IMG/VR virus record: IMGVR_UViG_3300044691_000308
Coordinates: 1-51,780 of that record
Source: a virus
Strand: one strand, 5' to 3'
Length of the DNA: 51,780 bases
Position numbers and translations under genes: made by a program. Shown here one piece after another: positions 1-51,780 of the stretch. The stretch's first letter is position 1. Every line of letters starts with the position of its first letter. The notes beneath the pieces were generated by a model. It worked only from the letters and a program-made list of their open reading frames with translations, made no database searches and had not been told where the DNA came from.

Positions 1-40
1 GGTTGGGTATTGTTCAACTTTTAGATGGGGCGCCCCCCCC
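1..40. other. Probable assembly tail, not phage sequence
   Basis: These 40 bases lie outside the 13-bp terminal match that closes the contig (41-53 equals 51768-51780). They include a run of nine C at 33-41. Read leftward they continue the ATPase frame with residues unrelated to the natural continuation found at the other end of the window. I infer a misassembled or low-quality end, although a real terminal sequence cannot be excluded. Confidence 0.55.
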
Positions 41-543
41 CGCGACTCCCTGGCCATGCGATTGACATCGGTGCGCCGCTCGTAGTCCTGGCGGTTCTGG
101 TTCGTGATCACCTTAAAATCAACGCCCGGCACGAAGGAGCGAAAGACGTCGAACTTGGCGTCCGAACTCAAATTGATGAAATCCCCCGGATCGAGCATGT
201 GATCCCCGATCAGGGTGCGCATGAAGTTCTCGGTGGGCGGCATCGATTCGTTGTCGCGCTCGATGCGAAGCTCGGTGGTCACCTCATCGGTGCGGGTACG
301 CTTGAAGATGCGCGTGACCATGTATTCGCCGATGCGACCGCGGATCCGGCAGCGCTCGGCACCTTTGCGGATCGGCTCCGCCGGCGCCACCTTCTTGCCC
401 TTCAGGAGCACCCACAGCGCGTCGATGTAGGAGCTCTTGCCGGCGCCGTTGGGGCCTGAGATCTCGGTCACGTGTGGCTTTAACCTCACCGCGACCGAGG
501 TGATGCGCTTGAAATTCTCGACGGACAGTTCGGTGACTTTCAT
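41..543 (-). CDS. RecF/SMC-like ATPase, N-terminal part (gene continues at 51780)
   Basis: First part of a P-loop ATPase of the RecF/SbcC/SMC kind, probably a DNA recombination or end-processing factor. The leftward ATG at 543 follows the annealing-protein stop by one base and has a GGAG upstream. Residues 1-14 (KVTELSVENFKRI) form the usual opening strand, and GPNGAGKSS at residues 30-38 is the Walker A motif. The frame runs into the contig start at residue about 167. Joining through the 13-bp overlap to 51780 gives an uninterrupted protein of about 472 residues ending at 50852. The neighbouring exonuclease and annealing protein fit a recombination role. The exact substrate is unknown. Confidence 0.85.
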
Positions 544-544
544 C

Positions 545-1648
545 TTAGAGCTCCAGTTGCTTGCCTTCGCGCTCGCCGAGCGTTTCCTTGGCCATGTTGT
601 AGGCATCGTCGACCTCGATCGGAATCGCGCGCCGGGTGACCTCGAAGTCCTTCCACACCGCGACCTTCGAGGCCTCCAGTTCGGCGAGCGTCTTCGCCTT
701 CTTGAGCTCCGCGATTGCGGCCGCGGCATCAAAGAATGGGATCTTCTCGTCGATCGCCGTCTCGCCGGCCGCGGGTTTCTTGGCGCCCGCACGTGTCCGC
801 AGCTGCTCTTTGACCTGGTCGGTCTGCGTGGTCGGAACATCCGCCGGCGGCTTATCGCTGCCGGTCTCCGGCGCCGGCGGCGGGATTTCGAACCACGCGC
901 CGACCTCCGACATGCCATCTTTAAGCGACGTGTAGATGCGCCGCAGGGTGAGTACTTGCGCCGGCAAAATCGCCTCGAGGTGTCGCTGGATCCGCTTCTC
1001 GATCATTTCCTTGTTCACGCCCAGGGGCTCGAACTTCTCGACGATCGCCTTGATGGAGTCGGGTGTGATCTCGATTTTGGTCTTGAGCGTGACATCGATC
1101 TGATGCTCGGCCGCTTCCTGTACATCGCTCGGGATTACGGCCAGGATGCACGCGCGCTTGCGCCTGGCGCCATAGTTCGCGACCACTTCGTAGATGTCGC
1201 GCTCCTCAGTGATCGGGTAGCCGCCTTTCTTGGTGTCGCGCCAGTGCTTGATGAAAAATCGCTTTTCATCATGGAAGCCTGTCTCAAGATCCGTCGCATA
1301 CGCGAGGCATTCCGACTGCCCGCCGGCGCGCGTGAGCTCGACCACGCCGCACGAGATATTGCCCCAGTTCTGCGCCAGCACTTCGGCTGCGCGAATGGAG
1401 AGGCCCTGCACGTCAGTGCCTCCCTTGCTGTAGGCGTACTGTGCGTCCTCGCACAAGGTTGGGCGCGTGAAGGCGTTGATGATCTTGTCCATCGCCTTGA
1501 TGGGATCGCGCGGGAAATTGCGAGCGACCAGCATGCGCGCCTGAATCTCCTGAGATTCGCGCTGTACGAGCGCTTGGCTTGAGGCCCCCGTGGGCGCTGC
1601 GACCACCTCGCCGGTGAAGGGATTAACAGCTCGTTCTGGTGTGCTCAC
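545..1648 (-). CDS. Putative single-strand DNA annealing protein (RecT/Erf-type role)
   Basis: A 367-residue soluble protein encoded between the YqaJ exonuclease and the ATPase. The GTG start overlaps the exonuclease stop as GTGA and has GGAG upstream. The segment AYSKGGTDVQGLSIRAAEVL followed by a WGN motif (about residues 71-95), and the later Arg-rich stretch before ILAVIP, belong to a phage protein family I associate with single-strand annealing recombinases. An Ala/Pro/Lys-rich linker (about 258-300) leads to a charged helical tail. Such proteins anneal strands exposed by the partner exonuclease. The assignment rests on family memory plus context, and no catalytic residues exist to confirm it. 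Confidence 0.65.
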   Translation of the reverse strand: MSTPERAVNPFTGEVVAAPTGASSQALVQRESQEIQARMLVARNFPRDPIKAMDKIINAFTRPTLCEDAQYAYSKGGTDVQGLSIRAAEVLAQNWGNISCGVVELTRAGGQSECLAYATDLETGFHDEKRFFIKHWRDTKKGGYPITEERDIYEVVANYGARRKRACILAVIPSDVQEAAEHQIDVTLKTKIEITPDSIKAIVEKFEPLGVNKEMIEKRIQRHLEAILPAQVLTLRRIYTSLKDGMSEVGAWFEIPPPAPETGSDKPPADVPTTQTDQVKEQLRTRAGAKKPAAGETAIDEKIPFFDAAAAIAELKKAKTLAELEASKVAVWKDFEVTRRAIPIEVDDAYNMAKETLGEREGKQLEL

Positions 1649-2556
1649 ATCGTGCTCCGTGTTTTGAGAAGGGCGGCCGCTTTGCCGTCATTTATAAGGC
1701 GAAAATCGACGTATTCGGTGGGTTCGACTGAGTAGCCCGCGCGCTGGGTGACCTGCCGGCGATAGCACTTCGCGTCAGGAAAGGCGAGCAGCGCCGCCTC
1801 GCCCATCTCCTCGAGGAGCCGGGACTTCAAGCTCTCGATGTTCGCCTTCGCCGTCTTCTCGGCGGTCTGCGCCGCGGCCAATTGCTCGCGCCAGGCGATC
1901 GCTGATTCAGAGGCCACGAGGCGCGCGCCATTGGTGCCCGGGTAGAGTTTCTTGAGCACGTCGCGTGCGGTCGGGTGATCGTAGTCAAGACCAGGCGGGT
2001 GACCCTCGCGCACGCGGCGCATGAAATCGCCCTCGACGTGGATCAGCATTTCTGACATCTCGCGATCGCGTGGCACTTCGTAAATGGCGAAGTGTCGACC
2101 GATAAGTGCGCACACATCCCACACTTCGAAATCGCACACGGTGAGATAGTGGTGCACCTGCAGCAGGTACTCGCGCGGGATCTGATCGGTGCCCTCATCG
2201 CCCCAGCCGGTTGAGCGAAAGGCGGTCTTGCCTTCATAACCGCGCGGCTCGCCATCGATCAATCCATCGACGTGCGCGAGCATGAAGCGATGCACCGGGT
2301 GATGCAGCGTGCCGTGCGGCATCACCACCACACGCCCCGTGGTCTCGGCGTACTTCTGGCGCACGATCGGCTCGAGCGCGCGGCCCCACCAGATGACCTC
2401 ATCATTGGCCGCCGGCTCCGCGCGCGCGATCTCGCCGCGCTTCTCAAGGTAGAGCTCGAGCGCCGTCTTCATCTTCGATAGCCCCAGCGCGGCCGCGGCA
2501 TCCGAGCCGCCGATGCCGGTCTGGCGTGTCACTATCTGTTCGGCAGTGAGCGCCAT
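1645..2556 (-). CDS. YqaJ-family viral recombinase exonuclease
   Basis: A 303-residue alkaline-exonuclease-type nuclease of the PD-(D/E)XK superfamily, expected to resect double-stranded DNA for the annealing protein encoded next. The N-terminus has the YqaJ hallmark TGIGGSDAAAALGLS. WWGRALEPIVRQKY carries the conserved acidic residue, HVDGLID plus GYEGKTA give the D...ExK core, and YLLQVHHYL is the Q-x-Y type motif. The frame is open upstream to 2661, but the ATG at 2556 has GGGAG at good spacing and starts just before the YqaJ domain, so I chose it. The 3' end overlaps the next gene by four bases. Confidence 0.9.
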   Translation of the reverse strand: MALTAEQIVTRQTGIGGSDAAAALGLSKMKTALELYLEKRGEIARAEPAANDEVIWWGRALEPIVRQKYAETTGRVVVMPHGTLHHPVHRFMLAHVDGLIDGEPRGYEGKTAFRSTGWGDEGTDQIPREYLLQVHHYLTVCDFEVWDVCALIGRHFAIYEVPRDREMSEMLIHVEGDFMRRVREGHPPGLDYDHPTARDVLKKLYPGTNGARLVASESAIAWREQLAAAQTAEKTAKANIESLKSRLLEEMGEAALLAFPDAKCYRRQVTQRAGYSVEPTEYVDFRLINDGKAAALLKTRSTM

Positions 2557-2558
2557 GA

Positions 2559-2711
2559 TTACTCTCCCGCCTGCAGACGAAGGAAGGCGTGCGGCGATTG
2601 CTTGGAGCGGCGCTCGAGCTCCCGGTCCTTGCGCTGCGCGAGGAGGCGCTGCAGCTTGCAAAACCAGTGGCGCGCCGTCGCAAGCTCGAGCTCGGTGAGT
2701 TGTTTACTCAT
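2559..2711 (-). CDS. Small basic protein, unknown function
   Basis: A 50-residue charged, probably helical protein (MSKQLTELELATARHW...). Its ATG overlaps the stop of the upstream gene (ATGA at 2708-2711), and its TAA ends two bases before the YqaJ start, so it is an in-line member of the leftward operon. I recognise no domain. Confidence 0.65.
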   Translation of the reverse strand: MSKQLTELELATARHWFCKLQRLLAQRKDRELERRSKQSPHAFLRLQAGE

Positions 2712-2953
2712 GGCGCCACCAGATGCCCGCGGCCGGCATCGCGCAGTTCCTGGTCGCGCTCGTCCTTTGCCGCCTGGTCATTGAAGACCTGATGGCGTGG
2801 CACGTGCTTGAGATATGCGTGATCGGCCAGCGCCTCGGCGGCGTGCTTGTCGCACGCGCGGTCCTCGTTGCAATTGTCGAACGAGTGGCAATCCGGATCG
2901 TGCGGATAGCCGCCAGGCGCGCCGCAATCGCATTCACTTTCGCAAGGAGTCAT
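2708..2953 (-). CDS. Small Cys/Asp-rich hypothetical protein
   Basis: An 81-residue acidic protein. Its N-terminal third is rich in Cys and Asp (CESECDCG, HDPDCH, NCNEDRACDKH), which suggests metal binding, and a charged helix follows. The ATG at 2953 has AAGGGG upstream and overlaps the preceding stop as ATGA. The longer frame upstream lacks a ribosome site. Function is unknown. Confidence 0.65.
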   Translation of the reverse strand: MTPCESECDCGAPGGYPHDPDCHSFDNCNEDRACDKHAAEALADHAYLKHVPRHQVFNDQAAKDERDQELRDAGRGHLVAP

Positions 2954-3153
2954 CGCGTGATCCCCTTGGTGTCGCGATAGCAATCGCGCCCGACACGCGC
3001 ATCGAACTGCGCATTGCGACGGCGAATGCGCTGCTGCATGAAGTAATCGTAGATATCCCACGCGGCAGCCCACAGGCCCCACAGGATTGCGCAACCACCG
3101 AAGACGATGATCAGCGCGCCGATAATCGCTTCGATCTTGAGGGCGGGGCTCAC
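2950..3153 (-). CDS. Small single-pass membrane protein
   Basis: A 67-residue protein with one hydrophobic helix (AIIGALIIVFGGCAILWGLW, about residues 10-32) and a basic cytoplasmic-type tail (QQRIRRRN). The GTG start at 3153 overlaps the upstream stop as GTGA, and its stop overlaps the next ATG. Translational coupling on both sides supports it as a real operon member. Function is unknown. Confidence 0.65.
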   Translation of the reverse strand: MSPALKIEAIIGALIIVFGGCAILWGLWAAAWDIYDYFMQQRIRRRNAQFDARVGRDCYRDTKGITR

Positions 3154-3338
3154 AGCGGCTTCTCTGTGAATACCCGATCCAGCGCCCACGACATCATCTT
3201 GGCCTGCGCGATATCTATCAGTGCTTCGTCGACCTGGCCTTCCGCACGATCTTCGAGAGCCTCGATCCGATCTGACTCGCGCTCGCTGCGCTCCTCGAGG
3301 TCAGCGGTGCGCTGTTCCAAACCGTCGGGGCCGTTCAC
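3150..3338 (-). CDS. Small coiled-coil hypothetical protein
   Basis: A 62-residue highly charged protein. LEERSERESDRIEALEDRAE reads as a helical, probably coiled-coil stretch. The GTG at 3338 overlaps the upstream TGA and the stop overlaps the following GTG. No recognised family. Confidence 0.6.
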   Translation of the reverse strand: MNGPDGLEQRTADLEERSERESDRIEALEDRAEGQVDEALIDIAQAKMMSWALDRVFTEKPL

Positions 3339-3586
3339 TTGCGCACCCGAGTTGCGCGGATCTTCTTGGCATTGGGCGCCGGCGCCAGGCCGAACTGCAC
3401 GAACATGCGATTCGAGACGCGAGCCGCCGCGTTGTAGTCATCGGCTGTCCAGACGCTGCGGCCGTGCTTCGCGGCGTGCGCGTTGCCCGCGTCCCAACCG
3501 ACCGAGTGGATGACCTTGTAGGCCTGCGTGGCGTCGAGACGCATATTGCCGAGGCGCATGACCGCGGTGTTTTGCGAGACGCTCAT
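3335..3586 (-). CDS. Hypothetical early protein, 83 aa
   Basis: A soluble basic protein (MSVSQNTAVMRLGNMRLDAT...). The ATG at 3586 shares one base with the stop of the preceding membrane-protein gene (TAATG) and has GAG upstream. Alternative in-frame starts lie inside that upstream gene and are less likely. No domain recognised. It sits early in the repressor-controlled leftward operon. Confidence 0.65.
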   Translation of the reverse strand: MSVSQNTAVMRLGNMRLDATQAYKVIHSVGWDAGNAHAAKHGRSVWTADDYNAAARVSNRMFVQFGLAPAPNAKKIRATRVRK

Positions 3587-3699
3587 TACGCCAAACTCAT
3601 CACGTGGAAGTAGGCGACGACGAGCACGACCGCGGCGAGCGTGCTGGCCACGGCTGCACTCCATACGATCCCTTTGACCATCGGCTTTAGGTTCTGCAT
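3586..3699 (-). CDS. First gene of leftward operon: 37-aa membrane peptide
   Basis: A short protein with a basic start (MQNLKPMVKGI) and one hydrophobic helix (VWSAAVASTLAAVVLVVAYF). The ATG at 3699 has a strong GGAGG seven bases upstream and lies about 20 bases downstream of the predicted leftward transcription start. It is the first product made when the left operators are free, as with the small first genes of other lambdoid early operons. Function is unknown. Confidence 0.6.
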   Translation of the reverse strand: MQNLKPMVKGIVWSAAVASTLAAVVLVVAYFHVMSLA

Positions 3700-3718
3700 T
3701 TACCGCCTCCTTGAAGAA

Positions 3719-3754
3719 CGGTAAGACTTTACCTACAGCGGGCGAGCATTGCAA
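3719..3754 (-). promoter_or_regulatory. Predicted leftward early promoter (PL)
   Basis: On the minus strand TTGCAA (3749-3754) and TAAAGT (3726-3731) are separated by 17 bases, giving a start near 3719 and a short leader before the gene at 3699. An operator half-site pair covers the -10 region and another touches the -35, so repressor binding would block it. This is inferred from spacing and motif only. Confidence 0.5.
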
Positions 3755-3788
3755 GTAAAACTTTACCGAGCATGGGCAAAGAGTTACT
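3720..3788. promoter_or_regulatory. Left operator array (three sites)
   Basis: Three 14-bp matches to the palindrome GGTAAAGTNTTACC. Site 1 is at 3720-3733 (GGTAAAGTCTTACC on the minus strand). Site 2 is at 3754-3767 (one terminal mismatch). Site 3 is at 3775-3788 (11 of 14). Centre spacings are 34 and 21 bp. The same motif occurs on the other side of the repressor gene. This layout parallels lambda OL. Confidence 0.65.
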
Positions 3789-3810
3789 TAAGCCGAGGTA
3801 TTAGGTCAAA

Positions 3811-4152
3811 TCATGAACGTCGGCCAGCCTCTAATTCCAGGTCCGCCATGCGGGCGACGGCCTTGAGCGCGACGGGACTTAACTTCGATGCGGTCGCGAT
3901 CAGTCTGGGAAAGGTTTCATCGTGCGCGACGTCGGCGGGGAACTCAGGGAGCCAGAGCTGCCACAGCTCAACCTTCAGCCCCTTAGCGATCTTCGTGAGC
4001 ACATCGAGCTGTGTCGCGTGGCGGCCGTTCAAGACATTGTTGAGAGTTTTAGGCGCAATGCCTGCGCGCTTCGCCAAGGTGGCTGTGGTGAGGCCCTGAT
4101 GCTCCATGTGGGAATGGACATTGCGGCCGAAGTTTTTGATCTGTTCGTCCAT
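3811..4152 (-). CDS. XRE-type phage repressor (CI-like)
   Basis: A 113-residue transcription regulator. A helix-turn-helix fold spans about residues 8-62 (LTTATLAKRAGIAPKTLNNV then LNGRHATQLDVLTKIA), followed by a short C-terminal region. There is no S24/LexA self-cleavage domain, so induction must act by another route. It sits divergent to the Cro-like gene and upstream of PL, between two arrays of GGTAAAGTNTTACC sites, which marks it as the lysogenic repressor. The ATG at 4152 lacks a close ribosome site. A strong GAGGAGG lies 20 bases upstream, nearer an in-frame CTG (L in SLFVM), so the true start may lie slightly upstream. Confidence 0.85.
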   Translation of the reverse strand: MDEQIKNFGRNVHSHMEHQGLTTATLAKRAGIAPKTLNNVLNGRHATQLDVLTKIAKGLKVELWQLWLPEFPADVAHDETFPRLIATASKLSPVALKAVARMADLELEAGRRS

Positions 4153-4160
4153 TACGAACA

Positions 4161-4249
4161 GGGAAGTTATTACCTCCTCTCGGAAAAGAGTTGCCGCATT
4201 GCACGCTAACATTTGAAGGCAACCCATTGCATATCGGTAAAGTGTTACC
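4161..4249. promoter_or_regulatory. Right operator array (three sites)
   Basis: A perfect palindrome GGTAAAGTGTTACC lies at 4236-4249, with weaker matches at 4182-4195 (11 of 14) and 4161-4174 (10 of 14, with GGNAA and TTACC arms intact). The two weak sites are 21 bp apart centre to centre, the same spacing as two of the left sites. The strong site fills the spacer of the rightward promoter. The weak ones lie just upstream of the repressor start and could mediate autoregulation. Confidence 0.6.
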
Positions 4250-4262
4250 TAAGCTATGGGGA
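4227..4262 (+). promoter_or_regulatory. Predicted rightward early promoter (PR), leaderless
   Basis: TTGCAT (4227-4232) and TAAGCT (4250-4255) have a 17-bp spacer that contains the perfect operator. The expected start point is at about 4262, which is itself the A of an ATG, so the Cro-like transcript would carry no 5' leader. Confidence 0.5.
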
Positions 4263-4465
4263 TGCAGCAACCCCCCAACCGCCCGTTACTCGAAAAGACG
4301 GTCGAGCTCCTCCTGAACTGTGACATGCCACTCGTGGAGATCGCGACAAAGTCAAATTTGGGCTACGAGTGGCTGAAGAAGTTGAAGGCCGGCGCGATCC
4401 CAGACCCAGGAGTCAACAGAATCCAAGCGCTGCACGATTTTCTTTCCCAGCTCGCCGACGCCTAA
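4262..4465 (+). CDS. Cro-like HTH regulator
   Basis: A 67-residue DNA-binding protein. VELLLNCDMPLVEIATKSNL then GYEWLKKLKAG form a helix-turn-helix, and IPDPGVNRIQALHDFL is the conserved tail of small phage Cro-type regulators. It is divergent from the repressor. A second ATG six bases upstream (4256) is in frame, but neither has a normal ribosome site. The 4262 ATG coincides with the predicted transcription start, so leaderless translation is likely. Presumed role: bind the same operators and favour lytic growth. Confidence 0.75.
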   Translation: MQQPPNRPLLEKTVELLLNCDMPLVEIATKSNLGYEWLKKLKAGAIPDPGVNRIQALHDFLSQLADA

Positions 4466-4469
4466 GATG

Positions 4470-4598
4470 TCAGCGCTGCAGCTGCTCGAGGTCCCTCGAG
4501 ATCCAAGAGAGTTCATAGCCGATCCGCCACGCACAGCCAATAAGCGTCGCAACAATCGCCAGCGTGCAGGCCACCCTAATCCAATCGCTTCGATCCAT
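4470..4598 (-). CDS. 42-aa membrane peptide next to lipoprotein
   Basis: MDRSDWIRVACTLAIVATLI starts a short protein with one membrane helix and a charged C-terminus (SRDLEQLQR). It lies three bases downstream of the lipoprotein gene on the minus strand, opposite to the surrounding rightward operon. The ribosome site is weak. It was found by translating the gap and has no known family. Confidence 0.5.
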   Translation of the reverse strand: MDRSDWIRVACTLAIVATLIGCAWRIGYELSWISRDLEQLQR

Positions 4599-4601
4599 AC
4601 G

Positions 4602-4895
4602 CTACTGCCGCTCGCCCGGCTTCGTGGGCGCGACGCACGTAAACACCACGTTGGCATTCTTGCTCGTCACGCCAAATATGCCCGTGGCCTGCGAGTTTTT
4701 GACGAGAGCGTCCTTGCCGCTTTTAGCGCAGAAAGCCTGCGCCTCGATCGCCGCTTTTTCGATGAGCGTGCCCTTGGGCGTGATGCTAAACGCCGTGTGC
4801 ATAGAGACCAGATAGCTGCCGTCGTCGAGTGGCATGACGGGCGAGGTGACGCAGCCGGCAATGGCGAGCAGGGCGGTGAGGAGCAGGTAGCGCAT
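4602..4895 (-). CDS. Small lipoprotein (moron-like)
   Basis: A 97-residue secreted lipoprotein. MRYLLLTALLAIAGC has a type II signal peptide with lipobox LAIAGC (Cys at about residue 15). The mature part has two Cys (FCAKSG, FTCVAP) and a small DUF-like fold (GSYLVSMHTAFS, GTLIEKAAIEA). The ATG at 4895 has GGAAG upstream and begins the signal sequence, so I preferred it to the longer frame. The gene is antisense within the early rightward region, isolated from phage functions, and could be expressed in the lysogen to alter the host envelope. That role is inference. Confidence 0.75.
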   Translation of the reverse strand: MRYLLLTALLAIAGCVTSPVMPLDDGSYLVSMHTAFSITPKGTLIEKAAIEAQAFCAKSGKDALVKNSQATGIFGVTSKNANVVFTCVAPTKPGERQ

Positions 4896-5023
4896 CGGCA
4901 AACTTCCGTGTTTTTTGGGCGTCGTACCCAAGCCAACTATATACCACCGCACTGCAAGCCTGCCGGTCAAGTGGGCTGTCAGGTATCGGCTGAATTCGCG
5001 CTCCGGCGTGGGAGGACGCCGAC

Positions 5024-5875
5024 ATGAGAGCCCGCAATCTTAAGCCAGCGATCTTCACGAACGAGCTGCTCGCGGTCGCTGATCCGCTCTACACCGTGAT
5101 CTTCGAGGGTCTGTGGTGCGCGGCCGACAGGGAAGGGCGCCTTGAGGATCGGCCGGCCAAAATTCACATGGCCATCAATCCAGGGCGTGGATTCGAAACC
5201 ACCGAACGCTCGCTGGGATGGCTCACCGAAAACGAGTTTATCTACCGCTATTCGATCGATGGCAAGGCGTACATCCAGGTCGTGATGTTCTGGAAGCACC
5301 AAAATCCGCACTATAAAGAGCCGCCCTCGACCATCCCAGCTGGACCCAAAACCCTAGGCAATGGGGTCAATCATCAAACCGAAACCCTGGGTTCTGACGT
5401 CAAAGACGCGTCATCGTCGGGGGTAAAGCCCAGTAAAGTTGCGTTGTCACCCCCTACCGTTGAGGGTAAAACCCGGCTGATTCCGGATTCCGGATTCCTG
5501 ACTCCTGATTCCGGATCCCTGATTCCGGATTCCGGATACCTGATACCTGATTCCCGCCCCCTGGTCGGGGACGCACTTGCTTCGCAAGTCCCAATCACGG
5601 CACCGAAGCCCATTCGCGGTTCACGCATCCCGGAGGATTTTGTTCTGACTGCGGAGCGTCGGGACTACGCGATCGCGAAAGGCGTCGAGCCGGACTCGAC
5701 GTTCGAGGCCTTCACGCTGTACTGGAGCAACAAGCCGACGGGCGCCACGAAACTCAATTGGGACAAAACCTGGCAATCCTGGGTGCTGAAGGACGCTAAG
5801 GACGCGAAGGCGAGAAGCGCGCCGAAACCTACCCGCTTCGATCAAATACAGGCGATGCGAAGAAATGGCCACTAA
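5024..5875 (+). CDS. Replication initiator, lambda O-like
   Basis: A 283-residue protein. Its N-terminal winged-helix domain (NLKPAIFTNELLAVADPLY, then FEGLWCAADREGRLEDRP and WLTENEFIYRY) is typical of phage replication proteins that bind the origin. The middle (about residues 152-179) is a four-fold 7-residue repeat (LIPDSGF, LTPDSGS, LIPDSGY, LIPDSRP) encoded by 21-bp DNA repeats. The C-terminal part (FEAFTLYWSNK, LNWDKTWQSWVL) is the common C-terminal motif of such initiators. The ATG at 5024 has GGAGG. It is followed directly by a lambda P-like gene, as in lambdoid O-P pairs. Confidence 0.8.
   Translation: MRARNLKPAIFTNELLAVADPLYTVIFEGLWCAADREGRLEDRPAKIHMAINPGRGFETTERSLGWLTENEFIYRYSIDGKAYIQVVMFWKHQNPHYKEPPSTIPAGPKTLGNGVNHQTETLGSDVKDASSSGVKPSKVALSPPTVEGKTRLIPDSGFLTPDSGSLIPDSGYLIPDSRPLVGDALASQVPITAPKPIRGSRIPEDFVLTAERRDYAIAKGVEPDSTFEAFTLYWSNKPTGATKLNWDKTWQSWVLKDAKDAKARSAPKPTRFDQIQAMRRNGH
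5477..5560 (+). repeat. Four 21-bp iterons, candidate replication origin
   Basis: Four direct repeats begin at 5477, 5498, 5519 and 5540, with core CTGATTCCGGATTCCGGAT. Repeats 1 and 3 are nearly identical. They lie inside the initiator gene and encode a 7-residue repeat in frame. An inverted repeat (ACTTGC-TTC-GCAAGT) follows at about 5573-5587. Iterons within the initiator gene are the arrangement of the lambda origin. Origin function is inferred. Confidence 0.65.
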
Positions 5876-6464
5876 AAATAAACGTGGCGATAGGGTGTGG
5901 GATCGGCTGATTCAAAGTTACGGCACGCGCGTCGCGGAAGCCTACGGCGCGGATATGCCGAAACCTTGGCAAGACGCGATCGATGATCTGACGGACGAAC
6001 AAATTGCCTACGGCATCAGGGCGGTCATCGGGATCACGCCAATTCATCCGCCGACGCTCGGTCAGTTCACGCAGGCCTGCTCGAACATGCCGCTCTCGCA
6101 GACCAAACCTGTCGCAACTTTGCAGGAACAGCTTTGCGAGTACGCGATGCTGAAGCTGCGCCACCTGTACGACGGCATCAACGATCCGAAGAAGCTTTGG
6201 ATCATTTCCAGGCCGTGGTCGTATGTCTATCGCGAATGGTGGGATGCGACGCGGCCCAGGGGCACGGAGAAATGCGCGGAATGTACCGGGGTCGTGATCG
6301 ATCTGGATGACGGGAAACGACTCGGTTTCAGCGTGGCCGCGATGCAAGCCGACACCGAGGTGCATCGCATCGTGATGCGAAGTTTTCGGCGTCCAGCTAA
6401 TCGGCATCAGCAGGCCAATGCGGAAGCAGTACAGCAGGGCTTGCCTGGAATGGCCGGGTGGTAA
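5865..6464 (+). CDS. Replication protein P-like (helicase loader)
   Basis: A 199-residue protein that overlaps the initiator gene by 11 bases. The segment VWDRLIQSYGTRVAEAYG...DAIDDLTDEQIAYGIRAVI with PPTLGQFTQAC matches the lambda P-type pattern, in which the protein recruits host DnaB to the origin. A later WWDATRPRG and a CAEC pair may bind metal. A GAAG precedes the ATG. No phage helicase or DNA polymerase is visible, so replication presumably relies on host machinery brought in by this protein. Confidence 0.75.
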   Translation: MATKNKRGDRVWDRLIQSYGTRVAEAYGADMPKPWQDAIDDLTDEQIAYGIRAVIGITPIHPPTLGQFTQACSNMPLSQTKPVATLQEQLCEYAMLKLRHLYDGINDPKKLWIISRPWSYVYREWWDATRPRGTEKCAECTGVVIDLDDGKRLGFSVAAMQADTEVHRIVMRSFRRPANRHQQANAEAVQQGLPGMAGW

Positions 6465-6529
6465 TTGGAAATGGCGCGACCTGCCCGAGTGGGTGGGAAA
6501 TGGTGGGTAAAACGACAAGGGGAAGCACG

Positions 6530-7246
6530 ATGACATTGGCACTGACGGATGAACACGCCCAGATGGGCAAGATCTCGAACAATTTGGAGAAGCACGGTGA
6601 TGAGGATCTGATCACCGGATTCACGCTGCCCTTGAAACTGCGCGTGCCGCGCGAGCAAGCGGTTGCGCTCATGGGCCAGGAGTTTGATCGCAGCTGCTGG
6701 GCGGCGCTCGGGACAGGAGTGGTGGCGCAGGCCTGGGCGCGCAGGTGCACACCGATCGCTTTGCATGGCGAGGTGTACGTGGGCGTCGCGTCCGAGCTGC
6801 ATCTCGGTGGTGAGGAGCTCACCTTCGAGGACTGCCGCGTGTCGGACATCGAGCTCGTCGGCTTTGAGGATGGCGGTTACACGCTGATCGAGTGCCAGCT
6901 GTACGTGAAGCCCGGCATCGGCGATGGAAACTTGCTGCTGCAGGAATACCAGAAGCAGGAGATCGCGGTGCAATTGAGGAGCGGAAAGCTGCGCATCAAG
7001 GCCGACAAGGCGCAGCAGCAGTTGCCGCTCGAGCCACCGGCAGCGAAGGCGTCTGCGGAATCATCGGACGCGGATGCAGTCGGGACGCCGGAGGAGGAGC
7101 GCGAGAAGGCACGACTTCGCGAGGTCGCGATCGCACAGCAGCTCGAGGAGGCGCACATGAACGGCGATGGCCCTGGCGACACGGAGCGCAAGCCCCCGAA
7201 GCGCGCGCCAGCGCGGCGAGCTGTGTCCGGCGACGCAGTGAACTGA
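6530..7246 (+). CDS. Conserved phage protein, possible replication accessory
   Basis: A 238-residue protein starting MTLALTDEHAQMGKISNNLE, after AAGGGGAAG. The longer frame from 6458 overlaps the preceding gene and lacks a ribosome site. The first 150 residues look folded (LPLKLRVPREQAVALMGQE, TFEDCRVSDIELV, YTLIECQLYVKP). The last 80 are a charged, low-complexity tail ending in PKRAPARRA. Similar proteins occur upstream of RusA in other proteobacterial phages, but I know of no tested function. Confidence 0.6.
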   Translation: MTLALTDEHAQMGKISNNLEKHGDEDLITGFTLPLKLRVPREQAVALMGQEFDRSCWAALGTGVVAQAWARRCTPIALHGEVYVGVASELHLGGEELTFEDCRVSDIELVGFEDGGYTLIECQLYVKPGIGDGNLLLQEYQKQEIAVQLRSGKLRIKADKAQQQLPLEPPAAKASAESSDADAVGTPEEEREKARLREVAIAQQLEEAHMNGDGPGDTERKPPKRAPARRAVSGDAVN

Positions 7247-7295
7247 AAACGGCTTTACACGGTTTAAAACGTTCTAACACGAGGGGAGAATTGCA

Positions 7296-7598
7296 ATGAT
7301 CAAACCCACCATCGGCCGCATCGTCTGGTATCACCCACCAAGCAGCGAGTTGGATACAGCTTTTGTGCCAGCAGCTGCGATCTGCGCCGCCATCGTCGCT
7401 TACGTGCACAGCGACACCTGCGTCAATCTCACGGTGTTCGACGCCAACAGCAACAGCCGTCCGAAGACCAGCGTGACCCTGGTTCAGGAAGGCGACGACG
7501 CGGTGCCCGAAGCCGGCTACTGCGAGTGGATGCCGTACCAGAAGGGCCAGGCCGCGAAGACCGAGCAGCTCGAGAAGCAGATCGGCGCCGGCGGCTAA
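7296..7598 (+). CDS. Conserved phage hypothetical protein
   Basis: A 100-residue protein (MIKPTIGRIVWYHPP...). The core AAICAAIVAYVHSDTCVNLT and the CEWMPYQKGQAAKT tail belong to a small protein very common in proteobacterial temperate phages. A strong GAGGGGAG lies upstream. Function is unknown. Confidence 0.75.
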   Translation: MIKPTIGRIVWYHPPSSELDTAFVPAAAICAAIVAYVHSDTCVNLTVFDANSNSRPKTSVTLVQEGDDAVPEAGYCEWMPYQKGQAAKTEQLEKQIGAGG

Positions 7599-7599
7599 A

Positions 7600-8121
7600 G
7601 TGCAGACGTCTGCAGATCTGTTTGCGGACCGCCAGCTCGCCATCGGCGATGTGACCTACGTGACGCCGCCGGCGACGATCCGCATCGTCGTGTACGGCTC
7701 GCCGGCGCCGCAAGGATCGAAGGCCTTCAAGGGCACCTTCGTCGGCAAAGACGGGCGTACGCACGGCATCATGGCGGAGAGCTCGAAGAAGGTTCGCCCA
7801 TGGCGCAACGACGTCAAGGAGGCGGCGCTCCTGGTGCGAAACGGCGCGCCGCCCTTGGACGGACCGCTGGCCGTGCGCATGATCTTCACCGTGCCGAAGC
7901 CTGCGAGCGCACCTAAGCGCCGGCGCTTGTATCCGATGCGCAAACCCGACGTCTCGAAGCTTGCGCGCTCGACCGAGGATGCCCTCACCGACGCCGGGAT
8001 CTGGACGGACGATGCGCGCATCACCGAGTACACGCGCCTGGCGAAAGTGTATCCGGGCGAGGATCCGGATGCGCTCGAGGCGTGCGGGGCAATCATCGAG
8101 ATCACGGTGATCGCACTATGA
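7600..8121 (+). CDS. rusA: RusA-like Holliday junction resolvase
   Basis: A 173-residue endonuclease that cuts Holliday junctions, which would resolve recombination intermediates made by the YqaJ/annealing system. IRIVVYGSPAPQGSKAF is the RusA opening. KPDVSKLARSTEDALTD plays the part of the DxDNLxK motif, and GIWTDDARITE carries the paired catalytic Asp. The GTG at 7600 has no clear ribosome site. An in-frame GTG at 7651 would give a start closer to the usual RusA length, so the N-terminus is uncertain. Confidence 0.85.
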   Translation: MQTSADLFADRQLAIGDVTYVTPPATIRIVVYGSPAPQGSKAFKGTFVGKDGRTHGIMAESSKKVRPWRNDVKEAALLVRNGAPPLDGPLAVRMIFTVPKPASAPKRRRLYPMRKPDVSKLARSTEDALTDAGIWTDDARITEYTRLAKVYPGEDPDALEACGAIIEITVIAL

Positions 8122-8492
8122 GCAGTGACGATCTCCCAGACGACGTGCGGGAACTTTATAGCACCGGTGGATCACGTCCAACGTGGGCAATTGACGCCCG
8201 GCTTTTGCCACCACCGTACACACGAGGTGTGTACTACCTATGGCGAGACCAGACCCTCGTCTACATTGGCAAGTCGACTAATATCGGCTCTCGCATAGCT
8301 AGCCACGTCGTGACGGGCACGTGCGGATTCACACATTTTACCTGGATGAATATTGCGCACTTTGAAGAATTTCCCGGCGACAGCACGTTAGACAGGTTCG
8401 AGCAATCGTTCATCGACCAGCATCGCCCTGAAGGCAACATCATCCTAAATCTCTCCCATCTGAGGGGATCGCGTAATGAGCACGGTCAATGA
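8118..8492 (+). CDS. GIY-YIG domain protein
   Basis: A 124-residue protein. RGVYYLWRDQTLVYIGKS is a GIY-YIG motif, followed by TNIGSRIASHV with the catalytic-type Arg. LDRFEQSFIDQHRPEGNIIL supplies the Glu and the final Asn of the nuclease fold. No extra DNA-binding domain is present, so it is a minimal module: either a phage nuclease or a homing-type remnant. The ATG overlaps the RusA stop (ATGA). Confidence 0.75.
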   Translation: MSSDDLPDDVRELYSTGGSRPTWAIDARLLPPPYTRGVYYLWRDQTLVYIGKSTNIGSRIASHVVTGTCGFTHFTWMNIAHFEEFPGDSTLDRFEQSFIDQHRPEGNIILNLSHLRGSRNEHGQ

Positions 8493-8694
8493 TATTCGAT
8501 CGCAAGCATCGATCATGCTTATGGATTACGAGCTCTCGGTTCATGCTCTTGTTGAGCAAATGCACCACTGCATTTCGGAACAACTATTTCGCGAAGAAAC
8601 GGTCGATGAAGCGCGCCATGTTCTGGAACTGGTGGAGCGCGGCATGAAGCGCACGACACAGGCCGCCATACAGAAACTCACGGTGATCGCGTGA
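8476..8694 (+). CDS. Small helical hypothetical protein
   Basis: A 72-residue, probably all-helical acidic protein (VNDIRSQASIMLMDYELSVH...). It overlaps the GIY-YIG gene by 17 bases and the next gene as GTGA. Unknown function. Confidence 0.6.
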   Translation: MSTVNDIRSQASIMLMDYELSVHALVEQMHHCISEQLFREETVDEARHVLELVERGMKRTTQAAIQKLTVIA

Positions 8695-8837
8695 CCTATG
8701 CGCAGCGATACGCAGTTCTCCTCGCCTACCTCAAGATGAAAACCGAGGAGCGCGACTGGCACGGTGTATCGGATGCGGCCAATGATCTGCGAGTACTTGA
8801 AGCGAATAAACCAGCCGAGGGAGATTCATCGACATGA
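8691..8837 (+). CDS. 48-aa hypothetical protein
   Basis: A short protein (start GTG, VTYAQRYAVLLAYLKMK...) coupled to its neighbours by GTGA at the 5' end and ATGA at the 3' end. It was found by translating the interval between the two flanking genes. No domain recognised. Confidence 0.55.
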   Translation: MTYAQRYAVLLAYLKMKTEERDWHGVSDAANDLRVLEANKPAEGDSST

Positions 8838-9163
8838 ACGAACGAACCAATGGCGCAACGGCGGCCGAGCCACCAAAGCCTAGCGGCCTCGGCGAGGCCA
8901 TCACGCAACATGCTGATGCGCTCGTGAAGCTCAACACGGCGTCGAATGGCATGATCCAGATCAATCCGATGCAGCTCTTCGTGGACCTGGAGCTCGCGAA
9001 CGTGCGCATCGAAGTGCTGTTCGAGGCCCTGGTCGAAACGGGCGTAGTGGATCCGCAGGCCTTGACGGTGAGGCTGCGCAATAAACTGCTCACCGAAGTC
9101 GAGCAGATGAGGGGCACGCCGCAGATCGAAATAGCCCGCGGCAGCGTGCCGCGCAATGGCTGA
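8834..9163 (+). CDS. Hypothetical protein, 109 aa
   Basis: An acidic helical protein (GLGEAITQHADALVKLNT, IQINPMQLFVDLELANVRIE). The ATG overlaps the previous stop, and the gene overlaps the late-regulator gene by eight bases. It resembles small conserved phage proteins found next to late regulators. Role unknown. Confidence 0.6.
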   Translation: MNERTNGATAAEPPKPSGLGEAITQHADALVKLNTASNGMIQINPMQLFVDLELANVRIEVLFEALVETGVVDPQALTVRLRNKLLTEVEQMRGTPQIEIARGSVPRNG

Positions 9164-9686
9164 AGCGAACGTGGCACGGAAGCCAAGACCGTACGTGATG
9201 CACAGTGCGGTGGCGCTGCGGCCGCGCCAGACCATCCTTGATGCGCCAGATATGCGCATCGAGCTGCCGCGCCGGCGTCAGTTGTCGCCCGAAGAAGCGC
9301 GGGTGATCAATCGGCCGAGTGCCACCGATCCTCGGCTGCGCCCGGCCGATCGCCTGCTCGAACGTTGGGCAGTGACCCATGGCAGTGGACCTGCGGTGCC
9401 GAGCATGGCTGAGGTGACACTGATCGCGCGCACAGCGGAAGTGGTTCCGGCGCTCGACGATCGTGAATCCTTGCTGGTCGATGCCACCGTGCAATCCTCC
9501 CCAGTCTGGGCGCGCTCCTTCGCGATGCTGTGGTATCGCGCGGCCTACACCGTGCAAGAGATGGCCGATGCGCTTCGGATCAGCCGGCGCCAGGCGGTGT
9601 ACGAGGAGCGGCGTTTGGTGCTCGCGTACTACTTGGGGAGGTTCGTGGAAATAGGGCTGCCCGTCACATTTTGGGTGGAACCTTAA
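9156..9686 (+). CDS. Probable late-gene regulator (antiterminator Q-type position)
   Basis: A 176-residue protein, last gene of the rightward early block and immediately upstream of a promoter and terminators that precede the virion genes. A disordered basic N-terminus (PRRRQLSPEEARVINRPSA) is followed by a helical domain (SSPVWARSFAMLWYRAAY). A helix-turn-helix follows at about residues 128-160 (YTVQEMADALRISRRQAVYE). Position and DNA-binding motif suggest it licenses late transcription, either as antiterminator or activator. I cannot name the family. Confidence 0.6.
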   Translation: MAEANVARKPRPYVMHSAVALRPRQTILDAPDMRIELPRRRQLSPEEARVINRPSATDPRLRPADRLLERWAVTHGSGPAVPSMAEVTLIARTAEVVPALDDRESLLVDATVQSSPVWARSFAMLWYRAAYTVQEMADALRISRRQAVYEERRLVLAYYLGRFVEIGLPVTFWVEP

Positions 9687-9696
9687 GGCCAAGCAG

Positions 9697-9726
9697 TTGA
9701 CTTTGTCCGAACACTTAGCGTAGAAA
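9697..9726 (+). promoter_or_regulatory. Predicted late promoter (PR'-like)
   Basis: TTGACT (9697-9702), an 18-bp spacer and TAGAAA (9721-9726), directly after the regulator gene and pointing toward the virion genes. A hairpin and then a strong terminator follow before the first late gene, as in Q-controlled late promoters. Confidence 0.55.
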
Positions 9727-9759
9727 TCTGGCAACGTTGGTGTACCCACCAGCCAAATA

Positions 9760-9790
9760 GGCCTGCCAGGAGCGATCTTGGTGGGCCTTT
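9760..9790 (+). terminator. Hairpin, possible pause or weak terminator
   Basis: GGCCTGCCA (9760-9768) pairs with TGGTGGGCC (9779-9787) with a G-T and a mismatch, followed by only TTT. It lies 35 bases after the predicted late start point and could be a pause or antitermination element. Confidence 0.4.
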
Positions 9791-9890
9791 GTCGTTCTTG
9801 GGTGGCTTATTCCCACGTCGTCTGAACGCTCCCTCGTTCGTCGATGGGGTACCCCCAAGCCGGAGCTTTGCCAGGTTCCGGTCCCTTACG

Positions 9891-9913
9891 CCCCGCCTTT
9901 GCGCGGGGTTTTT
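9891..9913 (+). terminator. Strong intrinsic terminator before the late operon
   Basis: CCCCGC (9891-9896) and GCGGGG (9903-9908) form a perfect stem with a six-base loop, followed by five T. The late promoter lies upstream, so late expression would need antitermination here. The rest of 9687-9937 holds no gene I can support. Confidence 0.75.
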
Positions 9914-9937
9914 ATTTCTCGCCTCGAGGTGTGCCTC

Positions 9938-10501
9938 ATGCATCTGTCCTCGCAAACGCTTGCCGCCCTCGGATCCTCGCCCTGGATGATCCCGGGCCCG
10001 ATGATGGAAACGCCTGGCTTAGGCCTCGCGCTGACCTTCAGCGTCGATGCGAATCTCACCGCCGGCGTGCAACACACCCTCGATGATCCGCAGCAAAACC
10101 CACGCGCCGTCACCCTGACGCGAGTCGGTGTCAACCTCACCATCAACGACCCCGGCCACAATTTGAACGCCGCAGACAACATCCTGCTCTCAAACCCGGC
10201 CAAAGATGCCAGCAACATTTGGGACGGGGGTGTGCCCGTCGGCACGAGTTACGACATCGCCTCGGTGACCGATGCGAACAATTATGTCGTCACGGTCGCG
10301 AATGCTGGCTCTGCCGCCGGCACCGGGTTCGTGCAATCCTTTCGAGTGTTCAATCACGCCACACTCAGCGGGATCGTTGGCGCGCCACCCGGGCGGCTCG
10401 ATGGAAACTACTCGTTCCAGATCGGCGCGCTTCGCTTGAAAGTCACGGCCTACGCCGCTGGAAAAGCGACCCTCACCGCGCAACAGGGTAAGGGGTACTA
10501 A
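9938..10501 (+). CDS. Putative virion-region protein, unknown
   Basis: A 187-residue protein, first after the late terminator. The ATG at 9938 has GAGGTG upstream. The earlier frame start lies inside the terminator and is rejected. The sequence is beta-rich and low in charge (FSVDANLTAGVQHTLDDPQQ, SYDIASVTDANNYVVTVANA), like decoration or fibre proteins. No family recognised. Confidence 0.65.
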   Translation: MHLSSQTLAALGSSPWMIPGPMMETPGLGLALTFSVDANLTAGVQHTLDDPQQNPRAVTLTRVGVNLTINDPGHNLNAADNILLSNPAKDASNIWDGGVPVGTSYDIASVTDANNYVVTVANAGSAAGTGFVQSFRVFNHATLSGIVGAPPGRLDGNYSFQIGALRLKVTAYAAGKATLTAQQGKGY

Positions 10502-10505
10502 CGTA

Positions 10506-11300
10506 ATGCGCTTCCCAAAATCCTTAAGGCTTCTCGCGGCGCTCCTAGTGAGCGTCCTCGCCGTCAATTCCCTGCATGGGCAGATCTCCGGTTCCGGTGT
10601 GAGCTCCGTCCCCGGAGTGCGCAAATTCGCATCCAGCGCAATCCCCTTCATCATCTCGCCCACGGGCTCGATGGCGAACAACGGCGCCATCACGTTAGGC
10701 ACCGCGCTTCCCGTCACGTATCCAAACGCCTATCTATTCTTGCCGGCCTCCGCCGTTTCAGCCGGTTCAAGTGCTGGCTGGTATTTCACGCAGTTCTCAT
10801 CCGCGACAGTGGGCACAGTGTTCAACAACACCTACGTGAGTGGGCAACCGAACATCCCCTCGAGCCCGATAGCGTTTGCGACGACCGGGCCCGGCGCGTA
10901 TACGGGCGTCATCACCTCGCAGGTTGGCCCCAACTACAGCGTTCCCGGCGGTTCGATGGGCGCGAACGGGACATTGCGAATGTGGTCGCAGTGGGGCTGC
11001 CCGGGCAACGTCAACAACAAAATCATGATCATCCAGTACGGCACGCAAAACGTATTGGGACACACGGAGGCCACTGCCACGACGCTCGCCTATGTCGCCG
11101 CCAACGAATTGACCAACAGCGGCGTTGCTAACGCCCAAGTGGTGCAGAGTGCTGGTTTGCTCGGCGCGGCCACGGGCGCACAGAAACTCTTCGCGATCAA
11201 CACCGGCGCTACACAAACGCTGCAGGCGATTCTGCAGACCTCGGTCGCGACCGATTACTTGATCCTCGACTCGATGACGGTCGAAGTGATCCCGGGCTGA
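10506..11300 (+). CDS. Secreted or virion beta-rich protein with signal peptide
   Basis: A 264-residue protein. MRFPKSLRLLAALLVSVLAV forms a typical Sec signal peptide, with a likely cleavage after SLHGQ or nearby. The mature part is Gly/Ser/Thr-rich and beta-like (ITLGTALPVTYPNAYLFLPA, VPGGSMGANGTLRMWSQWG). It ends in YLILDSMTVEVIPG, as in capsid decoration or fibre-type proteins. A signal peptide on a protein in the late region is unusual. It might instead be a periplasmic or surface-exposed factor. Confidence 0.65.
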   Translation: MRFPKSLRLLAALLVSVLAVNSLHGQISGSGVSSVPGVRKFASSAIPFIISPTGSMANNGAITLGTALPVTYPNAYLFLPASAVSAGSSAGWYFTQFSSATVGTVFNNTYVSGQPNIPSSPIAFATTGPGAYTGVITSQVGPNYSVPGGSMGANGTLRMWSQWGCPGNVNNKIMIIQYGTQNVLGHTEATATTLAYVAANELTNSGVANAQVVQSAGLLGAATGAQKLFAINTGATQTLQAILQTSVATDYLILDSMTVEVIPG

Positions 11301-11316
11301 CAGGAGTCAATCGGTT

Positions 11317-11883
11317 ATGAATCTCATCCAAGAGGCGTTGAGTGTCGTGAGCACCCTTGCGCCGACGTTGGGCACGGCGCTCGGCGGCCCGCTCGGCGGC
11401 CTCGCCGGCGGTCTGCTCGCCAAAGGCATCGGCGCGGTCATCGGCAAAAAGGATCCGGCCGGCAATCCAGCGCCTGCGACGCAGAAGGAAATCGAGAGCG
11501 CCATTTTAGGAGGCGATCCGCAGACTCTGCTTGCGGTCAAGCAGGTCGAGGCTGATCTGCAAAAGCACATGGCGGACTTGGGCGTGCAGGAGGAGCAGCT
11601 CGCCTACGCCGACACGGCGAGCGCGCGCGGCCGCGAGATGGTGGTCAAGGATGCAACGCCAAAGATCATCGCTTACATCGTGATCCTGCTGGTGCTCCTC
11701 GCCGAGGGCAGCATGTTCTTCGTGGGGCAACCGAAAGGCATCGACGGGGTTGTGCTCGGACGCATCTTAGGCACGCTCGATTCCGCGCTGATGCTCATCT
11801 TGGGTTACTACTTCGGCAGCTCGAGCGGCAGCCAGGCGAAAGACGTCACGCTCGCGAATCTCGCGAAGTCAGCCCAGACGTAA
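11317..11883 (+). CDS. Holin-like membrane protein (3TM-type)
   Basis: A 188-residue membrane protein. A Gly-rich hydrophobic N-terminus (LGGPLGGLAGGLLAKGIGAV), a soluble helical middle, then two clear membrane helices (IIAYIVILLVLLAEGSMFF and LDSALMLILGYYFG) end in SSSGSQAKD. That YYFGSSSGSQAK ending is characteristic of the 3TM holin family found in phages and gene transfer agents. It lies before the terminase genes, far from the endolysin at 36591, so the lysis role is tentative. Confidence 0.6.
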   Translation: MNLIQEALSVVSTLAPTLGTALGGPLGGLAGGLLAKGIGAVIGKKDPAGNPAPATQKEIESAILGGDPQTLLAVKQVEADLQKHMADLGVQEEQLAYADTASARGREMVVKDATPKIIAYIVILLVLLAEGSMFFVGQPKGIDGVVLGRILGTLDSALMLILGYYFGSSSGSQAKDVTLANLAKSAQT

Positions 11884-11890
11884 GCGCCAC

Positions 11891-12490
11891 GTGTCGGCCT
11901 ACGCGAAGCTGCGCCGGCGCCGCCAGCTCTTCGTCGATGCCTTCGTGCGCACGGGCGTTGCGAGCGCCGCGGCAGTTGAGAGTGGATACGCTGGCAAGCG
12001 GCCGGACACTGCATCCGCCAAGATCCTCGCCAATCCTGAGGTCAAGGCGGCGATCGCGGAGCGCACCGAGCAGGCGATCGCGAAGGCAGGCGTGCGTCAT
12101 GTGCGGGTGCTTGAGGAGATGGCACTCCTCGCGTATGCGAACTTGAGGCTGCTGCGCGGCGAGGACGGTAAGCCGCTTGCCTTCAAGGATCTGCCACCAG
12201 AGTTACTGGCCGGCGCGCAAAGCGTCGAATTCAACGCGGACGGTTCGGTCAAAACCTTGCGTCTCGCGAAGGTCGATGGCCTGCGCATGCTCGGCCAGTA
12301 CTTGAAACTCTTCACCGAGGTGCACGAGCACCAGGGCAAGGACGGCGGTCCAATTCAAACCGAGGCTCACGAGGTGTCGGATCTTGAGAAGGCGCGCCGC
12401 ATCGCGCACCTATTGGCTCAAGGCCTGCGCACGCAGCCGCCGGCGACCGTCCTCACCGACGAAGATCCAGTTTCCGGCGATGCCGGATAG
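11891..12490 (+). CDS. terS: Terminase small subunit
   Basis: A 199-residue DNA-recognition subunit of the packaging motor. RRRRQLFVDAFVRTGVASAA then VESGYAGKRPDTASAKILANPEVKAAI is the standard terS helix-turn-helix module. A helical oligomerisation segment and a variable acidic tail follow. The GTG start at 11891 is the first in frame. The large subunit is not adjacent: two genes are inserted between them. Confidence 0.85.
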   Translation: MSAYAKLRRRRQLFVDAFVRTGVASAAAVESGYAGKRPDTASAKILANPEVKAAIAERTEQAIAKAGVRHVRVLEEMALLAYANLRLLRGEDGKPLAFKDLPPELLAGAQSVEFNADGSVKTLRLAKVDGLRMLGQYLKLFTEVHEHQGKDGGPIQTEAHEVSDLEKARRIAHLLAQGLRTQPPATVLTDEDPVSGDAG

Positions 12491-12538
12491 TTCGATGTTC
12501 TCCACCAGCAAATCAGCAACAAGCAGGAGACTTTTCCC

Positions 12539-13351
12539 ATGAAGCGAGTTCTACGATCGATCTATGGCCAGTACGTCGGCACGGTCGACGACTTTCGAGT
12601 GATGGCCCAACAGGGCCTGATCACCGGACCTTGGGGCAATCAAATGCCGCAAGGCGACACCAACAATTACGTCAATTTCGATGACTTTGACGGCGCCACC
12701 CTTTTGGGCACCTGGAGCGTCCTCAAAGGCACCGATGCGGCCGCCGCGAATTTCGCCTGCAACGGCGGGATCGGCGGCACGGTCTTGGGCACCACGGGTG
12801 CGACCACCACCACCATGGCGGGCTCCGGGATTCAGATCACCTCGCACCTGAACCTCAAAGCCCAAGGCGCAGGGGCCGCAGCCTCCAGCAACAACCTCGA
12901 GTTCAATGTGCGTGTGCAGACATCATTGATCACGGGCCTCGCGCTCTTCGCAGGCTTTACCAATCAAGTCGCGGCGCTGCAGATGCCGATCCAAGGCGCG
13001 GGCGGCGGCAACGGCTTTACCGGCAACGCGGCCGATGCGGTGGGGTTCCTGTACGACACCACCATGACGACTCCGGGTTGGTGGATGATCGGCAACAAGG
13101 CCGGAGCCCTAGCGGCAGGTCAGAACAGCGGGTTCTTGCCGGTGACCAACACGTATGACCAACTGGCGATTAGCGTCGATCAGCTCGGCAACGCGACTTT
13201 CTTCCGCAATGGCATCCAGGTCGGCGCCACCATGGCGAATGCCGTGACCCCGACGGTAGCCCTGGCGCCGGTGGTTGCAGCGTTTGATCGCATCGCCGCT
13301 TCCAAGAACATCGTGGCCGACTACCTCATGGCTTCGATGAATCGCATCTGA
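12539..13351 (+). CDS. Lectin-like jelly-roll virion protein between terminase genes
   Basis: A 270-residue protein with AGGAG upstream. After a short N-terminal helix (MKRVLRSIYGQYVGTVDDFR), the rest reads as a concanavalin-like beta sandwich (NYVNFDDFDGATLLGTWSVL, LEFNVRVQTSLITGLALFAG, TYDQLAISVDQLGNATFFRN). Such domains bind glycans or stabilise virions. Its place between the terminase subunits suggests a capsid or tail accessory. The function is inferred from fold impression only. Confidence 0.55.
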   Translation: MKRVLRSIYGQYVGTVDDFRVMAQQGLITGPWGNQMPQGDTNNYVNFDDFDGATLLGTWSVLKGTDAAAANFACNGGIGGTVLGTTGATTTTMAGSGIQITSHLNLKAQGAGAAASSNNLEFNVRVQTSLITGLALFAGFTNQVAALQMPIQGAGGGNGFTGNAADAVGFLYDTTMTTPGWWMIGNKAGALAAGQNSGFLPVTNTYDQLAISVDQLGNATFFRNGIQVGATMANAVTPTVALAPVVAAFDRIAASKNIVADYLMASMNRI

Positions 13352-13515
13352 TGAGTCCTGCCATGCAACCGGCGCGGGTCTCTGACCGCGTCGCGCTCCA
13401 CGAGAAGATCCAGCAACGCGACGTCACGATGGAGAGCGTGGCGTTCGCGCGTCGTGTCGATAAGCGCCGCAAAAAGAACGCGCTCGCCAAAGCCTTGAAG
13501 CGCAAGAACCGCTGA
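13351..13515 (+). CDS. Small basic protein, 54 aa
   Basis: A Lys/Arg-rich protein (ending DKRRKKNALAKALKRKNR). Its ATG shares one base with the previous stop (TGATG), and it lies five bases before terL. Probably real by coupling. Nucleic-acid binding is possible but unproven. Confidence 0.55.
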   Translation: MSPAMQPARVSDRVALHEKIQQRDVTMESVAFARRVDKRRKKNALAKALKRKNR

Positions 13516-13520
13516 AATCC

Positions 13521-15125
13521 ATGCAGCAGCTCGAGCAGATCCTGCAGGCACTCGAGGGGCTGCCGCCGGCGGCGCGCGCGAAGCTCGAGGAGGAGGCGCT
13601 CGATGCGACCGCGCACCTGCGGTGGGTTCCAAACCCAGGACCGCAGACGGAAGCGTACTACTCCGAAGCGGATGAGCTGTACTACGGCGGCGAGGCCGGC
13701 GGGGGCAAGTCAGATCTGGTGTTGGGACTTGCGCTAAACGATCACAGGCAGGCGAGCATCTTTCGCGAGTTCAAGGATGATGCCCGGGCCTTAGGGACAC
13801 GACTGTGCGAGATCGTGGGCTCGACGAGCGGCTGGAACGATCAGCAGGCGACTTGGCGCAGCGGCGAGCAGCGCTTCAATTTCTTTGGGTTACCTAACGA
13901 GAAGGACAAGGAACACCACAAAGGCAAGGCGCGTGACTTCTACGGCTTCGATGAGATCCCTGATTTCACGGAGAGCCAGTACCTGTTCGTCACCGGGTGG
14001 AACCGCTCGACCTACCCCGGGCAGCGCTCCCGCATCGTCTGCACGGGCAATCCGCCGACCCGAGCGAAAGGCCTGTGGGTCATTAAGCGGTGGGGTGCGT
14101 GGCTCGACCCGCGTCATCCAAACCCGGCCAAGGACGGCGAGCTGCGCTGGTATCTGCGCCAGGACGATGACACCGAGATCGACGTCGATGGACCCGGGCC
14201 TTACGTGGTGGATGGGAAGGAAACCTACGCCAAGAGCCGCACCTTCATTCGCGCGCGGCTTGAGGATAATCCGGACCTGGATCGCGATGAGTACGATGCG
14301 ACGCTCGCGCAGTTGCCCAAGGAACTGCGCGATGCGTATCGCGGTGGCCGGTTCGACAAGGCACTGAAAGATCATCCATTCCAAGTGGTCCCGACCGGCT
14401 GGGTGCTGGAGGCGCAAAAGCGTTGGACAGCGCAGCCGCCGCAAGGCGTGCCGATGTGTGCGCTGGGCGTGGATCCGGCGGAGGGCGGCAAAGATCGCTT
14501 CACGATCGCGACCCGCAATGATGGCTGGTATGCGCCCTTGAAATGCATTCCTGGCATCGAGGTCAAACTCGGCAGCCAGGGTGCGGGGCACGTAGTCGCA
14601 GCTCGACGCGACTCGGCCGACATCGTGCTCGACATGGGCGGAGGCTACGGCGGCGGCACGTACACGACCCTGGTTGAGAATCAGATCCCCGTGCAGGTGC
14701 ATAAGGGCGCAAACAAGTCGATGAAGCGCACACGAGATAAAAAGCTCGGCTTCGTCAACAAGCGCTCGGAAGTGTACTGGCTGTTTCGCGAGGCCTTGGA
14801 TCCGGATCAGTTAGGCGGTTCCCCGATTGCGCTGCCGCCGGACCCTGAGCTCGTGAGCGATTTGACCGTGCTCACCTACGAGGTGGTCGCCCGCGGGATC
14901 AAGGTCCTCGAGAAGGACGAGGTTGTCAAACTGTTGGGGCACTCGCCCGACAAGGGCGATGCAGTGGTGCTCGCCTGGAGTGCGGGACTTCGCGGGCTTG
15001 CGCCCATGGCCGGGCCCGGGCAGTTCGGGCGTGAACAGTACATCCCGCAGCGCGGACATCGCGCAGGACCTGGCGGGGGCTTCAAGATTGATCTGGGCCC
15101 GCGTCATCGACCGGGCAAAAGGTAA
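13521..15125 (+). CDS. terL: Terminase large subunit
   Basis: A 534-residue packaging ATPase/nuclease. YYGGEAGGGKSDLVLG (about residues 50-65) is the Walker A region, and FYGFDEIPDF is the Walker B with the catalytic Glu. CTGNPP is the coupling motif. In the C-terminal nuclease, GVDPAEGGKDRF, VLDMGGGYGGG and KGDAVVLAWS supply the three acidic metal-binding positions of the RNase H-like fold. A Gly/Arg-rich tail ends the protein. Length and order are normal for BPP-1/BcepC6B-like podoviruses. Confidence 0.92.
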   Translation: MQQLEQILQALEGLPPAARAKLEEEALDATAHLRWVPNPGPQTEAYYSEADELYYGGEAGGGKSDLVLGLALNDHRQASIFREFKDDARALGTRLCEIVGSTSGWNDQQATWRSGEQRFNFFGLPNEKDKEHHKGKARDFYGFDEIPDFTESQYLFVTGWNRSTYPGQRSRIVCTGNPPTRAKGLWVIKRWGAWLDPRHPNPAKDGELRWYLRQDDDTEIDVDGPGPYVVDGKETYAKSRTFIRARLEDNPDLDRDEYDATLAQLPKELRDAYRGGRFDKALKDHPFQVVPTGWVLEAQKRWTAQPPQGVPMCALGVDPAEGGKDRFTIATRNDGWYAPLKCIPGIEVKLGSQGAGHVVAARRDSADIVLDMGGGYGGGTYTTLVENQIPVQVHKGANKSMKRTRDKKLGFVNKRSEVYWLFREALDPDQLGGSPIALPPDPELVSDLTVLTYEVVARGIKVLEKDEVVKLLGHSPDKGDAVVLAWSAGLRGLAPMAGPGQFGREQYIPQRGHRAGPGGGFKIDLGPRHRPGKR

Positions 15126-15130
15126 GCAGC

Positions 15131-15313
15131 ATGGCAAAACGGAATGTGTCCGCCGGTATGCCGCTGCATCCCGATACCCCGCTTCAAGATCTGGCGCCCG
15201 GCGCACTCGCGAAGTTGAACCCGCATCAGCGCGGGCGTTCGATGAAGCGCACGAAGAAGGGCGTACCGAATCACGCCGCGCTCGTCGCGCCCACCTCGAT
15301 TCTGGGTAAATAG
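15131..15313 (+). CDS. Small hypothetical protein, 60 aa
   Basis: A basic protein (MAKRNVSAGMPLHPDTP...PTSILGK) between terL and the next late gene, with a weak purine stretch upstream. It fits the gap and reading direction. No domain recognised. Confidence 0.55.
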   Translation: MAKRNVSAGMPLHPDTPLQDLAPGALAKLNPHQRGRSMKRTKKGVPNHAALVAPTSILGK

Positions 15314-15325
15314 GAGGCACCTCTC

Positions 15326-15598
15326 ATGGGTATGGCAGCAGTCGGCGCACTTGTCATCGGCGGCGGTATGGCAATCACGGGCAAGAATCCGTGGAAAGGC
15401 TCCGACGTGAAAGGCTCGATCGGGATCAATTCGCCGCTCGCGCCTGGGCCACCGCCCGTGATGCCAGATCAGGCGACACTCACCCAGGCGCAGACGCTGC
15501 AGGAATCGAAAGACGCTGCGCTTCGCTACGGTCGCACCTCGACCGTGCTCACCAACACCGGCGCCGCGAATACCACGGGCGATAAGCTCGGGCCCTGA
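15326..15598 (+). CDS. Small virion-region protein of T7-like phages
   Basis: A 90-residue protein with a Gly-rich hydrophobic start (MGMAAVGALVIGGGMAITG) and the tail QESKDAALRYGRTSTVLTNT. That tail is the motif of a small conserved protein found just before the portal in many T7-like phages. GGAGG lies upstream. Its exact role is unknown to me. Confidence 0.7.
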   Translation: MGMAAVGALVIGGGMAITGKNPWKGSDVKGSIGINSPLAPGPPPVMPDQATLTQAQTLQESKDAALRYGRTSTVLTNTGAANTTGDKLGP

Positions 15599-15599
15599 C

Positions 15600-17267
15600 A
15601 TGGCAGAACCCGTCGACACGCTCGAGCGCCGCGCCGACTCACTGCGCGGCAAACGCATGGCGCTGCTGCCGTTCTGGCAGGAGCTCGCCGAACAGTTTCA
15701 CCCGCTGCGCGCGCAGTTCACCCGGCAGTTCTACCTGTCCGAGCAGTTCATGGATATCCAGCTGACGAGCTATCCGCTCATCGTCGCCAGGGAACTTAAG
15801 AACACATTCTCCGCGATGCTGCGCCCGCGCGATCAGGACTGGTTCGAAATGACGATCGATCAGGAAGAGCGACTCGATCGCCGCGGTCGGGCGTGGCTTG
15901 AGTGGGCGACCAAGGTGCAGCGCGCCGCGATGTACGACAACAAGGCCCAGTTCGCGCGCGCCACCAAGGAAGCGGACGGGGATTTCGCAACCTTCGGCAA
16001 CGCCGTGATCACGCGCGAGACCGATATGAAGGAGCTGCGCCTGCTGTATCGCTCCTGGCACCTGAAAGACACGGTGTGGGCGGAGAAGTACGACGGCTCG
16101 ATCGGCGAGGTGTATCGCTGGTGGAATCCAAGCGGCGCGGAGCTCATCAAGCGCTTTCCGAAGACCTACCCGAAGGCGATCGACAATTGGGTCAAGACCG
16201 AGCCGCATCGCGAGGTGCGCTGCATGCACGCCGTAATCCCGGGCGAGGATTACGATCGCGTCGCAGGTCCGGGTCAGGATAAGCCGCTCAAGTACCGCAC
16301 ACCGTGGGTGCAGATCTACGTCGACTTGGAGAACGGCGCAGTGCTCGAGGAATCGGCCAGCTTCTCGCGCATCTACACCATCCCGCGTTGGGAGACGGTG
16401 TCAGGTTCCCAGTGGGCCTACTCGCCGGCGGCCGTGGCCGGGCTTCCCGATGCGCGCTTGCTTCAAGCGATGACGCTCACCTTGATGGAGGCGGGCGAGA
16501 ACAGTGTGCGGCCGCCGTTGATCGCGACGCAGGAAGCGATTCGTTCGGACGTCGCGCTGTATTCCGGCGGCATCACCTGGGTCGATGCCGAATACGATGA
16601 GCGCTTGGGCGAAGCACTGCGCCCGATCCAGCTCTCAACCGGGGGACTGCCCGCCGGCATGGAAATGCTGAAAGATGCGCGCGAGAAACTGTCGGAGGCC
16701 TTCTACCTCAACAAGCTCGCGCTGCCGGCGCCCGATCGCGACATGACCGCGTATGAAACCGGACAACGCATCCAGGAGTGGATCCGCTCGGCGCTGCCGC
16801 TCTTTGAGCCCGTTGAGACCGAATACAACGCGGCACTGTGTGAGGATACGTTCGAGGCGCTCTTCAACCAGAATGCCTTTGGTAGCTATCGCGACATCCC
16901 GCAATCGGTGCGTGGCCAGAACGTGAAATTTCGTTTCGAATCCCCATTGCACCAGGCGACCGAGCGCAAGAAGGGCGCGCTGCTGCTGCAGGCCGCGCAG
17001 CTCATTGGCGCCGCTGTCCAGTTGGATCCGAATGTCGGAGCTGAGCTCAACGCCTCGGATGCCTTGCGCGATGCACTCACCGGAGTAGGCGTGCCGGCGA
17101 CGTGGCTTAGGGATCCTGAGGAAGTGGCCCAGATCGCGCAAGCGAAACAGCAGCAACAGAATCAGGCGCTGCGCACACAGCAGATTCAAAATGCCGGCAA
17201 CGCTGCGCAATCCATGGGCGCGGCCGTTAAGAGTTTCCAGGGCGCACCTGCTGGCGGCATCGGATGA
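15600..17267 (+). CDS. Portal (head-to-tail connector) protein
   Basis: A 555-residue T7-type portal that forms the dodecameric DNA-entry ring. It opens LERRADSLRGKRMALLPFWQ, with HPLRAQFT, then LKNTFSAMLRPRDQDWFEM, the family signature. The central region (GNAVITRETDM, LYRSWHLKDTVWAEKYDG) is the wing/stem region, and IVCTGN-like motifs are absent as expected. The C-terminus ends in a Gln-rich helix (QQQQNQALRTQQIQN). It starts two bases after the preceding stop and overlaps the next gene by four. Confidence 0.92.
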   Translation: MAEPVDTLERRADSLRGKRMALLPFWQELAEQFHPLRAQFTRQFYLSEQFMDIQLTSYPLIVARELKNTFSAMLRPRDQDWFEMTIDQEERLDRRGRAWLEWATKVQRAAMYDNKAQFARATKEADGDFATFGNAVITRETDMKELRLLYRSWHLKDTVWAEKYDGSIGEVYRWWNPSGAELIKRFPKTYPKAIDNWVKTEPHREVRCMHAVIPGEDYDRVAGPGQDKPLKYRTPWVQIYVDLENGAVLEESASFSRIYTIPRWETVSGSQWAYSPAAVAGLPDARLLQAMTLTLMEAGENSVRPPLIATQEAIRSDVALYSGGITWVDAEYDERLGEALRPIQLSTGGLPAGMEMLKDAREKLSEAFYLNKLALPAPDRDMTAYETGQRIQEWIRSALPLFEPVETEYNAALCEDTFEALFNQNAFGSYRDIPQSVRGQNVKFRFESPLHQATERKKGALLLQAAQLIGAAVQLDPNVGAELNASDALRDALTGVGVPATWLRDPEEVAQIAQAKQQQQNQALRTQQIQNAGNAAQSMGAAVKSFQGAPAGGIG

Positions 17268-17533
17268 GTCTTCACGAGATCAAGCGCGTCTCACTCCTCG
17301 ATGTGCCTGAAAAATTGCGCGAGATGGCGACCGAATACGAACGAAGGTCCGGTGAACTGCGCACCGCCATTGTCGTTGTCGGCTATGCGGATGGCTTCGT
17401 GTGCGTGCGCGGATTCGGGGAGCGCACCTCCGCGCTCGAGGCAACCGGATGGCTGCATCGCGGGCTCGATGTCATGACAGCGGGATCCGGCGTCGATGAG
17501 GATTTTTCTTCGTCAAAGCCACCCACCGCATGA
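17264..17533 (+). CDS. Hypothetical protein, 89 aa
   Basis: A small protein (SLLDVPEKLREMATEYERRS, then AIVVVGYADGFVCVRGFG) that overlaps the portal stop (ATGA) and the following gene. A similar short gene is common between portal and Bbp19-like genes. Function unknown. Confidence 0.65.
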   Translation: MSLHEIKRVSLLDVPEKLREMATEYERRSGELRTAIVVVGYADGFVCVRGFGERTSALEATGWLHRGLDVMTAGSGVDEDFSSSKPPTA

Positions 17534-17874
17534 AGCCGCCGACGCAGCAGCGTACTGCCCGCGGCCGCATCCCGAATGTGCCACGCGCGGAACCCTGGAA
17601 GCCGGCCGAGTGGGATCCGGAAGACGCCCATGCCGTGCAGGCCGTGATGACCGGACGCGCGAGTGAGGAGCAGCAGCGGCGCGCGATGAATTTCATCGTG
17701 CATCAGGTGTGCGGCACCTATGACCTCTCGTACCGGCCGACGAGCGATCGCGACACCGCGTTTGCCGAAGGCAAGCGCTTCGTTGGATTACAGATGGTGA
17801 AGTTTGCGCAGCTCAACATCGCCCGGCTGCGCGGCAAGACAACAGAACAGGGCGAGGCTCCGAAGGAACAATAG
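17530..17874 (+). CDS. Bbp19-like phage protein
   Basis: A 114-residue protein. EQQRRAMNFIVHQVCGTYDL followed by SDRDTAFAEGKRFVGLQMVK is the signature of the Bordetella phage BPP-1 Bbp19 family, conserved between portal and scaffold genes. Function is not established. It supports the BPP-1-like affiliation of the morphogenesis module. Confidence 0.8.
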   Translation: MKPPTQQRTARGRIPNVPRAEPWKPAEWDPEDAHAVQAVMTGRASEEQQRRAMNFIVHQVCGTYDLSYRPTSDRDTAFAEGKRFVGLQMVKFAQLNIARLRGKTTEQGEAPKEQ

Positions 17875-17877
17875 AAC

Positions 17878-18960
17878 ATGCCACAAGCAGCTCCCACACC
17901 AGCACCCGCTCCCGCGCCTGCACCCGCACCGAGCCCGAGTGCAGCGCCTTCGCCCGCACCTGCGCCAGCACCAGCGCCTGGTCCGGCACCGAGTCCCGCT
18001 CCGACACCCTCGCCATCGGGGGCGCCTTCCCCGTCGGCAACACCGGCGCCAGCCCCAAGTCCCAGCGCGACACCCGCTCCCGCGGCAGCACCGGCGCCGA
18101 CGGATGCGCCGGCACCAGCACCCACGCCCTCGGCGAACTATGATGCCGATCATTGGCGCAGCAGCTGGGCCGGGGCCGATGATAAGAAAAAGGCATGGGC
18201 CGAACGGCGCACCGATATCAAGACCGCGCTTGATTCTGCGTACGCTGCGGATCAGCGGATTGCCGAGTTGTCCACGGTCGTGAAGACAGTGCTCCCAAAG
18301 GATGCGACCCCTGAGCAGATCACGGCGTTTCGCAAGGATAACGGCATCCCGGAGAAGGCCGAGGCGTACCTCGAGGCGCTCCCGAAGGACGTGGCGGAAA
18401 CGCTCACCGATGATGATAAGGCAATCATCACGCCCTATTTGACGGCGCTTCATAAACTGAACTTGACGCCGACGCAGGCCTCCGAGCTCATCGCCGTGCG
18501 CCAGGCCGAGCAGGATCGACAGGTGGAGGCTCGCGTCGAGGCGGATGGCCAGCTGCGCACCAAGACCGAGGATGCACTGCGCGCCGATTGGGGCAATAAC
18601 TACCGCGCCGAGATCAACAACATTCACGGCATGCTCAACGGCGCGCCGACGGATGTGCGGGAAGCATTCCTGCAGGCGCGCACGCCGGACGGCAATGCGC
18701 TGGTCGGTACCCCTGAAGTGGTGCGCTGGCTCGCGCAGCTCGCGCGCACCGTGAATCCCTACTCGGTCCCGGTCGGTGGTGATGGCGGCTCGCTCGATCA
18801 GAAAGGCGTCGATGCGCGCATCGGCGAGATCGAGGGCTGGATGGGCGCGCAGAAAGGCAGCGAGAGCTACAGGAAATACTACGCGGATCCTAAGGTCCAG
18901 ACCGAGTACCGCGCGCTCATCGATGCGCGCGAGGCGATGAAGAAGCGCACCGCCGCTTAA
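17878..18960 (+). CDS. Scaffold/capsid assembly protein with Pro-Ala-rich N-terminus
   Basis: A 360-residue assembly scaffold, placed as in T7-like phages just before the capsid genes. The first 85 residues are almost entirely Pro, Ala and Ser (an AP/SP repeat) and must be disordered. The rest is charged and helical (DDKKKAWAERRTDIKTALDS, LNLTPTQASELIAVRQAEQD) with a positively charged end (REAMKKRTAA), typical of scaffolds that bind the capsid shell through a C-terminal helix. The low-complexity start is longer than usual. Confidence 0.75.
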   Translation: MPQAAPTPAPAPAPAPAPSPSAAPSPAPAPAPAPGPAPSPAPTPSPSGAPSPSATPAPAPSPSATPAPAAAPAPTDAPAPAPTPSANYDADHWRSSWAGADDKKKAWAERRTDIKTALDSAYAADQRIAELSTVVKTVLPKDATPEQITAFRKDNGIPEKAEAYLEALPKDVAETLTDDDKAIITPYLTALHKLNLTPTQASELIAVRQAEQDRQVEARVEADGQLRTKTEDALRADWGNNYRAEINNIHGMLNGAPTDVREAFLQARTPDGNALVGTPEVVRWLAQLARTVNPYSVPVGGDGGSLDQKGVDARIGEIEGWMGAQKGSESYRKYYADPKVQTEYRALIDAREAMKKRTAA

Positions 18961-19004
18961 GATTCCCCACTTTTTCCCACACTGATCAACTGAAGGAGAT
19001 GACG

Positions 19005-19382
19005 ATGACCGATCCTAATCAAGAAGTTGCGAGCGCCCCTGCGGCCGACCAAAGTCCCACACCGGGCGCGCCGGCCGCGACCACCGATACGAAACAGGAA
19101 GCAGGCGAGGTGGCATCGCAGCCCAAACAGGTGCCGAGCATGGGCCGCATCGTGATCACGCGCCGTGAACACCACGGTACCGCCCCTGGGATCGTCACCG
19201 CGGTGCGCGAGGATGGCTCCATCGACGTGCAGATATTCAAGGCAGATCACATGACGCACACCGCCGAATCGATGGCTGAGGTCAAAGCGGACGATGAGAG
19301 CGCCGTCGGCTGGTTCTGGCCACCGCGCACCGCAGCGGATAAGGAACCCGTGAAGCCGGCGGCCGCGAAGCCCAAAGCTTAG
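19005..19382 (+). CDS. Small virion-region protein, 125 aa
   Basis: A disordered Ala/Pro/Thr-rich N-terminus is followed by a folded core (SMGRIVITRREHHGTAPGIV, DGSIDVQIFKADHMTHTAES) and a GWFWPPR motif. AAGGAG at 18993-18998 is correctly spaced for ATG 19005, not for the in-frame ATG six bases earlier. It resembles small proteins beside the capsid gene in other podoviruses. Function unknown. Confidence 0.65.
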   Translation: MTDPNQEVASAPAADQSPTPGAPAATTDTKQEAGEVASQPKQVPSMGRIVITRREHHGTAPGIVTAVREDGSIDVQIFKADHMTHTAESMAEVKADDESAVGWFWPPRTAADKEPVKPAAAKPKA

Positions 19383-19390
19383 AAGAGCCC

Positions 19391-19570
19391 ATGGCTTCGA
19401 AACATTGGATGGGCCAGGCCTTTGCGAACGCCCACGGGCAACTGCACAAGCAGCTGGGCGTCGCAAAGGACGAGAAGATCCCGCATGCGAAACTGGAGGA
19501 GGCGGTGAAGAAGGGCGGCAAGGAAGCCAAGCGCGCGCAGGCAGTGCTAAACGCGCATCCGCTGCGTTGA
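19391..19570 (+). CDS. Conserved small phage protein, 59 aa
   Basis: MASKHWMGQAFANAHGQLHK followed by IPHAKLEEAVKK and ending VLNAHPLR. This short Lys-rich protein pattern (a K-W-M start, GQLH and a conserved LEKA-type helix) is widespread in phages near capsid genes. It was found by translating the gap after 19382. Role unknown. Confidence 0.65.
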   Translation: MASKHWMGQAFANAHGQLHKQLGVAKDEKIPHAKLEEAVKKGGKEAKRAQAVLNAHPLR

Positions 19571-19578
19571 CATTTGTG

Positions 19579-19806
19579 ATGCATTACTCGAAGTCGCTCT
19601 TGACGCTCGCCGGCGCCCAGCTTAAGGTTGGCGCGACTGGGTCACCCCGCGTTCGCGGCGCCCAGGGCAAGAACGCCACGACGATCGGCACTCGAACGCT
19701 TCAAGAGCGGCGCCATAAGGCCACCCCGCTCGATGAGCGCGACAGATACCCCGGAAGCCAGGCACCTCACGGTCCCAACTTCTTTCACGAGGTATCGTCG
19801 TCATGA
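19579..19806 (+). CDS. Possible 75-aa protein before the capsid gene
   Basis: An open frame from ATG 19579 that ends by overlapping the capsid start (ATGA). It encodes a basic protein (SKSLLTLAGAQLKVGATGSP...). There is no ribosome site and no recognised family. It may be real through coupling to the capsid gene, or merely a leader region. Confidence 0.35.
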   Translation: MHYSKSLLTLAGAQLKVGATGSPRVRGAQGKNATTIGTRTLQERRHKATPLDERDRYPGSQAPHGPNFFHEVSSS

Positions 19807-20648
19807 GCGACTCTGCGTTTCAAACTCAATACCGCCAGGAATTCGTCAAGCAATTCGAACAGCGCCAGTCGCTGCTGCGAACCAGCTGCACGACCGAGGC
19901 GGTCATCAAAGGCAACACGGCCGTCTTCTTGGTTGCCGGCTCGGGCGGCGCGACCGCCACCACCCGCGGCATCAATGGCTTGATCCCGGCGCGGGCGGAT
20001 AACCTGCAGCAGAACAGCTGCACCTTGAACGAATGGCACGATCTGGTGCGCAAGACTCAGTTCAACGTCTTCGCATCCCAAGGCAACCAGCGCGCGATCA
20101 TGCAGGAAACCACGATGGCGGTGATCAATCGAAAGATCGACACCGATATCTTCGGCGCACTGCAAACGGCCACGGTGAACACCGGAGCTGCGCAGCCCGC
20201 CAATCTGATGCTCGTCACCCGCGCCAAGACCAAGCTTGGCAACGCCCAGGTGCCGTGGGACGGAAACATCACATTCGTGATCAGCTCCGGCTTCGAAGGC
20301 TACTTGATGCAGATCCCGGAGTTCGCAAACCGGCTCTACGTCAACAAGCCCCCGACCGACGGTGCCGATGCGGCGTGGCGGGATAAGCCGCAGATGTACT
20401 GGTGGAACGGCGCGATGTGGATCGTGCATCCGGCGATCCCGGGTGTCGGCACGAATGCCGAACAGTGCTTCGCGTTTCACAAGAGCGCGATCGGCAATGC
20501 GTTCGACTCGGCGGGACTCGAAACCCCGGTGGGCTACGACGAGGAGCAGGCATACTCATGGGCTCGCGCGTCGGCCAACATCGGGACGAAGGTGCTGCAG
20601 AATTCGGGCATCGTCGTCATCAACCACGACGCGTCGCAGATTTCTTAA
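19803..20648 (+). CDS. Major capsid protein
   Basis: A 281-residue capsid subunit. It opens SDSAFQTQYRQEFVKQFEQR, with RTSCTTEAVIKGNTAVFLVA and an LQQNSCTLNEWHDLVRKTQF stretch. ETTMAVINRKIDTDIFGALQ and the late domain (MYWWNGAMWIVHPAIPG...KSAIGNAFDSAG) match the BPP-1-like capsid family. It follows scaffold genes and is followed by a small beta protein and a terminator. Assignment is by family resemblance and position. Confidence 0.85.
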   Translation: MSDSAFQTQYRQEFVKQFEQRQSLLRTSCTTEAVIKGNTAVFLVAGSGGATATTRGINGLIPARADNLQQNSCTLNEWHDLVRKTQFNVFASQGNQRAIMQETTMAVINRKIDTDIFGALQTATVNTGAAQPANLMLVTRAKTKLGNAQVPWDGNITFVISSGFEGYLMQIPEFANRLYVNKPPTDGADAAWRDKPQMYWWNGAMWIVHPAIPGVGTNAEQCFAFHKSAIGNAFDSAGLETPVGYDEEQAYSWARASANIGTKVLQNSGIVVINHDASQIS

Positions 20649-20682
20649 AAACGGCCCGTAGGTCCTAGAGGAGAATCAGACA

Positions 20683-20976
20683 ATGGCTTACGCAGTAACC
20701 AACCCGCCGATCAAGCAATCGACCGGGCCGCTGGTCAATTTCGGCCGCAGCGAGACCGGCAATTCCGGCGGTCAATTCTGGATGTACAACAGTCCGGATG
20801 TGATCGCCACGGTCGAAGGGGCGAACTACTTCACCAACGCACAGGCGCTCGGCATGCTGCCGGGGGACCTGATCTACATCGTCGACTCAACGACACCGCA
20901 CGCGTATCTCACGACCATGGGTGCCGTGACCGCAATCGGTGGCACCACGAGCGGCGTGCACGTCACGACCCAGTAA
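20683..20976 (+). CDS. Putative capsid decoration or head protein
   Basis: A 97-residue beta-rich protein (MAYAVTNPPIKQSTGPLVNF...GGTTSGVHVTTQ) with AGGAG upstream, directly after the capsid gene and before a strong terminator. Position and size suggest a capsid cement protein. This is unproven. Confidence 0.6.
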   Translation: MAYAVTNPPIKQSTGPLVNFGRSETGNSGGQFWMYNSPDVIATVEGANYFTNAQALGMLPGDLIYIVDSTTPHAYLTTMGAVTAIGGTTSGVHVTTQ

Positions 20977-21004
20977 GTCGACTTCGAGCATTTTTCAAGT
21001 GCTG

Positions 21005-21037
21005 GGGCTGGCGCTCATACCGCCGGCCCTTTTTTTT
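21005..21037 (+). terminator. Intrinsic terminator after the capsid genes
   Basis: GGGCTGGCG (21005-21013) pairs with CGCCGGCCC (21021-21029), with one G-T pair, then eight T. It would limit transcription of tail genes relative to capsid genes. Confidence 0.85.
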
Positions 21038-21061
21038 GCAACCTATCGAACGGAGATAACA

Positions 21062-21601
21062 ATGAGCGAAGCCAAACAGCAGCCGCAAGCAGCAGCACCG
21101 CGCGCGGCAGAGGACGAGAAGGCGGCGCGTCTCGTGCCGCAGATCACGGTGGATCGGATGAAGCAGTCCGAGCACAACACCGCAAAATTCGATGTCACCG
21201 TGCAGAGCGGTGTCGAACCGGATGACATTTTGCCGGTCGCCTACTGGTCGCATCTTGCGGCGACTTTTCAGGCGGCGAAGCTGCAGGGCAATGTCGAACT
21301 CACCGTGACCGCGGAGGATCTGAAGTGGCAGGGTGAACTCATCGTCGTCGATGCCGGCGTTAACTGGGCGCGCGTCGTGTTCAAGACGACCGAAGATGGC
21401 AAGCGCTTCATCACGAAGTTAGGCGGCCTGCAGGCTCACAAGATCGTGTTCTTGCCCGGGCACACGGTGAACTACGGGGGCATTTTCTCGAAGTGGCGCA
21501 TCGTTCGAGACGTTGATGGCAAGGTCTTAAGCGACAAGCACAATGCCGAGGGGGACGCCTATTCGTGGCTCTCGAGCTACGCCAAGAGTATCGCCGCATG
21601 A
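21062..21601 (+). CDS. Putative virion protein, 179 aa
   Basis: Starts MSEAKQQPQAAAPRAAEDEK after GGAGAT. A disordered N-terminus is followed by a beta-like domain (HNTAKFDVTVQSGVEPDDIL, GNVELTVTAEDLKWQGELIV, FITKLGGLQAHKIVFLPGHT). It lies between capsid and tail genes and may be a head-tail or decoration protein. I do not recognise the family. The 3' end overlaps the next gene (ATGA). Confidence 0.6.
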   Translation: MSEAKQQPQAAAPRAAEDEKAARLVPQITVDRMKQSEHNTAKFDVTVQSGVEPDDILPVAYWSHLAATFQAAKLQGNVELTVTAEDLKWQGELIVVDAGVNWARVVFKTTEDGKRFITKLGGLQAHKIVFLPGHTVNYGGIFSKWRIVRDVDGKVLSDKHNAEGDAYSWLSSYAKSIAA

Positions 21602-23019
21602 AAATACTATTGGCGGCGCTCTGTACCCTCATCGGCGCGGTGGCGTTCGCCCAGTCGGTGCCGAACGGCGGCACCATCACTCAAGGACAGGTTTGGAGCA
21701 CGGGGCAGTGGACAGCTGCATGGCAAAGTAAGGCCGATGTCGCCAATCCCGGCTTCACAGGCGTGATGACGCTGAACGGGGTGAGCGTGCCGACCACCGC
21801 TTCGCCCGCGTTCAGCGGCACAGCGACACTCAATGGAATCAATATCCCCACAACTGCCTCGCCGGTCTTTAGCGGGCCAGTTACCGTCGCGCAGCTGATT
21901 GGCACGAATCCCTTCACCTTTGGGTTCGGTGCCAATGCGATTGGCTGCTCTCAAGTCACGAACTCGACACACATCCCGCAAGTCATGGGTACATTCGGCA
22001 CACCGTCAGCCGTAGCGACCTACTCCGGGCGGGATATGGTCGGCTGCTATATGGACATCACCGCGCCGCCGGCCGTGGCCAATGTACCAGGCACCTTCAC
22101 CACCACAACCTTTGTGCCGACGACTCCCTTCACGAGCCCACAGCTCGCCAAATTTAAAGTGGGGATGCTGGTCAATACGTCAGATGCGACGTTCTACACC
22201 GGCACGATTACCGGATGGGCACTGAACGGCACCTCGCTCACGGTGTCCGGATGGTTTCAGCAGGGCAATACCGCAGCTGGCCAAACTCCGTCCGGCCCTA
22301 ACGTCATCGTCAATCCCAACATAAAGATATGGGGGATGAACATCAACGCGATTCTAACGTCCTCCAGTCAAGCGACTGCCTCGGCGGGCATCGAACTGGG
22401 AACGATAGATAACTCTCCGACCGCGAGCACGAATCTCTCGTGGGGCTACGACTCGGTCAATCTCGCTACCGCCAGAGCGAACAGCGCCTTCATCGCGCGC
22501 GGCGGCGGCGGTTCAGGTGGGTGGACATATGGATATCACGTACTGGGGAGCGCTGAAGGCGGTCCCGATCCTTCAGGCGGTTTCCTAAGCACCCAAACCA
22601 CGGGCAATGTGTTTCAAGACACTGCCATCATGACCGGCGGCAACTTCATCCGCTCGCTCAATTTCAATGTGAACTTCGCCGGTCAAACCGATATCGGCAA
22701 CTTGACGTCCGCCGCGTCATCTCCGCTGGTGTTGCATTCGAGCGGTCACGCAGGCGGTGATGCATCGCTCACGGTATCCGGTGGCACTGGAGCGAGCGAC
22801 GGAACTCTCACCATCGTCGCATCCAAGATCACAGCCAGTGCCCTGCTGCAACTGCCTGTGACCACGGTCGCCTCCCTTCCCGCTTGCGCCGCGGGCAATA
22901 AGGGTGCGCTTTACGCGGTCTCGGATGCGACGTCCCCGACCTATAACGCCACTCTCACCGGCAGCGGCGCGGTGAGTGTTCCGGTCTATTGCAACGGCAC
23001 CGCATGGACATCGCATTGA
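21598..23019 (+). CDS. Tail fibre/spike-like protein with signal peptide
   Basis: A 473-residue protein. MKILLAALCTLIGAVAFAQS is a classical signal peptide. The shaft that follows has fibre-type repeats (FTGVMTLNGVSVPTTASPAF, FSGTATLNGINIPTTASPVF). The C-terminus (LPVTTVASLPACAAGNKGAL...YCNGTAWTSH) is the widespread tail-fibre ending with two conserved Cys. The fibre parts argue for host recognition. A cleavable signal on such a protein is unexpected and may mean delivery to the cell surface or a misread N-terminus. The start overlaps the previous stop. Confidence 0.7.
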   Translation: MKILLAALCTLIGAVAFAQSVPNGGTITQGQVWSTGQWTAAWQSKADVANPGFTGVMTLNGVSVPTTASPAFSGTATLNGINIPTTASPVFSGPVTVAQLIGTNPFTFGFGANAIGCSQVTNSTHIPQVMGTFGTPSAVATYSGRDMVGCYMDITAPPAVANVPGTFTTTTFVPTTPFTSPQLAKFKVGMLVNTSDATFYTGTITGWALNGTSLTVSGWFQQGNTAAGQTPSGPNVIVNPNIKIWGMNINAILTSSSQATASAGIELGTIDNSPTASTNLSWGYDSVNLATARANSAFIARGGGGSGGWTYGYHVLGSAEGGPDPSGGFLSTQTTGNVFQDTAIMTGGNFIRSLNFNVNFAGQTDIGNLTSAASSPLVLHSSGHAGGDASLTVSGGTGASDGTLTIVASKITASALLQLPVTTVASLPACAAGNKGALYAVSDATSPTYNATLTGSGAVSVPVYCNGTAWTSH

Positions 23020-23038
23020 ACAACGTGAGGGTATTACC

Positions 23039-23767
23039 ATGAGTACACCGAGCGGTTTTGCCTTTGGCTCCTCTGGGTTTGGCGGCCCTCCCACGAGCGG
23101 GGCGAGGGCGACGCAGCTCTCGATTTACAATGGCGCCTGTACCGCGATCGGCGAGCGCGTGCTGCAGCCGGAAAGCCTGGGCGCAACCTTTTCGACCGAG
23201 AACCGCGAATCGCGCCGTGCGCTCGATGACATCTGGAATCGCGGCGGCGTACGCAGCTGCCTCTCGATGGGTCTGTGGAACTTCGCCGGCCGCGGCGTGC
23301 AATGGAATTTCGATCCGGCCATCGCGCCGCCTTTTGGCTATCAGTGCGCGTTCGAGCTTCCACCCGACTGGGTGCGTTGGATGATGGTATGTACCGATCC
23401 GTACTTTTCCACCCCGCTCCTGCAATACACGGATGAGGGCAGCCATTTCTACTGCGACCTGCAGGTGCTTTTCGTCAAGTACGTCTCGGATGACGCTGGC
23501 TGGGGCATGAACATGGGGATGTGGCCGGATAATTTCCAGCGCTACGTGGAACTCTATTTCGCGGAGGCAATCTGCATTCGCGTCACCAGCGATGAGAAGA
23601 AGCGCCTGGACGTCGAGAAGCGGCGCGACATGTTCCTCAAGAAAGCCAAGTCGACTGACGCCATGAACGAGGCCACCGCGATGTTGCCGCCCGGGATGTG
23701 GCGCCAGGCACGCCATGGTCGCCGCCAGAGTCTTGAGCGCGGGAATCCGTACAGCTTCTACGGATAG
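23039..23767 (+). CDS. Tail tubular protein A-like (gp11-type)
   Basis: A 242-residue adaptor between portal and nozzle. The core QLSIYNGACTAIGERVLQPE, ENRESRRALDDIWNRGG and the later YVELYFAEAICIRVTSDEKK are characteristic of T7 gp11-type proteins. A short Gly/Ser-rich N-terminal arm precedes them. The ATG at 23039 was chosen over an earlier in-frame start that lies in the preceding gene. It is followed five bases later by the gp12-type nozzle gene. Confidence 0.85.
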   Translation: MSTPSGFAFGSSGFGGPPTSGARATQLSIYNGACTAIGERVLQPESLGATFSTENRESRRALDDIWNRGGVRSCLSMGLWNFAGRGVQWNFDPAIAPPFGYQCAFELPPDWVRWMMVCTDPYFSTPLLQYTDEGSHFYCDLQVLFVKYVSDDAGWGMNMGMWPDNFQRYVELYFAEAICIRVTSDEKKRLDVEKRRDMFLKKAKSTDAMNEATAMLPPGMWRQARHGRRQSLERGNPYSFYG

Positions 23768-23771
23768 GTAA

Positions 23772-26552
23772 ATGCCTAAAGAAACCTCCGCCACGCTCGC
23801 CTTTAACCGCGGCGTGCTCTCCACGCTTGGGCTGGCGCGCCTGGATCTTGCGCGCTATCGCATGGCGGCGCAGAGCATGAACAACTGGATGGCGCGGGTC
23901 TTAGGATCGATGATGCTGCGCCCGGGCTGGGCCTATACCGGCAACACCGCCGGCAACAATCAGGCGAAGACGATCCCCTTTATTTTCGGGGCGACCGACA
24001 CCGCGCGCATCGAGGTCACGCAAGGCCTCTCACGAGTTTGGGTCAACGATAATCTGATCACGCGCAGTTTTGTCGCAACGGCGGTAACGAACGGCTCGTT
24101 CATAGGAAGTCTCGCCGGCTGGACCGACAGTAGCGAAGCGGGGGCTGTCGCGAGCTGGGTGGCCAACGGGCAGGCATCACTCGTCGGCACGGGCAGCAAT
24201 AATGCAATCATCGATCAAGAGATCAGTGTGGCGCTTGGCTCTGAGCTCACGCGCCACGCACTGCGTATCGTCGTTGCCACGGGCCCCATCACGTTTCGCT
24301 GCGGCACATCCCAAGGCGATGACTTGCTCATTAACGAGACCACCCTTTTTACCGGCACGCATTCCTTGGCGCTCCTGCCTGGTGGCCCGAACTTCTGGGT
24401 GCGCTTCGAGAACGCAGGGCAATCCGCCTCGATCCTCGCGTCCTGCAACATCGAGCCTGCTGGGATTTTGACGCTGCCGACTCCCTGGCAGACGACGGAT
24501 CTCTACAGGCTGCGCTGGACTCAGTCGGGGGATGTCATGTTCGTTGGCGCCAACGGCTACCCGCAGCAGCAGATCGAGCGGCGCGCGGTTGATTCCTGGT
24601 CGATCGTCGACTACACGCAAACCTGCACGGCCGGGCCGTTTCGTCCCATCAATGTGACGAATGTCACCATCGCACCGAGTGCGATCACCGGCAATATCAC
24701 GCTCACCGCGAATAAGCCGCTTTTCAAGCCTGGACAGGTTGGCGCGCTTTTTCGCATCATCTCCGCGGGTCAACTGGTGCAAAGCATCTTGGCCGCGGCC
24801 AACACATTCACGAACTCGATCTTGGTCACTGGCGTCGGCGCGCAGCGGACCATCAACATCAGCATTGGCGGCGGTTTCGTCGGCGTCGTGCAGCTGCAGT
24901 ATTCGGTGGGCACGAATGCAGGTCCCTGGATCGATGTCGCTGGACAAACTTGGAATATGGCATTCGTTGCCACGTTCAACGACGGCAACAATAACGACAG
25001 CATCTACTACCGCTTAGGGTTCGAGACCGGAAACTACACCTCTGGTGCCACGCTGGTGTCGCTTTCGATCCCTCAAGGGAGCATCACCGGCATCGCGCGC
25101 ATCACCGGCTACACCAGCAACTTGCTCGTGAATGCGGCTGTGCTCGAGGACTTAGGGGGAACGGCTGCGACGTCTAACTGGTCCGAGGAATCCTGGTCGC
25201 AATTTCGCGGCTATCCTGCCACGCCGATGCTGTGGGGCGGCCGTTTGTGGTGGTTCGGCACCGGGGTCTTCGGCTCGGTGTCGGATGACTTTAACAATTT
25301 CGATGACACGATAATCGGAGGCTCGGCGCCCATCATCGGGCAGCTCGATTCAGGCCCGGTCGATAACATCTATTGGGCGATCGGCCTGCAGCAGCTCGTT
25401 GTCGGGACCGCCTCCCAGGAGACCTCGGTCCGCTCGACTTACCTTGGCGATCCCGTAACTCCGACCAATTTCAACGTCATGACCGGATCCACGCAAGGCT
25501 CGGCAAATGTGAATGTGGTGCAGATGGATCGCTCGGCCGTGTTCGTGCAGGTCACTGGCCAGCGCCTCTTCACGCTCGACTTGGATGTCTACACCTACAG
25601 CTACAAATCGACCGAGCTCACCCTGCTGGTCCCGGACTTCAACAGCGCCGGCATCGTGCAGATCGCGATCCAGCGCAAGCCTGATACCCGCATTCACTGC
25701 GTGCGCAAGGATGGCAGCGCCGGCGTCATGGTGTACGACACCACCGAGAACGTCACCTGCTGGCTTGGCATCACGCCGGCGAGCAGCCGGGGCGGCGCCG
25801 GGTTCGTCGAGGATGTCACGGTGCTACCGGGGTCGGGCCAGGCGGAGGATCAGGTTTATTACACCGTGCGTCGCGTGATCAACGGGCAGACGGTGCGGTT
25901 CCATGAGAAATGGGCAATGGAAGGTGAATGCGTGGGCACGCCGATCGCCAAGGTCTCGGATGCGCACCTCGCGTGGAATAACGGTGCGACGCCCGTCACC
26001 GCGATTACGGGCGAGCTTAGCTGGCTCATCGGGGAGACGGTGTGCCTCTGGGGTTGGAACACGGTGGACCCGTATGTCGACGCAGCTGGCAACACCGTGG
26101 GCCTTGACTTAGGGCTCTATGTCGTCGATGCGACCGGGTCCATCGGCGGCATCAATCAGGGCGGCGAGGCCTTCCCGATCACCAATGCGATCGTCGGACT
26201 TCCCTACACCGCGCAGTGGAAGTCGATGAAGCAGAGTTTCGCGGCCGCCCTCGGCACGCCCCTCAATCAGCCGAAGCGCATCAATGCGCTGGGCTTGATC
26301 CTGCAGAACACTCACGCGCAGGGCATCAAGATCGGCAATGATTTTCAGCACCTGGATGACTTGCCGCAATCGGACTTGCCGGTACTCGCGAATGGCATGC
26401 CCGACCTCAATGCGATCCTCGTTGACTACGATCAACAGATGGGCGCCTTCAACGATATCTGGTCGACCGATTCGCGCGTGTGCCTGCAGGCCGCGTCACC
26501 GCGGCCCTGCACCTGTCTGGCCTTCACCACGGAGATGACCACCAGTGGCTGA
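23772..26552 (+). CDS. Tail tubular protein B-like (gp12-type nozzle)
   Basis: A 926-residue tail nozzle protein. The start (SATLAFNRGVLSTLGLARLD, then SMNNWMARVLGSMMLRPGWA) is the family signature. PFIFGATDTARIEVTQG, YRLRWTQSGDVMFVGANGYP and the C-terminal WSTDSRVCLQAASPRP fit full-length nozzle proteins of the BPP-1/T7-like group. Length is normal. It overlaps the following acetyltransferase gene by eight bases. Confidence 0.88.
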   Translation: MPKETSATLAFNRGVLSTLGLARLDLARYRMAAQSMNNWMARVLGSMMLRPGWAYTGNTAGNNQAKTIPFIFGATDTARIEVTQGLSRVWVNDNLITRSFVATAVTNGSFIGSLAGWTDSSEAGAVASWVANGQASLVGTGSNNAIIDQEISVALGSELTRHALRIVVATGPITFRCGTSQGDDLLINETTLFTGTHSLALLPGGPNFWVRFENAGQSASILASCNIEPAGILTLPTPWQTTDLYRLRWTQSGDVMFVGANGYPQQQIERRAVDSWSIVDYTQTCTAGPFRPINVTNVTIAPSAITGNITLTANKPLFKPGQVGALFRIISAGQLVQSILAAANTFTNSILVTGVGAQRTINISIGGGFVGVVQLQYSVGTNAGPWIDVAGQTWNMAFVATFNDGNNNDSIYYRLGFETGNYTSGATLVSLSIPQGSITGIARITGYTSNLLVNAAVLEDLGGTAATSNWSEESWSQFRGYPATPMLWGGRLWWFGTGVFGSVSDDFNNFDDTIIGGSAPIIGQLDSGPVDNIYWAIGLQQLVVGTASQETSVRSTYLGDPVTPTNFNVMTGSTQGSANVNVVQMDRSAVFVQVTGQRLFTLDLDVYTYSYKSTELTLLVPDFNSAGIVQIAIQRKPDTRIHCVRKDGSAGVMVYDTTENVTCWLGITPASSRGGAGFVEDVTVLPGSGQAEDQVYYTVRRVINGQTVRFHEKWAMEGECVGTPIAKVSDAHLAWNNGATPVTAITGELSWLIGETVCLWGWNTVDPYVDAAGNTVGLDLGLYVVDATGSIGGINQGGEAFPITNAIVGLPYTAQWKSMKQSFAAALGTPLNQPKRINALGLILQNTHAQGIKIGNDFQHLDDLPQSDLPVLANGMPDLNAILVDYDQQMGAFNDIWSTDSRVCLQAASPRPCTCLAFTTEMTTSG

Positions 26553-27030
26553 CACTTATTCTCGCAGCGCGCCGCAATTCGCGCGCGAGACTTTAAGTGC
26601 CATCCGCGATGGCGGCCGCCTCGAGGAGCTGCTCGAGCGCCACTACCACGAGATCGCCCATTTTAAGGACATTGCGCTGGACATCGACTGGCCCATGTAC
26701 GAGAAGGCGGATGAACTCGGGAAGCTGCGCTGCTTCAGTGCGCGCGTGGATGGGGAGCTCGTCGGCTACGTCGGGCACATTGTGAACAGGAACCCGCACT
26801 ACATGGGCTCGATCCAGGCGGTCCAAGATGTGATCTTCATCTCCCCTGAGCGGCGCGGCATTTTCGCAGGCAGCCGTTTGATTGCGTACAGCGATCAGTC
26901 TCTCGCCGCGGAAGGCGTGCAGGTGGTGTATCACCACACCAAAGCCGCCTTTCCGATGGACTCGATTTTGAAACGCAACGGCTACGCGCTCGTCGACACT
27001 CTCTGGGCCAAGCGGCTCGACCAAAGGTAG
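26545..27030 (+). CDS. GNAT-fold acetyltransferase-like virion-module protein
   Basis: A 161-residue protein of the GNAT fold. It has LVGYVGHIVNRNPH (beta strands 3-4), VIFISPERRGIFAGSRLIAY with the acetyl-CoA pyrophosphate loop RRGIFAG, and KRNGYALVDTLWAKRL at the end. GNAT proteins are a regular feature between nozzle and internal core genes in BPP-1-like phages. Substrate unknown. GTG start at 26545. Confidence 0.8.
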   Translation: MADTYSRSAPQFARETLSAIRDGGRLEELLERHYHEIAHFKDIALDIDWPMYEKADELGKLRCFSARVDGELVGYVGHIVNRNPHYMGSIQAVQDVIFISPERRGIFAGSRLIAYSDQSLAAEGVQVVYHHTKAAFPMDSILKRNGYALVDTLWAKRLDQR

Positions 27031-27038
27031 AAGCACAC

Positions 27039-27497
27039 ATGGGCGCAACAGCTGCCATCACTCTTGCTGGGACGGCGATCAGCGCCTATGGCAAAGTCTC
27101 GTCCGGGTACGCGCAGAAGGGCGCGCTCGATGCCGGCGCTGCGCAGCTCGAGCAGGAGGCCGGCCAGTCGGTCGCCTCCGGTATCCAAGGCGCGATTCAA
27201 GACCGACGGCGCGCGACCTATGTTGCCTCCAATGCTCGGGCCTCGATCGCCGGGGCGGGCCTTACGACCACGGGAACAAGCGCGATCGCGACCGTGGGAG
27301 GCATCCGCGGTGAAGGCGAATATCGCGCACTCACCTCGCTGTATCAGGGCCAGGACCGCGCCAATGAACTTGACTATCGCGCTACCGGCATGCGCACCGA
27401 AGGCAGGAATGCGGTGAAATCCGGTTGGATCTCCGGCATGTCGAGCGTGCTCTCGGGCGGCTCGAGCTTCTACGATAAATACGGCGCAACGGCTTAA
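27039..27497 (+). CDS. Internal virion protein (gp14-like)
   Basis: A 152-residue Ala/Gly-rich, helical protein with a hydrophobic start (AAITLAGTAISAYGKVSSGY) and GQSVASGIQGAIQDRRRATY. It matches small core proteins that T7-like virions eject into the envelope. It lies before the two large internal proteins. Confidence 0.7.
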   Translation: MGATAAITLAGTAISAYGKVSSGYAQKGALDAGAAQLEQEAGQSVASGIQGAIQDRRRATYVASNARASIAGAGLTTTGTSAIATVGGIRGEGEYRALTSLYQGQDRANELDYRATGMRTEGRNAVKSGWISGMSSVLSGGSSFYDKYGATA

Positions 27498-27503
27498 ACG
27501 CAC

Positions 27504-29735
27504 ATGGCGCAGATCCCGGATTACACCGCGCTCGGGCCCAGCCCGGTCCCGACACCATCGTATCGTCGCCCCTTCATCGATGAGTCTGCACGAGGCGTCG
27601 ATGAGGCGATCGCAGGATTTGGGCAAACGCTCGAGCGCACCGGGCAGGAAATGCATCAGCAGGATGTCAATTTCGCCCGCTCGCAGGCCTCGACCTCCCT
27701 CATCGATCACGAACTCGCGGTGAAGACTCAGACCGAGTCGATCCGCGAGCAGGTGTCATCTGGGCAGATGTCGTGGGATCAGGCACCGAAGGCCTTCGAT
27801 GACTGGAATAGCAAACAGCAAACGCCGCAGATCCAGAGCTTGGACCCGATGGGGCAGGAGCTCCTCGAGCGCGGTATGAAGCGCAACGCTTTAGGGGGAG
27901 CGATCGCCGTACAGGGCATCGCGAACGCCGGTAGGAAGCAGGCCTTCGTGGATAACTTCGACACCACGCTAAACTCGCTCGGCAAGCTCGCCGGCATGCC
28001 GCAGGCCGACATCGAGTCGATCAACTCTCAAATCGATGCCTATCGACCGCAGGCGCTCGCCGCGGGGATCCCGGCCGCCAATGTCGACAAAGCCATCCAA
28101 TCCTTCAAAGATCGCAATTGGCTCAATCAAGCGACGCAGCGCTCGATGGAAGCGAAGGACAGTATGCCGGACCTGCAGGAGCTGCAGCACGACTTGACCG
28201 ATGCCGACGGCGCGTATGCCGGCAAGCTCGATACCGAGAAACGCAACATGGTGCTGCGCACGGTCTTGAACGATCAATCGATCCTGCAGAACCGCATGGA
28301 TCATGAGGCCGATAAGCGCGAGGCGAAAGCGCAATCGATGATCGGGCGCATCGATGAGCAGATCTCGAGCGGCGTGCCGCTGTCGGCTGATATGTGGGAC
28401 ACGGCCCAGCGCGTGACGCAAGACACCTCGTTCGCGGACGACTTTAAACAGCGCCTGAAAGATGAGGAGCATGTGCAACAGGTGCTGCACCAACCCATCG
28501 ATCAGCAGCTCGCCTACGTGCAGCAGCGCGCTCAAAGTTTAGACCAGCAAGGTGGAACCTTGCGCGATAGGGCGAATCTCAACCGCCTGCAGACGGCGGT
28601 CAATCAAAACGTCAACCTGATGCAGAAGGCCCCGCTTCTCTTCGGGGCGAATCGCAACGGCACCGAGGTGCAACCCCTTGACATGAGTGCGTTGAACCCT
28701 GCCTCGCCGATCGCCGCAGCGTTGGGGTCGGTAGGTGCTGCACACACCGGTACCGAAGCGCCGGACCCCAAAGCGCAGTTTCAAGCACAGATCCAAGATC
28801 GCATGGCGACGTTAAAGGCACTGCGGACGCAGTACGGTCCCACGATCACGCCCTCGGTGCTCCTGCCGCAGGAAGCGACGCAACTCTCAGCGCAGCTCGA
28901 CAGTGCGGCGCCCCCACAGCGCGCCCAGATGCTCGTAAGCCTGCGCGGCGCGATGAACGATGACCAGGCCTACCAGAACGCCATGCATCAGATCGCGCCG
29001 CACTCCCCCGTGACCGCGATCGCAGGCTCGATGGTGGGCAACAGTGCGCCGGCCTCGACGCCGATGTGGTTCGATCAGAAATACGCGGCGACAATCAAGG
29101 ATGCGTCTTTGATGCTGTCGGGCGATTCGCTGCTCAATCCCAATAAGGCCACCACGGGACAACAAGAAAAGGGCGAACTTAAGAGCACGGTTCCGATGCC
29201 ACCCGATGGCACGAATAACAATCCCGGGCTGCGCGATCAGTTTATGCGAGAGGCGCATGATTTATTTCGCGATCGGCCGCAGTTGGGCGAGGCTTACTTT
29301 GCCGCGTTCAAGGCGGCGGACGCGGGCTTGCGCGCCGGAGCGGGGGATCTTAAAGGCGACCCGAACCACACGATCGAGAAGCAAGCGCTCAAGATCGCGC
29401 TGGGGAACACCCTCGATTTCAATGGTGCCCAAGTCAAAGTGCCAGACGGGATGGACCCGACCAAATTCAAGGGATACGTGAATAAGGCCGTAGCGGCGGT
29501 CGTCAAAGCGTCAGGCGGTGGCGATGATTGGGCCGATCGCATCCAAGGCTACCGATTGCGCGAGGGCGATATCAGCGCAGGAGATTCAGGCGGTAGCGTG
29601 GGCTCCGGACGTTACACCATCATGGATGGTCCGATACCTATGACACGGCCCGATGGCAAAGGGCCACTCACCATTGATCTGCGCAAGCAGTTCGCCCCCT
29701 CGAGTGCGGCGGATCAACCGAGGCCCGCGCAATGA
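27504..29735 (+). CDS. Large internal virion protein (gp15-like)
   Basis: A 743-residue, mostly helical soluble protein (RGVDEAIAGFGQTLERTGQE, then long Gln-rich segments such as HVQQVLHQPIDQQLAYVQQR). It shows no enzymatic motif. Position, length and helical content fit the gp15-type core/ejection protein of T7-like phages. It overlaps the hydroxylase gene by four bases. Confidence 0.7.
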   Translation: MAQIPDYTALGPSPVPTPSYRRPFIDESARGVDEAIAGFGQTLERTGQEMHQQDVNFARSQASTSLIDHELAVKTQTESIREQVSSGQMSWDQAPKAFDDWNSKQQTPQIQSLDPMGQELLERGMKRNALGGAIAVQGIANAGRKQAFVDNFDTTLNSLGKLAGMPQADIESINSQIDAYRPQALAAGIPAANVDKAIQSFKDRNWLNQATQRSMEAKDSMPDLQELQHDLTDADGAYAGKLDTEKRNMVLRTVLNDQSILQNRMDHEADKREAKAQSMIGRIDEQISSGVPLSADMWDTAQRVTQDTSFADDFKQRLKDEEHVQQVLHQPIDQQLAYVQQRAQSLDQQGGTLRDRANLNRLQTAVNQNVNLMQKAPLLFGANRNGTEVQPLDMSALNPASPIAAALGSVGAAHTGTEAPDPKAQFQAQIQDRMATLKALRTQYGPTITPSVLLPQEATQLSAQLDSAAPPQRAQMLVSLRGAMNDDQAYQNAMHQIAPHSPVTAIAGSMVGNSAPASTPMWFDQKYAATIKDASLMLSGDSLLNPNKATTGQQEKGELKSTVPMPPDGTNNNPGLRDQFMREAHDLFRDRPQLGEAYFAAFKAADAGLRAGAGDLKGDPNHTIEKQALKIALGNTLDFNGAQVKVPDGMDPTKFKGYVNKAVAAVVKASGGGDDWADRIQGYRLREGDISAGDSGGSVGSGRYTIMDGPIPMTRPDGKGPLTIDLRKQFAPSSAADQPRPAQ

Positions 29736-30313
29736 GCGAACAGCACCCGAATTTTCACCGACTCATGACCGCGGTCGAGGTGGCTGCTGCGGTCGCTGAG
29801 ATAGCGAAGCAGCCGGATTTGTGGAAGATCATGCAGATCCGTCAACAGTATGAGGGGTCGGCGCACATCGACACAGAGACCATTGTGATGCGTGGACCGG
29901 ATTCCATCGAAGGCATCTTCGATAACTTGGAGTGCGTCAACTTCAAGGTTTCCGACATACTTCCGGCAACCGTCCAGCTGATTCGCGGCATCGTCGGTTT
30001 CCTAAAGGCTCGAGAGATCGGTCGCATCATGCTCGTGCGTTTAAACGCCGGCGGCTCAATAAAACCACACGTCGATGAGGGTGCGTATGCAAGGTATTTT
30101 GCGCGCTTCCACTTAGTGCTCGATTCGAATCCTCACTGCCGTTTTCGCTGCGGAGAGGAGACGGTCAACATGGGCGTAGGGGAATTGTGGTGGTTTAATC
30201 ACCAGGTCACCCATAGCGTGCTTAACCAAGGACCTGCGCGCACGCACCTCATCATGGACCTCGCCGCGCCTGGCTTCACCGGCGCGCTTGGGGCGATTCG
30301 AGTGCCCAATTGA
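29732..30313 (+). CDS. Aspartyl/asparaginyl beta-hydroxylase-like dioxygenase
   Basis: A 193-residue protein of the AspH family of Fe(II)/2-oxoglutarate enzymes. GGSIKPHVDEG gives the HxD iron pair (His113, Asp115). RFHLVLDSNPHCRFRCGEE and GELWWFNHQVTHSVLN supply the distal His161, and RTHLIMDL the Arg170 that binds 2-oxoglutarate. All expected ligands are present, so it is probably active. Its substrate is not known: a virion, fibre or host protein are all possible. It sits between two internal virion genes and overlaps both, so it is expressed with them. Confidence 0.85.
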   Translation: MSEQHPNFHRLMTAVEVAAAVAEIAKQPDLWKIMQIRQQYEGSAHIDTETIVMRGPDSIEGIFDNLECVNFKVSDILPATVQLIRGIVGFLKAREIGRIMLVRLNAGGSIKPHVDEGAYARYFARFHLVLDSNPHCRFRCGEETVNMGVGELWWFNHQVTHSVLNQGPARTHLIMDLAAPGFTGALGAIRVPN

Positions 30314-32439
30314 GCACGCCATTTCCGCTCGAAGAGCGATCGGCCTCCGATTCGCTCTATTCGGGACCCATGTCAGATCCATGGCACGGACCCGGCAAGC
30401 CAGGCTTCTTCACAGGAATGGGGTTCAACCAAGACACGGCGTATCTTGGACCCGCGTATCGCGTGCTCGAAGCAGCCGGCTCTGGCGCGGCCAAGAGCGA
30501 AAGGGTCGTAGGCGACCTGCTCCATCAGTCCGAAGGCTTCAATTACGCCACTGATGAGTCGGGCGGACTGATCGCCACATCCGCCGGACAGCAAAGCGAG
30601 AGCGAAGGGTTAAATCCGCTCGCGGACGCGATTACCGCTGACGCCAAGACGCGAGTGCAAGCCACGACGCCTAATCCAGCAACGACGGGAACTGCGGTGC
30701 GAATCGTGCATGGCTTGGGCGAAGGCGCGTATCTCGCCACTGTGGGCGGCCTTACGGGAGGGATACCCGGCGCTGCAGCCTTGACCGGCGGCGTCGAAGG
30801 CTCAGGCACGTATCATGACTTGACCGATCAGGGAGTTGATCAAACGACGGCTTTGGAGTCTGCCGGCGTGACCGCAATCACCTCTGCGGCCGGCGTGCTG
30901 ATTCCGGGCGGCTTCGGTTCAACACTCGCAGCGAAACTACTCACGGGTGCTGGCTCCCAAGTCGGCTTAGGGTTCGCCTCGCGCTATGCGGATCACAAGA
31001 TCCTTGAGGCGAACGGTTACCCTGAGATGGCCGCGCAGCAGAAGATATGGGATAGCACGGCGCTGCTCACCGATACGTTGCTGGGCGCCGCTTTCGGCGG
31101 CATTGCGCATCTGCATGGCGCTGAGGCGAAAGCTGTCAAGGTGGCGGCGGCCGAACCCGGCATGGTCGATGCGGCGCTCGTGACGAATCTCGCGGTGCAT
31201 GACCGCAACCTGGCGGTCGGCGTGCCGGTGGACCCCACCGCGACCCACGCGCATCAAGACGCGCTCCAGGTTTCGAACGAGCAATTACTCGAAGGGAAGC
31301 CCAACGACGTCTCGCAGACCGGAGTCAATGAGGCGAAGTTCGCCACGAGGCCGATCGACGAGGTGCGCCAGGCCGAGGCGCAGACGATTGCGCGCGAGTA
31401 CGTGCCGATTGAGGTACCTGCCGCTCCACGTGAAACGACTGGCGAATCTGCGCCATCCGGCAACGCCGAGTCCTTTCTCAGTGCCGCAGAAGCTCAGTCA
31501 CGCGAGGGCGTCGAGGTGCGCATGATGGCGGACCCGTTCGATGAGCGTTCGGTCCATATCGACAATATCCGTGCCACAGAGCCAGGCAGCGGCGCCGGTA
31601 CGGCTGCAATGGATAATCTGACACGGCTTGCCGACGAACATGGCGTTAACCTCACGCTCGATGCACAGCCCCTCGACAAGGGAGGCATCACACCGGACAA
31701 ACTGCGCTCCTGGTACGAGCGTTTCGGCTTCCAGGTGGTTCGCGAGGAGGGCGGTCGGCCCCTCATGGAGCGCCCTGCGCGAGGTGCGAATATACGCTCC
31801 GCGCAGGAGGGCTATGCCGTCCAGGAGCACTTCCCGACTTCTGACGAAATCCGGGCGTCCGGGGGCGAGCCCACGACTCCCAACGTTCACGGCACAGCTT
31901 ATGTCGCAAGAGCGCTCGAATTAGATCCAGACCGGGTAGAATCGCTGGTAAAGGAGCACTCAGGTGACAGTACAGGATTCCTCCAAGCCATCCGGAAGTT
32001 CGTTGATGAGTCCGCACCAGTTTCTCAAGGCAGCGAAGCTCGTGAACGCGCGTCGGCAGAGCAAGGGGGCCAAAGCGACTCAGGGGCAGGACTCAGCGGA
32101 CGCGCAAGGCGATCAGGCGAACCAGAACCTGCAGACAGATCCGGTGCTCTTGAAACGGGCGCTGGCCTCTCAGAACATCCAGCCGGCGAGCCAGGATCCA
32201 TCACAGGCGGCGCCGACGCTACCAGCGTAAAAGCTGGCGGCAAAGTAGATCCGCTCGCCAATAAGGTTCGCGAAGCGCTTCAAGAACACCCTGACCTTAA
32301 AGTCACGAACGATGAGGGCAAGCCCACACGGGCCGCGGATCTGCTGCGCCAGACCGAAGAGGATGCCGCCAGAGAAACCACCGATTTCCAAAAAGCCGTC
32401 ACCGCGGCAACCAATTGCTTTGGGAGAAAGGGCGCGTGA
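30310..32439 (+). CDS. Large internal virion protein with GNAT-like insert
   Basis: A 709-residue protein, mostly low-complexity and helical. Gly-rich hydrophobic stretches (LATVGGLTGGIPGAAALTGG, VTAITSAAGVLIPGGFGST) may be membrane-active. About residues 410-495 resemble a GNAT-like fragment (SVHIDNIRATEPGSGAGTAA...LRSWYERFGFQVV). The C-terminal third is Ser/Gly/Glu-rich and overlaps a second gene in another frame (31964-32230). The TTG start at 30310 overlaps the hydroxylase stop. An ATG at 30370 is an alternative. Likely an ejected core protein. Confidence 0.6.
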   Translation: MSTPFPLEERSASDSLYSGPMSDPWHGPGKPGFFTGMGFNQDTAYLGPAYRVLEAAGSGAAKSERVVGDLLHQSEGFNYATDESGGLIATSAGQQSESEGLNPLADAITADAKTRVQATTPNPATTGTAVRIVHGLGEGAYLATVGGLTGGIPGAAALTGGVEGSGTYHDLTDQGVDQTTALESAGVTAITSAAGVLIPGGFGSTLAAKLLTGAGSQVGLGFASRYADHKILEANGYPEMAAQQKIWDSTALLTDTLLGAAFGGIAHLHGAEAKAVKVAAAEPGMVDAALVTNLAVHDRNLAVGVPVDPTATHAHQDALQVSNEQLLEGKPNDVSQTGVNEAKFATRPIDEVRQAEAQTIAREYVPIEVPAAPRETTGESAPSGNAESFLSAAEAQSREGVEVRMMADPFDERSVHIDNIRATEPGSGAGTAAMDNLTRLADEHGVNLTLDAQPLDKGGITPDKLRSWYERFGFQVVREEGGRPLMERPARGANIRSAQEGYAVQEHFPTSDEIRASGGEPTTPNVHGTAYVARALELDPDRVESLVKEHSGDSTGFLQAIRKFVDESAPVSQGSEARERASAEQGGQSDSGAGLSGRARRSGEPEPADRSGALETGAGLSEHPAGEPGSITGGADATSVKAGGKVDPLANKVREALQEHPDLKVTNDEGKPTRAADLLRQTEEDAARETTDFQKAVTAATNCFGRKGA
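31964..32230 (+). CDS. Nested 88-aa gene inside internal virion gene
   Basis: An open frame shifted +1 relative to the host gene, with its own strong AAGGAG (31951-31956), seven bases before a GTG start. It encodes a basic, Gln/Ser-rich soluble protein (MSPHQFLKAAKLVNARRQSK in the middle). By hand count, 64 of 88 codons end in G or C, as in the rest of the genome. The host frame over the same stretch has about 33 of 67. This suggests the nested frame is under selection. Function unknown. Confidence 0.6.
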   Translation: MTVQDSSKPSGSSLMSPHQFLKAAKLVNARRQSKGAKATQGQDSADAQGDQANQNLQTDPVLLKRALASQNIQPASQDPSQAAPTLPA

Positions 32440-35060
32440 AAGACGAATGCATTGTGGCCGTCGAGGACGCTATCGGCCGGCCGTTGCGCAAGAACGAAGC
32501 TAAGGGCATCGAGGATGCAGTGAGCCTGCAGATGCGCCTGCTTGCGCGGCAGGATCGTGGCGCGTGGCTGGCGATGTCGCATGACGAACAGCTCGCCGCC
32601 GGTGCGCAGGCCGCTATTGTAAAAAAGACGATGGACGTGCAGGAGAAATTGCGTCAGACCCAACTGCATATCGCTGCGCATGATCGGATTGACAGCACGT
32701 TGGCCCAGCAGTTCGACGCGCTCCCGGATGACTATAAGGCGGGCGATAAACTGCGGATCGTCGGGCAGCTCGCGGCTCACGATATGAAGCAGCACGGTAT
32801 CGAGTCCACCAGCACTCGGTCTGATGCGATTTACGGTGAGGCGATGGGGCGGCTCACCGATTTGTGGAATGCCGACAAGGGCCGCTTCTTGGGGCTCTTC
32901 GGACGCAAAGACGCAGAAGCCGCCATTTGGAAGGAAACCTATGGCGAGGATAGCGGCAGCCAGGCGGCAAAGAAGGGAGTCGCGGAGTTTCATAAGGTCG
33001 CTGAGGAACTTCGGTCACGCTCGAACGCCGCCGGCCGCGCGCGCGGCAGTTTAGGTGAGGCGTGGCACAAGCCGCAGAGCAACAGCCAGTATCGCGTTGG
33101 AGACGCTGGGATTGAGCAGTACATCAAAGATGTGCCGCAATGGCTTAACCGCGATATGTACTTGAATCCCGACGGCACTCGAATGAGCGATGAGCAGTTG
33201 AACAACACGCTAGCGCACGTGTTCGACACCATCACGACCGATGGCCACAACAAGGAAGAGCCCGGCGAGAACGGCTACGTTAAGGGCAGCTCCGATAAAG
33301 GCGGGCAGCATCGGGTACTGTTTTTTAAGGATGCGGCGTCTGCGATGGCCTACGCCGCGAAATATTCAGGTGAGGGACTGTGGGACACGTTTCGCGGCCA
33401 CATCAAGGCAATGGCCAATGACATCGCGCTCGCCGAGACGTGGGGTCCGAAGGATGAGCAGACCTTCGGCTACTTCAACGACCGCACACGCCTTGAAGAG
33501 GAGCGCCAGTTCCCGACAGAGTCGGATAGCGTTATTTCCAAGGCACACGCCCTCAATCAGGCGCTGTTCGATTCGGTGGCTGGGCGCACGCAGATCGTTG
33601 ACCAGCGAGTGCATGACTGGTGGCAGGCGGCACGCAACTTTGAAGTCTTCAAGGATCTGGTGATGCTGCCGGCAACCGCGCTATCGGATGAAGGCGGCAT
33701 GGCGGCCACTGCGTTTGCGAATCATGTCCCCTGGGCGGGTGGCCTATTTCGGCAACTGCGCTACTTAAACCCGTTCTCGTCCAAAGATCGCGCCACAGCG
33801 CTGGGCGCGAGCTTAGGAATTCAGGTCATGGACAACCATGTGAATCGCTTTGGCTCTGAGAACTTCGGCGGCGGGGGTGGTGGTGCGGCAGGAGCTGCGG
33901 CAAGGATAACCGGCAAGCTGGCGGCCTTCACGCTCAAAGCTGCGTTCATGAACTTTATGTGGAATGCCCGGCGCGCCGCCATGGGTTCGATGCTGATGTC
34001 CTACGTCGGCAGGATGACGCGCGAGCACGAGAACTTCGCCGATCTTGATCCGCATGATCACGGCGTTCTCGCGACCAAGGGCGTCAGCGAAGAGGATTGG
34101 AAGGTCTGGCAGCTAGCGCAAACGGAAGATTGGGGCACTGCGGCGCATACCGTCATCACGCCAAAATCCATCCACGCGATTCCCGATGAGCAATTATCTG
34201 CACTCGGGGATCCGACCGAACTGCGTCGCAACGCCTCAACCGCACTCTTAAGTCACGTGATGGATGAGGTCGGCGCGGCCGTGATGGAGCAGGGTATTCG
34301 AGAGCGTGTCAGCAAAAGGATTGGAACCACGCCGGGAACTCATCTGGGCGAGTTGGGCAGTTCACTGATGCTCTTCAAGGGTTTCTCCTTTGCCATGGTG
34401 GGCAAGCACTGGGCGCGGGCCGGCACGATGCCGACCGGTACCGACCGAGCGCAATACGTCGCGCGACTGCTCACCGTCGGCACTGTCATGGGCGCAACCG
34501 CGCTGCAGCTCAACAATCTCGCCAAGGGCCAGGACCCCGAGAATATGGCCTCCTGGCGCTTCTGGGCGCACGCGGCGGCAAAAGGTGGTGGCCTAGGACT
34601 GTACGGCGAATTTTTGTACAACGAGGTTACCGCGCACGACACCTCCTTGGTCGCCGCACTCGGCGGTCCTCTTGTCACCGATGCGGAGCAGATGGTTAAA
34701 CTCACCGCCGGTGCTGCCATCAAAACGGTCAAAGGCGAGAAGGTCGACGAGGGTGCAAAACTGATCCAATTCGCCAAAAGCATGTTAGGCGTCCCGTGGT
34801 ATCTCAAGGCAGCGTTGGACCATCTGATATTCAACGACATGCAGGAAGCAGCGAGCCCCGGCTATTTGGAGCGGATGCAGAATAGAGCGATCACTCAACG
34901 AGACGCGTCGTGGTACTACGATCCGCATGAGGCCGCACCTGCTAGAGCCCCAGATTTCTCCAAGGCCTGGGACCCGGGCGCTTCTCAAGGGTGGGAGAAG
35001 GAAAAAGGCGACGTCGCGGCGCTACTGGATCGAGCCCAATCGGCACTCGCGATGAATTGA
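32436..35060 (+). CDS. Large virion protein (gp16-like / polyvalent)
   Basis: An 874-residue protein. The GTG at 32436 overlaps the previous stop (GTGA) with AGAAAGG upstream. An earlier TTG is less likely. A helical N-terminal part (VEDAIGRPLRKNEAKGIEDA) is followed by a region with hydrophobic segments (RITGKLAAFTLKAAFMNFMW, VGTVMGATALQLNN). This is like the largest core protein that T7-like phages eject to form a channel, and some phages use such large polyvalent proteins. No lytic transglycosylase motif is visible. Terminates before a strong terminator. Confidence 0.65.
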   Translation: MKDECIVAVEDAIGRPLRKNEAKGIEDAVSLQMRLLARQDRGAWLAMSHDEQLAAGAQAAIVKKTMDVQEKLRQTQLHIAAHDRIDSTLAQQFDALPDDYKAGDKLRIVGQLAAHDMKQHGIESTSTRSDAIYGEAMGRLTDLWNADKGRFLGLFGRKDAEAAIWKETYGEDSGSQAAKKGVAEFHKVAEELRSRSNAAGRARGSLGEAWHKPQSNSQYRVGDAGIEQYIKDVPQWLNRDMYLNPDGTRMSDEQLNNTLAHVFDTITTDGHNKEEPGENGYVKGSSDKGGQHRVLFFKDAASAMAYAAKYSGEGLWDTFRGHIKAMANDIALAETWGPKDEQTFGYFNDRTRLEEERQFPTESDSVISKAHALNQALFDSVAGRTQIVDQRVHDWWQAARNFEVFKDLVMLPATALSDEGGMAATAFANHVPWAGGLFRQLRYLNPFSSKDRATALGASLGIQVMDNHVNRFGSENFGGGGGGAAGAAARITGKLAAFTLKAAFMNFMWNARRAAMGSMLMSYVGRMTREHENFADLDPHDHGVLATKGVSEEDWKVWQLAQTEDWGTAAHTVITPKSIHAIPDEQLSALGDPTELRRNASTALLSHVMDEVGAAVMEQGIRERVSKRIGTTPGTHLGELGSSLMLFKGFSFAMVGKHWARAGTMPTGTDRAQYVARLLTVGTVMGATALQLNNLAKGQDPENMASWRFWAHAAAKGGGLGLYGEFLYNEVTAHDTSLVAALGGPLVTDAEQMVKLTAGAAIKTVKGEKVDEGAKLIQFAKSMLGVPWYLKAALDHLIFNDMQEAASPGYLERMQNRAITQRDASWYYDPHEAAPARAPDFSKAWDPGASQGWEKEKGDVAALLDRAQSALAMN

Positions 35061-35087
35061 CAGCCTCATTGATCAAACACGAACAAG

Positions 35088-35110
35088 CCCCGCCAACGAG
35101 CGGGGTTTTT
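35088..35110 (+). terminator. Intrinsic terminator before tail spike genes
   Basis: CCCCGC (35088-35093), a six-base loop, GCGGGG (35100-35105), then five T. It has the same stem as the terminator at 9891, suggesting the two share an origin. It separates core-protein genes from the fibre and lysis genes. Confidence 0.8.
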
Positions 35111-35130
35111 CATTTCTGGAGAACCAATAA

Positions 35131-35202
35131 ATGACTTCGACCCTCACTGACCGTATCTACGGCGAGAGCGCGAGCGTTGCCCTCAAGGAAATTTCCCTAT
35201 GA
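35131..35202 (+). CDS. 23-aa leader peptide, fibre N-terminus remnant
   Basis: MTSTLTDRIYGESASVALKE begins like the conserved N-terminus of many phage tail fibres but stops after 23 residues. It overlaps the next start as ATGA. GGAG lies upstream. It may act as a translational leader for the spike gene or be a truncated duplicate. Confidence 0.45.
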   Translation: MTSTLTDRIYGESASVALKEISL

Positions 35203-36146
35203 GCTCAGCAATTACCGATCGCCTCGGCCTGGGACCCAATCCCACGCAGGCTCTCTTCGATAGTTTCTTAGGAAGCTGCGTGTTCGCGGGCGCAGTGGAT
35301 TCGCCACCGAACGTATTATTTCAGCGCATCTCGGCGCAGGTCGGGGGAACCTTTGGGTTCGTGACTCCGTGCGTTGAGGTTTACACGCAAACGAGCCCCC
35401 AGGGCGGCAATTTCGAGTGGGCATTCTTGGCCAAACTCGACAACTTCACCCCTTCTTCAACCGGCGCGCAAAACACCGCGCTTTACGCTCAGGGAAATAA
35501 ATACTCGACCGGCCCCACCTGGGCAGCGGTCTTCGAAGTGATTGAGCGCAATGCAGTTAATAACCCCCCGCAGGGGACTGTTGGTGTTGAAATCGATGTC
35601 TCAGTCAATGGCACTGACCAGGCTGCACCCGGCGGCGCTCGCGTCGGCCTCGATATGGTTATCCGTAAGTTCGACCAGGCAGGCGCTGCCGCGCAGGCGA
35701 ATTGGGGCTACCGCATCCAGAATGGCGGCAATGCCGATTCCAACGTGGGATATGGCTATTCGTTTATGCAGGGCATGATTGCCACTGTCGCGTTTGATTG
35801 CTCGCACGCGACGGTCAATACCGCTGCGTATCAGATGGCGGTCGATCAGCCGATCATTTTCGACGGGCCATCGACGCAAAATCACAAGCTGGTGCTACAG
35901 GGTCCGCTCTTGGGGCTCGATTATCTCGTGGCGAATGTTCTGGCCACGCGCCTCCTCGCCAGCGGCGGCCTGCAGGTGGGTCCGAACCAAGTCGTCGGCT
36001 CGCGCAATGCCGGCTGGAACCCATGGACCGGCACGCTCGATAATGCCACCGCGTTCAACACCGCCGCCGTCACGCTTCCGCAGCTCGCCGAACGCGTCGC
36101 TGCCATACAACTTGCGCTCACCACCCACGGACTACTAGGACCATGA
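35199..36146 (+). CDS. Tail spike/fibre protein
   Basis: A 315-residue beta-rich receptor-binding type protein. It starts MSSAITDRLGLGPNPTQALF. Most of it is an uncharged fold (FGFVTPCVEVYTQTSPQGG, GVEIDVSVNGTDQAAPGGAR). It ends VVGSRNAGWNPWTGTLDNAT...ERVAAIQLALTTHGLLGP, the C-terminal attachment helix common to phage fibres. Catalytic residues for a depolymerase are not evident. A short leader gene overlaps its start. Confidence 0.75.
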   Translation: MSSAITDRLGLGPNPTQALFDSFLGSCVFAGAVDSPPNVLFQRISAQVGGTFGFVTPCVEVYTQTSPQGGNFEWAFLAKLDNFTPSSTGAQNTALYAQGNKYSTGPTWAAVFEVIERNAVNNPPQGTVGVEIDVSVNGTDQAAPGGARVGLDMVIRKFDQAGAAAQANWGYRIQNGGNADSNVGYGYSFMQGMIATVAFDCSHATVNTAAYQMAVDQPIIFDGPSTQNHKLVLQGPLLGLDYLVANVLATRLLASGGLQVGPNQVVGSRNAGWNPWTGTLDNATAFNTAAVTLPQLAERVAAIQLALTTHGLLGP

Positions 36147-36385
36147 AAATCGTCAACGGCACTCGCATCCACACCATCGAACTTACCGACCGGGCCATCG
36201 CCACGATTCACCAACTGGCGAACATGGCCATGGCCCCGCACCAGGCGCTGCTCGATGAGATCGCGCCGCAGCTGCCGCAAAAGCCGCTGGCGCCACCGCA
36301 GCCAGCCCAGAGCGCGCCAACGAATGCAGTGGCACCCCCGCAGGCTCCGTCGCCGCCACAGCCACCGGGGGAGATGCCAGCATGA
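36143..36385 (+). CDS. Small Pro-rich protein, 80 aa
   Basis: The N-terminal half is folded (TRIHTIELTDRAIATIHQLA) and the C-terminal half is a Pro/Ala/Gln linker. It is coupled to the spike gene (ATGA). Possibly an adhesin accessory or chaperone, but unproven. Confidence 0.55.
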   Translation: MKIVNGTRIHTIELTDRAIATIHQLANMAMAPHQALLDEIAPQLPQKPLAPPQPAQSAPTNAVAPPQAPSPPQPPGEMPA

Positions 36386-36594
36386 CCATGACGCCAGACG
36401 AGCTGTATCAAGATCATCACGGCCGCTATGCCGGGAGAACCGATACGCAGCGTTCCCTCGATGAGTTTCAAGCCGTCGTCGATAACTTGGGCGGCGATCA
36501 GGCCTCAACCGTCGGCTTTGTGCGCATTCGCGTTGCGGTGACCATGAGCCTTTTGATAGGGCTCATCGGATTCGTCGCGGGGTTTTTGTTGTGA
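36382..36594 (+). CDS. 70-aa protein with C-terminal membrane helix
   Basis: A charged N-terminus (PDELYQDHHGRYAGRT) is followed by a C-terminal hydrophobic helix (VAVTMSLLIGLIGFVAGFLL). It directly precedes the endolysin and overlaps it by four bases, so it is a candidate for the lysis cassette as a tail-anchored pore or regulator. Confidence 0.6.
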   Translation: MTMTPDELYQDHHGRYAGRTDTQRSLDEFQAVVDNLGGDQASTVGFVRIRVAVTMSLLIGLIGFVAGFLL

Positions 36595-37004
36595 GCTCAC
36601 GCAAGCTCGATGATCTGCGCCCTGAGATCCGGCCGCAGGTCGATGCTTTCCTGGCGGCTTGCGAGGCAGCCGGCCTCGACGTCTTGGTCACGTGCACACT
36701 GCGGTCGAACGATGAGCAGGCTGCGCTGTATGCGAAGGGACGCACGGTCGCACCGATCGGCCGCAGGTGGGTCGTCACGGATGCGCCAGCCGGAAAAAGT
36801 GCGCACAACTACGGGCTGGCGATCGACATCGTACCGATGATCGGCGGCAAACCGGACTGGCAGGGCGCTGATCCCGTATGGCAACAGGTTGGCAAGTTGG
36901 GCGTCGCCGCGGGGCTCGAATGGGCCGGTACGCCTGGGTTCCCGTTTCCCGAAGAGCCGCACATGCAGCATCCGAACTGGCGCGTGCTCGCCGGCCTTGA
37001 CTGA
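36591..37004 (+). CDS. M15-family endopeptidase endolysin
   Basis: A 137-residue peptidoglycan peptidase of the D-Ala-D-Ala carboxypeptidase / L-Ala-D-Glu endopeptidase group. It has VTCTLRSNDEQAALYAKGRT, then GKSAHNYGLAIDIVPM (zinc His and Asp of SxHxxGxAxD), and EEPHMQHPNW (second zinc His). It is full length for a phage M15 endolysin and lacks a signal peptide, so a holin is needed. GTG start overlaps the upstream gene. It is followed by four membrane-protein genes that likely form the lysis cassette. Confidence 0.9.
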   Translation: MSSRKLDDLRPEIRPQVDAFLAACEAAGLDVLVTCTLRSNDEQAALYAKGRTVAPIGRRWVVTDAPAGKSAHNYGLAIDIVPMIGGKPDWQGADPVWQQVGKLGVAAGLEWAGTPGFPFPEEPHMQHPNWRVLAGLD

Positions 37005-37321
37005 TGAACCTTCAGGTCGATGCCATAACCGATTTCGAGGGTGCCGTGCGCGCGCTGGCCTCAAAACAGCTGTGGCTAGACTGGGCTGAAGTTTTCGACA
37101 GCTGGCGCATCGTGCCGCGCGCGATCATCTTCATGGTCGCCCACATGGTGATCTCCCTCGACACGACCACCGTCTATTGGTACATCCACCTGCCGGCAGG
37201 TCAGCGCACGGCGGCGGACGCTACAGCCGCCTGCTCGATCGTCACCGTGCTGTCGGCCCTGTTCGGCGTGGCACTCAAGTTCTATATCGACAACGGCCGC
37301 AAATGGACGGCAGATAAGTGA
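37004..37321 (+). CDS. Two-helix membrane protein, holin candidate
   Basis: A 105-residue protein with hydrophobic helices VPRAIIFMVAHMVISLDTTT and SIVTVLSALFGVALKFYI, then a short basic tail. Its ATG shares one base with the endolysin stop, the usual place for a holin. It does not match a holin family I can name. Confidence 0.6.
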   Translation: MNLQVDAITDFEGAVRALASKQLWLDWAEVFDSWRIVPRAIIFMVAHMVISLDTTTVYWYIHLPAGQRTAADATAACSIVTVLSALFGVALKFYIDNGRKWTADK

Positions 37322-37324
37322 CGC

Positions 37325-37714
37325 GTGGCTGAGCACGACGACAACCACGACTGGGAAACCACCACAGCCGTCCTCGCGCGCCGTGCCCCGGGCTTTGCGT
37401 GGCTACCACGGGCGTTGCGCGAGCGGCTCACCCCGGCGGCGCTGTGGAGTGCCATCACGGCCCTTGCGATCGCGGTCACCTGGCTCATCAATGCGCAACA
37501 CGATATTCACCAGCTCAAAGAATCGAGTGCCGAGTCCCAAAAGTCGGTCGCGGATCTTCGCCAGCAGCTCGACATCCTCCATAAGATCGATACGCAGCTG
37601 GCCGTCATGAACACCAAAGTCGATGGAATCGCAAGTGAGGTCGACCGGCAGCGGCAATGGCGCGAGAGAATTGAAGACGCGGCGGAAGCCCCTCCGCATG
37701 CCAGGAGGCGATAA
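37325..37714 (+). CDS. Membrane protein with coiled-coil tail
   Basis: A 129-residue protein with one membrane helix (WSAITALAIAVTWLIN, about residues 40-56), then a long coiled coil (DIHQLKESSAESQKSVADLR...) and a basic end. The layout resembles phage accessory lysis or XhlA-type proteins. Next in the lysis-region operon. Confidence 0.55.
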   Translation: MAEHDDNHDWETTTAVLARRAPGFAWLPRALRERLTPAALWSAITALAIAVTWLINAQHDIHQLKESSAESQKSVADLRQQLDILHKIDTQLAVMNTKVDGIASEVDRQRQWRERIEDAAEAPPHARRR

Positions 37715-38143
37715 GTGAGTGATATGGCGCGAGAAACTCTAGGAATTGTCTGTGTGATCCTGCTCATCAGCATCGCGATCCTCACCCTCATCATCGCGCA
37801 TCGGCGCGACAGCCGCATCGCGCACGAGAAGCTCTCCAAGCAAATCGCCGAGTTGCCGCCAAACCCGGAAGGCACGGAGCGCATCATTGACCTCGTAAAA
37901 GAGCAACAGGAGCTGACGCGCGCGCACGTCTCAAATACGGTCGGCGCCATTCAGCACGACACCGAGACCACAAAGACACGCGTGACCGATCTTGCCGATG
38001 AGATGCGCGGCCAGCTCACCGCCATCAAGGAGCGCATCCAATGGCTGATCAAGACCTTCGATGTGCTGGTCGATCGACTGAAAGGCTTAACCATACAAAT
38101 TGCCGACTGGATCGCCAGCAAAGATAAGGATCTACCGAAATGA
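37715..38143 (+). CDS. Membrane protein with long coiled coil
   Basis: A 142-residue protein: an N-terminal hydrophobic helix (ETLGIVCVILLISIAILTLI) and a coiled-coil remainder (RDSRIAHEKLSKQIAELPPN, TTKTRVTDLADEMRGQL). It follows the previous gene without a gap. Possibly a spanin-like or virion anchor. Unproven. Confidence 0.5.
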   Translation: MSDMARETLGIVCVILLISIAILTLIIAHRRDSRIAHEKLSKQIAELPPNPEGTERIIDLVKEQQELTRAHVSNTVGAIQHDTETTKTRVTDLADEMRGQLTAIKERIQWLIKTFDVLVDRLKGLTIQIADWIASKDKDLPK

Positions 38144-38451
38144 GATACTTCTGGCTCCTGCTGCTCGCCTACCTCATCTTCGGCCTGGTCCACCAGAATC
38201 GCGGCAAGACGTTCGGCTACAAGCTCGATCTGTTCATCGACCTGTTTTTGGGAGCTGCGATCTGGTGCGAGCCGGGGGTCACGATATCGAGCGAAGTTGG
38301 CAAGGCGGTGCGGCTCGCCAAGCCTCCCTGGTGGGCGATTGGGCTCAATCGGTTTCTGAGCCTATTCCAGGTCGACCATTGCGCCAAAGCCATTCTCGAT
38401 GACATTGCGCGGGCGGAGGCGACCATCGCGTACCTGAAGGCTAGCCCGTAG
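38140..38451 (+). CDS. Two-helix membrane protein, end of late operon
   Basis: A 103-residue protein with an N-terminal helix (RYFWLLLLAYLIFGLVHQNR) and a second hydrophobic stretch (LDLFIDLFLGAAIW). A soluble C-terminus follows (VDHCAKAILDDIARAEATIA). Similar proteins close the lysis region in related phages, function unknown. It converges with the leftward gene at 38441-38701 and overlaps it by 11 bases. Confidence 0.6.
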   Translation: MRYFWLLLLAYLIFGLVHQNRGKTFGYKLDLFIDLFLGAAIWCEPGVTISSEVGKAVRLAKPPWWAIGLNRFLSLFQVDHCAKAILDDIARAEATIAYLKASP

Positions 38452-38701
38452 ACGCAAGTCCCGAATCATCGATCGAGCGATAGGGCGCCGCTTCCCCCAC
38501 CACCTCCTCTATCTTGTCCAACAGATCCGAATGCAGCCAGTTGCCAGGATCGCTCAGAACCAGCTTCAACAGTTCTGCGAGTGCGTCGTAGTCTGAGGCG
38601 AGCACGTACTTGCCCTGCGGATGCTCGCCTAGCTTCGCCTCCACGGTGAGCGTCACGAGGTCGGGATCGGTGATGTACGGACTGTATCGCTTAACCGCCA
38701 T
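38441..38701 (-). CDS. Hypothetical protein between attP and lysis region
   Basis: An 86-residue acidic protein (MAVKRYSPYITDPDLVTLTV...) with a strong GGAGGGGG upstream. It lies downstream of integrase, beyond the attachment site, so it could be separated from the integrase promoter after integration. A lysogenic-conversion role is possible but not shown. No family recognised. Confidence 0.6.
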   Translation of the reverse strand: MAVKRYSPYITDPDLVTLTVEAKLGEHPQGKYVLASDYDALAELLKLVLSDPGNWLHSDLLDKIEEVVGEAAPYRSIDDSGLASTG

Positions 38702-38716
38702 ATTTCACCCCCTCCA

Positions 38717-38888
38717 AATCGTGTCCTAATCGTGGCCCAACCCACCGTATCCTACGGGACCTGACGGGGTGCTCGCGGCCTGAAATCCGCTTTTCGGGCG
38801 TCCAATTGGTGCCGGCTGAGGGATTCGAACCCTTGACCCTCGGCTTTGAAAACAATGACTTGCTCACGACCGCGTCCCAATCGTGTCC
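38717..38888. other. attP: tRNA 3'-end core with integrase arm repeats
   Basis: The minus strand at 38807-38849 reads as the 3' half of a tRNA: a T-arm (GGGTTCGAATCCC), an acceptor strand AGCCGGC and ACCA. The anticodon stem cannot be completed, so only the attachment core is present. The decamer AATCGTGTCC occurs at 38717-38726 and 38879-38888, with a one-mismatch copy at 38728-38737, flanking the core as integrase arm sites would. The integrase gene ends at 38864 beside it. The host tRNA identity is not certain; the acceptor would suit tRNA-Thr. Confidence 0.7.
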
Positions 38889-40102
38889 TTTTTCGACGCC
38901 ATAATTGCGGCGTACGCGCCCATTCCGGCGTCCGGACTCATGCTCGGAATGTATTTGGCGTAGGTCTCCAGCGTTTCCGAGACGTTGGCGTGGCCCATCT
39001 GCTGCGAGATCCACAGCGGCTCCTCGCGGAACTTGAGCATCCACGACGCGTAGGTGTGGCGCAGCTGCCGAGGGAATCGATAGCGCACGCCGGCCGCCAC
39101 GCATGCCTGCCGCCACCACTTGCGAATATCCTTGTCGCTCTTCCACGGCTGGTTGACGGTCTCCGGCTTGCGCTCGACGTCGCCGGTCGGCGTGTGCCAT
39201 TTTCCGCCGGCGTCGCGATACCGGACGGGTGCGCCTGGGTCTAAAAAGATCTCCCGGTGTAGGAGTCGGGTCAGTGCCTTCTGCCGCCCTAAGGCTTCTA
39301 ATGCGGGCGGCAGCAATTTGACGTCGCGCAATCCCGCCTGAGTCTTCGGAGCCTTGCGCCGACGGCCGCGGGCGGACTTCGTGATGCTGGCCGTACCGCG
39401 ATCGGCGTCGATATCATTCCACGTCAGGGCGATGAGCTCACCTTCGCGCAGTCCCGTCCACACCCAGAACTGCACCATGTTGGCTCTCGGCGGATCGAGC
39501 ACGGCGAGGATCGCGTCGATCTCCGCGATGGAGAACGGGTCGATCGGGGACTTCTTTATGCCGGCCGGCCTCTCGATCTTGATCTTCGCAATCGGATCGA
39601 CGGTCAGATACTTCTGCGGATGCACGGCGAACCTAAGCGCCTGGCGCAGCGGCGTCAGCAGATTCAAGATGCGTTTGCGCGTCGTCGTCTGCTCGCCGAT
39701 CCACTCCTCGAGGCGTGCCGCCGTCAAGTCGGCGAGTAGCAACTTGCCGAAACGCGGCCGCCAGGTCGTGCGGACGTAGCGCCCATAGAGATCATAGGTC
39801 TCAGGCTCGAGCTTGCGTTGAACTGAGGCCAGCCATTCGGTGAGCAGCTCGCCGACGGTGACGACTGTCGCCGGCACTTTGGCGAATAGCTTGGCGCGAG
39901 GGCTGCGCGGGAAATGCTTGGCGTAGTCGAACAGGCCTGTCTCGATCTCGTGCTCGATTGTCGCCTTGAGGCGTTGCGCGTATTTGAGGTTTGCCGGGTT
40001 GGGTGGGAGCTTGAGCTTTTGGCGGCAGCGGACGCTGCGATATTCGAACGTTATCTCGATTGAGGTTCTGCTTGCGGCGCGCACGCCCGACCCTCTGCCC
40101 AT
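38864..40102 (-). CDS. int: Tyrosine integrase
   Basis: A 412-residue site-specific recombinase. The N-terminal arm-binding region (TSIEITFEYRSVRCRQKLKL) is followed by a core-binding helical domain (ELLTEWLASVQRKL). The catalytic domain has WTGLREGELIALTW (first Arg), PRQLRHTYASWML (the usual first His is Gln), QQMGHANVSETLETYAKY with GH and the nucleophilic Tyr. The frame is open to 40252, but ATG 40102 has GGAGGGG and begins the domain. It overlaps excisionase by 52 bases. Confidence 0.92.
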   Translation of the reverse strand: MGRGSGVRAASRTSIEITFEYRSVRCRQKLKLPPNPANLKYAQRLKATIEHEIETGLFDYAKHFPRSPRAKLFAKVPATVVTVGELLTEWLASVQRKLEPETYDLYGRYVRTTWRPRFGKLLLADLTAARLEEWIGEQTTTRKRILNLLTPLRQALRFAVHPQKYLTVDPIAKIKIERPAGIKKSPIDPFSIAEIDAILAVLDPPRANMVQFWVWTGLREGELIALTWNDIDADRGTASITKSARGRRRKAPKTQAGLRDVKLLPPALEALGRQKALTRLLHREIFLDPGAPVRYRDAGGKWHTPTGDVERKPETVNQPWKSDKDIRKWWRQACVAAGVRYRFPRQLRHTYASWMLKFREEPLWISQQMGHANVSETLETYAKYIPSMSPDAGMGAYAAIMASKKDTIGTRS

Positions 40103-40257
40103 GCGTCGATCCCCTCCGTTGAGATCAAGATACGGCCATCCGGGGCTTTTATCCATACGACGTTCTCCAGCCAGGTGCCGTCGGCTCGTTTCGCCTCGAT
40201 CGCCTTTTCGGTGTAACCCGATAATTCGGCAGCCTTTTTGATCGTTACCCACTTCAC
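40051..40257 (-). CDS. xis: Excisionase
   Basis: A 68-residue winged-helix excisionase. VKWVTIKKAAELSGYTEKAI, EAKRADGTWLENVVWIKAP and GRILISTEGIDAW are the standard pattern of the phage excisionase family. The GTG at 40257 overlaps the upstream stop (GTGA). It binds near attP to direct excision with integrase, whose gene it overlaps. Confidence 0.9.
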   Translation of the reverse strand: MKWVTIKKAAELSGYTEKAIEAKRADGTWLENVVWIKAPDGRILISTEGIDAWAEGRACAPQAEPQSR

Positions 40258-40382
40258 AGCACGCGATCCCACATGGTCCAGCGCGCCCGGCCGCTGCGGT
40301 TTTGGTGCGGCCGCAGGCAATACAGGTGCCAGTTCTCCAGCTTCCAGCGGCCGACGACGATGAGGAAATGGCGGTGGGTCAC
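40254..40382 (-). CDS. 42-aa hypothetical protein upstream of xis
   Basis: A short Trp/Arg-rich protein (VTHRHFLIVVGRWKLENWHL...) found by translating the interval before xis. GTG start and stop both overlap neighbours (GTGA). It seems a coupled, real member of the operon. Function unknown. Confidence 0.6.
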   Translation of the reverse strand: MTHRHFLIVVGRWKLENWHLYCLRPHQNRSGRARWTMWDRVL

Positions 40383-40630
40383 GCCGGCGCCTCCGTCCGC
40401 GCCTTCCACTGCGCCGCGTGAGTCGGACACAGATCCTTATTCGGCGCCGGCGAGTATGTGCAACTGTCGCACAGCGGCTCATCACAGGTGACCGACTTGC
40501 GGCGAGCGCCTGTCTTTATGCTAGCGTCACGCGACGCGTATCGCTCCATTTTCCAATCGCATAGCCGGCCGGCCATGCGAAGCCAGGCGACATTGCCGCC
40601 CGACATGCGTACGCGCACGTCGTAGGGCAT
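40379..40630 (-). CDS. Cys-rich small protein, 83 aa
   Basis: A hypothetical protein (MPYDVRVRMSGGNVAWLRMA...) with a Cys-rich segment CDEPLCDSCTYSPAPNKDLC plus THAAQW, probably zinc-binding. ATG 40630 has AAGGAG. It overlaps the zinc-ribbon gene by one base. Confidence 0.6.
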   Translation of the reverse strand: MPYDVRVRMSGGNVAWLRMAGRLCDWKMERYASRDASIKTGARRKSVTCDEPLCDSCTYSPAPNKDLCPTHAAQWKARTEAPA

Positions 40631-40782
40631 CAGCGCGGCTCCTTCGCTTTCGGTTCCACCGGTTTCAACTCCCCGCCGCAGAACGGACAGGCCTTGCGCG
40701 TCAAGGCCGATACGATGCCCTGAAAGCGCTGGCCGCACTTCGCGCACTCGACCAGCACGGAGGCGGCGCGGTTATCGCCCAT
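40630..40782 (-). CDS. Zinc-ribbon protein, 50 aa
   Basis: MGDNRAASVLVECAKCGQRF ... CPFCGGEL: two CxxC pairs define a zinc ribbon. Start chosen at 40782, after GGGGGG. An upstream in-frame ATG is possible. Possibly a nucleic-acid or protein interaction module. Confidence 0.6.
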   Translation of the reverse strand: MGDNRAASVLVECAKCGQRFQGIVSALTRKACPFCGGELKPVEPKAKEPR

Positions 40783-41026
40783 GCTCGGTCCCCCCATCAC
40801 TAGTGGAGCGTGTGGCACTGCTGGCTACCGTGTTCGTGCTGTCTCGCGGCTCGCCCTTGATGTAGCGAATGTCGCGCGGGTGGATCCGCACCTTGTGGCC
40901 GTCTACGATCTTCCAGTAGCAGGTTCCATACACGCGCAGGTCAATGGCCAGATCCTCGTCGACTTCCTGATCACTCATTCCGCCGTGACCTTTAATAACG
41001 ATATAACGATCATTCCGTTGTTCCAT
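40772..41026 (-). CDS. Hypothetical early protein, 84 aa
   Basis: MEQRNDRYIVIKGHGGMSDQ... with a beta-like core (YGTCYWKIVDGHKVRIHPRD). GAAG lies upstream of ATG 41026; the longer frame reads through the previous gene. Unknown function. Confidence 0.6.
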   Translation of the reverse strand: MEQRNDRYIVIKGHGGMSDQEVDEDLAIDLRVYGTCYWKIVDGHKVRIHPRDIRYIKGEPRDSTNTVASSATRSTSDGGTEHGR

Positions 41027-41288
41027 AGACTTCGTAGCTGGCGGCGAAAATGTCCGGCTTGCACGGGTACAGCTCGTTCTTGACGCCCTTGATGATCCAG
41101 TCGCCAGGGTTGCCAACCATCTCGCCTTCGAGCGTCTTGATGTGAACGCAGCCTGTCGTCGGGTCGGCAACGACCACCGCGTCCATGATCGCTTTCAGGA
41201 GCCACGCAGGCGGCATCTCGGTTGTGTGGTCGCGATTCACCGGGATCTGATACGCCTCGATTACGACCGGGCTTTTGCGGAATTTCAC
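41010..41288 (-). CDS. Conserved phage protein (PGDW motif)
   Basis: A 92-residue protein. KFRKSPVVIEAYQIPVN and GNPGDWIIKGVKNELYPCKP belong to a small protein very common in temperate phages of proteobacteria. It is not functionally characterised as far as I know. Confidence 0.75.
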   Translation of the reverse strand: MKFRKSPVVIEAYQIPVNRDHTTEMPPAWLLKAIMDAVVVADPTTGCVHIKTLEGEMVGNPGDWIIKGVKNELYPCKPDIFAASYEVYGTTE

Positions 41289-41515
41289 TTAGGCTCTCCT
41301 GGGGTGTCGCTAGGTTTGCAGAACGTGGGATCGAACATGCCGCGATAGATCAGCATCGTTATTTCCGCGTTGTACTGCGTCCAGAAAGCCTGCAGCGTCG
41401 CGTTGAATTGCTCCATCAGGGCATTCTGTCGGGCGACACGCGCCTCGGCCTCGCGGATCTCGAGCCAGCACTTATCGATGTAGGCCTGGCGCTGCTCGAA
41501 GGTCTCAAGCTCCAT
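41285..41515 (-). CDS. Coiled-coil hypothetical protein, 76 aa
   Basis: A helical protein (MELETFEQRQAYIDKCWLEI...) with GGAGAAG upstream, coupled to its downstream neighbour by an ATGA overlap. No domain recognised. Confidence 0.6.
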   Translation of the reverse strand: MELETFEQRQAYIDKCWLEIREAEARVARQNALMEQFNATLQAFWTQYNAEITMLIYRGMFDPTFCKPSDTPGEPK

Positions 41516-41690
41516 GCTCTTCTCCTGTGTCGGCCGCCAACTCGTGGATCACGATCGAGCGCGTGGTTTCCAGGCGCATGGCGTGCTCGACGCGATTGCG
41601 CCAGCAGGTGCGATAGTTTCGCGCCGTGATTTCGTAGCGCTCCTCGGTGCCGTCTTGCATGACGTGGATGACGAGGAAGCTGCGCTTCAT
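41505..41690 (-). CDS. Hypothetical protein, 61 aa
   Basis: MKRSFLVIHVMQDGTEERYE, then a basic helix (NYRTCWRNRVEHAMRLETT). GAGG lies upstream and the start overlaps the preceding stop (ATGA). Unknown function. Confidence 0.6.
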   Translation of the reverse strand: MKRSFLVIHVMQDGTEERYEITARNYRTCWRNRVEHAMRLETTRSIVIHELAADTGEEHGA

Positions 41691-41860
41691 TGGATGTCCT
41701 CTGCAGCGGCCCACTCATCCTGCGGCCCAGTCTCCCAGGCCGTGAAGTCCGCCGGCGACAGGTCCCGCACCGTCTTCGCGAAGGCCTGCTCCTGGGCGGC
41801 TTCCATCGAGTCTGCCTCGACGTTGATGAAGCGATCGCCGAGCATGCACCGAAATTTCAC
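41687..41860 (-). CDS. Hypothetical protein, 57 aa
   Basis: Found by translating between its neighbours: VKFRCMLGDRFINVEADSME, ending WAAAEDIQ. GTG start overlaps the previous stop, and the stop overlaps the next ATG. An acidic compact protein; function unknown. Confidence 0.6.
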   Translation of the reverse strand: MKFRCMLGDRFINVEADSMEAAQEQAFAKTVRDLSPADFTAWETGPQDEWAAAEDIQ

Positions 41861-42186
41861 CACGTCTGATTCCCATCGTCGTCATATTCGCGACGGGCGC
41901 TGTCCGCGGCGGCCGCGAGCGATGGTTGGCTCGGCTCGAGCACGTAGGCGTACGGTGGACGCTTGTCCATCTTCGCGCACATGCCGCGCGCCACGGCTTC
42001 CTCGGTCACATGCAGCGCATAGATCGCGCTCGCCCCGTAGTAGGCGGTGCGAAACTTCTCGGCATCGATCGGGATGTCGACGCGCAGCAGATTCGCACCG
42101 CCCACGACTTCCTCGGTGATACGCCCCGCGACACGCTGGTGCCCCATGAGCTCGACCAATCCCCATGCCTCAAATTTCTCGGCCAT
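41857..42186 (-). CDS. Conserved phage protein (AEKFEAWGLVEL family)
   Basis: A 109-residue protein. AEKFEAWGLVELMGHQRVAG, EEVVGGANLLRVDIP and YYGASAIYALHVTEEAVARG are hallmarks of a widespread small phage protein of unknown function. ATG 42186 has AGGAG. The longer frame upstream is not conserved. Confidence 0.8.
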   Translation of the reverse strand: MAEKFEAWGLVELMGHQRVAGRITEEVVGGANLLRVDIPIDAEKFRTAYYGASAIYALHVTEEAVARGMCAKMDKRPPYAYVLEPSQPSLAAAADSARREYDDDGNQTW

Positions 42187-42448
42187 TCTTCGACTCCTGT
42201 GGTTGAGTAGGTAAATCATCGGGGCGCTGTGTCGACAGGCCGATCGGTTGAAAGCGGCGCCCGAAGGTGAGCTGCTGCACCCACAGAGTTCGAGTGCGCT
42301 GAATCTCCTCGATCTCCGCGTCCGACAGTCGAAAGCAGCATGCAATGCGCCCCTCGACATCGCCGAAGTGATAGATAGGGAGCGGCTCGTACTCGCCCTG
42401 ATCGCGCGCTAGCACGGCGTTAGATTCGGGGAACTGCACCGGGATCAT
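42170..42448 (-). CDS. Hypothetical protein, 92 aa
   Basis: MIPVQFPESNAVLARDQGEY with RLSDAEIEEIQRTRTLWVQQ and FGRRFQPIGLS, a pattern seen in many phage early regions. Coupled to both neighbours. Role unknown. Confidence 0.7.
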   Translation of the reverse strand: MIPVQFPESNAVLARDQGEYEPLPIYHFGDVEGRIACCFRLSDAEIEEIQRTRTLWVQQLTFGRRFQPIGLSTQRPDDLPTQPQESKNGREI

Positions 42449-42657
42449 GCCTTCGTCTCCAGGAGCTTCGCGCGCTCCTCCTCGATGAAACCGACGTGCA
42501 TATACGCCCGGCCGCCGCGCTGCTCGTATTGAATTTGCGCAACCAGCATGCCGCGTCTGCCGGCGTCCGCTTCGCTCGCCACGTGCTTGAAATGTTCGTG
42601 AAGCGAGAGCTGCTGGGTCGGCGTCAGATCAATGGTGATGGTCTTCGGGGTGCTCAC
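42445..42657 (-). CDS. Hypothetical protein, 70 aa
   Basis: MSTPKTITIDLTPTQQLSLH, an acidic helical protein with a Gly/Arg-rich loop. GTG start overlaps the HerA-like gene stop. Unknown function. Confidence 0.55.
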   Translation of the reverse strand: MSTPKTITIDLTPTQQLSLHEHFKHVASEADAGRRGMLVAQIQYEQRGGRAYMHVGFIEEERAKLLETKA

Positions 42658-44384
42658 GGCATCACGTACCGCGTGAGATGCACCATGCCGGCGGATGGAT
42701 AGTCGATCGCGCCCAACGTACGCAGCGCGCCTAAGTTGTTGGCGAACGAGCTGCTCGAGCTCGACACTCCGATCTCCTCGGCGAGCATGTCCTTGGCGAT
42801 CGGCTCGGCGTGGTGCTTGACCAGCGTCTCAAGGATCAAGCGCTGCGGCTTGGAGACGATCTCAAACCAGTGCTCGTGCACCGGCTGCCCGGTCTCCGGC
42901 GGCGCAGACGCGGCAGCGCGGCCGCTGTCAGTGAAGCTTACGAAGCCGCCACCACCTTTGTCGAGCAGGCCCGCGGTACGAAGGGCGCCTAAGTTATTGG
43001 CGTAGGAGCTCGAGCTCGGGCTCACGCGGCAGACCGCGGCGAGCGTTTCCTTCGGCGCCGGATAGATATCCATCGATTCGAGCCATGCCAGCTGATCGAG
43101 GATCTTCTGCTGCGGTCGGCTAATGTCGAGACCTGCCTCGCCGTTATGTGGGACTTTCGTCGGTGACGTTTTAACCTGTTTTAAGCCGTTTAATCCCGTT
43201 TTAGGCGCTGCGCTGTGCGGGACTTTCGTCGGCGCCGCGCCGTGGAACTTCGGCGTCGAGGTCACCAGCTTGACGATGTGCTCGACCTTGTCGAGAAACG
43301 ATTCGTTATGGTCGACCAGGCCGGTCAGGTACGGCCGCGCGAGGTCCGCACAGTCCTTCCATCCGCGATCGCGCCCGTCGTTATACCCGGACCGATAATA
43401 TTCAGCGCCATCGATTGGTTGCGCAACCGCGGCCGCCGGCGTCGCCTTGATCTGCCGCTGCAGCTCCGCGATCTGCTTTTTGAGCGCGGCGGGATCGTTG
43501 GCCTCCGCCTCTTTGACCACTGCTTGCAGCTTAGACTTGACCTCGTCGAGGTCGACGTCTGCCCAGCCTTTGAGCTTCGCCGGCGCGGCGCCCGTTTGCG
43601 GCTTGAAGGAGTCGAACGTCTCGAACATCGGCCAGCTGATTCGTTTCGGTCCGAAACCTATTTCAGGCGACCAGCACCAAGCGTCGGATCTGTCCATGCT
43701 CGCGAGATCGGCGAGCAGGTCGCGGCCGACTTGAGGATCGGCGCAACCGTCGATCCAATCTTTGTTGGCGTCGCGATCGGCCTTATGGATGACGCGGCAA
43801 GCGATCAACGTCTCGCAAGAAGTTAGAAGGTCGTTATGAACCTTCTGCGGTCGCTGCGAGGCGGCGATCATGATGAGGCCCTGGCCCTGGCCTTCGCTGG
43901 CCAGCGTGTTCGACCAGTGAATCATCATGCCGGCGTCCGGGCTGAAAACCTTACCCTTGGGCGCGAAGTTGTGGACTTCGTCAATGACGACGTAGAGCTC
44001 GCCCTGATGAAACTTGAACAGTCCCTCCATGAAATCGTTGTAGAACCGCGTTCGATCAGACGGCTTTTGCCGGGCAAAGGTGATGAGACACGGCCGATTT
44101 CCGGTTGCTATGAGTTCGGCGACCTGCGCGCCTGCGCGCGGATTGAAGGGCAGATCTTCGTGCTTTCCGCCGAAGATGACGATCGGATAGCCTTCTTGCT
44201 TGCCGTCAGCAGAGGCCTTGAGCCCCCACCAATCGTCCTTTGGCGTCAGAATGACGACGCGCTTTTTGTTCGCGAGCAGCCACTCGACGAGCACGCGGAC
44301 CTTGCTGCTTTTCCCGGATCGCGTTTTGCCGAGAACGATGACGTGCTGAGACAGCGCGTCTGGCGGGATTGGCAGCTTGCTCAT
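42654..44384 (-). CDS. HerA/FtsK-like ATPase with two winged-helix repeats
   Basis: A 576-residue P-loop DNA translocase-type ATPase. Walker A is GKTRSGKSS (residues 19-27), Walker B VVIDEVHNF (132-140), and AASQRP (174-179) is the sensor. The middle is a variable linker with Ala/Lys repeats. The last 150 residues hold two copies of one domain, RPQQKILDQLAW...YANNLGALRTAGLLD and KPQRLILETLVK...FANNLGALRTLGAID, likely winged helices for DNA binding. The frame is open upstream to 44630, but ATG 44384 overlaps the upstream stop. Function is unknown: DNA transport, segregation or defence are possible. Confidence 0.75.
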   Translation of the reverse strand: MSKLPIPPDALSQHVIVLGKTRSGKSSKVRVLVEWLLANKKRVVILTPKDDWWGLKASADGKQEGYPIVIFGGKHEDLPFNPRAGAQVAELIATGNRPCLITFARQKPSDRTRFYNDFMEGLFKFHQGELYVVIDEVHNFAPKGKVFSPDAGMMIHWSNTLASEGQGQGLIMIAASQRPQKVHNDLLTSCETLIACRVIHKADRDANKDWIDGCADPQVGRDLLADLASMDRSDAWCWSPEIGFGPKRISWPMFETFDSFKPQTGAAPAKLKGWADVDLDEVKSKLQAVVKEAEANDPAALKKQIAELQRQIKATPAAAVAQPIDGAEYYRSGYNDGRDRGWKDCADLARPYLTGLVDHNESFLDKVEHIVKLVTSTPKFHGAAPTKVPHSAAPKTGLNGLKQVKTSPTKVPHNGEAGLDISRPQQKILDQLAWLESMDIYPAPKETLAAVCRVSPSSSSYANNLGALRTAGLLDKGGGGFVSFTDSGRAAASAPPETGQPVHEHWFEIVSKPQRLILETLVKHHAEPIAKDMLAEEIGVSSSSSSFANNLGALRTLGAIDYPSAGMVHLTRYVMP

Positions 44385-44731
44385 TCTCCGATCTCCCGGG
44401 CGGCGAGCATTTTCAGCCTGCAGCGAATCGAATGGTGTTTGCGCTCGGTGCCGAACCGGGCGGCTGCATGCTTGGCGATCTCTTCGGGCGTGAAGCTCTG
44501 GATCCGCAGCGCCTCGATGAAGACATCCTCTTCGTCGGTAAAGCGGTGCACGCGAACGCCGCGGCGCACGTACATCTTCGGCAGTTCGAGCTTCTTTGGC
44601 GCGGACAGGCCATTGCAGTACATGAACCACTTCACCGTTGACGTGTGGCGATTGATGAGCTTCGCAATGCGGCCGCAGCTAAATCCCTTGGCGGCGAGAT
44701 CTTCGATGCGCAGACGGTCCGATGCGGTCAC
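44381..44731 (-). CDS. HTH DNA-binding protein, 116 aa
   Basis: RLRIEDLAAKGFSCGRIAKL followed by NRHTSTVKWFMY is a helix-turn-helix. A second possible one is in FTPEEIAKHAAARFG. GTG start overlaps the upstream gene. A regulator or targeting factor for the adjacent ATPase is possible. Confidence 0.65.
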   Translation of the reverse strand: MTASDRLRIEDLAAKGFSCGRIAKLINRHTSTVKWFMYCNGLSAPKKLELPKMYVRRGVRVHRFTDEEDVFIEALRIQSFTPEEIAKHAAARFGTERKHHSIRCRLKMLAAREIGE

Positions 44732-44982
44732 GAGCGCGCTCTCGGAAGTCTCGCCACGTTGCCGCCGGCGGGGGCCTCGAGTTTCGGCTTCGGCACGAAT
44801 CCAGTGCCGTCGCCTCCCGTGAGCTCGAGGAACTTATGCTCGACCTTAGCGGACTCGATGATCGTATTGGCCACCATCGATATCGCCTTGGCGCGATCGA
44901 TGTCCATGGGCTTGTCGGCGTCGCGCAGCGCCTCGAGCGTGGCAAACAAATGGTCGCGCAGATCCTCTATCTTATTTTTGAT
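44728..44982 (-). CDS. Conserved small phage protein with uncertain start
   Basis: The protein contains EDLRDHLFATLEALRDADKP and VANTIIESAKVEHKFLELTG, which match a common 80-residue phage family whose first residues normally precede the EDLR segment. The in-frame ATC at 44982 has GGGGG six bases upstream at proper spacing. The first ordinary in-frame start is a TTG at 44949, which would cut off the conserved N-terminus. I prefer the ATC start. Confidence 0.55.
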   Translation of the reverse strand: MKNKIEDLRDHLFATLEALRDADKPMDIDRAKAISMVANTIIESAKVEHKFLELTGGDGTGFVPKPKLEAPAGGNVARLPRARS

Positions 44983-45652
44983 GGCATTCCCCCTTGGTGC
45001 GTTTGTTGATCTGCCGTTGTACGGCGCCGCGCAGCTGGATCAATCGCCTGATCGGCTTCGGATAATTCGTGTGATAGCTGTTTCGGCGCATGAGCTCGGG
45101 GCGTGAGACGAGTTCCAGCGCATCGATGGTTATCTTGTCAAGATCGGTCGTCGCGCGGCCAGCCTTGAACGCAACGGCATATCCTTCAGGGATCGGCCCG
45201 TTCGCTTTGATCCAGACGAGGCGATGCACGCATGCCCATCTTCGCTGAGGCAGGCCGACATCAGATAGCTTGCGATCTAGATAGCCGTCGGCATTGATTC
45301 GGTAGCTGCCGATCGGCTTGTAATTCCTCGACTCGCATGCCGGTCGCCCTTTCTTGAACTGCGTCTCGCGCATGCGACCTGCCGACCAGCCCGGGCGGCG
45401 CAGGCCTGCGTTTGCCGGGACATGGCCTTTCGGATACCGGTAGGCGACGCCGGCGGCGCTGAGTTTGGTGAGCCGCCCAGATTCAGAGCTCGCTAGGAAT
45501 GCGACGCTTTTTTTCACGCCCAGATCGTTGGCTGTTTTATATACGCCGCTCAATGGCCGCCCAAGATCAGCGGCAATGATCTTCGTCACCTTGCGCGGGT
45601 AGTCGCGGCGGATGATGGCAATCTCGCGCTTGGTCCAGGGGCGACCGTTCAT
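44972..45652 (-). CDS. HNH-type homing endonuclease-like protein
   Basis: A 226-residue protein. The N-terminal helix-turn-helix-type start (PWTKREIAIIRRDYPRKV) is followed by an HNH region, GSYRINADGYLDRKLSDVG then WACVHRLVWIKANGPIPEGY (the His), and LDKITIDALELVSRPELMRRNSYH. The expected first catalytic His is present in VHRLVW. Such nucleases in phages often act as homing elements or modifiers. Its ATG overlaps the previous stop. Confidence 0.75.
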   Translation of the reverse strand: MNGRPWTKREIAIIRRDYPRKVTKIIAADLGRPLSGVYKTANDLGVKKSVAFLASSESGRLTKLSAAGVAYRYPKGHVPANAGLRRPGWSAGRMRETQFKKGRPACESRNYKPIGSYRINADGYLDRKLSDVGLPQRRWACVHRLVWIKANGPIPEGYAVAFKAGRATTDLDKITIDALELVSRPELMRRNSYHTNYPKPIRRLIQLRGAVQRQINKRTKGECHQK

Positions 45653-45894
45653 GCCGCCACCGGTTCATCGCGAGTTTCCACAACATCCGAATCAGCGCGA
45701 TCGCCGCCGATCAAGCGCAGCGTATCTTCCCGGCAGCACGCCCGCAGCCCCTCGAGGCGGTAGAACGGCAGCATCGATAGCGCAGAGCAGAAGCAGACGC
45801 AATGGCCGGTTACGAGTGCGATCTTCCCGGCGTGCGGGTGCGAGCTCGCATCGACGGCCACGATCCTAACCAGATCGCCTTTCTTGAATTTCAT
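45649..45894 (-). CDS. Hypothetical protein, 81 aa
   Basis: MKFKKGDLVRIVAVDASSHP with three Cys (CVCFCSALSML, ACCRED) and a KGDLVRIV beta start, like an SH3-type small fold. AGGAG lies 11 bases upstream. Unknown function. Confidence 0.6.
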   Translation of the reverse strand: MKFKKGDLVRIVAVDASSHPHAGKIALVTGHCVCFCSALSMLPFYRLEGLRACCREDTLRLIGGDRADSDVVETRDEPVAA

Positions 45895-46334
45895 GGAGCT
45901 GTTGACTCCTGTGTGGGGAACATCTCGATCGCGCGGCCGGCGCGGCGGGTCTCGTAGGCGTGGCGCTGGTGCTCTGCGTGGTCGTAACGCAGATGGCAGC
46001 GCTGGCACCAGAAACGCAGGTTGTCATCCCAGCAATGCTCCGGAACGTGATCGAGGTGCGCGGTGGTGCAGACGATCCGCACGATGCGCAGCATCATGTG
46101 GTGCTGATTGCGCTCGCACCATGACCATTGCCCTTGCGCTGGCCACTGCAGCGCCAGGCCGTTGGTCCCGAGAGGGAGTGCCTTATACCAAGTGCCGTCG
46201 CGCAGGCGCCCGCCGAGCGCATAGTTCGCAACCCCACAGTCCTCGCATTGGTTACCGGCGCGCTTGCGGATCCGCTCCCGGATCTGCTGCCAGTCGGCCG
46301 GGTAGCGAGCAATGTTTTCGGGGCGGATCGGCAT
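45891..46334 (-). CDS. HNH endonuclease-like protein
   Basis: A 147-residue protein. RAGNQCEDCGVANYA gives a first CxxC; CTTAHLDHVPEHCWDDNLRF has the H-x-D-H motif and Asn; and WCQRCHLRYDH the second CxxC and final His. This is a complete HNH zinc-binding core. It may be a homing or restriction-type nuclease. Coupled to the previous gene (TAATG). Confidence 0.75.
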   Translation of the reverse strand: MPIRPENIARYPADWQQIRERIRKRAGNQCEDCGVANYALGGRLRDGTWYKALPLGTNGLALQWPAQGQWSWCERNQHHMMLRIVRIVCTTAHLDHVPEHCWDDNLRFWCQRCHLRYDHAEHQRHAYETRRAGRAIEMFPTQESTAP

Positions 46335-46627
46335 TAGGGATTGATCGCGACCGCGACTTCTTCGCGGATGATCTCGCGCACGAGCTCCTCGAAGGTGAGC
46401 TCGGCCGGTGCGGGGTCCGCGCCCTTGGGGCGCTCGGGCATTTTGACCAGGGCAAGTGCCTGCGCGCATGGCTTGCAGCAGTCGATCTTCTTGGCAACTT
46501 GCATCTCAGCTGAAAAGCGATACTGCTGTGCGACGCTGCTGAAGCGCACTTCGACGATGTACATGTGCTCATTGGTCGAGGCCTCAGCCCCGCAGCGATC
46601 GCATTTATAAATGGTCGTGATGCTCAT
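46334..46627 (-). CDS. Hypothetical protein with Cys pairs, 97 aa
   Basis: MSITTIYKCDRCGAEASTNE (CxxC), later CCKPCAQ (CxxC) and an acidic tail (FEELVREIIREEVAVAI). A zinc-ribbon-type fold is likely. It overlaps parB-like by four bases. Confidence 0.6.
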   Translation of the reverse strand: MSITTIYKCDRCGAEASTNEHMYIVEVRFSSVAQQYRFSAEMQVAKKIDCCKPCAQALALVKMPERPKGADPAPAELTFEELVREIIREEVAVAINP

Positions 46628-48141
46628 TTCTTCGCCTTGGCTTTCTTCTTCGCGGGCTTGGCCGCGGCGGTGAGTTCGGCGCGGATCTTCTTGACGTCGA
46701 CGCCGAGTTCCTTCGCCGCCTTCACTAGCTCAGGCGTGCCTGCGAATTCCATGCTGTCGAGCAACTGAATCTCGAAGAGAAGCTGCTGCAGCTGTCCTTC
46801 ATTAAGTTTCTCGATTGCCTTCAATCCGAAGTCTTTGAACCCCCACGCTTTTTGAAGAGTTTCGGTGGGGGCGATCGCATCGAGTTCGTGGTCGACCAGC
46901 TTGACGAGAATGGCGTGAGACAGCTTTTTCGGCGCTTTGGCATGGATGGCTAGAAACACCAGTTCCCGGAATTCATTGTCGATCTTTTCGGCAATCGAAT
47001 CGGCTTTCTTCTTTGAGCTGCCGACGCGTACGGATCCAGTTTGCGGCTTGATGACGCCGTCAGCCTTGAGCTTCTTGATCGCATCGTTCTTCTGCACGAG
47101 CTCGACCAGGTCGCCGCCCTTGGGCAGCTGCACTAACACCGGCGCCGCCTCCTTGCCGAGGATCTGCTTGTATGTGCGGTGCTTCGGATCATCCCAGCAC
47201 TTGGCATCGAGCCGCGTAAAGCCGCCGGCGAAGGATTGATCGCCGTATGCCGCGATCTTCTTCGCCTCGGCACCCGTGATGACCTCGCGGCCGGCTTCCT
47301 TGGCCTGGACGATCTGCAGCTTCGCCCAGGCCTCGCGTTTCAATTTGAAGCAAACCGGATCCGTGCAGACGTCTGCGCTTTTGACATCGGCGAACAGTTC
47401 AGCCTGATTTCCCGTGCGTTTCGGGCACGGGCCGCAGGCGCCGGCCTTCGGCAGCAGCTCGGCATTGCCCGTCGGGAACGGCGCATCGCCCAGGCGCAGC
47501 ATGTACTCGCGCTCTATATAGTCCCGGGCATCGCGGTACGACATCGGCGCGTCGTCATAGCGGCCCTTCGTAATCTTTCCGACCGCATCGCGTTGGACGG
47601 AGGCGACCGGGATCCTCGCCAGCAGCAACGCGGTCGATGCGTTGAGATCGCCGCGGTAGAAGGCCTCGCGCGCCGCAGGTCCCAGCGCCAGCAATTTCAT
47701 GCGACCGTAGACGTAGGCCTTGGACTTGCCGAGCTTGTCGGCGATCTCCTCAGCGGAGTGGCCATACTTCTGCAGCTGCTCATAGCCTTCCGCCTCGGCG
47801 AGCGGATGCAGTCCTTCGCGCTGCAGGTTCTCGATGAGCTGCACCTCGAGCACCTGCTCATCGCTTAAAGTGCGCACGGAGACGTCGATCGCGGTGAGGC
47901 CGGCGAGTTTCGCCGCGATGAAGCGCCGCTCCCCAAAGACGATCTCGAAGTGCCCATTGACCGGGCGGGCGAGGATGGGCTGGAGCACGCCCACGGTCTT
48001 GACCGACTTGGCGAGCTCCTCGAGCTCGGCCTTGTTGAAATGCTTGCGCCGCTCGGTCTGCCCCGCGGTGGTCGAGACCTGCAGTTGCTCAAGCATGAGC
48101 GCTCGGATGCCGATGCCGCTTTCACTATTTGCGATTGTCAT
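46624..48141 (-). CDS. ParB/RepB/Spo0J-like partition protein
   Basis: A 505-residue protein. HFNKAELEELAKSVKTVG and GHFEIVFGERRFIAAKLAGL form the ParB CTP-binding domain (a GERR motif). YEQLQKYGHSAEEIADKLGK with SKAYVYGRMKLLAL is the central helix-turn-helix. A Cys cluster (CGPCPKRTGNQAELF, ADVCTDPVCF) and a Lys/Ala-rich C-terminus follow. No ParA gene is visible. Phages without a plasmid stage often carry such proteins with an unclear role in DNA organisation or regulation. Confidence 0.85.
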   Translation of the reverse strand: MTIANSESGIGIRALMLEQLQVSTTAGQTERRKHFNKAELEELAKSVKTVGVLQPILARPVNGHFEIVFGERRFIAAKLAGLTAIDVSVRTLSDEQVLEVQLIENLQREGLHPLAEAEGYEQLQKYGHSAEEIADKLGKSKAYVYGRMKLLALGPAAREAFYRGDLNASTALLLARIPVASVQRDAVGKITKGRYDDAPMSYRDARDYIEREYMLRLGDAPFPTGNAELLPKAGACGPCPKRTGNQAELFADVKSADVCTDPVCFKLKREAWAKLQIVQAKEAGREVITGAEAKKIAAYGDQSFAGGFTRLDAKCWDDPKHRTYKQILGKEAAPVLVQLPKGGDLVELVQKNDAIKKLKADGVIKPQTGSVRVGSSKKKADSIAEKIDNEFRELVFLAIHAKAPKKLSHAILVKLVDHELDAIAPTETLQKAWGFKDFGLKAIEKLNEGQLQQLLFEIQLLDSMEFAGTPELVKAAKELGVDVKKIRAELTAAAKPAKKKAKAKK

Positions 48142-49438
48142 TGTGTTGCCCTCTTGATAGGAATTCGCGCAGCCACGGAAATCGGCGCCCGATGCGCTGC
48201 CGGACCTTGAAGCTGCTCGCGTGTTTGAAGTGGCCTGCGTAACTGGAGCAGATGGATCTCAGGCGATCGCCGTCAGCTCGGGTTGCAACCACGCGATCGC
48301 CGCGCACGTGGCGGCGCTGCCAATCGTGCAGCCTCATTTGGCAGTGGCCGATCACACGCCGGCGCACCAGCTTGTGCGTCGGGAAGATGACGTAGCCTAA
48401 AAAGTCGGCGCCGGCGGTGAGCGGGCGCAGCTTGATATCCGCCTTCAGTTCGAGCTTGAGATCCTCAAGGAGGAAGGCTGCGATCGCGGCCTGCCAGACC
48501 TCAAGCTGCTCGCGACTCTCATGGACCAGCACGAAGTCATCGACGTACCGCAAGTACCGCGGCGCGCGCAAGCGTCGCTTTACGAATTGATCCAACCTGT
48601 CAAGGTAGACGTTCGCGAAGAACTGGCTCGAGAGATTGCCGATTGGAATGCCGCAGCCAGCCGGAGCCTGGTCCAGGCGCTTGTGCGGCGGGACGCGATC
48701 GCGCTCCGCCGGCGTGCAGGCGAAGGTGACACCGGCCTCGAGGGGTGAATGGCGCAGCAGCGCATGCACGGCCCGGCGACAGTCTATTGACAGCCCGTGG
48801 CGCTCCATTCGAGTCTTTAGCAGTCTATAGAGCGTCGGCCGGTGGATGCGATTGAAGAAGTTCTTGATGTCGAGCTGCAGATAGTACCCGCCGCCCTGGC
48901 CGCTCTCGACCTCCCGCATGAACCCCTGCAGGCGCTCGACGGCTGCGTGCGTGCCCTTGCCGACACGGTTGGAGAAGCTGTCGAAGATGAATGTCTGCTC
49001 GTAGATCGCCTCGAGCTGCGGCACGATCCAGTGATGCACGATGCGATCGGCAAAGTCCGGGGCGTGGATCTCGCGCGCCTTAGGCGCCGTGGCGATGAAA
49101 CAGGTTGTCGGCCGCGGCCGCCACGTGCCGGCGCGTAGAGCCTTCTCGATTTCGAGCAGCCCATCGATCCACTGTGCATCGAAAGAAAGCTGGTTGGGAC
49201 TCGGCTTCTTGCCGCGTCGCGCGCGCCGCCATGCCGTGTGGAGGGCGCGAAAGCTTGCAGCACCCTGATACTCACTGGCGCGCACCGCGCGGACGTAATT
49301 GTCGTTGTCCTGGTTGTTCCAGTTGGCATTGCCGTGGTTGAAGTTGACATTCCAGGCGTAATCGCCCGGCGAGTACGCTGTTATCCCAAGCGCTTTCGAC
49401 CCGGCCGCACGGCCTCGAAGGTGGCGCGGCTTCGTCAT
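48125..49438 (-). CDS. DGR-type reverse transcriptase with embedded template-like N-terminus
   Basis: A 437-residue RNA-directed DNA polymerase. Motifs: YLQLDIKNFF (catalytic Asp190), GCGIPIGNLSSQFFANVYLD (residues about 261-280, the DGR-type SQ rather than the group II intron SP motif), and YLRYVDDFVLVH (Asp300-301). Residues 21-53 do not belong to a normal RT: they are a C-type-lectin/DUF1566 C-terminus rich in Asn codons, a template-repeat-like segment. ATG at 49438 overlaps the upstream fragment gene (ATGA). The last 17 bases overlap parB-like. No accessory Avd gene is visible. Likely active as a DGR polymerase; target unknown. Confidence 0.85.
   Translation of the reverse strand: MTKPRHLRGRAAGSKALGITAYSPGDYAWNVNFNHGNANWNNQDNDNYVRAVRASEYQGAASFRALHTAWRRARRGKKPSPNQLSFDAQWIDGLLEIEKALRAGTWRPRPTTCFIATAPKAREIHAPDFADRIVHHWIVPQLEAIYEQTFIFDSFSNRVGKGTHAAVERLQGFMREVESGQGGGYYLQLDIKNFFNRIHRPTLYRLLKTRMERHGLSIDCRRAVHALLRHSPLEAGVTFACTPAERDRVPPHKRLDQAPAGCGIPIGNLSSQFFANVYLDRLDQFVKRRLRAPRYLRYVDDFVLVHESREQLEVWQAAIAAFLLEDLKLELKADIKLRPLTAGADFLGYVIFPTHKLVRRRVIGHCQMRLHDWQRRHVRGDRVVATRADGDRLRSICSSYAGHFKHASSFKVRQRIGRRFPWLREFLSRGQHNDNRK
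49279..49380 (-). repeat. Template-repeat-like segment inside RT gene
   Basis: The minus strand encodes TAYSPGDYAWNVNFNHGNAN then WNNQDNDNYVRAVRAS. In the 20-codon stretch WNVNFNHGNANWNNQDNDNY nine codons are AAC or AAT. It ends in a GC-rich run (about 49275-49294), as DGR template repeats end in an IMH-type element. Adenines in AAY codons are the sites a DGR mutates. No second copy is seen in the window. Confidence 0.6.
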
Positions 49439-49650
49439 GGATTGGCCACAGGGGCGGCTTGGGAACTCAGTATCTCAGCGCGCTGCGAAGGAGGCTTATC
49501 CGCCCTCGCATTCTGGCTGTCTCGGTGCTGCGGTTTGGTTTCCTTCACCGTCCAGATGAGCGCCGTTGTGTTATCCAGCACCGCGACCCAGTCGGTAGCG
49601 TCGTCTGCCAGCTTTGCGCCGTCGGCGCCCACCTTCGTAAATCGGCTCAT
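49435..49650 (-). pseudogene. Truncated DUF1566-domain gene (DGR target remnant?)
   Basis: A 71-residue protein. MSRFTKVGADGAKLADDATD and WVAVLDNTTALIWTVKET match the N-terminus of DUF1566 proteins that usually continue 80-100 residues to a WCL-type variable end. After about residue 37 the sequence (KPQHRDSQNARADKPPS...) becomes unlike the family and stops. The missing C-terminus is the kind of sequence found at the RT N-terminus. It has AAGGGG upstream and is coupled to RT, so it may still be translated. I read it as a decayed or deleted DGR target. Confidence 0.55.
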
Positions 49651-49680
49651 GCGTTATCCCCTTGGGTTTTTAGATTCGAA

Positions 49681-50298
49681 CTACACCGCGGCCGCGGCGC
49701 GGCGCGTCTGCTCGACGATCGCGAAATACACCGCCATGCAGGCCTGCACATCGACCATGGCCTGGTGGGCGCCGACGAGCTCCTGCCCAGTGAAGTGCAA
49801 GTAGGCCTCGCGCAAGTTCGCGCTCTTGTGATGGCGCCGGCCCGCGGCGATCATCTTCGCGGTCGGCGGGAGTTTCAGGATCGGCGTCGAGAGCGCCTGG
49901 GTGCAAATGGCTGCCCCCCCCTTCCACAGATCCGGAAGGGCGGCATTGATCGCGTGACGAATTAATGCAATGCGCAAAATCCGAGCGTCGAAAGCCTCGT
50001 TGTGCGCAATGCGCGGCCGGAATCGATACAGCTCGATGAACATGCCGACAGCGACCGATTCTGGGATGCCGACGTCCGTCGCGCGCTCGGTGGTGATGCC
50101 ATGGATGGCCGCGACGTCATCAGGGATATGCCAACCGCGCGGCTGCACGATCACATCCATGCTCGCAATCGTCGAGCGGGTCTCGAGGTCGACTAAGCAG
50201 GCGGCGAGCTGCACGATGTGCGGCTGGCGCGGATCCTCGCTCGGCTCGCTGAAAAGCGGCAGCCCCGACGTTTCTGTATCGTAAAAAATTGCGATCAT
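49681..50298 (-). CDS. DnaQ-like 3'-5' exonuclease
   Basis: A 205-residue exonuclease of the DEDDh group. [10 protein letters not shown] (Asp and Glu), [10 protein letters not shown] (Asp) and [17 protein letters not shown] (His and final Asp) form the active site. It resembles the DNA polymerase III epsilon subunit. ATG 50298 has GGAGAG. Possible roles are proofreading, host-DNA degradation or recombination. The GPNGAGKSS ATPase is upstream in the same operon. Confidence 0.88.
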
Positions 50299-50819
50299 GC
50301 GGCTCTCCGTGCGCGTGGGCGCCTGTTGCGTGCCTGTTCTGAAGCGCTGGCCCAGCGGCAATTGCCGGATTCATAGTTGCCGTCGTTGTCGGGGTAACGA
50401 TCGAGTGAGTGGGCCGCGCTCGGCTTGCGACCCATGTTGGCGAGGAAGTTGGCGAATGACTGCCAACGCTCGCAGACGGTGATGCCGCGGCCGCCGTAGC
50501 GAGGCCAGTTCTCGCAGTTCGGGTCGATGCAGCGCTGGTGCATGGACTTCCAGGCGACCCACTCCGTTGTCGGTTTCCCGATGCAATCGCCGTGGCGCAA
50601 GCTTGTGGCCCGTGCCGTCTCCGATACGATGCAGCCGCACGACTCCGTGTCGCCCGAACGCAAAGAGGACAATCGAATGGTTCTCTCGCCGCCGCAATCA
50701 CATCGGCAGAGGCACCACGACCGTTGACCGCGGATAGTCATCCCAATGACCGTCAAGCGGCCGAACCTCGTGCCAGTGGCATCGCTGCGTTTGCGTGCGT
50801 TAGCCGCGGCGATTGCCAT
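50295..50819 (-). CDS. Phage Zn/HNH-like protein (RYGGRG motif)
   Basis: A 174-residue protein. The N-terminal zinc-ribbon-like part ([25 protein letters not shown]) is followed by [20 protein letters not shown], then [20 protein letters not shown], which resembles HNH/AP2-type nucleases found widely in phages. ATG 50819 has GGAGGGG and overlaps the exonuclease gene. Function is not established. Confidence 0.7.
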
Positions 50820-50851
50820 GCGCCCCTCCGGAGTTCTTGGACAGGCACCCC

Positions 50852-51780
50852 TCATGATGCCGCCGCCTCCGCAACCTCAACGTCTTTTAGATGGCCATCT
50901 TCCAGGACGATTGCATCTTTCCCGATAGCTCTGACTGTCTCCAAAAGTATTTGGGCATTAAATTCCTCCGCGAGGTTCTTGATGATCTCGTAGCTCTTGT
51001 CATCGAGCAGCGAAGCATCGCGCACCCACACCAGGCGCAGCGTCGGGTTCTTGGCGACCGCGATCGCAACACCCACCCGGAATTTCTGCGCGGTCGAGGC
51101 CTGATCGAACGGCACGCCGTCCAAGAACACCTCGCCATCGCCGAAGGTGATGCCAGCGACCGGCAGCTGCGCCGCGGCGATCGCGTCCTGCTTGACCTTC
51201 TCGCGCGCGTCCATTCGTGCCGTGATCTCAGCCGCCTCCCCCTCGTAGCGCTCGGCGACCTTGACGTGCTTGTCGCGCGTCTGGAGCTTGAGGATCGCCT
51301 CATTGGCGAACTCGGCCTGGCGGATGGTCTCGGCCAAGGCCTGCGTATCGATGGGCTGCGGCAGCGGACCCGCCGCGTCGAGCTTGGCCTGCAGTTCGTT
51401 TGCTTGATCGAGTGCATTCACGGCTTCGACCGCAATTTCAGCGCTGCGCCTTAAGGCTTCCTCTCGCGCCGTCTTCTGAGTCGCCTCAATAGCAGCCTTC
51501 AACTGCTCCATCTGCGCGAGCAGTTCGTCAACCCGGGCGTCGCAGGTGGCCTGGCGCTCGGTCGCGAAGACATTGAAACGCTCATCAGCGCTCGCATGCA
51601 GCGCCTGTAGTTGCGTGATTTGATCGACGACCTTCTCGCGGTTCGCCCGCCGGCGCTCGATGGCAGCGTTCCCATCGCCCGCCTCCTGCAGCTGCTGCAC
51701 GAGCGCTCCCTTGTCGATCGCCGTGGCGGGTGTGCCTTCGGGAACATTGATCATGTGCGCGGCCGCGCGCGACTCCCTGG
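50852..51780 (-). CDS. RecF/SMC-like ATPase, C-terminal part (joins 41-543)
   Basis: Last part of the split ATPase. From 51780 the frame reads [16 protein letters not shown] and joins the fragment at 41-543 through the shared 13-mer. A long charged coiled coil (about 200 residues) follows. Near the end [20 protein letters not shown] then [16 protein letters not shown] is the ABC signature region, and [16 protein letters not shown] the Walker B with a following Asp. This makes a complete ABC-type ATPase. ATG 51754 is only an internal Met. Confidence 0.85.

Follow-up and report, generated by a model that had tools for sequence, protein, structure and literature searches.

Among described DGRs, three are compared here with the locus under study: the BPP-1 DGR of a Bordetella phage (gene order mtd-avd-TR-brt; RNP structures 8ub7 and related entries), the loci of DiGReF structural group 3 and the DGR of Stenotrophomonas sp. 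SKA14. In BPP-1, avd is separated from the reverse transcriptase (RT) gene brt by the template repeat (TR) and a 144-nt spacer, and it is the spacer that carries the RNA structure (PMC12875486). The overlap of a TR with the RT open reading frame was catalogued in 2012 as DiGReF structural group 3, in a study which treats the overlap as an arrangement and proposes that the RT and TR RNAs are separately transcribed (PMC3521204). In strain SKA14, one DGR is accompanied by several DUF1566 target genes (PMC6642488); as far as the available part of that report goes, it shares multiple DUF1566/Lcl_C targets with the elements described here, its host group is the one which yielded our relatives, and neither translation of the TR nor RNA structure is discussed in that part. 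The bare layout of a TR within an RT gene is already known, and our loci fall in the same arrangement class as DiGReF group 3. What is new is an apparently translated TR that is clade-wide, frame-preserving and coupled to avd, an RNA model that also holds for DGRs with a non-embedded TR, and a target-less state in which only the RT and the RNA are kept.

The window analysed is the whole stretch of 51,780 nucleotides of the IMG/VR virus record IMGVR_UViG_3300044691_000308, and coordinates below refer to it; the features of the element are all on the minus strand (-). The record is a phage with head-tail connector and integrase genes, and its genome appears complete and circular from its sequence: the contig ends (1-53 and 51768-51780) share 13 bp, and the circle closes with an AAA/SMC-like ATPase joined across the ends, which aligns over 1-466 with the intact gene in the related locus L035 and over 1-462 with that in L007. 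The first 40 bases of the record resemble an assembly tail. HNH endonuclease and ParB-like genes are found near the element (at 50295-50855 and 46624-48141), and a ParB-like ORF is also located beside the DGR in L002 and L073. We consider it highly probable that this phage carries the RT and template half of a DGR, in which an RNA fold would present the template and the TR would be translated within the RT, and which a deletion has left as a remnant lacking targets and Avd. The layout, adenine bias, covariation and deletion are each read from the sequences, as set out below.

The RT ORF (48125..49438, 437 aa) has its core at about residues 62-430, the SQ motif IGNLSSQ at 266-272 and YVDD at 298-301; the ORF and both motifs are as the first-pass annotation of this DNA had described. 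Against the RT family profile the BPP-1 DGR RT scored 181.8 bits and the highest-scoring group II intron RT 75.3, and the top PDB match of the predicted fold is the BPP-1 RT (8ub7, TM 0.86 on target). For the fold, an AlphaFold model built with 20 relatives (mean pLDDT 77.5, residues 1-58 disordered) replaced one made without an alignment (pLDDT 37). By motifs, profile and fold this is an SQ-motif RT of the DGR clade, and grouping with non-DGR families, the outcome named beforehand as fatal to a DGR reading, is ruled against with BPP-1 as the nearest RT by both profile and fold. This identity rests on the profile and the fold; the tree of 99 RTs described below was built without a non-DGR outgroup and addresses embedding. 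A group II intron, retron or DRT identity was also considered and was rejected on the two profile scores and on TIGR04416, which scored 92.9 bits, below its cut-off of 300.

Within the 5' coding end of the RT gene, nine of the 18 codons of NVNFNHGNANWNNQDNDN are AAC or AAT, and the GC-rich run GTCCGCGCGGTGCGCGCCAGTGAGT comes directly after. RT residues 23-53 match the C-terminus of Lcl_C/DUF1566 weakly in Pfam (E = 0.0028, below the curated cut-off of the family). An Lcl_C/DUF1566-like, Asn-codon-rich block followed by a GC-rich run had been noticed here from the letters of the sequence, and was borne out. It goes beyond chance because 76 related loci share the block at the same position in the RT frame, with variable copies (VRs) nearby. 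These loci come from a protein search of IMG/VR, in which 576 relatives were found and 80 kept, 76 of them scorable for TR and VR; three relatives without a VR that start at or near a contig edge, and L052, which has an atypical match, were left out of the scoring. The relatives are prophages mainly in Lysobacterales (Xanthomonadales), and the intact ones have one to four Lcl_C targets, then avd, then the RT. The four target proteins from relatives that were submitted to Pfam all matched Lcl_C (1e-28 to 1e-33), a family for which the C-type-lectin fold has been reported.

The TR is inside the RT frame and after the start codon in 76/76 scorable relatives, which together have 154 VR copies (one to four per locus), 153 of them upstream of the TR. 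Of 1147 mismatches between TR and VR, 1063 are at template adenines, A making up 22% of TR bases, and the changes are most commonly from A to G (610), then T (315) and then C (138). A single fixed difference, G in the TR and C in the VR (GTGAGT/GTCAGT), accounts for 71 of the 84 non-adenine mismatches; it is at the 3' end and looks like the distinction between IMH* and IMH. In the phage genome studied here the TR is placed at 49270..49382 (RT codons about 20-57), with limits transferred from the alignment with the VRs of L002, and in the frame used by the target genes of relatives. Its 3' end, at 49270..49294, consists of the GC-rich run and the IMH*-like GTGAGT, so that this genome holds the TR side only of the pair, relatives' VRs having GTCAGT. 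The first-pass annotation had described a template-like repeat in the 5' coding end of the RT and had proposed a search for near-identical paralogous copies differing at template adenines. Such copies, with almost all of their differences at template adenines, were present in every scorable relative, and with the TR at the same place as in these 76 VR-bearing loci, the reading of codons ~20-57 as a DGR template repeat is supported.

The RT family and fold, avd upstream, a TR between avd and the RT core, an IMH*/IMH-like 3' end and mismatches at adenines are all shared between BPP-1 and this clade. The clade differs in having the TR inside the RT, and Lcl_C proteins as targets in place of Mtd. 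A conserved perfect hairpin just downstream of the VR, as in BPP-1, was not found in the 60 nt scanned. The Lcl-like block could alternatively be a functional protein domain or a gene fossil in the RT with no template role, and it does match the end of Lcl_C and adjoin a piece of a target gene. Against this are the adenine-specific VR copies in all scorable relatives, conservation at the nucleotide level above the coding background, and a peptide which is dispensable, the TR being in another frame in five loci; the probability of such a domain or fossil is in our judgement almost negligible.

The evidence that the TR is read by ribosomes comes from the relatives. In 70/70 representatives the stop of the upstream gene is overlapped by the RT start (ATGA or GTGA), GAGG or GGGG is found just before this start in 67/70, and a long ORF ends at the RT start in 67/70. 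A match to avd was found upstream of the RT start in all 68 relatives with enough flanking sequence, and is absent only in the present genome. PHROGs identify the upstream gene as Avd, with E-values of 1e-20 (PHROG 3206, 'Avd protein of DGR') and 6e-22; in Pfam the relatives' proteins score below the curated cut-off of bAvd, and the name rests on PHROGs and on position. There is no conserved in-frame start codon after the TR among the relatives. In L030, L035, L054, L070 and L094 the TR is in another frame, and compensating shifts keep the leader and the RT core in one frame. As these five loci read the TR out of frame yet rejoin the RT frame, the TR peptide is dispensable and ribosome passage is kept.

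The TR is therefore very likely to be translated as part of the RT. It was suggested from the sequence of this one genome that the RT mRNA also carries the template; this is supported by the overlap of the RT start with avd, by the absence of any conserved start beyond the TR and by the continuity of the frame. Use of one transcript as both message and template is what we infer from this anatomy. In the tree of 99 RTs, the embedded TR defines a clade of 38 (38/38, support 100/99), and the nearest neighbours of the clade (L099, L101, L102 and L103) are without it; sporadic embedded calls outside the clade of 38 reflect a loose criterion. In 44 distant DGR loci the TR is mostly just before the RT core, and is outside or partly outside the RT frame. 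This distribution would fit an untranslated TR, with the RT starting downstream of it and the long ORF an annotation effect of an A-rich, stop-poor repeat beside a gene, as would the few stops which AAC repeats yield in any frame, and the disorder of residues 1-58 in the AlphaFold model. We regard this as very unlikely, in view of the start overlapping the avd stop, the GAGG or GGGG which precedes it and the missing later start. Furthermore, the five loci regain the RT frame after an out-of-frame TR, which matters only if translation passes through, and the frame through the TR is open in 76/76 relatives compared to 11/44 of the distant loci.

Translation through the TR, which we prefer, coincides with a conserved structured DGR RNA of about 255 nt (49260..49515), comprising the avd 3' tail, the RT start codon, the leader, the TR and a clamp helix. 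It is identified by covariation and by a match to our covariance model R1 (235.9 bits, this genome being one of the sequences used to build R1). Codon-level constraint in the RT gene is 1.2-1.6 times background over most of codons 1-60, dips to 0.86 for codons 7-12 and returns to about background (ratio about 1) at codon 61; beyond codon 61 there is no excess synonymous conservation of the kind that a BPP-1-like structured spacer after the TR would leave. The hairpin P0 (49484..49510) is in the 3' coding end of avd. The stem P1 pairs CCCAAGC (49457..49463) with GCTTGGG (49385..49391), and all 7/7 pairs have changed on both sides across the relatives. The hairpin P2 (49445..49455) has in relatives a 3' strand of GAGGC or GGGGC, the likely ribosome-binding site of the RT, and a weaker GTGGC here; the covarying hairpin P3 (49404..49430) is in RT codons 3-12. 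In the alignments P1-P3 form a three-way junction in which the RT start codon is between P2 and P3 and the ribosome site is in P2. The clamp pairs GATACT (49469..49474), from the former avd tail, with AGTATC (49267..49272), at and just after the TR 3' end. Its 6-bp consensus joins GA[U/C/A]ACU in the avd tail to AGU[A/G/U]UC at and after the end of the TR, and compensatory changes across relatives include UACACU/AGUGUA, CACACU/AGUGUG and GAUUCU/AGAGUC. In the present genome the RNA is intact, with one P2 pair mismatched.

Across 58 sequences, 92.2% of paired cells can pair compared to 75.1% when shuffled, and 28 of the 34 RNA pairs show changes on both sides. Covariation was 0.468 compared to 0.157 shuffled, a value reached in 0/500 shuffles, and it fell to <0.12 when the partner column was slid by one to three; the alignment scored is also the one that had yielded the structure. 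R1 also found the same RNA upstream of or overlapping the RT start in the 44 distant loci, from Desulfobacterota, Campylobacterota, Nitrospirota, Elusimicrobiota and others, where covariation was 0.545 compared to 0.138; these are a separate set, but were aligned to R1. No match to Rfam was obtained for the RNA, even with a relaxed threshold on two relatives, and R1 did not match BPP-1. The conserved structure here is mostly 5' of the TR, with the 3' clamp strand beginning at the TR end, whereas in BPP-1 the structure is in the spacer. In BPP-1 (L162), the avd 3' end, at 71 to 56 nt ahead of the TR, is complementary over 16 bp, G-U pairs included, to the spacer at about 64-79 nt beyond the TR. 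This is a possible counterpart of the clamp, and closure of the template loop by a helix may be a general feature of DGRs.

The upstream part of the element differs in this phage. The RT is preceded by a 71-aa fusion ORF (49435..49650) in which codons 1-39 of an Lcl_C target gene run into the last avd codons. It is, by comparison with the related locus L012, a deletion scar, whose junction at 49531..49535 is separated by about 16 nt from the RNA element downstream. What has been lost is the counterpart of L012 7244-8460 (1217 bp), which holds VR1, the whole of target 2 including VR2, and the greater part of avd. The fused ORF is still open and still ends on the RT start, its TGA overlapping the RT ATG (ATGA). 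There are no other Lcl_C or Avd genes in the genome, and no VR was detected in a scan of both strands with adenine mismatches free, while a VR in a target gene was found in 76/76 scorable relatives. Of an accessory protein (Avd or HRDC), the avd tail alone remains. The initial reading of the RT and the embedded TR as parts of a DGR stands, with the amendment that the element in this genome is incomplete, having neither a VR nor Avd.

The loss could be a metagenome misassembly of a phage that has a complete DGR: the evidence is a single contig, and the junction sequence occurs in no other searchable IMG/VR contig. The join however connects codon 39 of the target to the final part of avd, which are unrelated and not repeated, and is not in the TR/VR repeats where assemblers fail, the fused ORF has stayed open with its ATGA overlap with the RT, and the contig circularizes without the missing genes, so we consider an assembly error quite unlikely. 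The dN/dS of the RT is 0.315 in this phage's lineage compared to 0.19-0.20 in sister lineages (p about 0.07); the RT appears still to be under purifying selection, which may be relaxing. That selection, together with an intact RT and TR, nearly all RNA pairs intact, and related prophages common in Lysobacterales, would be expected if the RT and TR RNA acted in trans, diversifying Lcl_C genes that belong to the host or to a prophage resident alongside, with the Avd of that element. Activity in trans is nevertheless unlikely, as a scan across IMG/VR for VRs sharing this exact TR backbone turned up no element but the one on the contig of L002.

For the intact elements, and up to the deletion for this one, the following course of events is proposed. 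The end of avd, together with the start of the RT and its first 60 or so codons, makes up one RNA domain of P0, P1-P3, TR and clamp, in which the 6-bp clamp joins the 3' end of the TR to the avd tail. The folded RNA would form an RNP and present that end to the RT-Avd complex for priming, and cDNA made with errors at template adenines would, by retrohoming, replace the VRs in the targets. Translation of this same RNA would begin at the ATG on the avd stop, the TR giving a disordered N-terminal tail of the RT. In this genome the deletion has taken both VRs and avd, leaving a remnant with intact RT and RNA. A more speculative extension, which we hold only tentatively, is that the RNA is a switch: when folded, with P2 hiding the ribosome site, P1 and P3 flanking the start and the clamp closed, it would serve as template, and when entered by ribosomes it would serve as RT message, with binding of RT-Avd to the leader repressing RT synthesis. 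The fold would then be ancient and common to many DGRs; in one phage clade, extension of the RT through the template would have made all of it coding.

If this arrangement functions as its anatomy suggests, the template for target diversity is itself translated within the mutagenic enzyme, and one stretch is selected at once as protein frame, template and structured RNA. The covarying pairs provide a specific model, open to test, for the way in which the template may be held in many non-Bordetella DGRs, and the covariance model could be used to find DGR RNAs without a TR/VR pair. The target-less genome is a naturally occurring example of half a DGR being retained once its targets were gone. 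Related RTs also occur at L148, L153 and L158, in MAG contigs labelled as Diapherotrites/Forterrea archaea, which are either real or binning errors.
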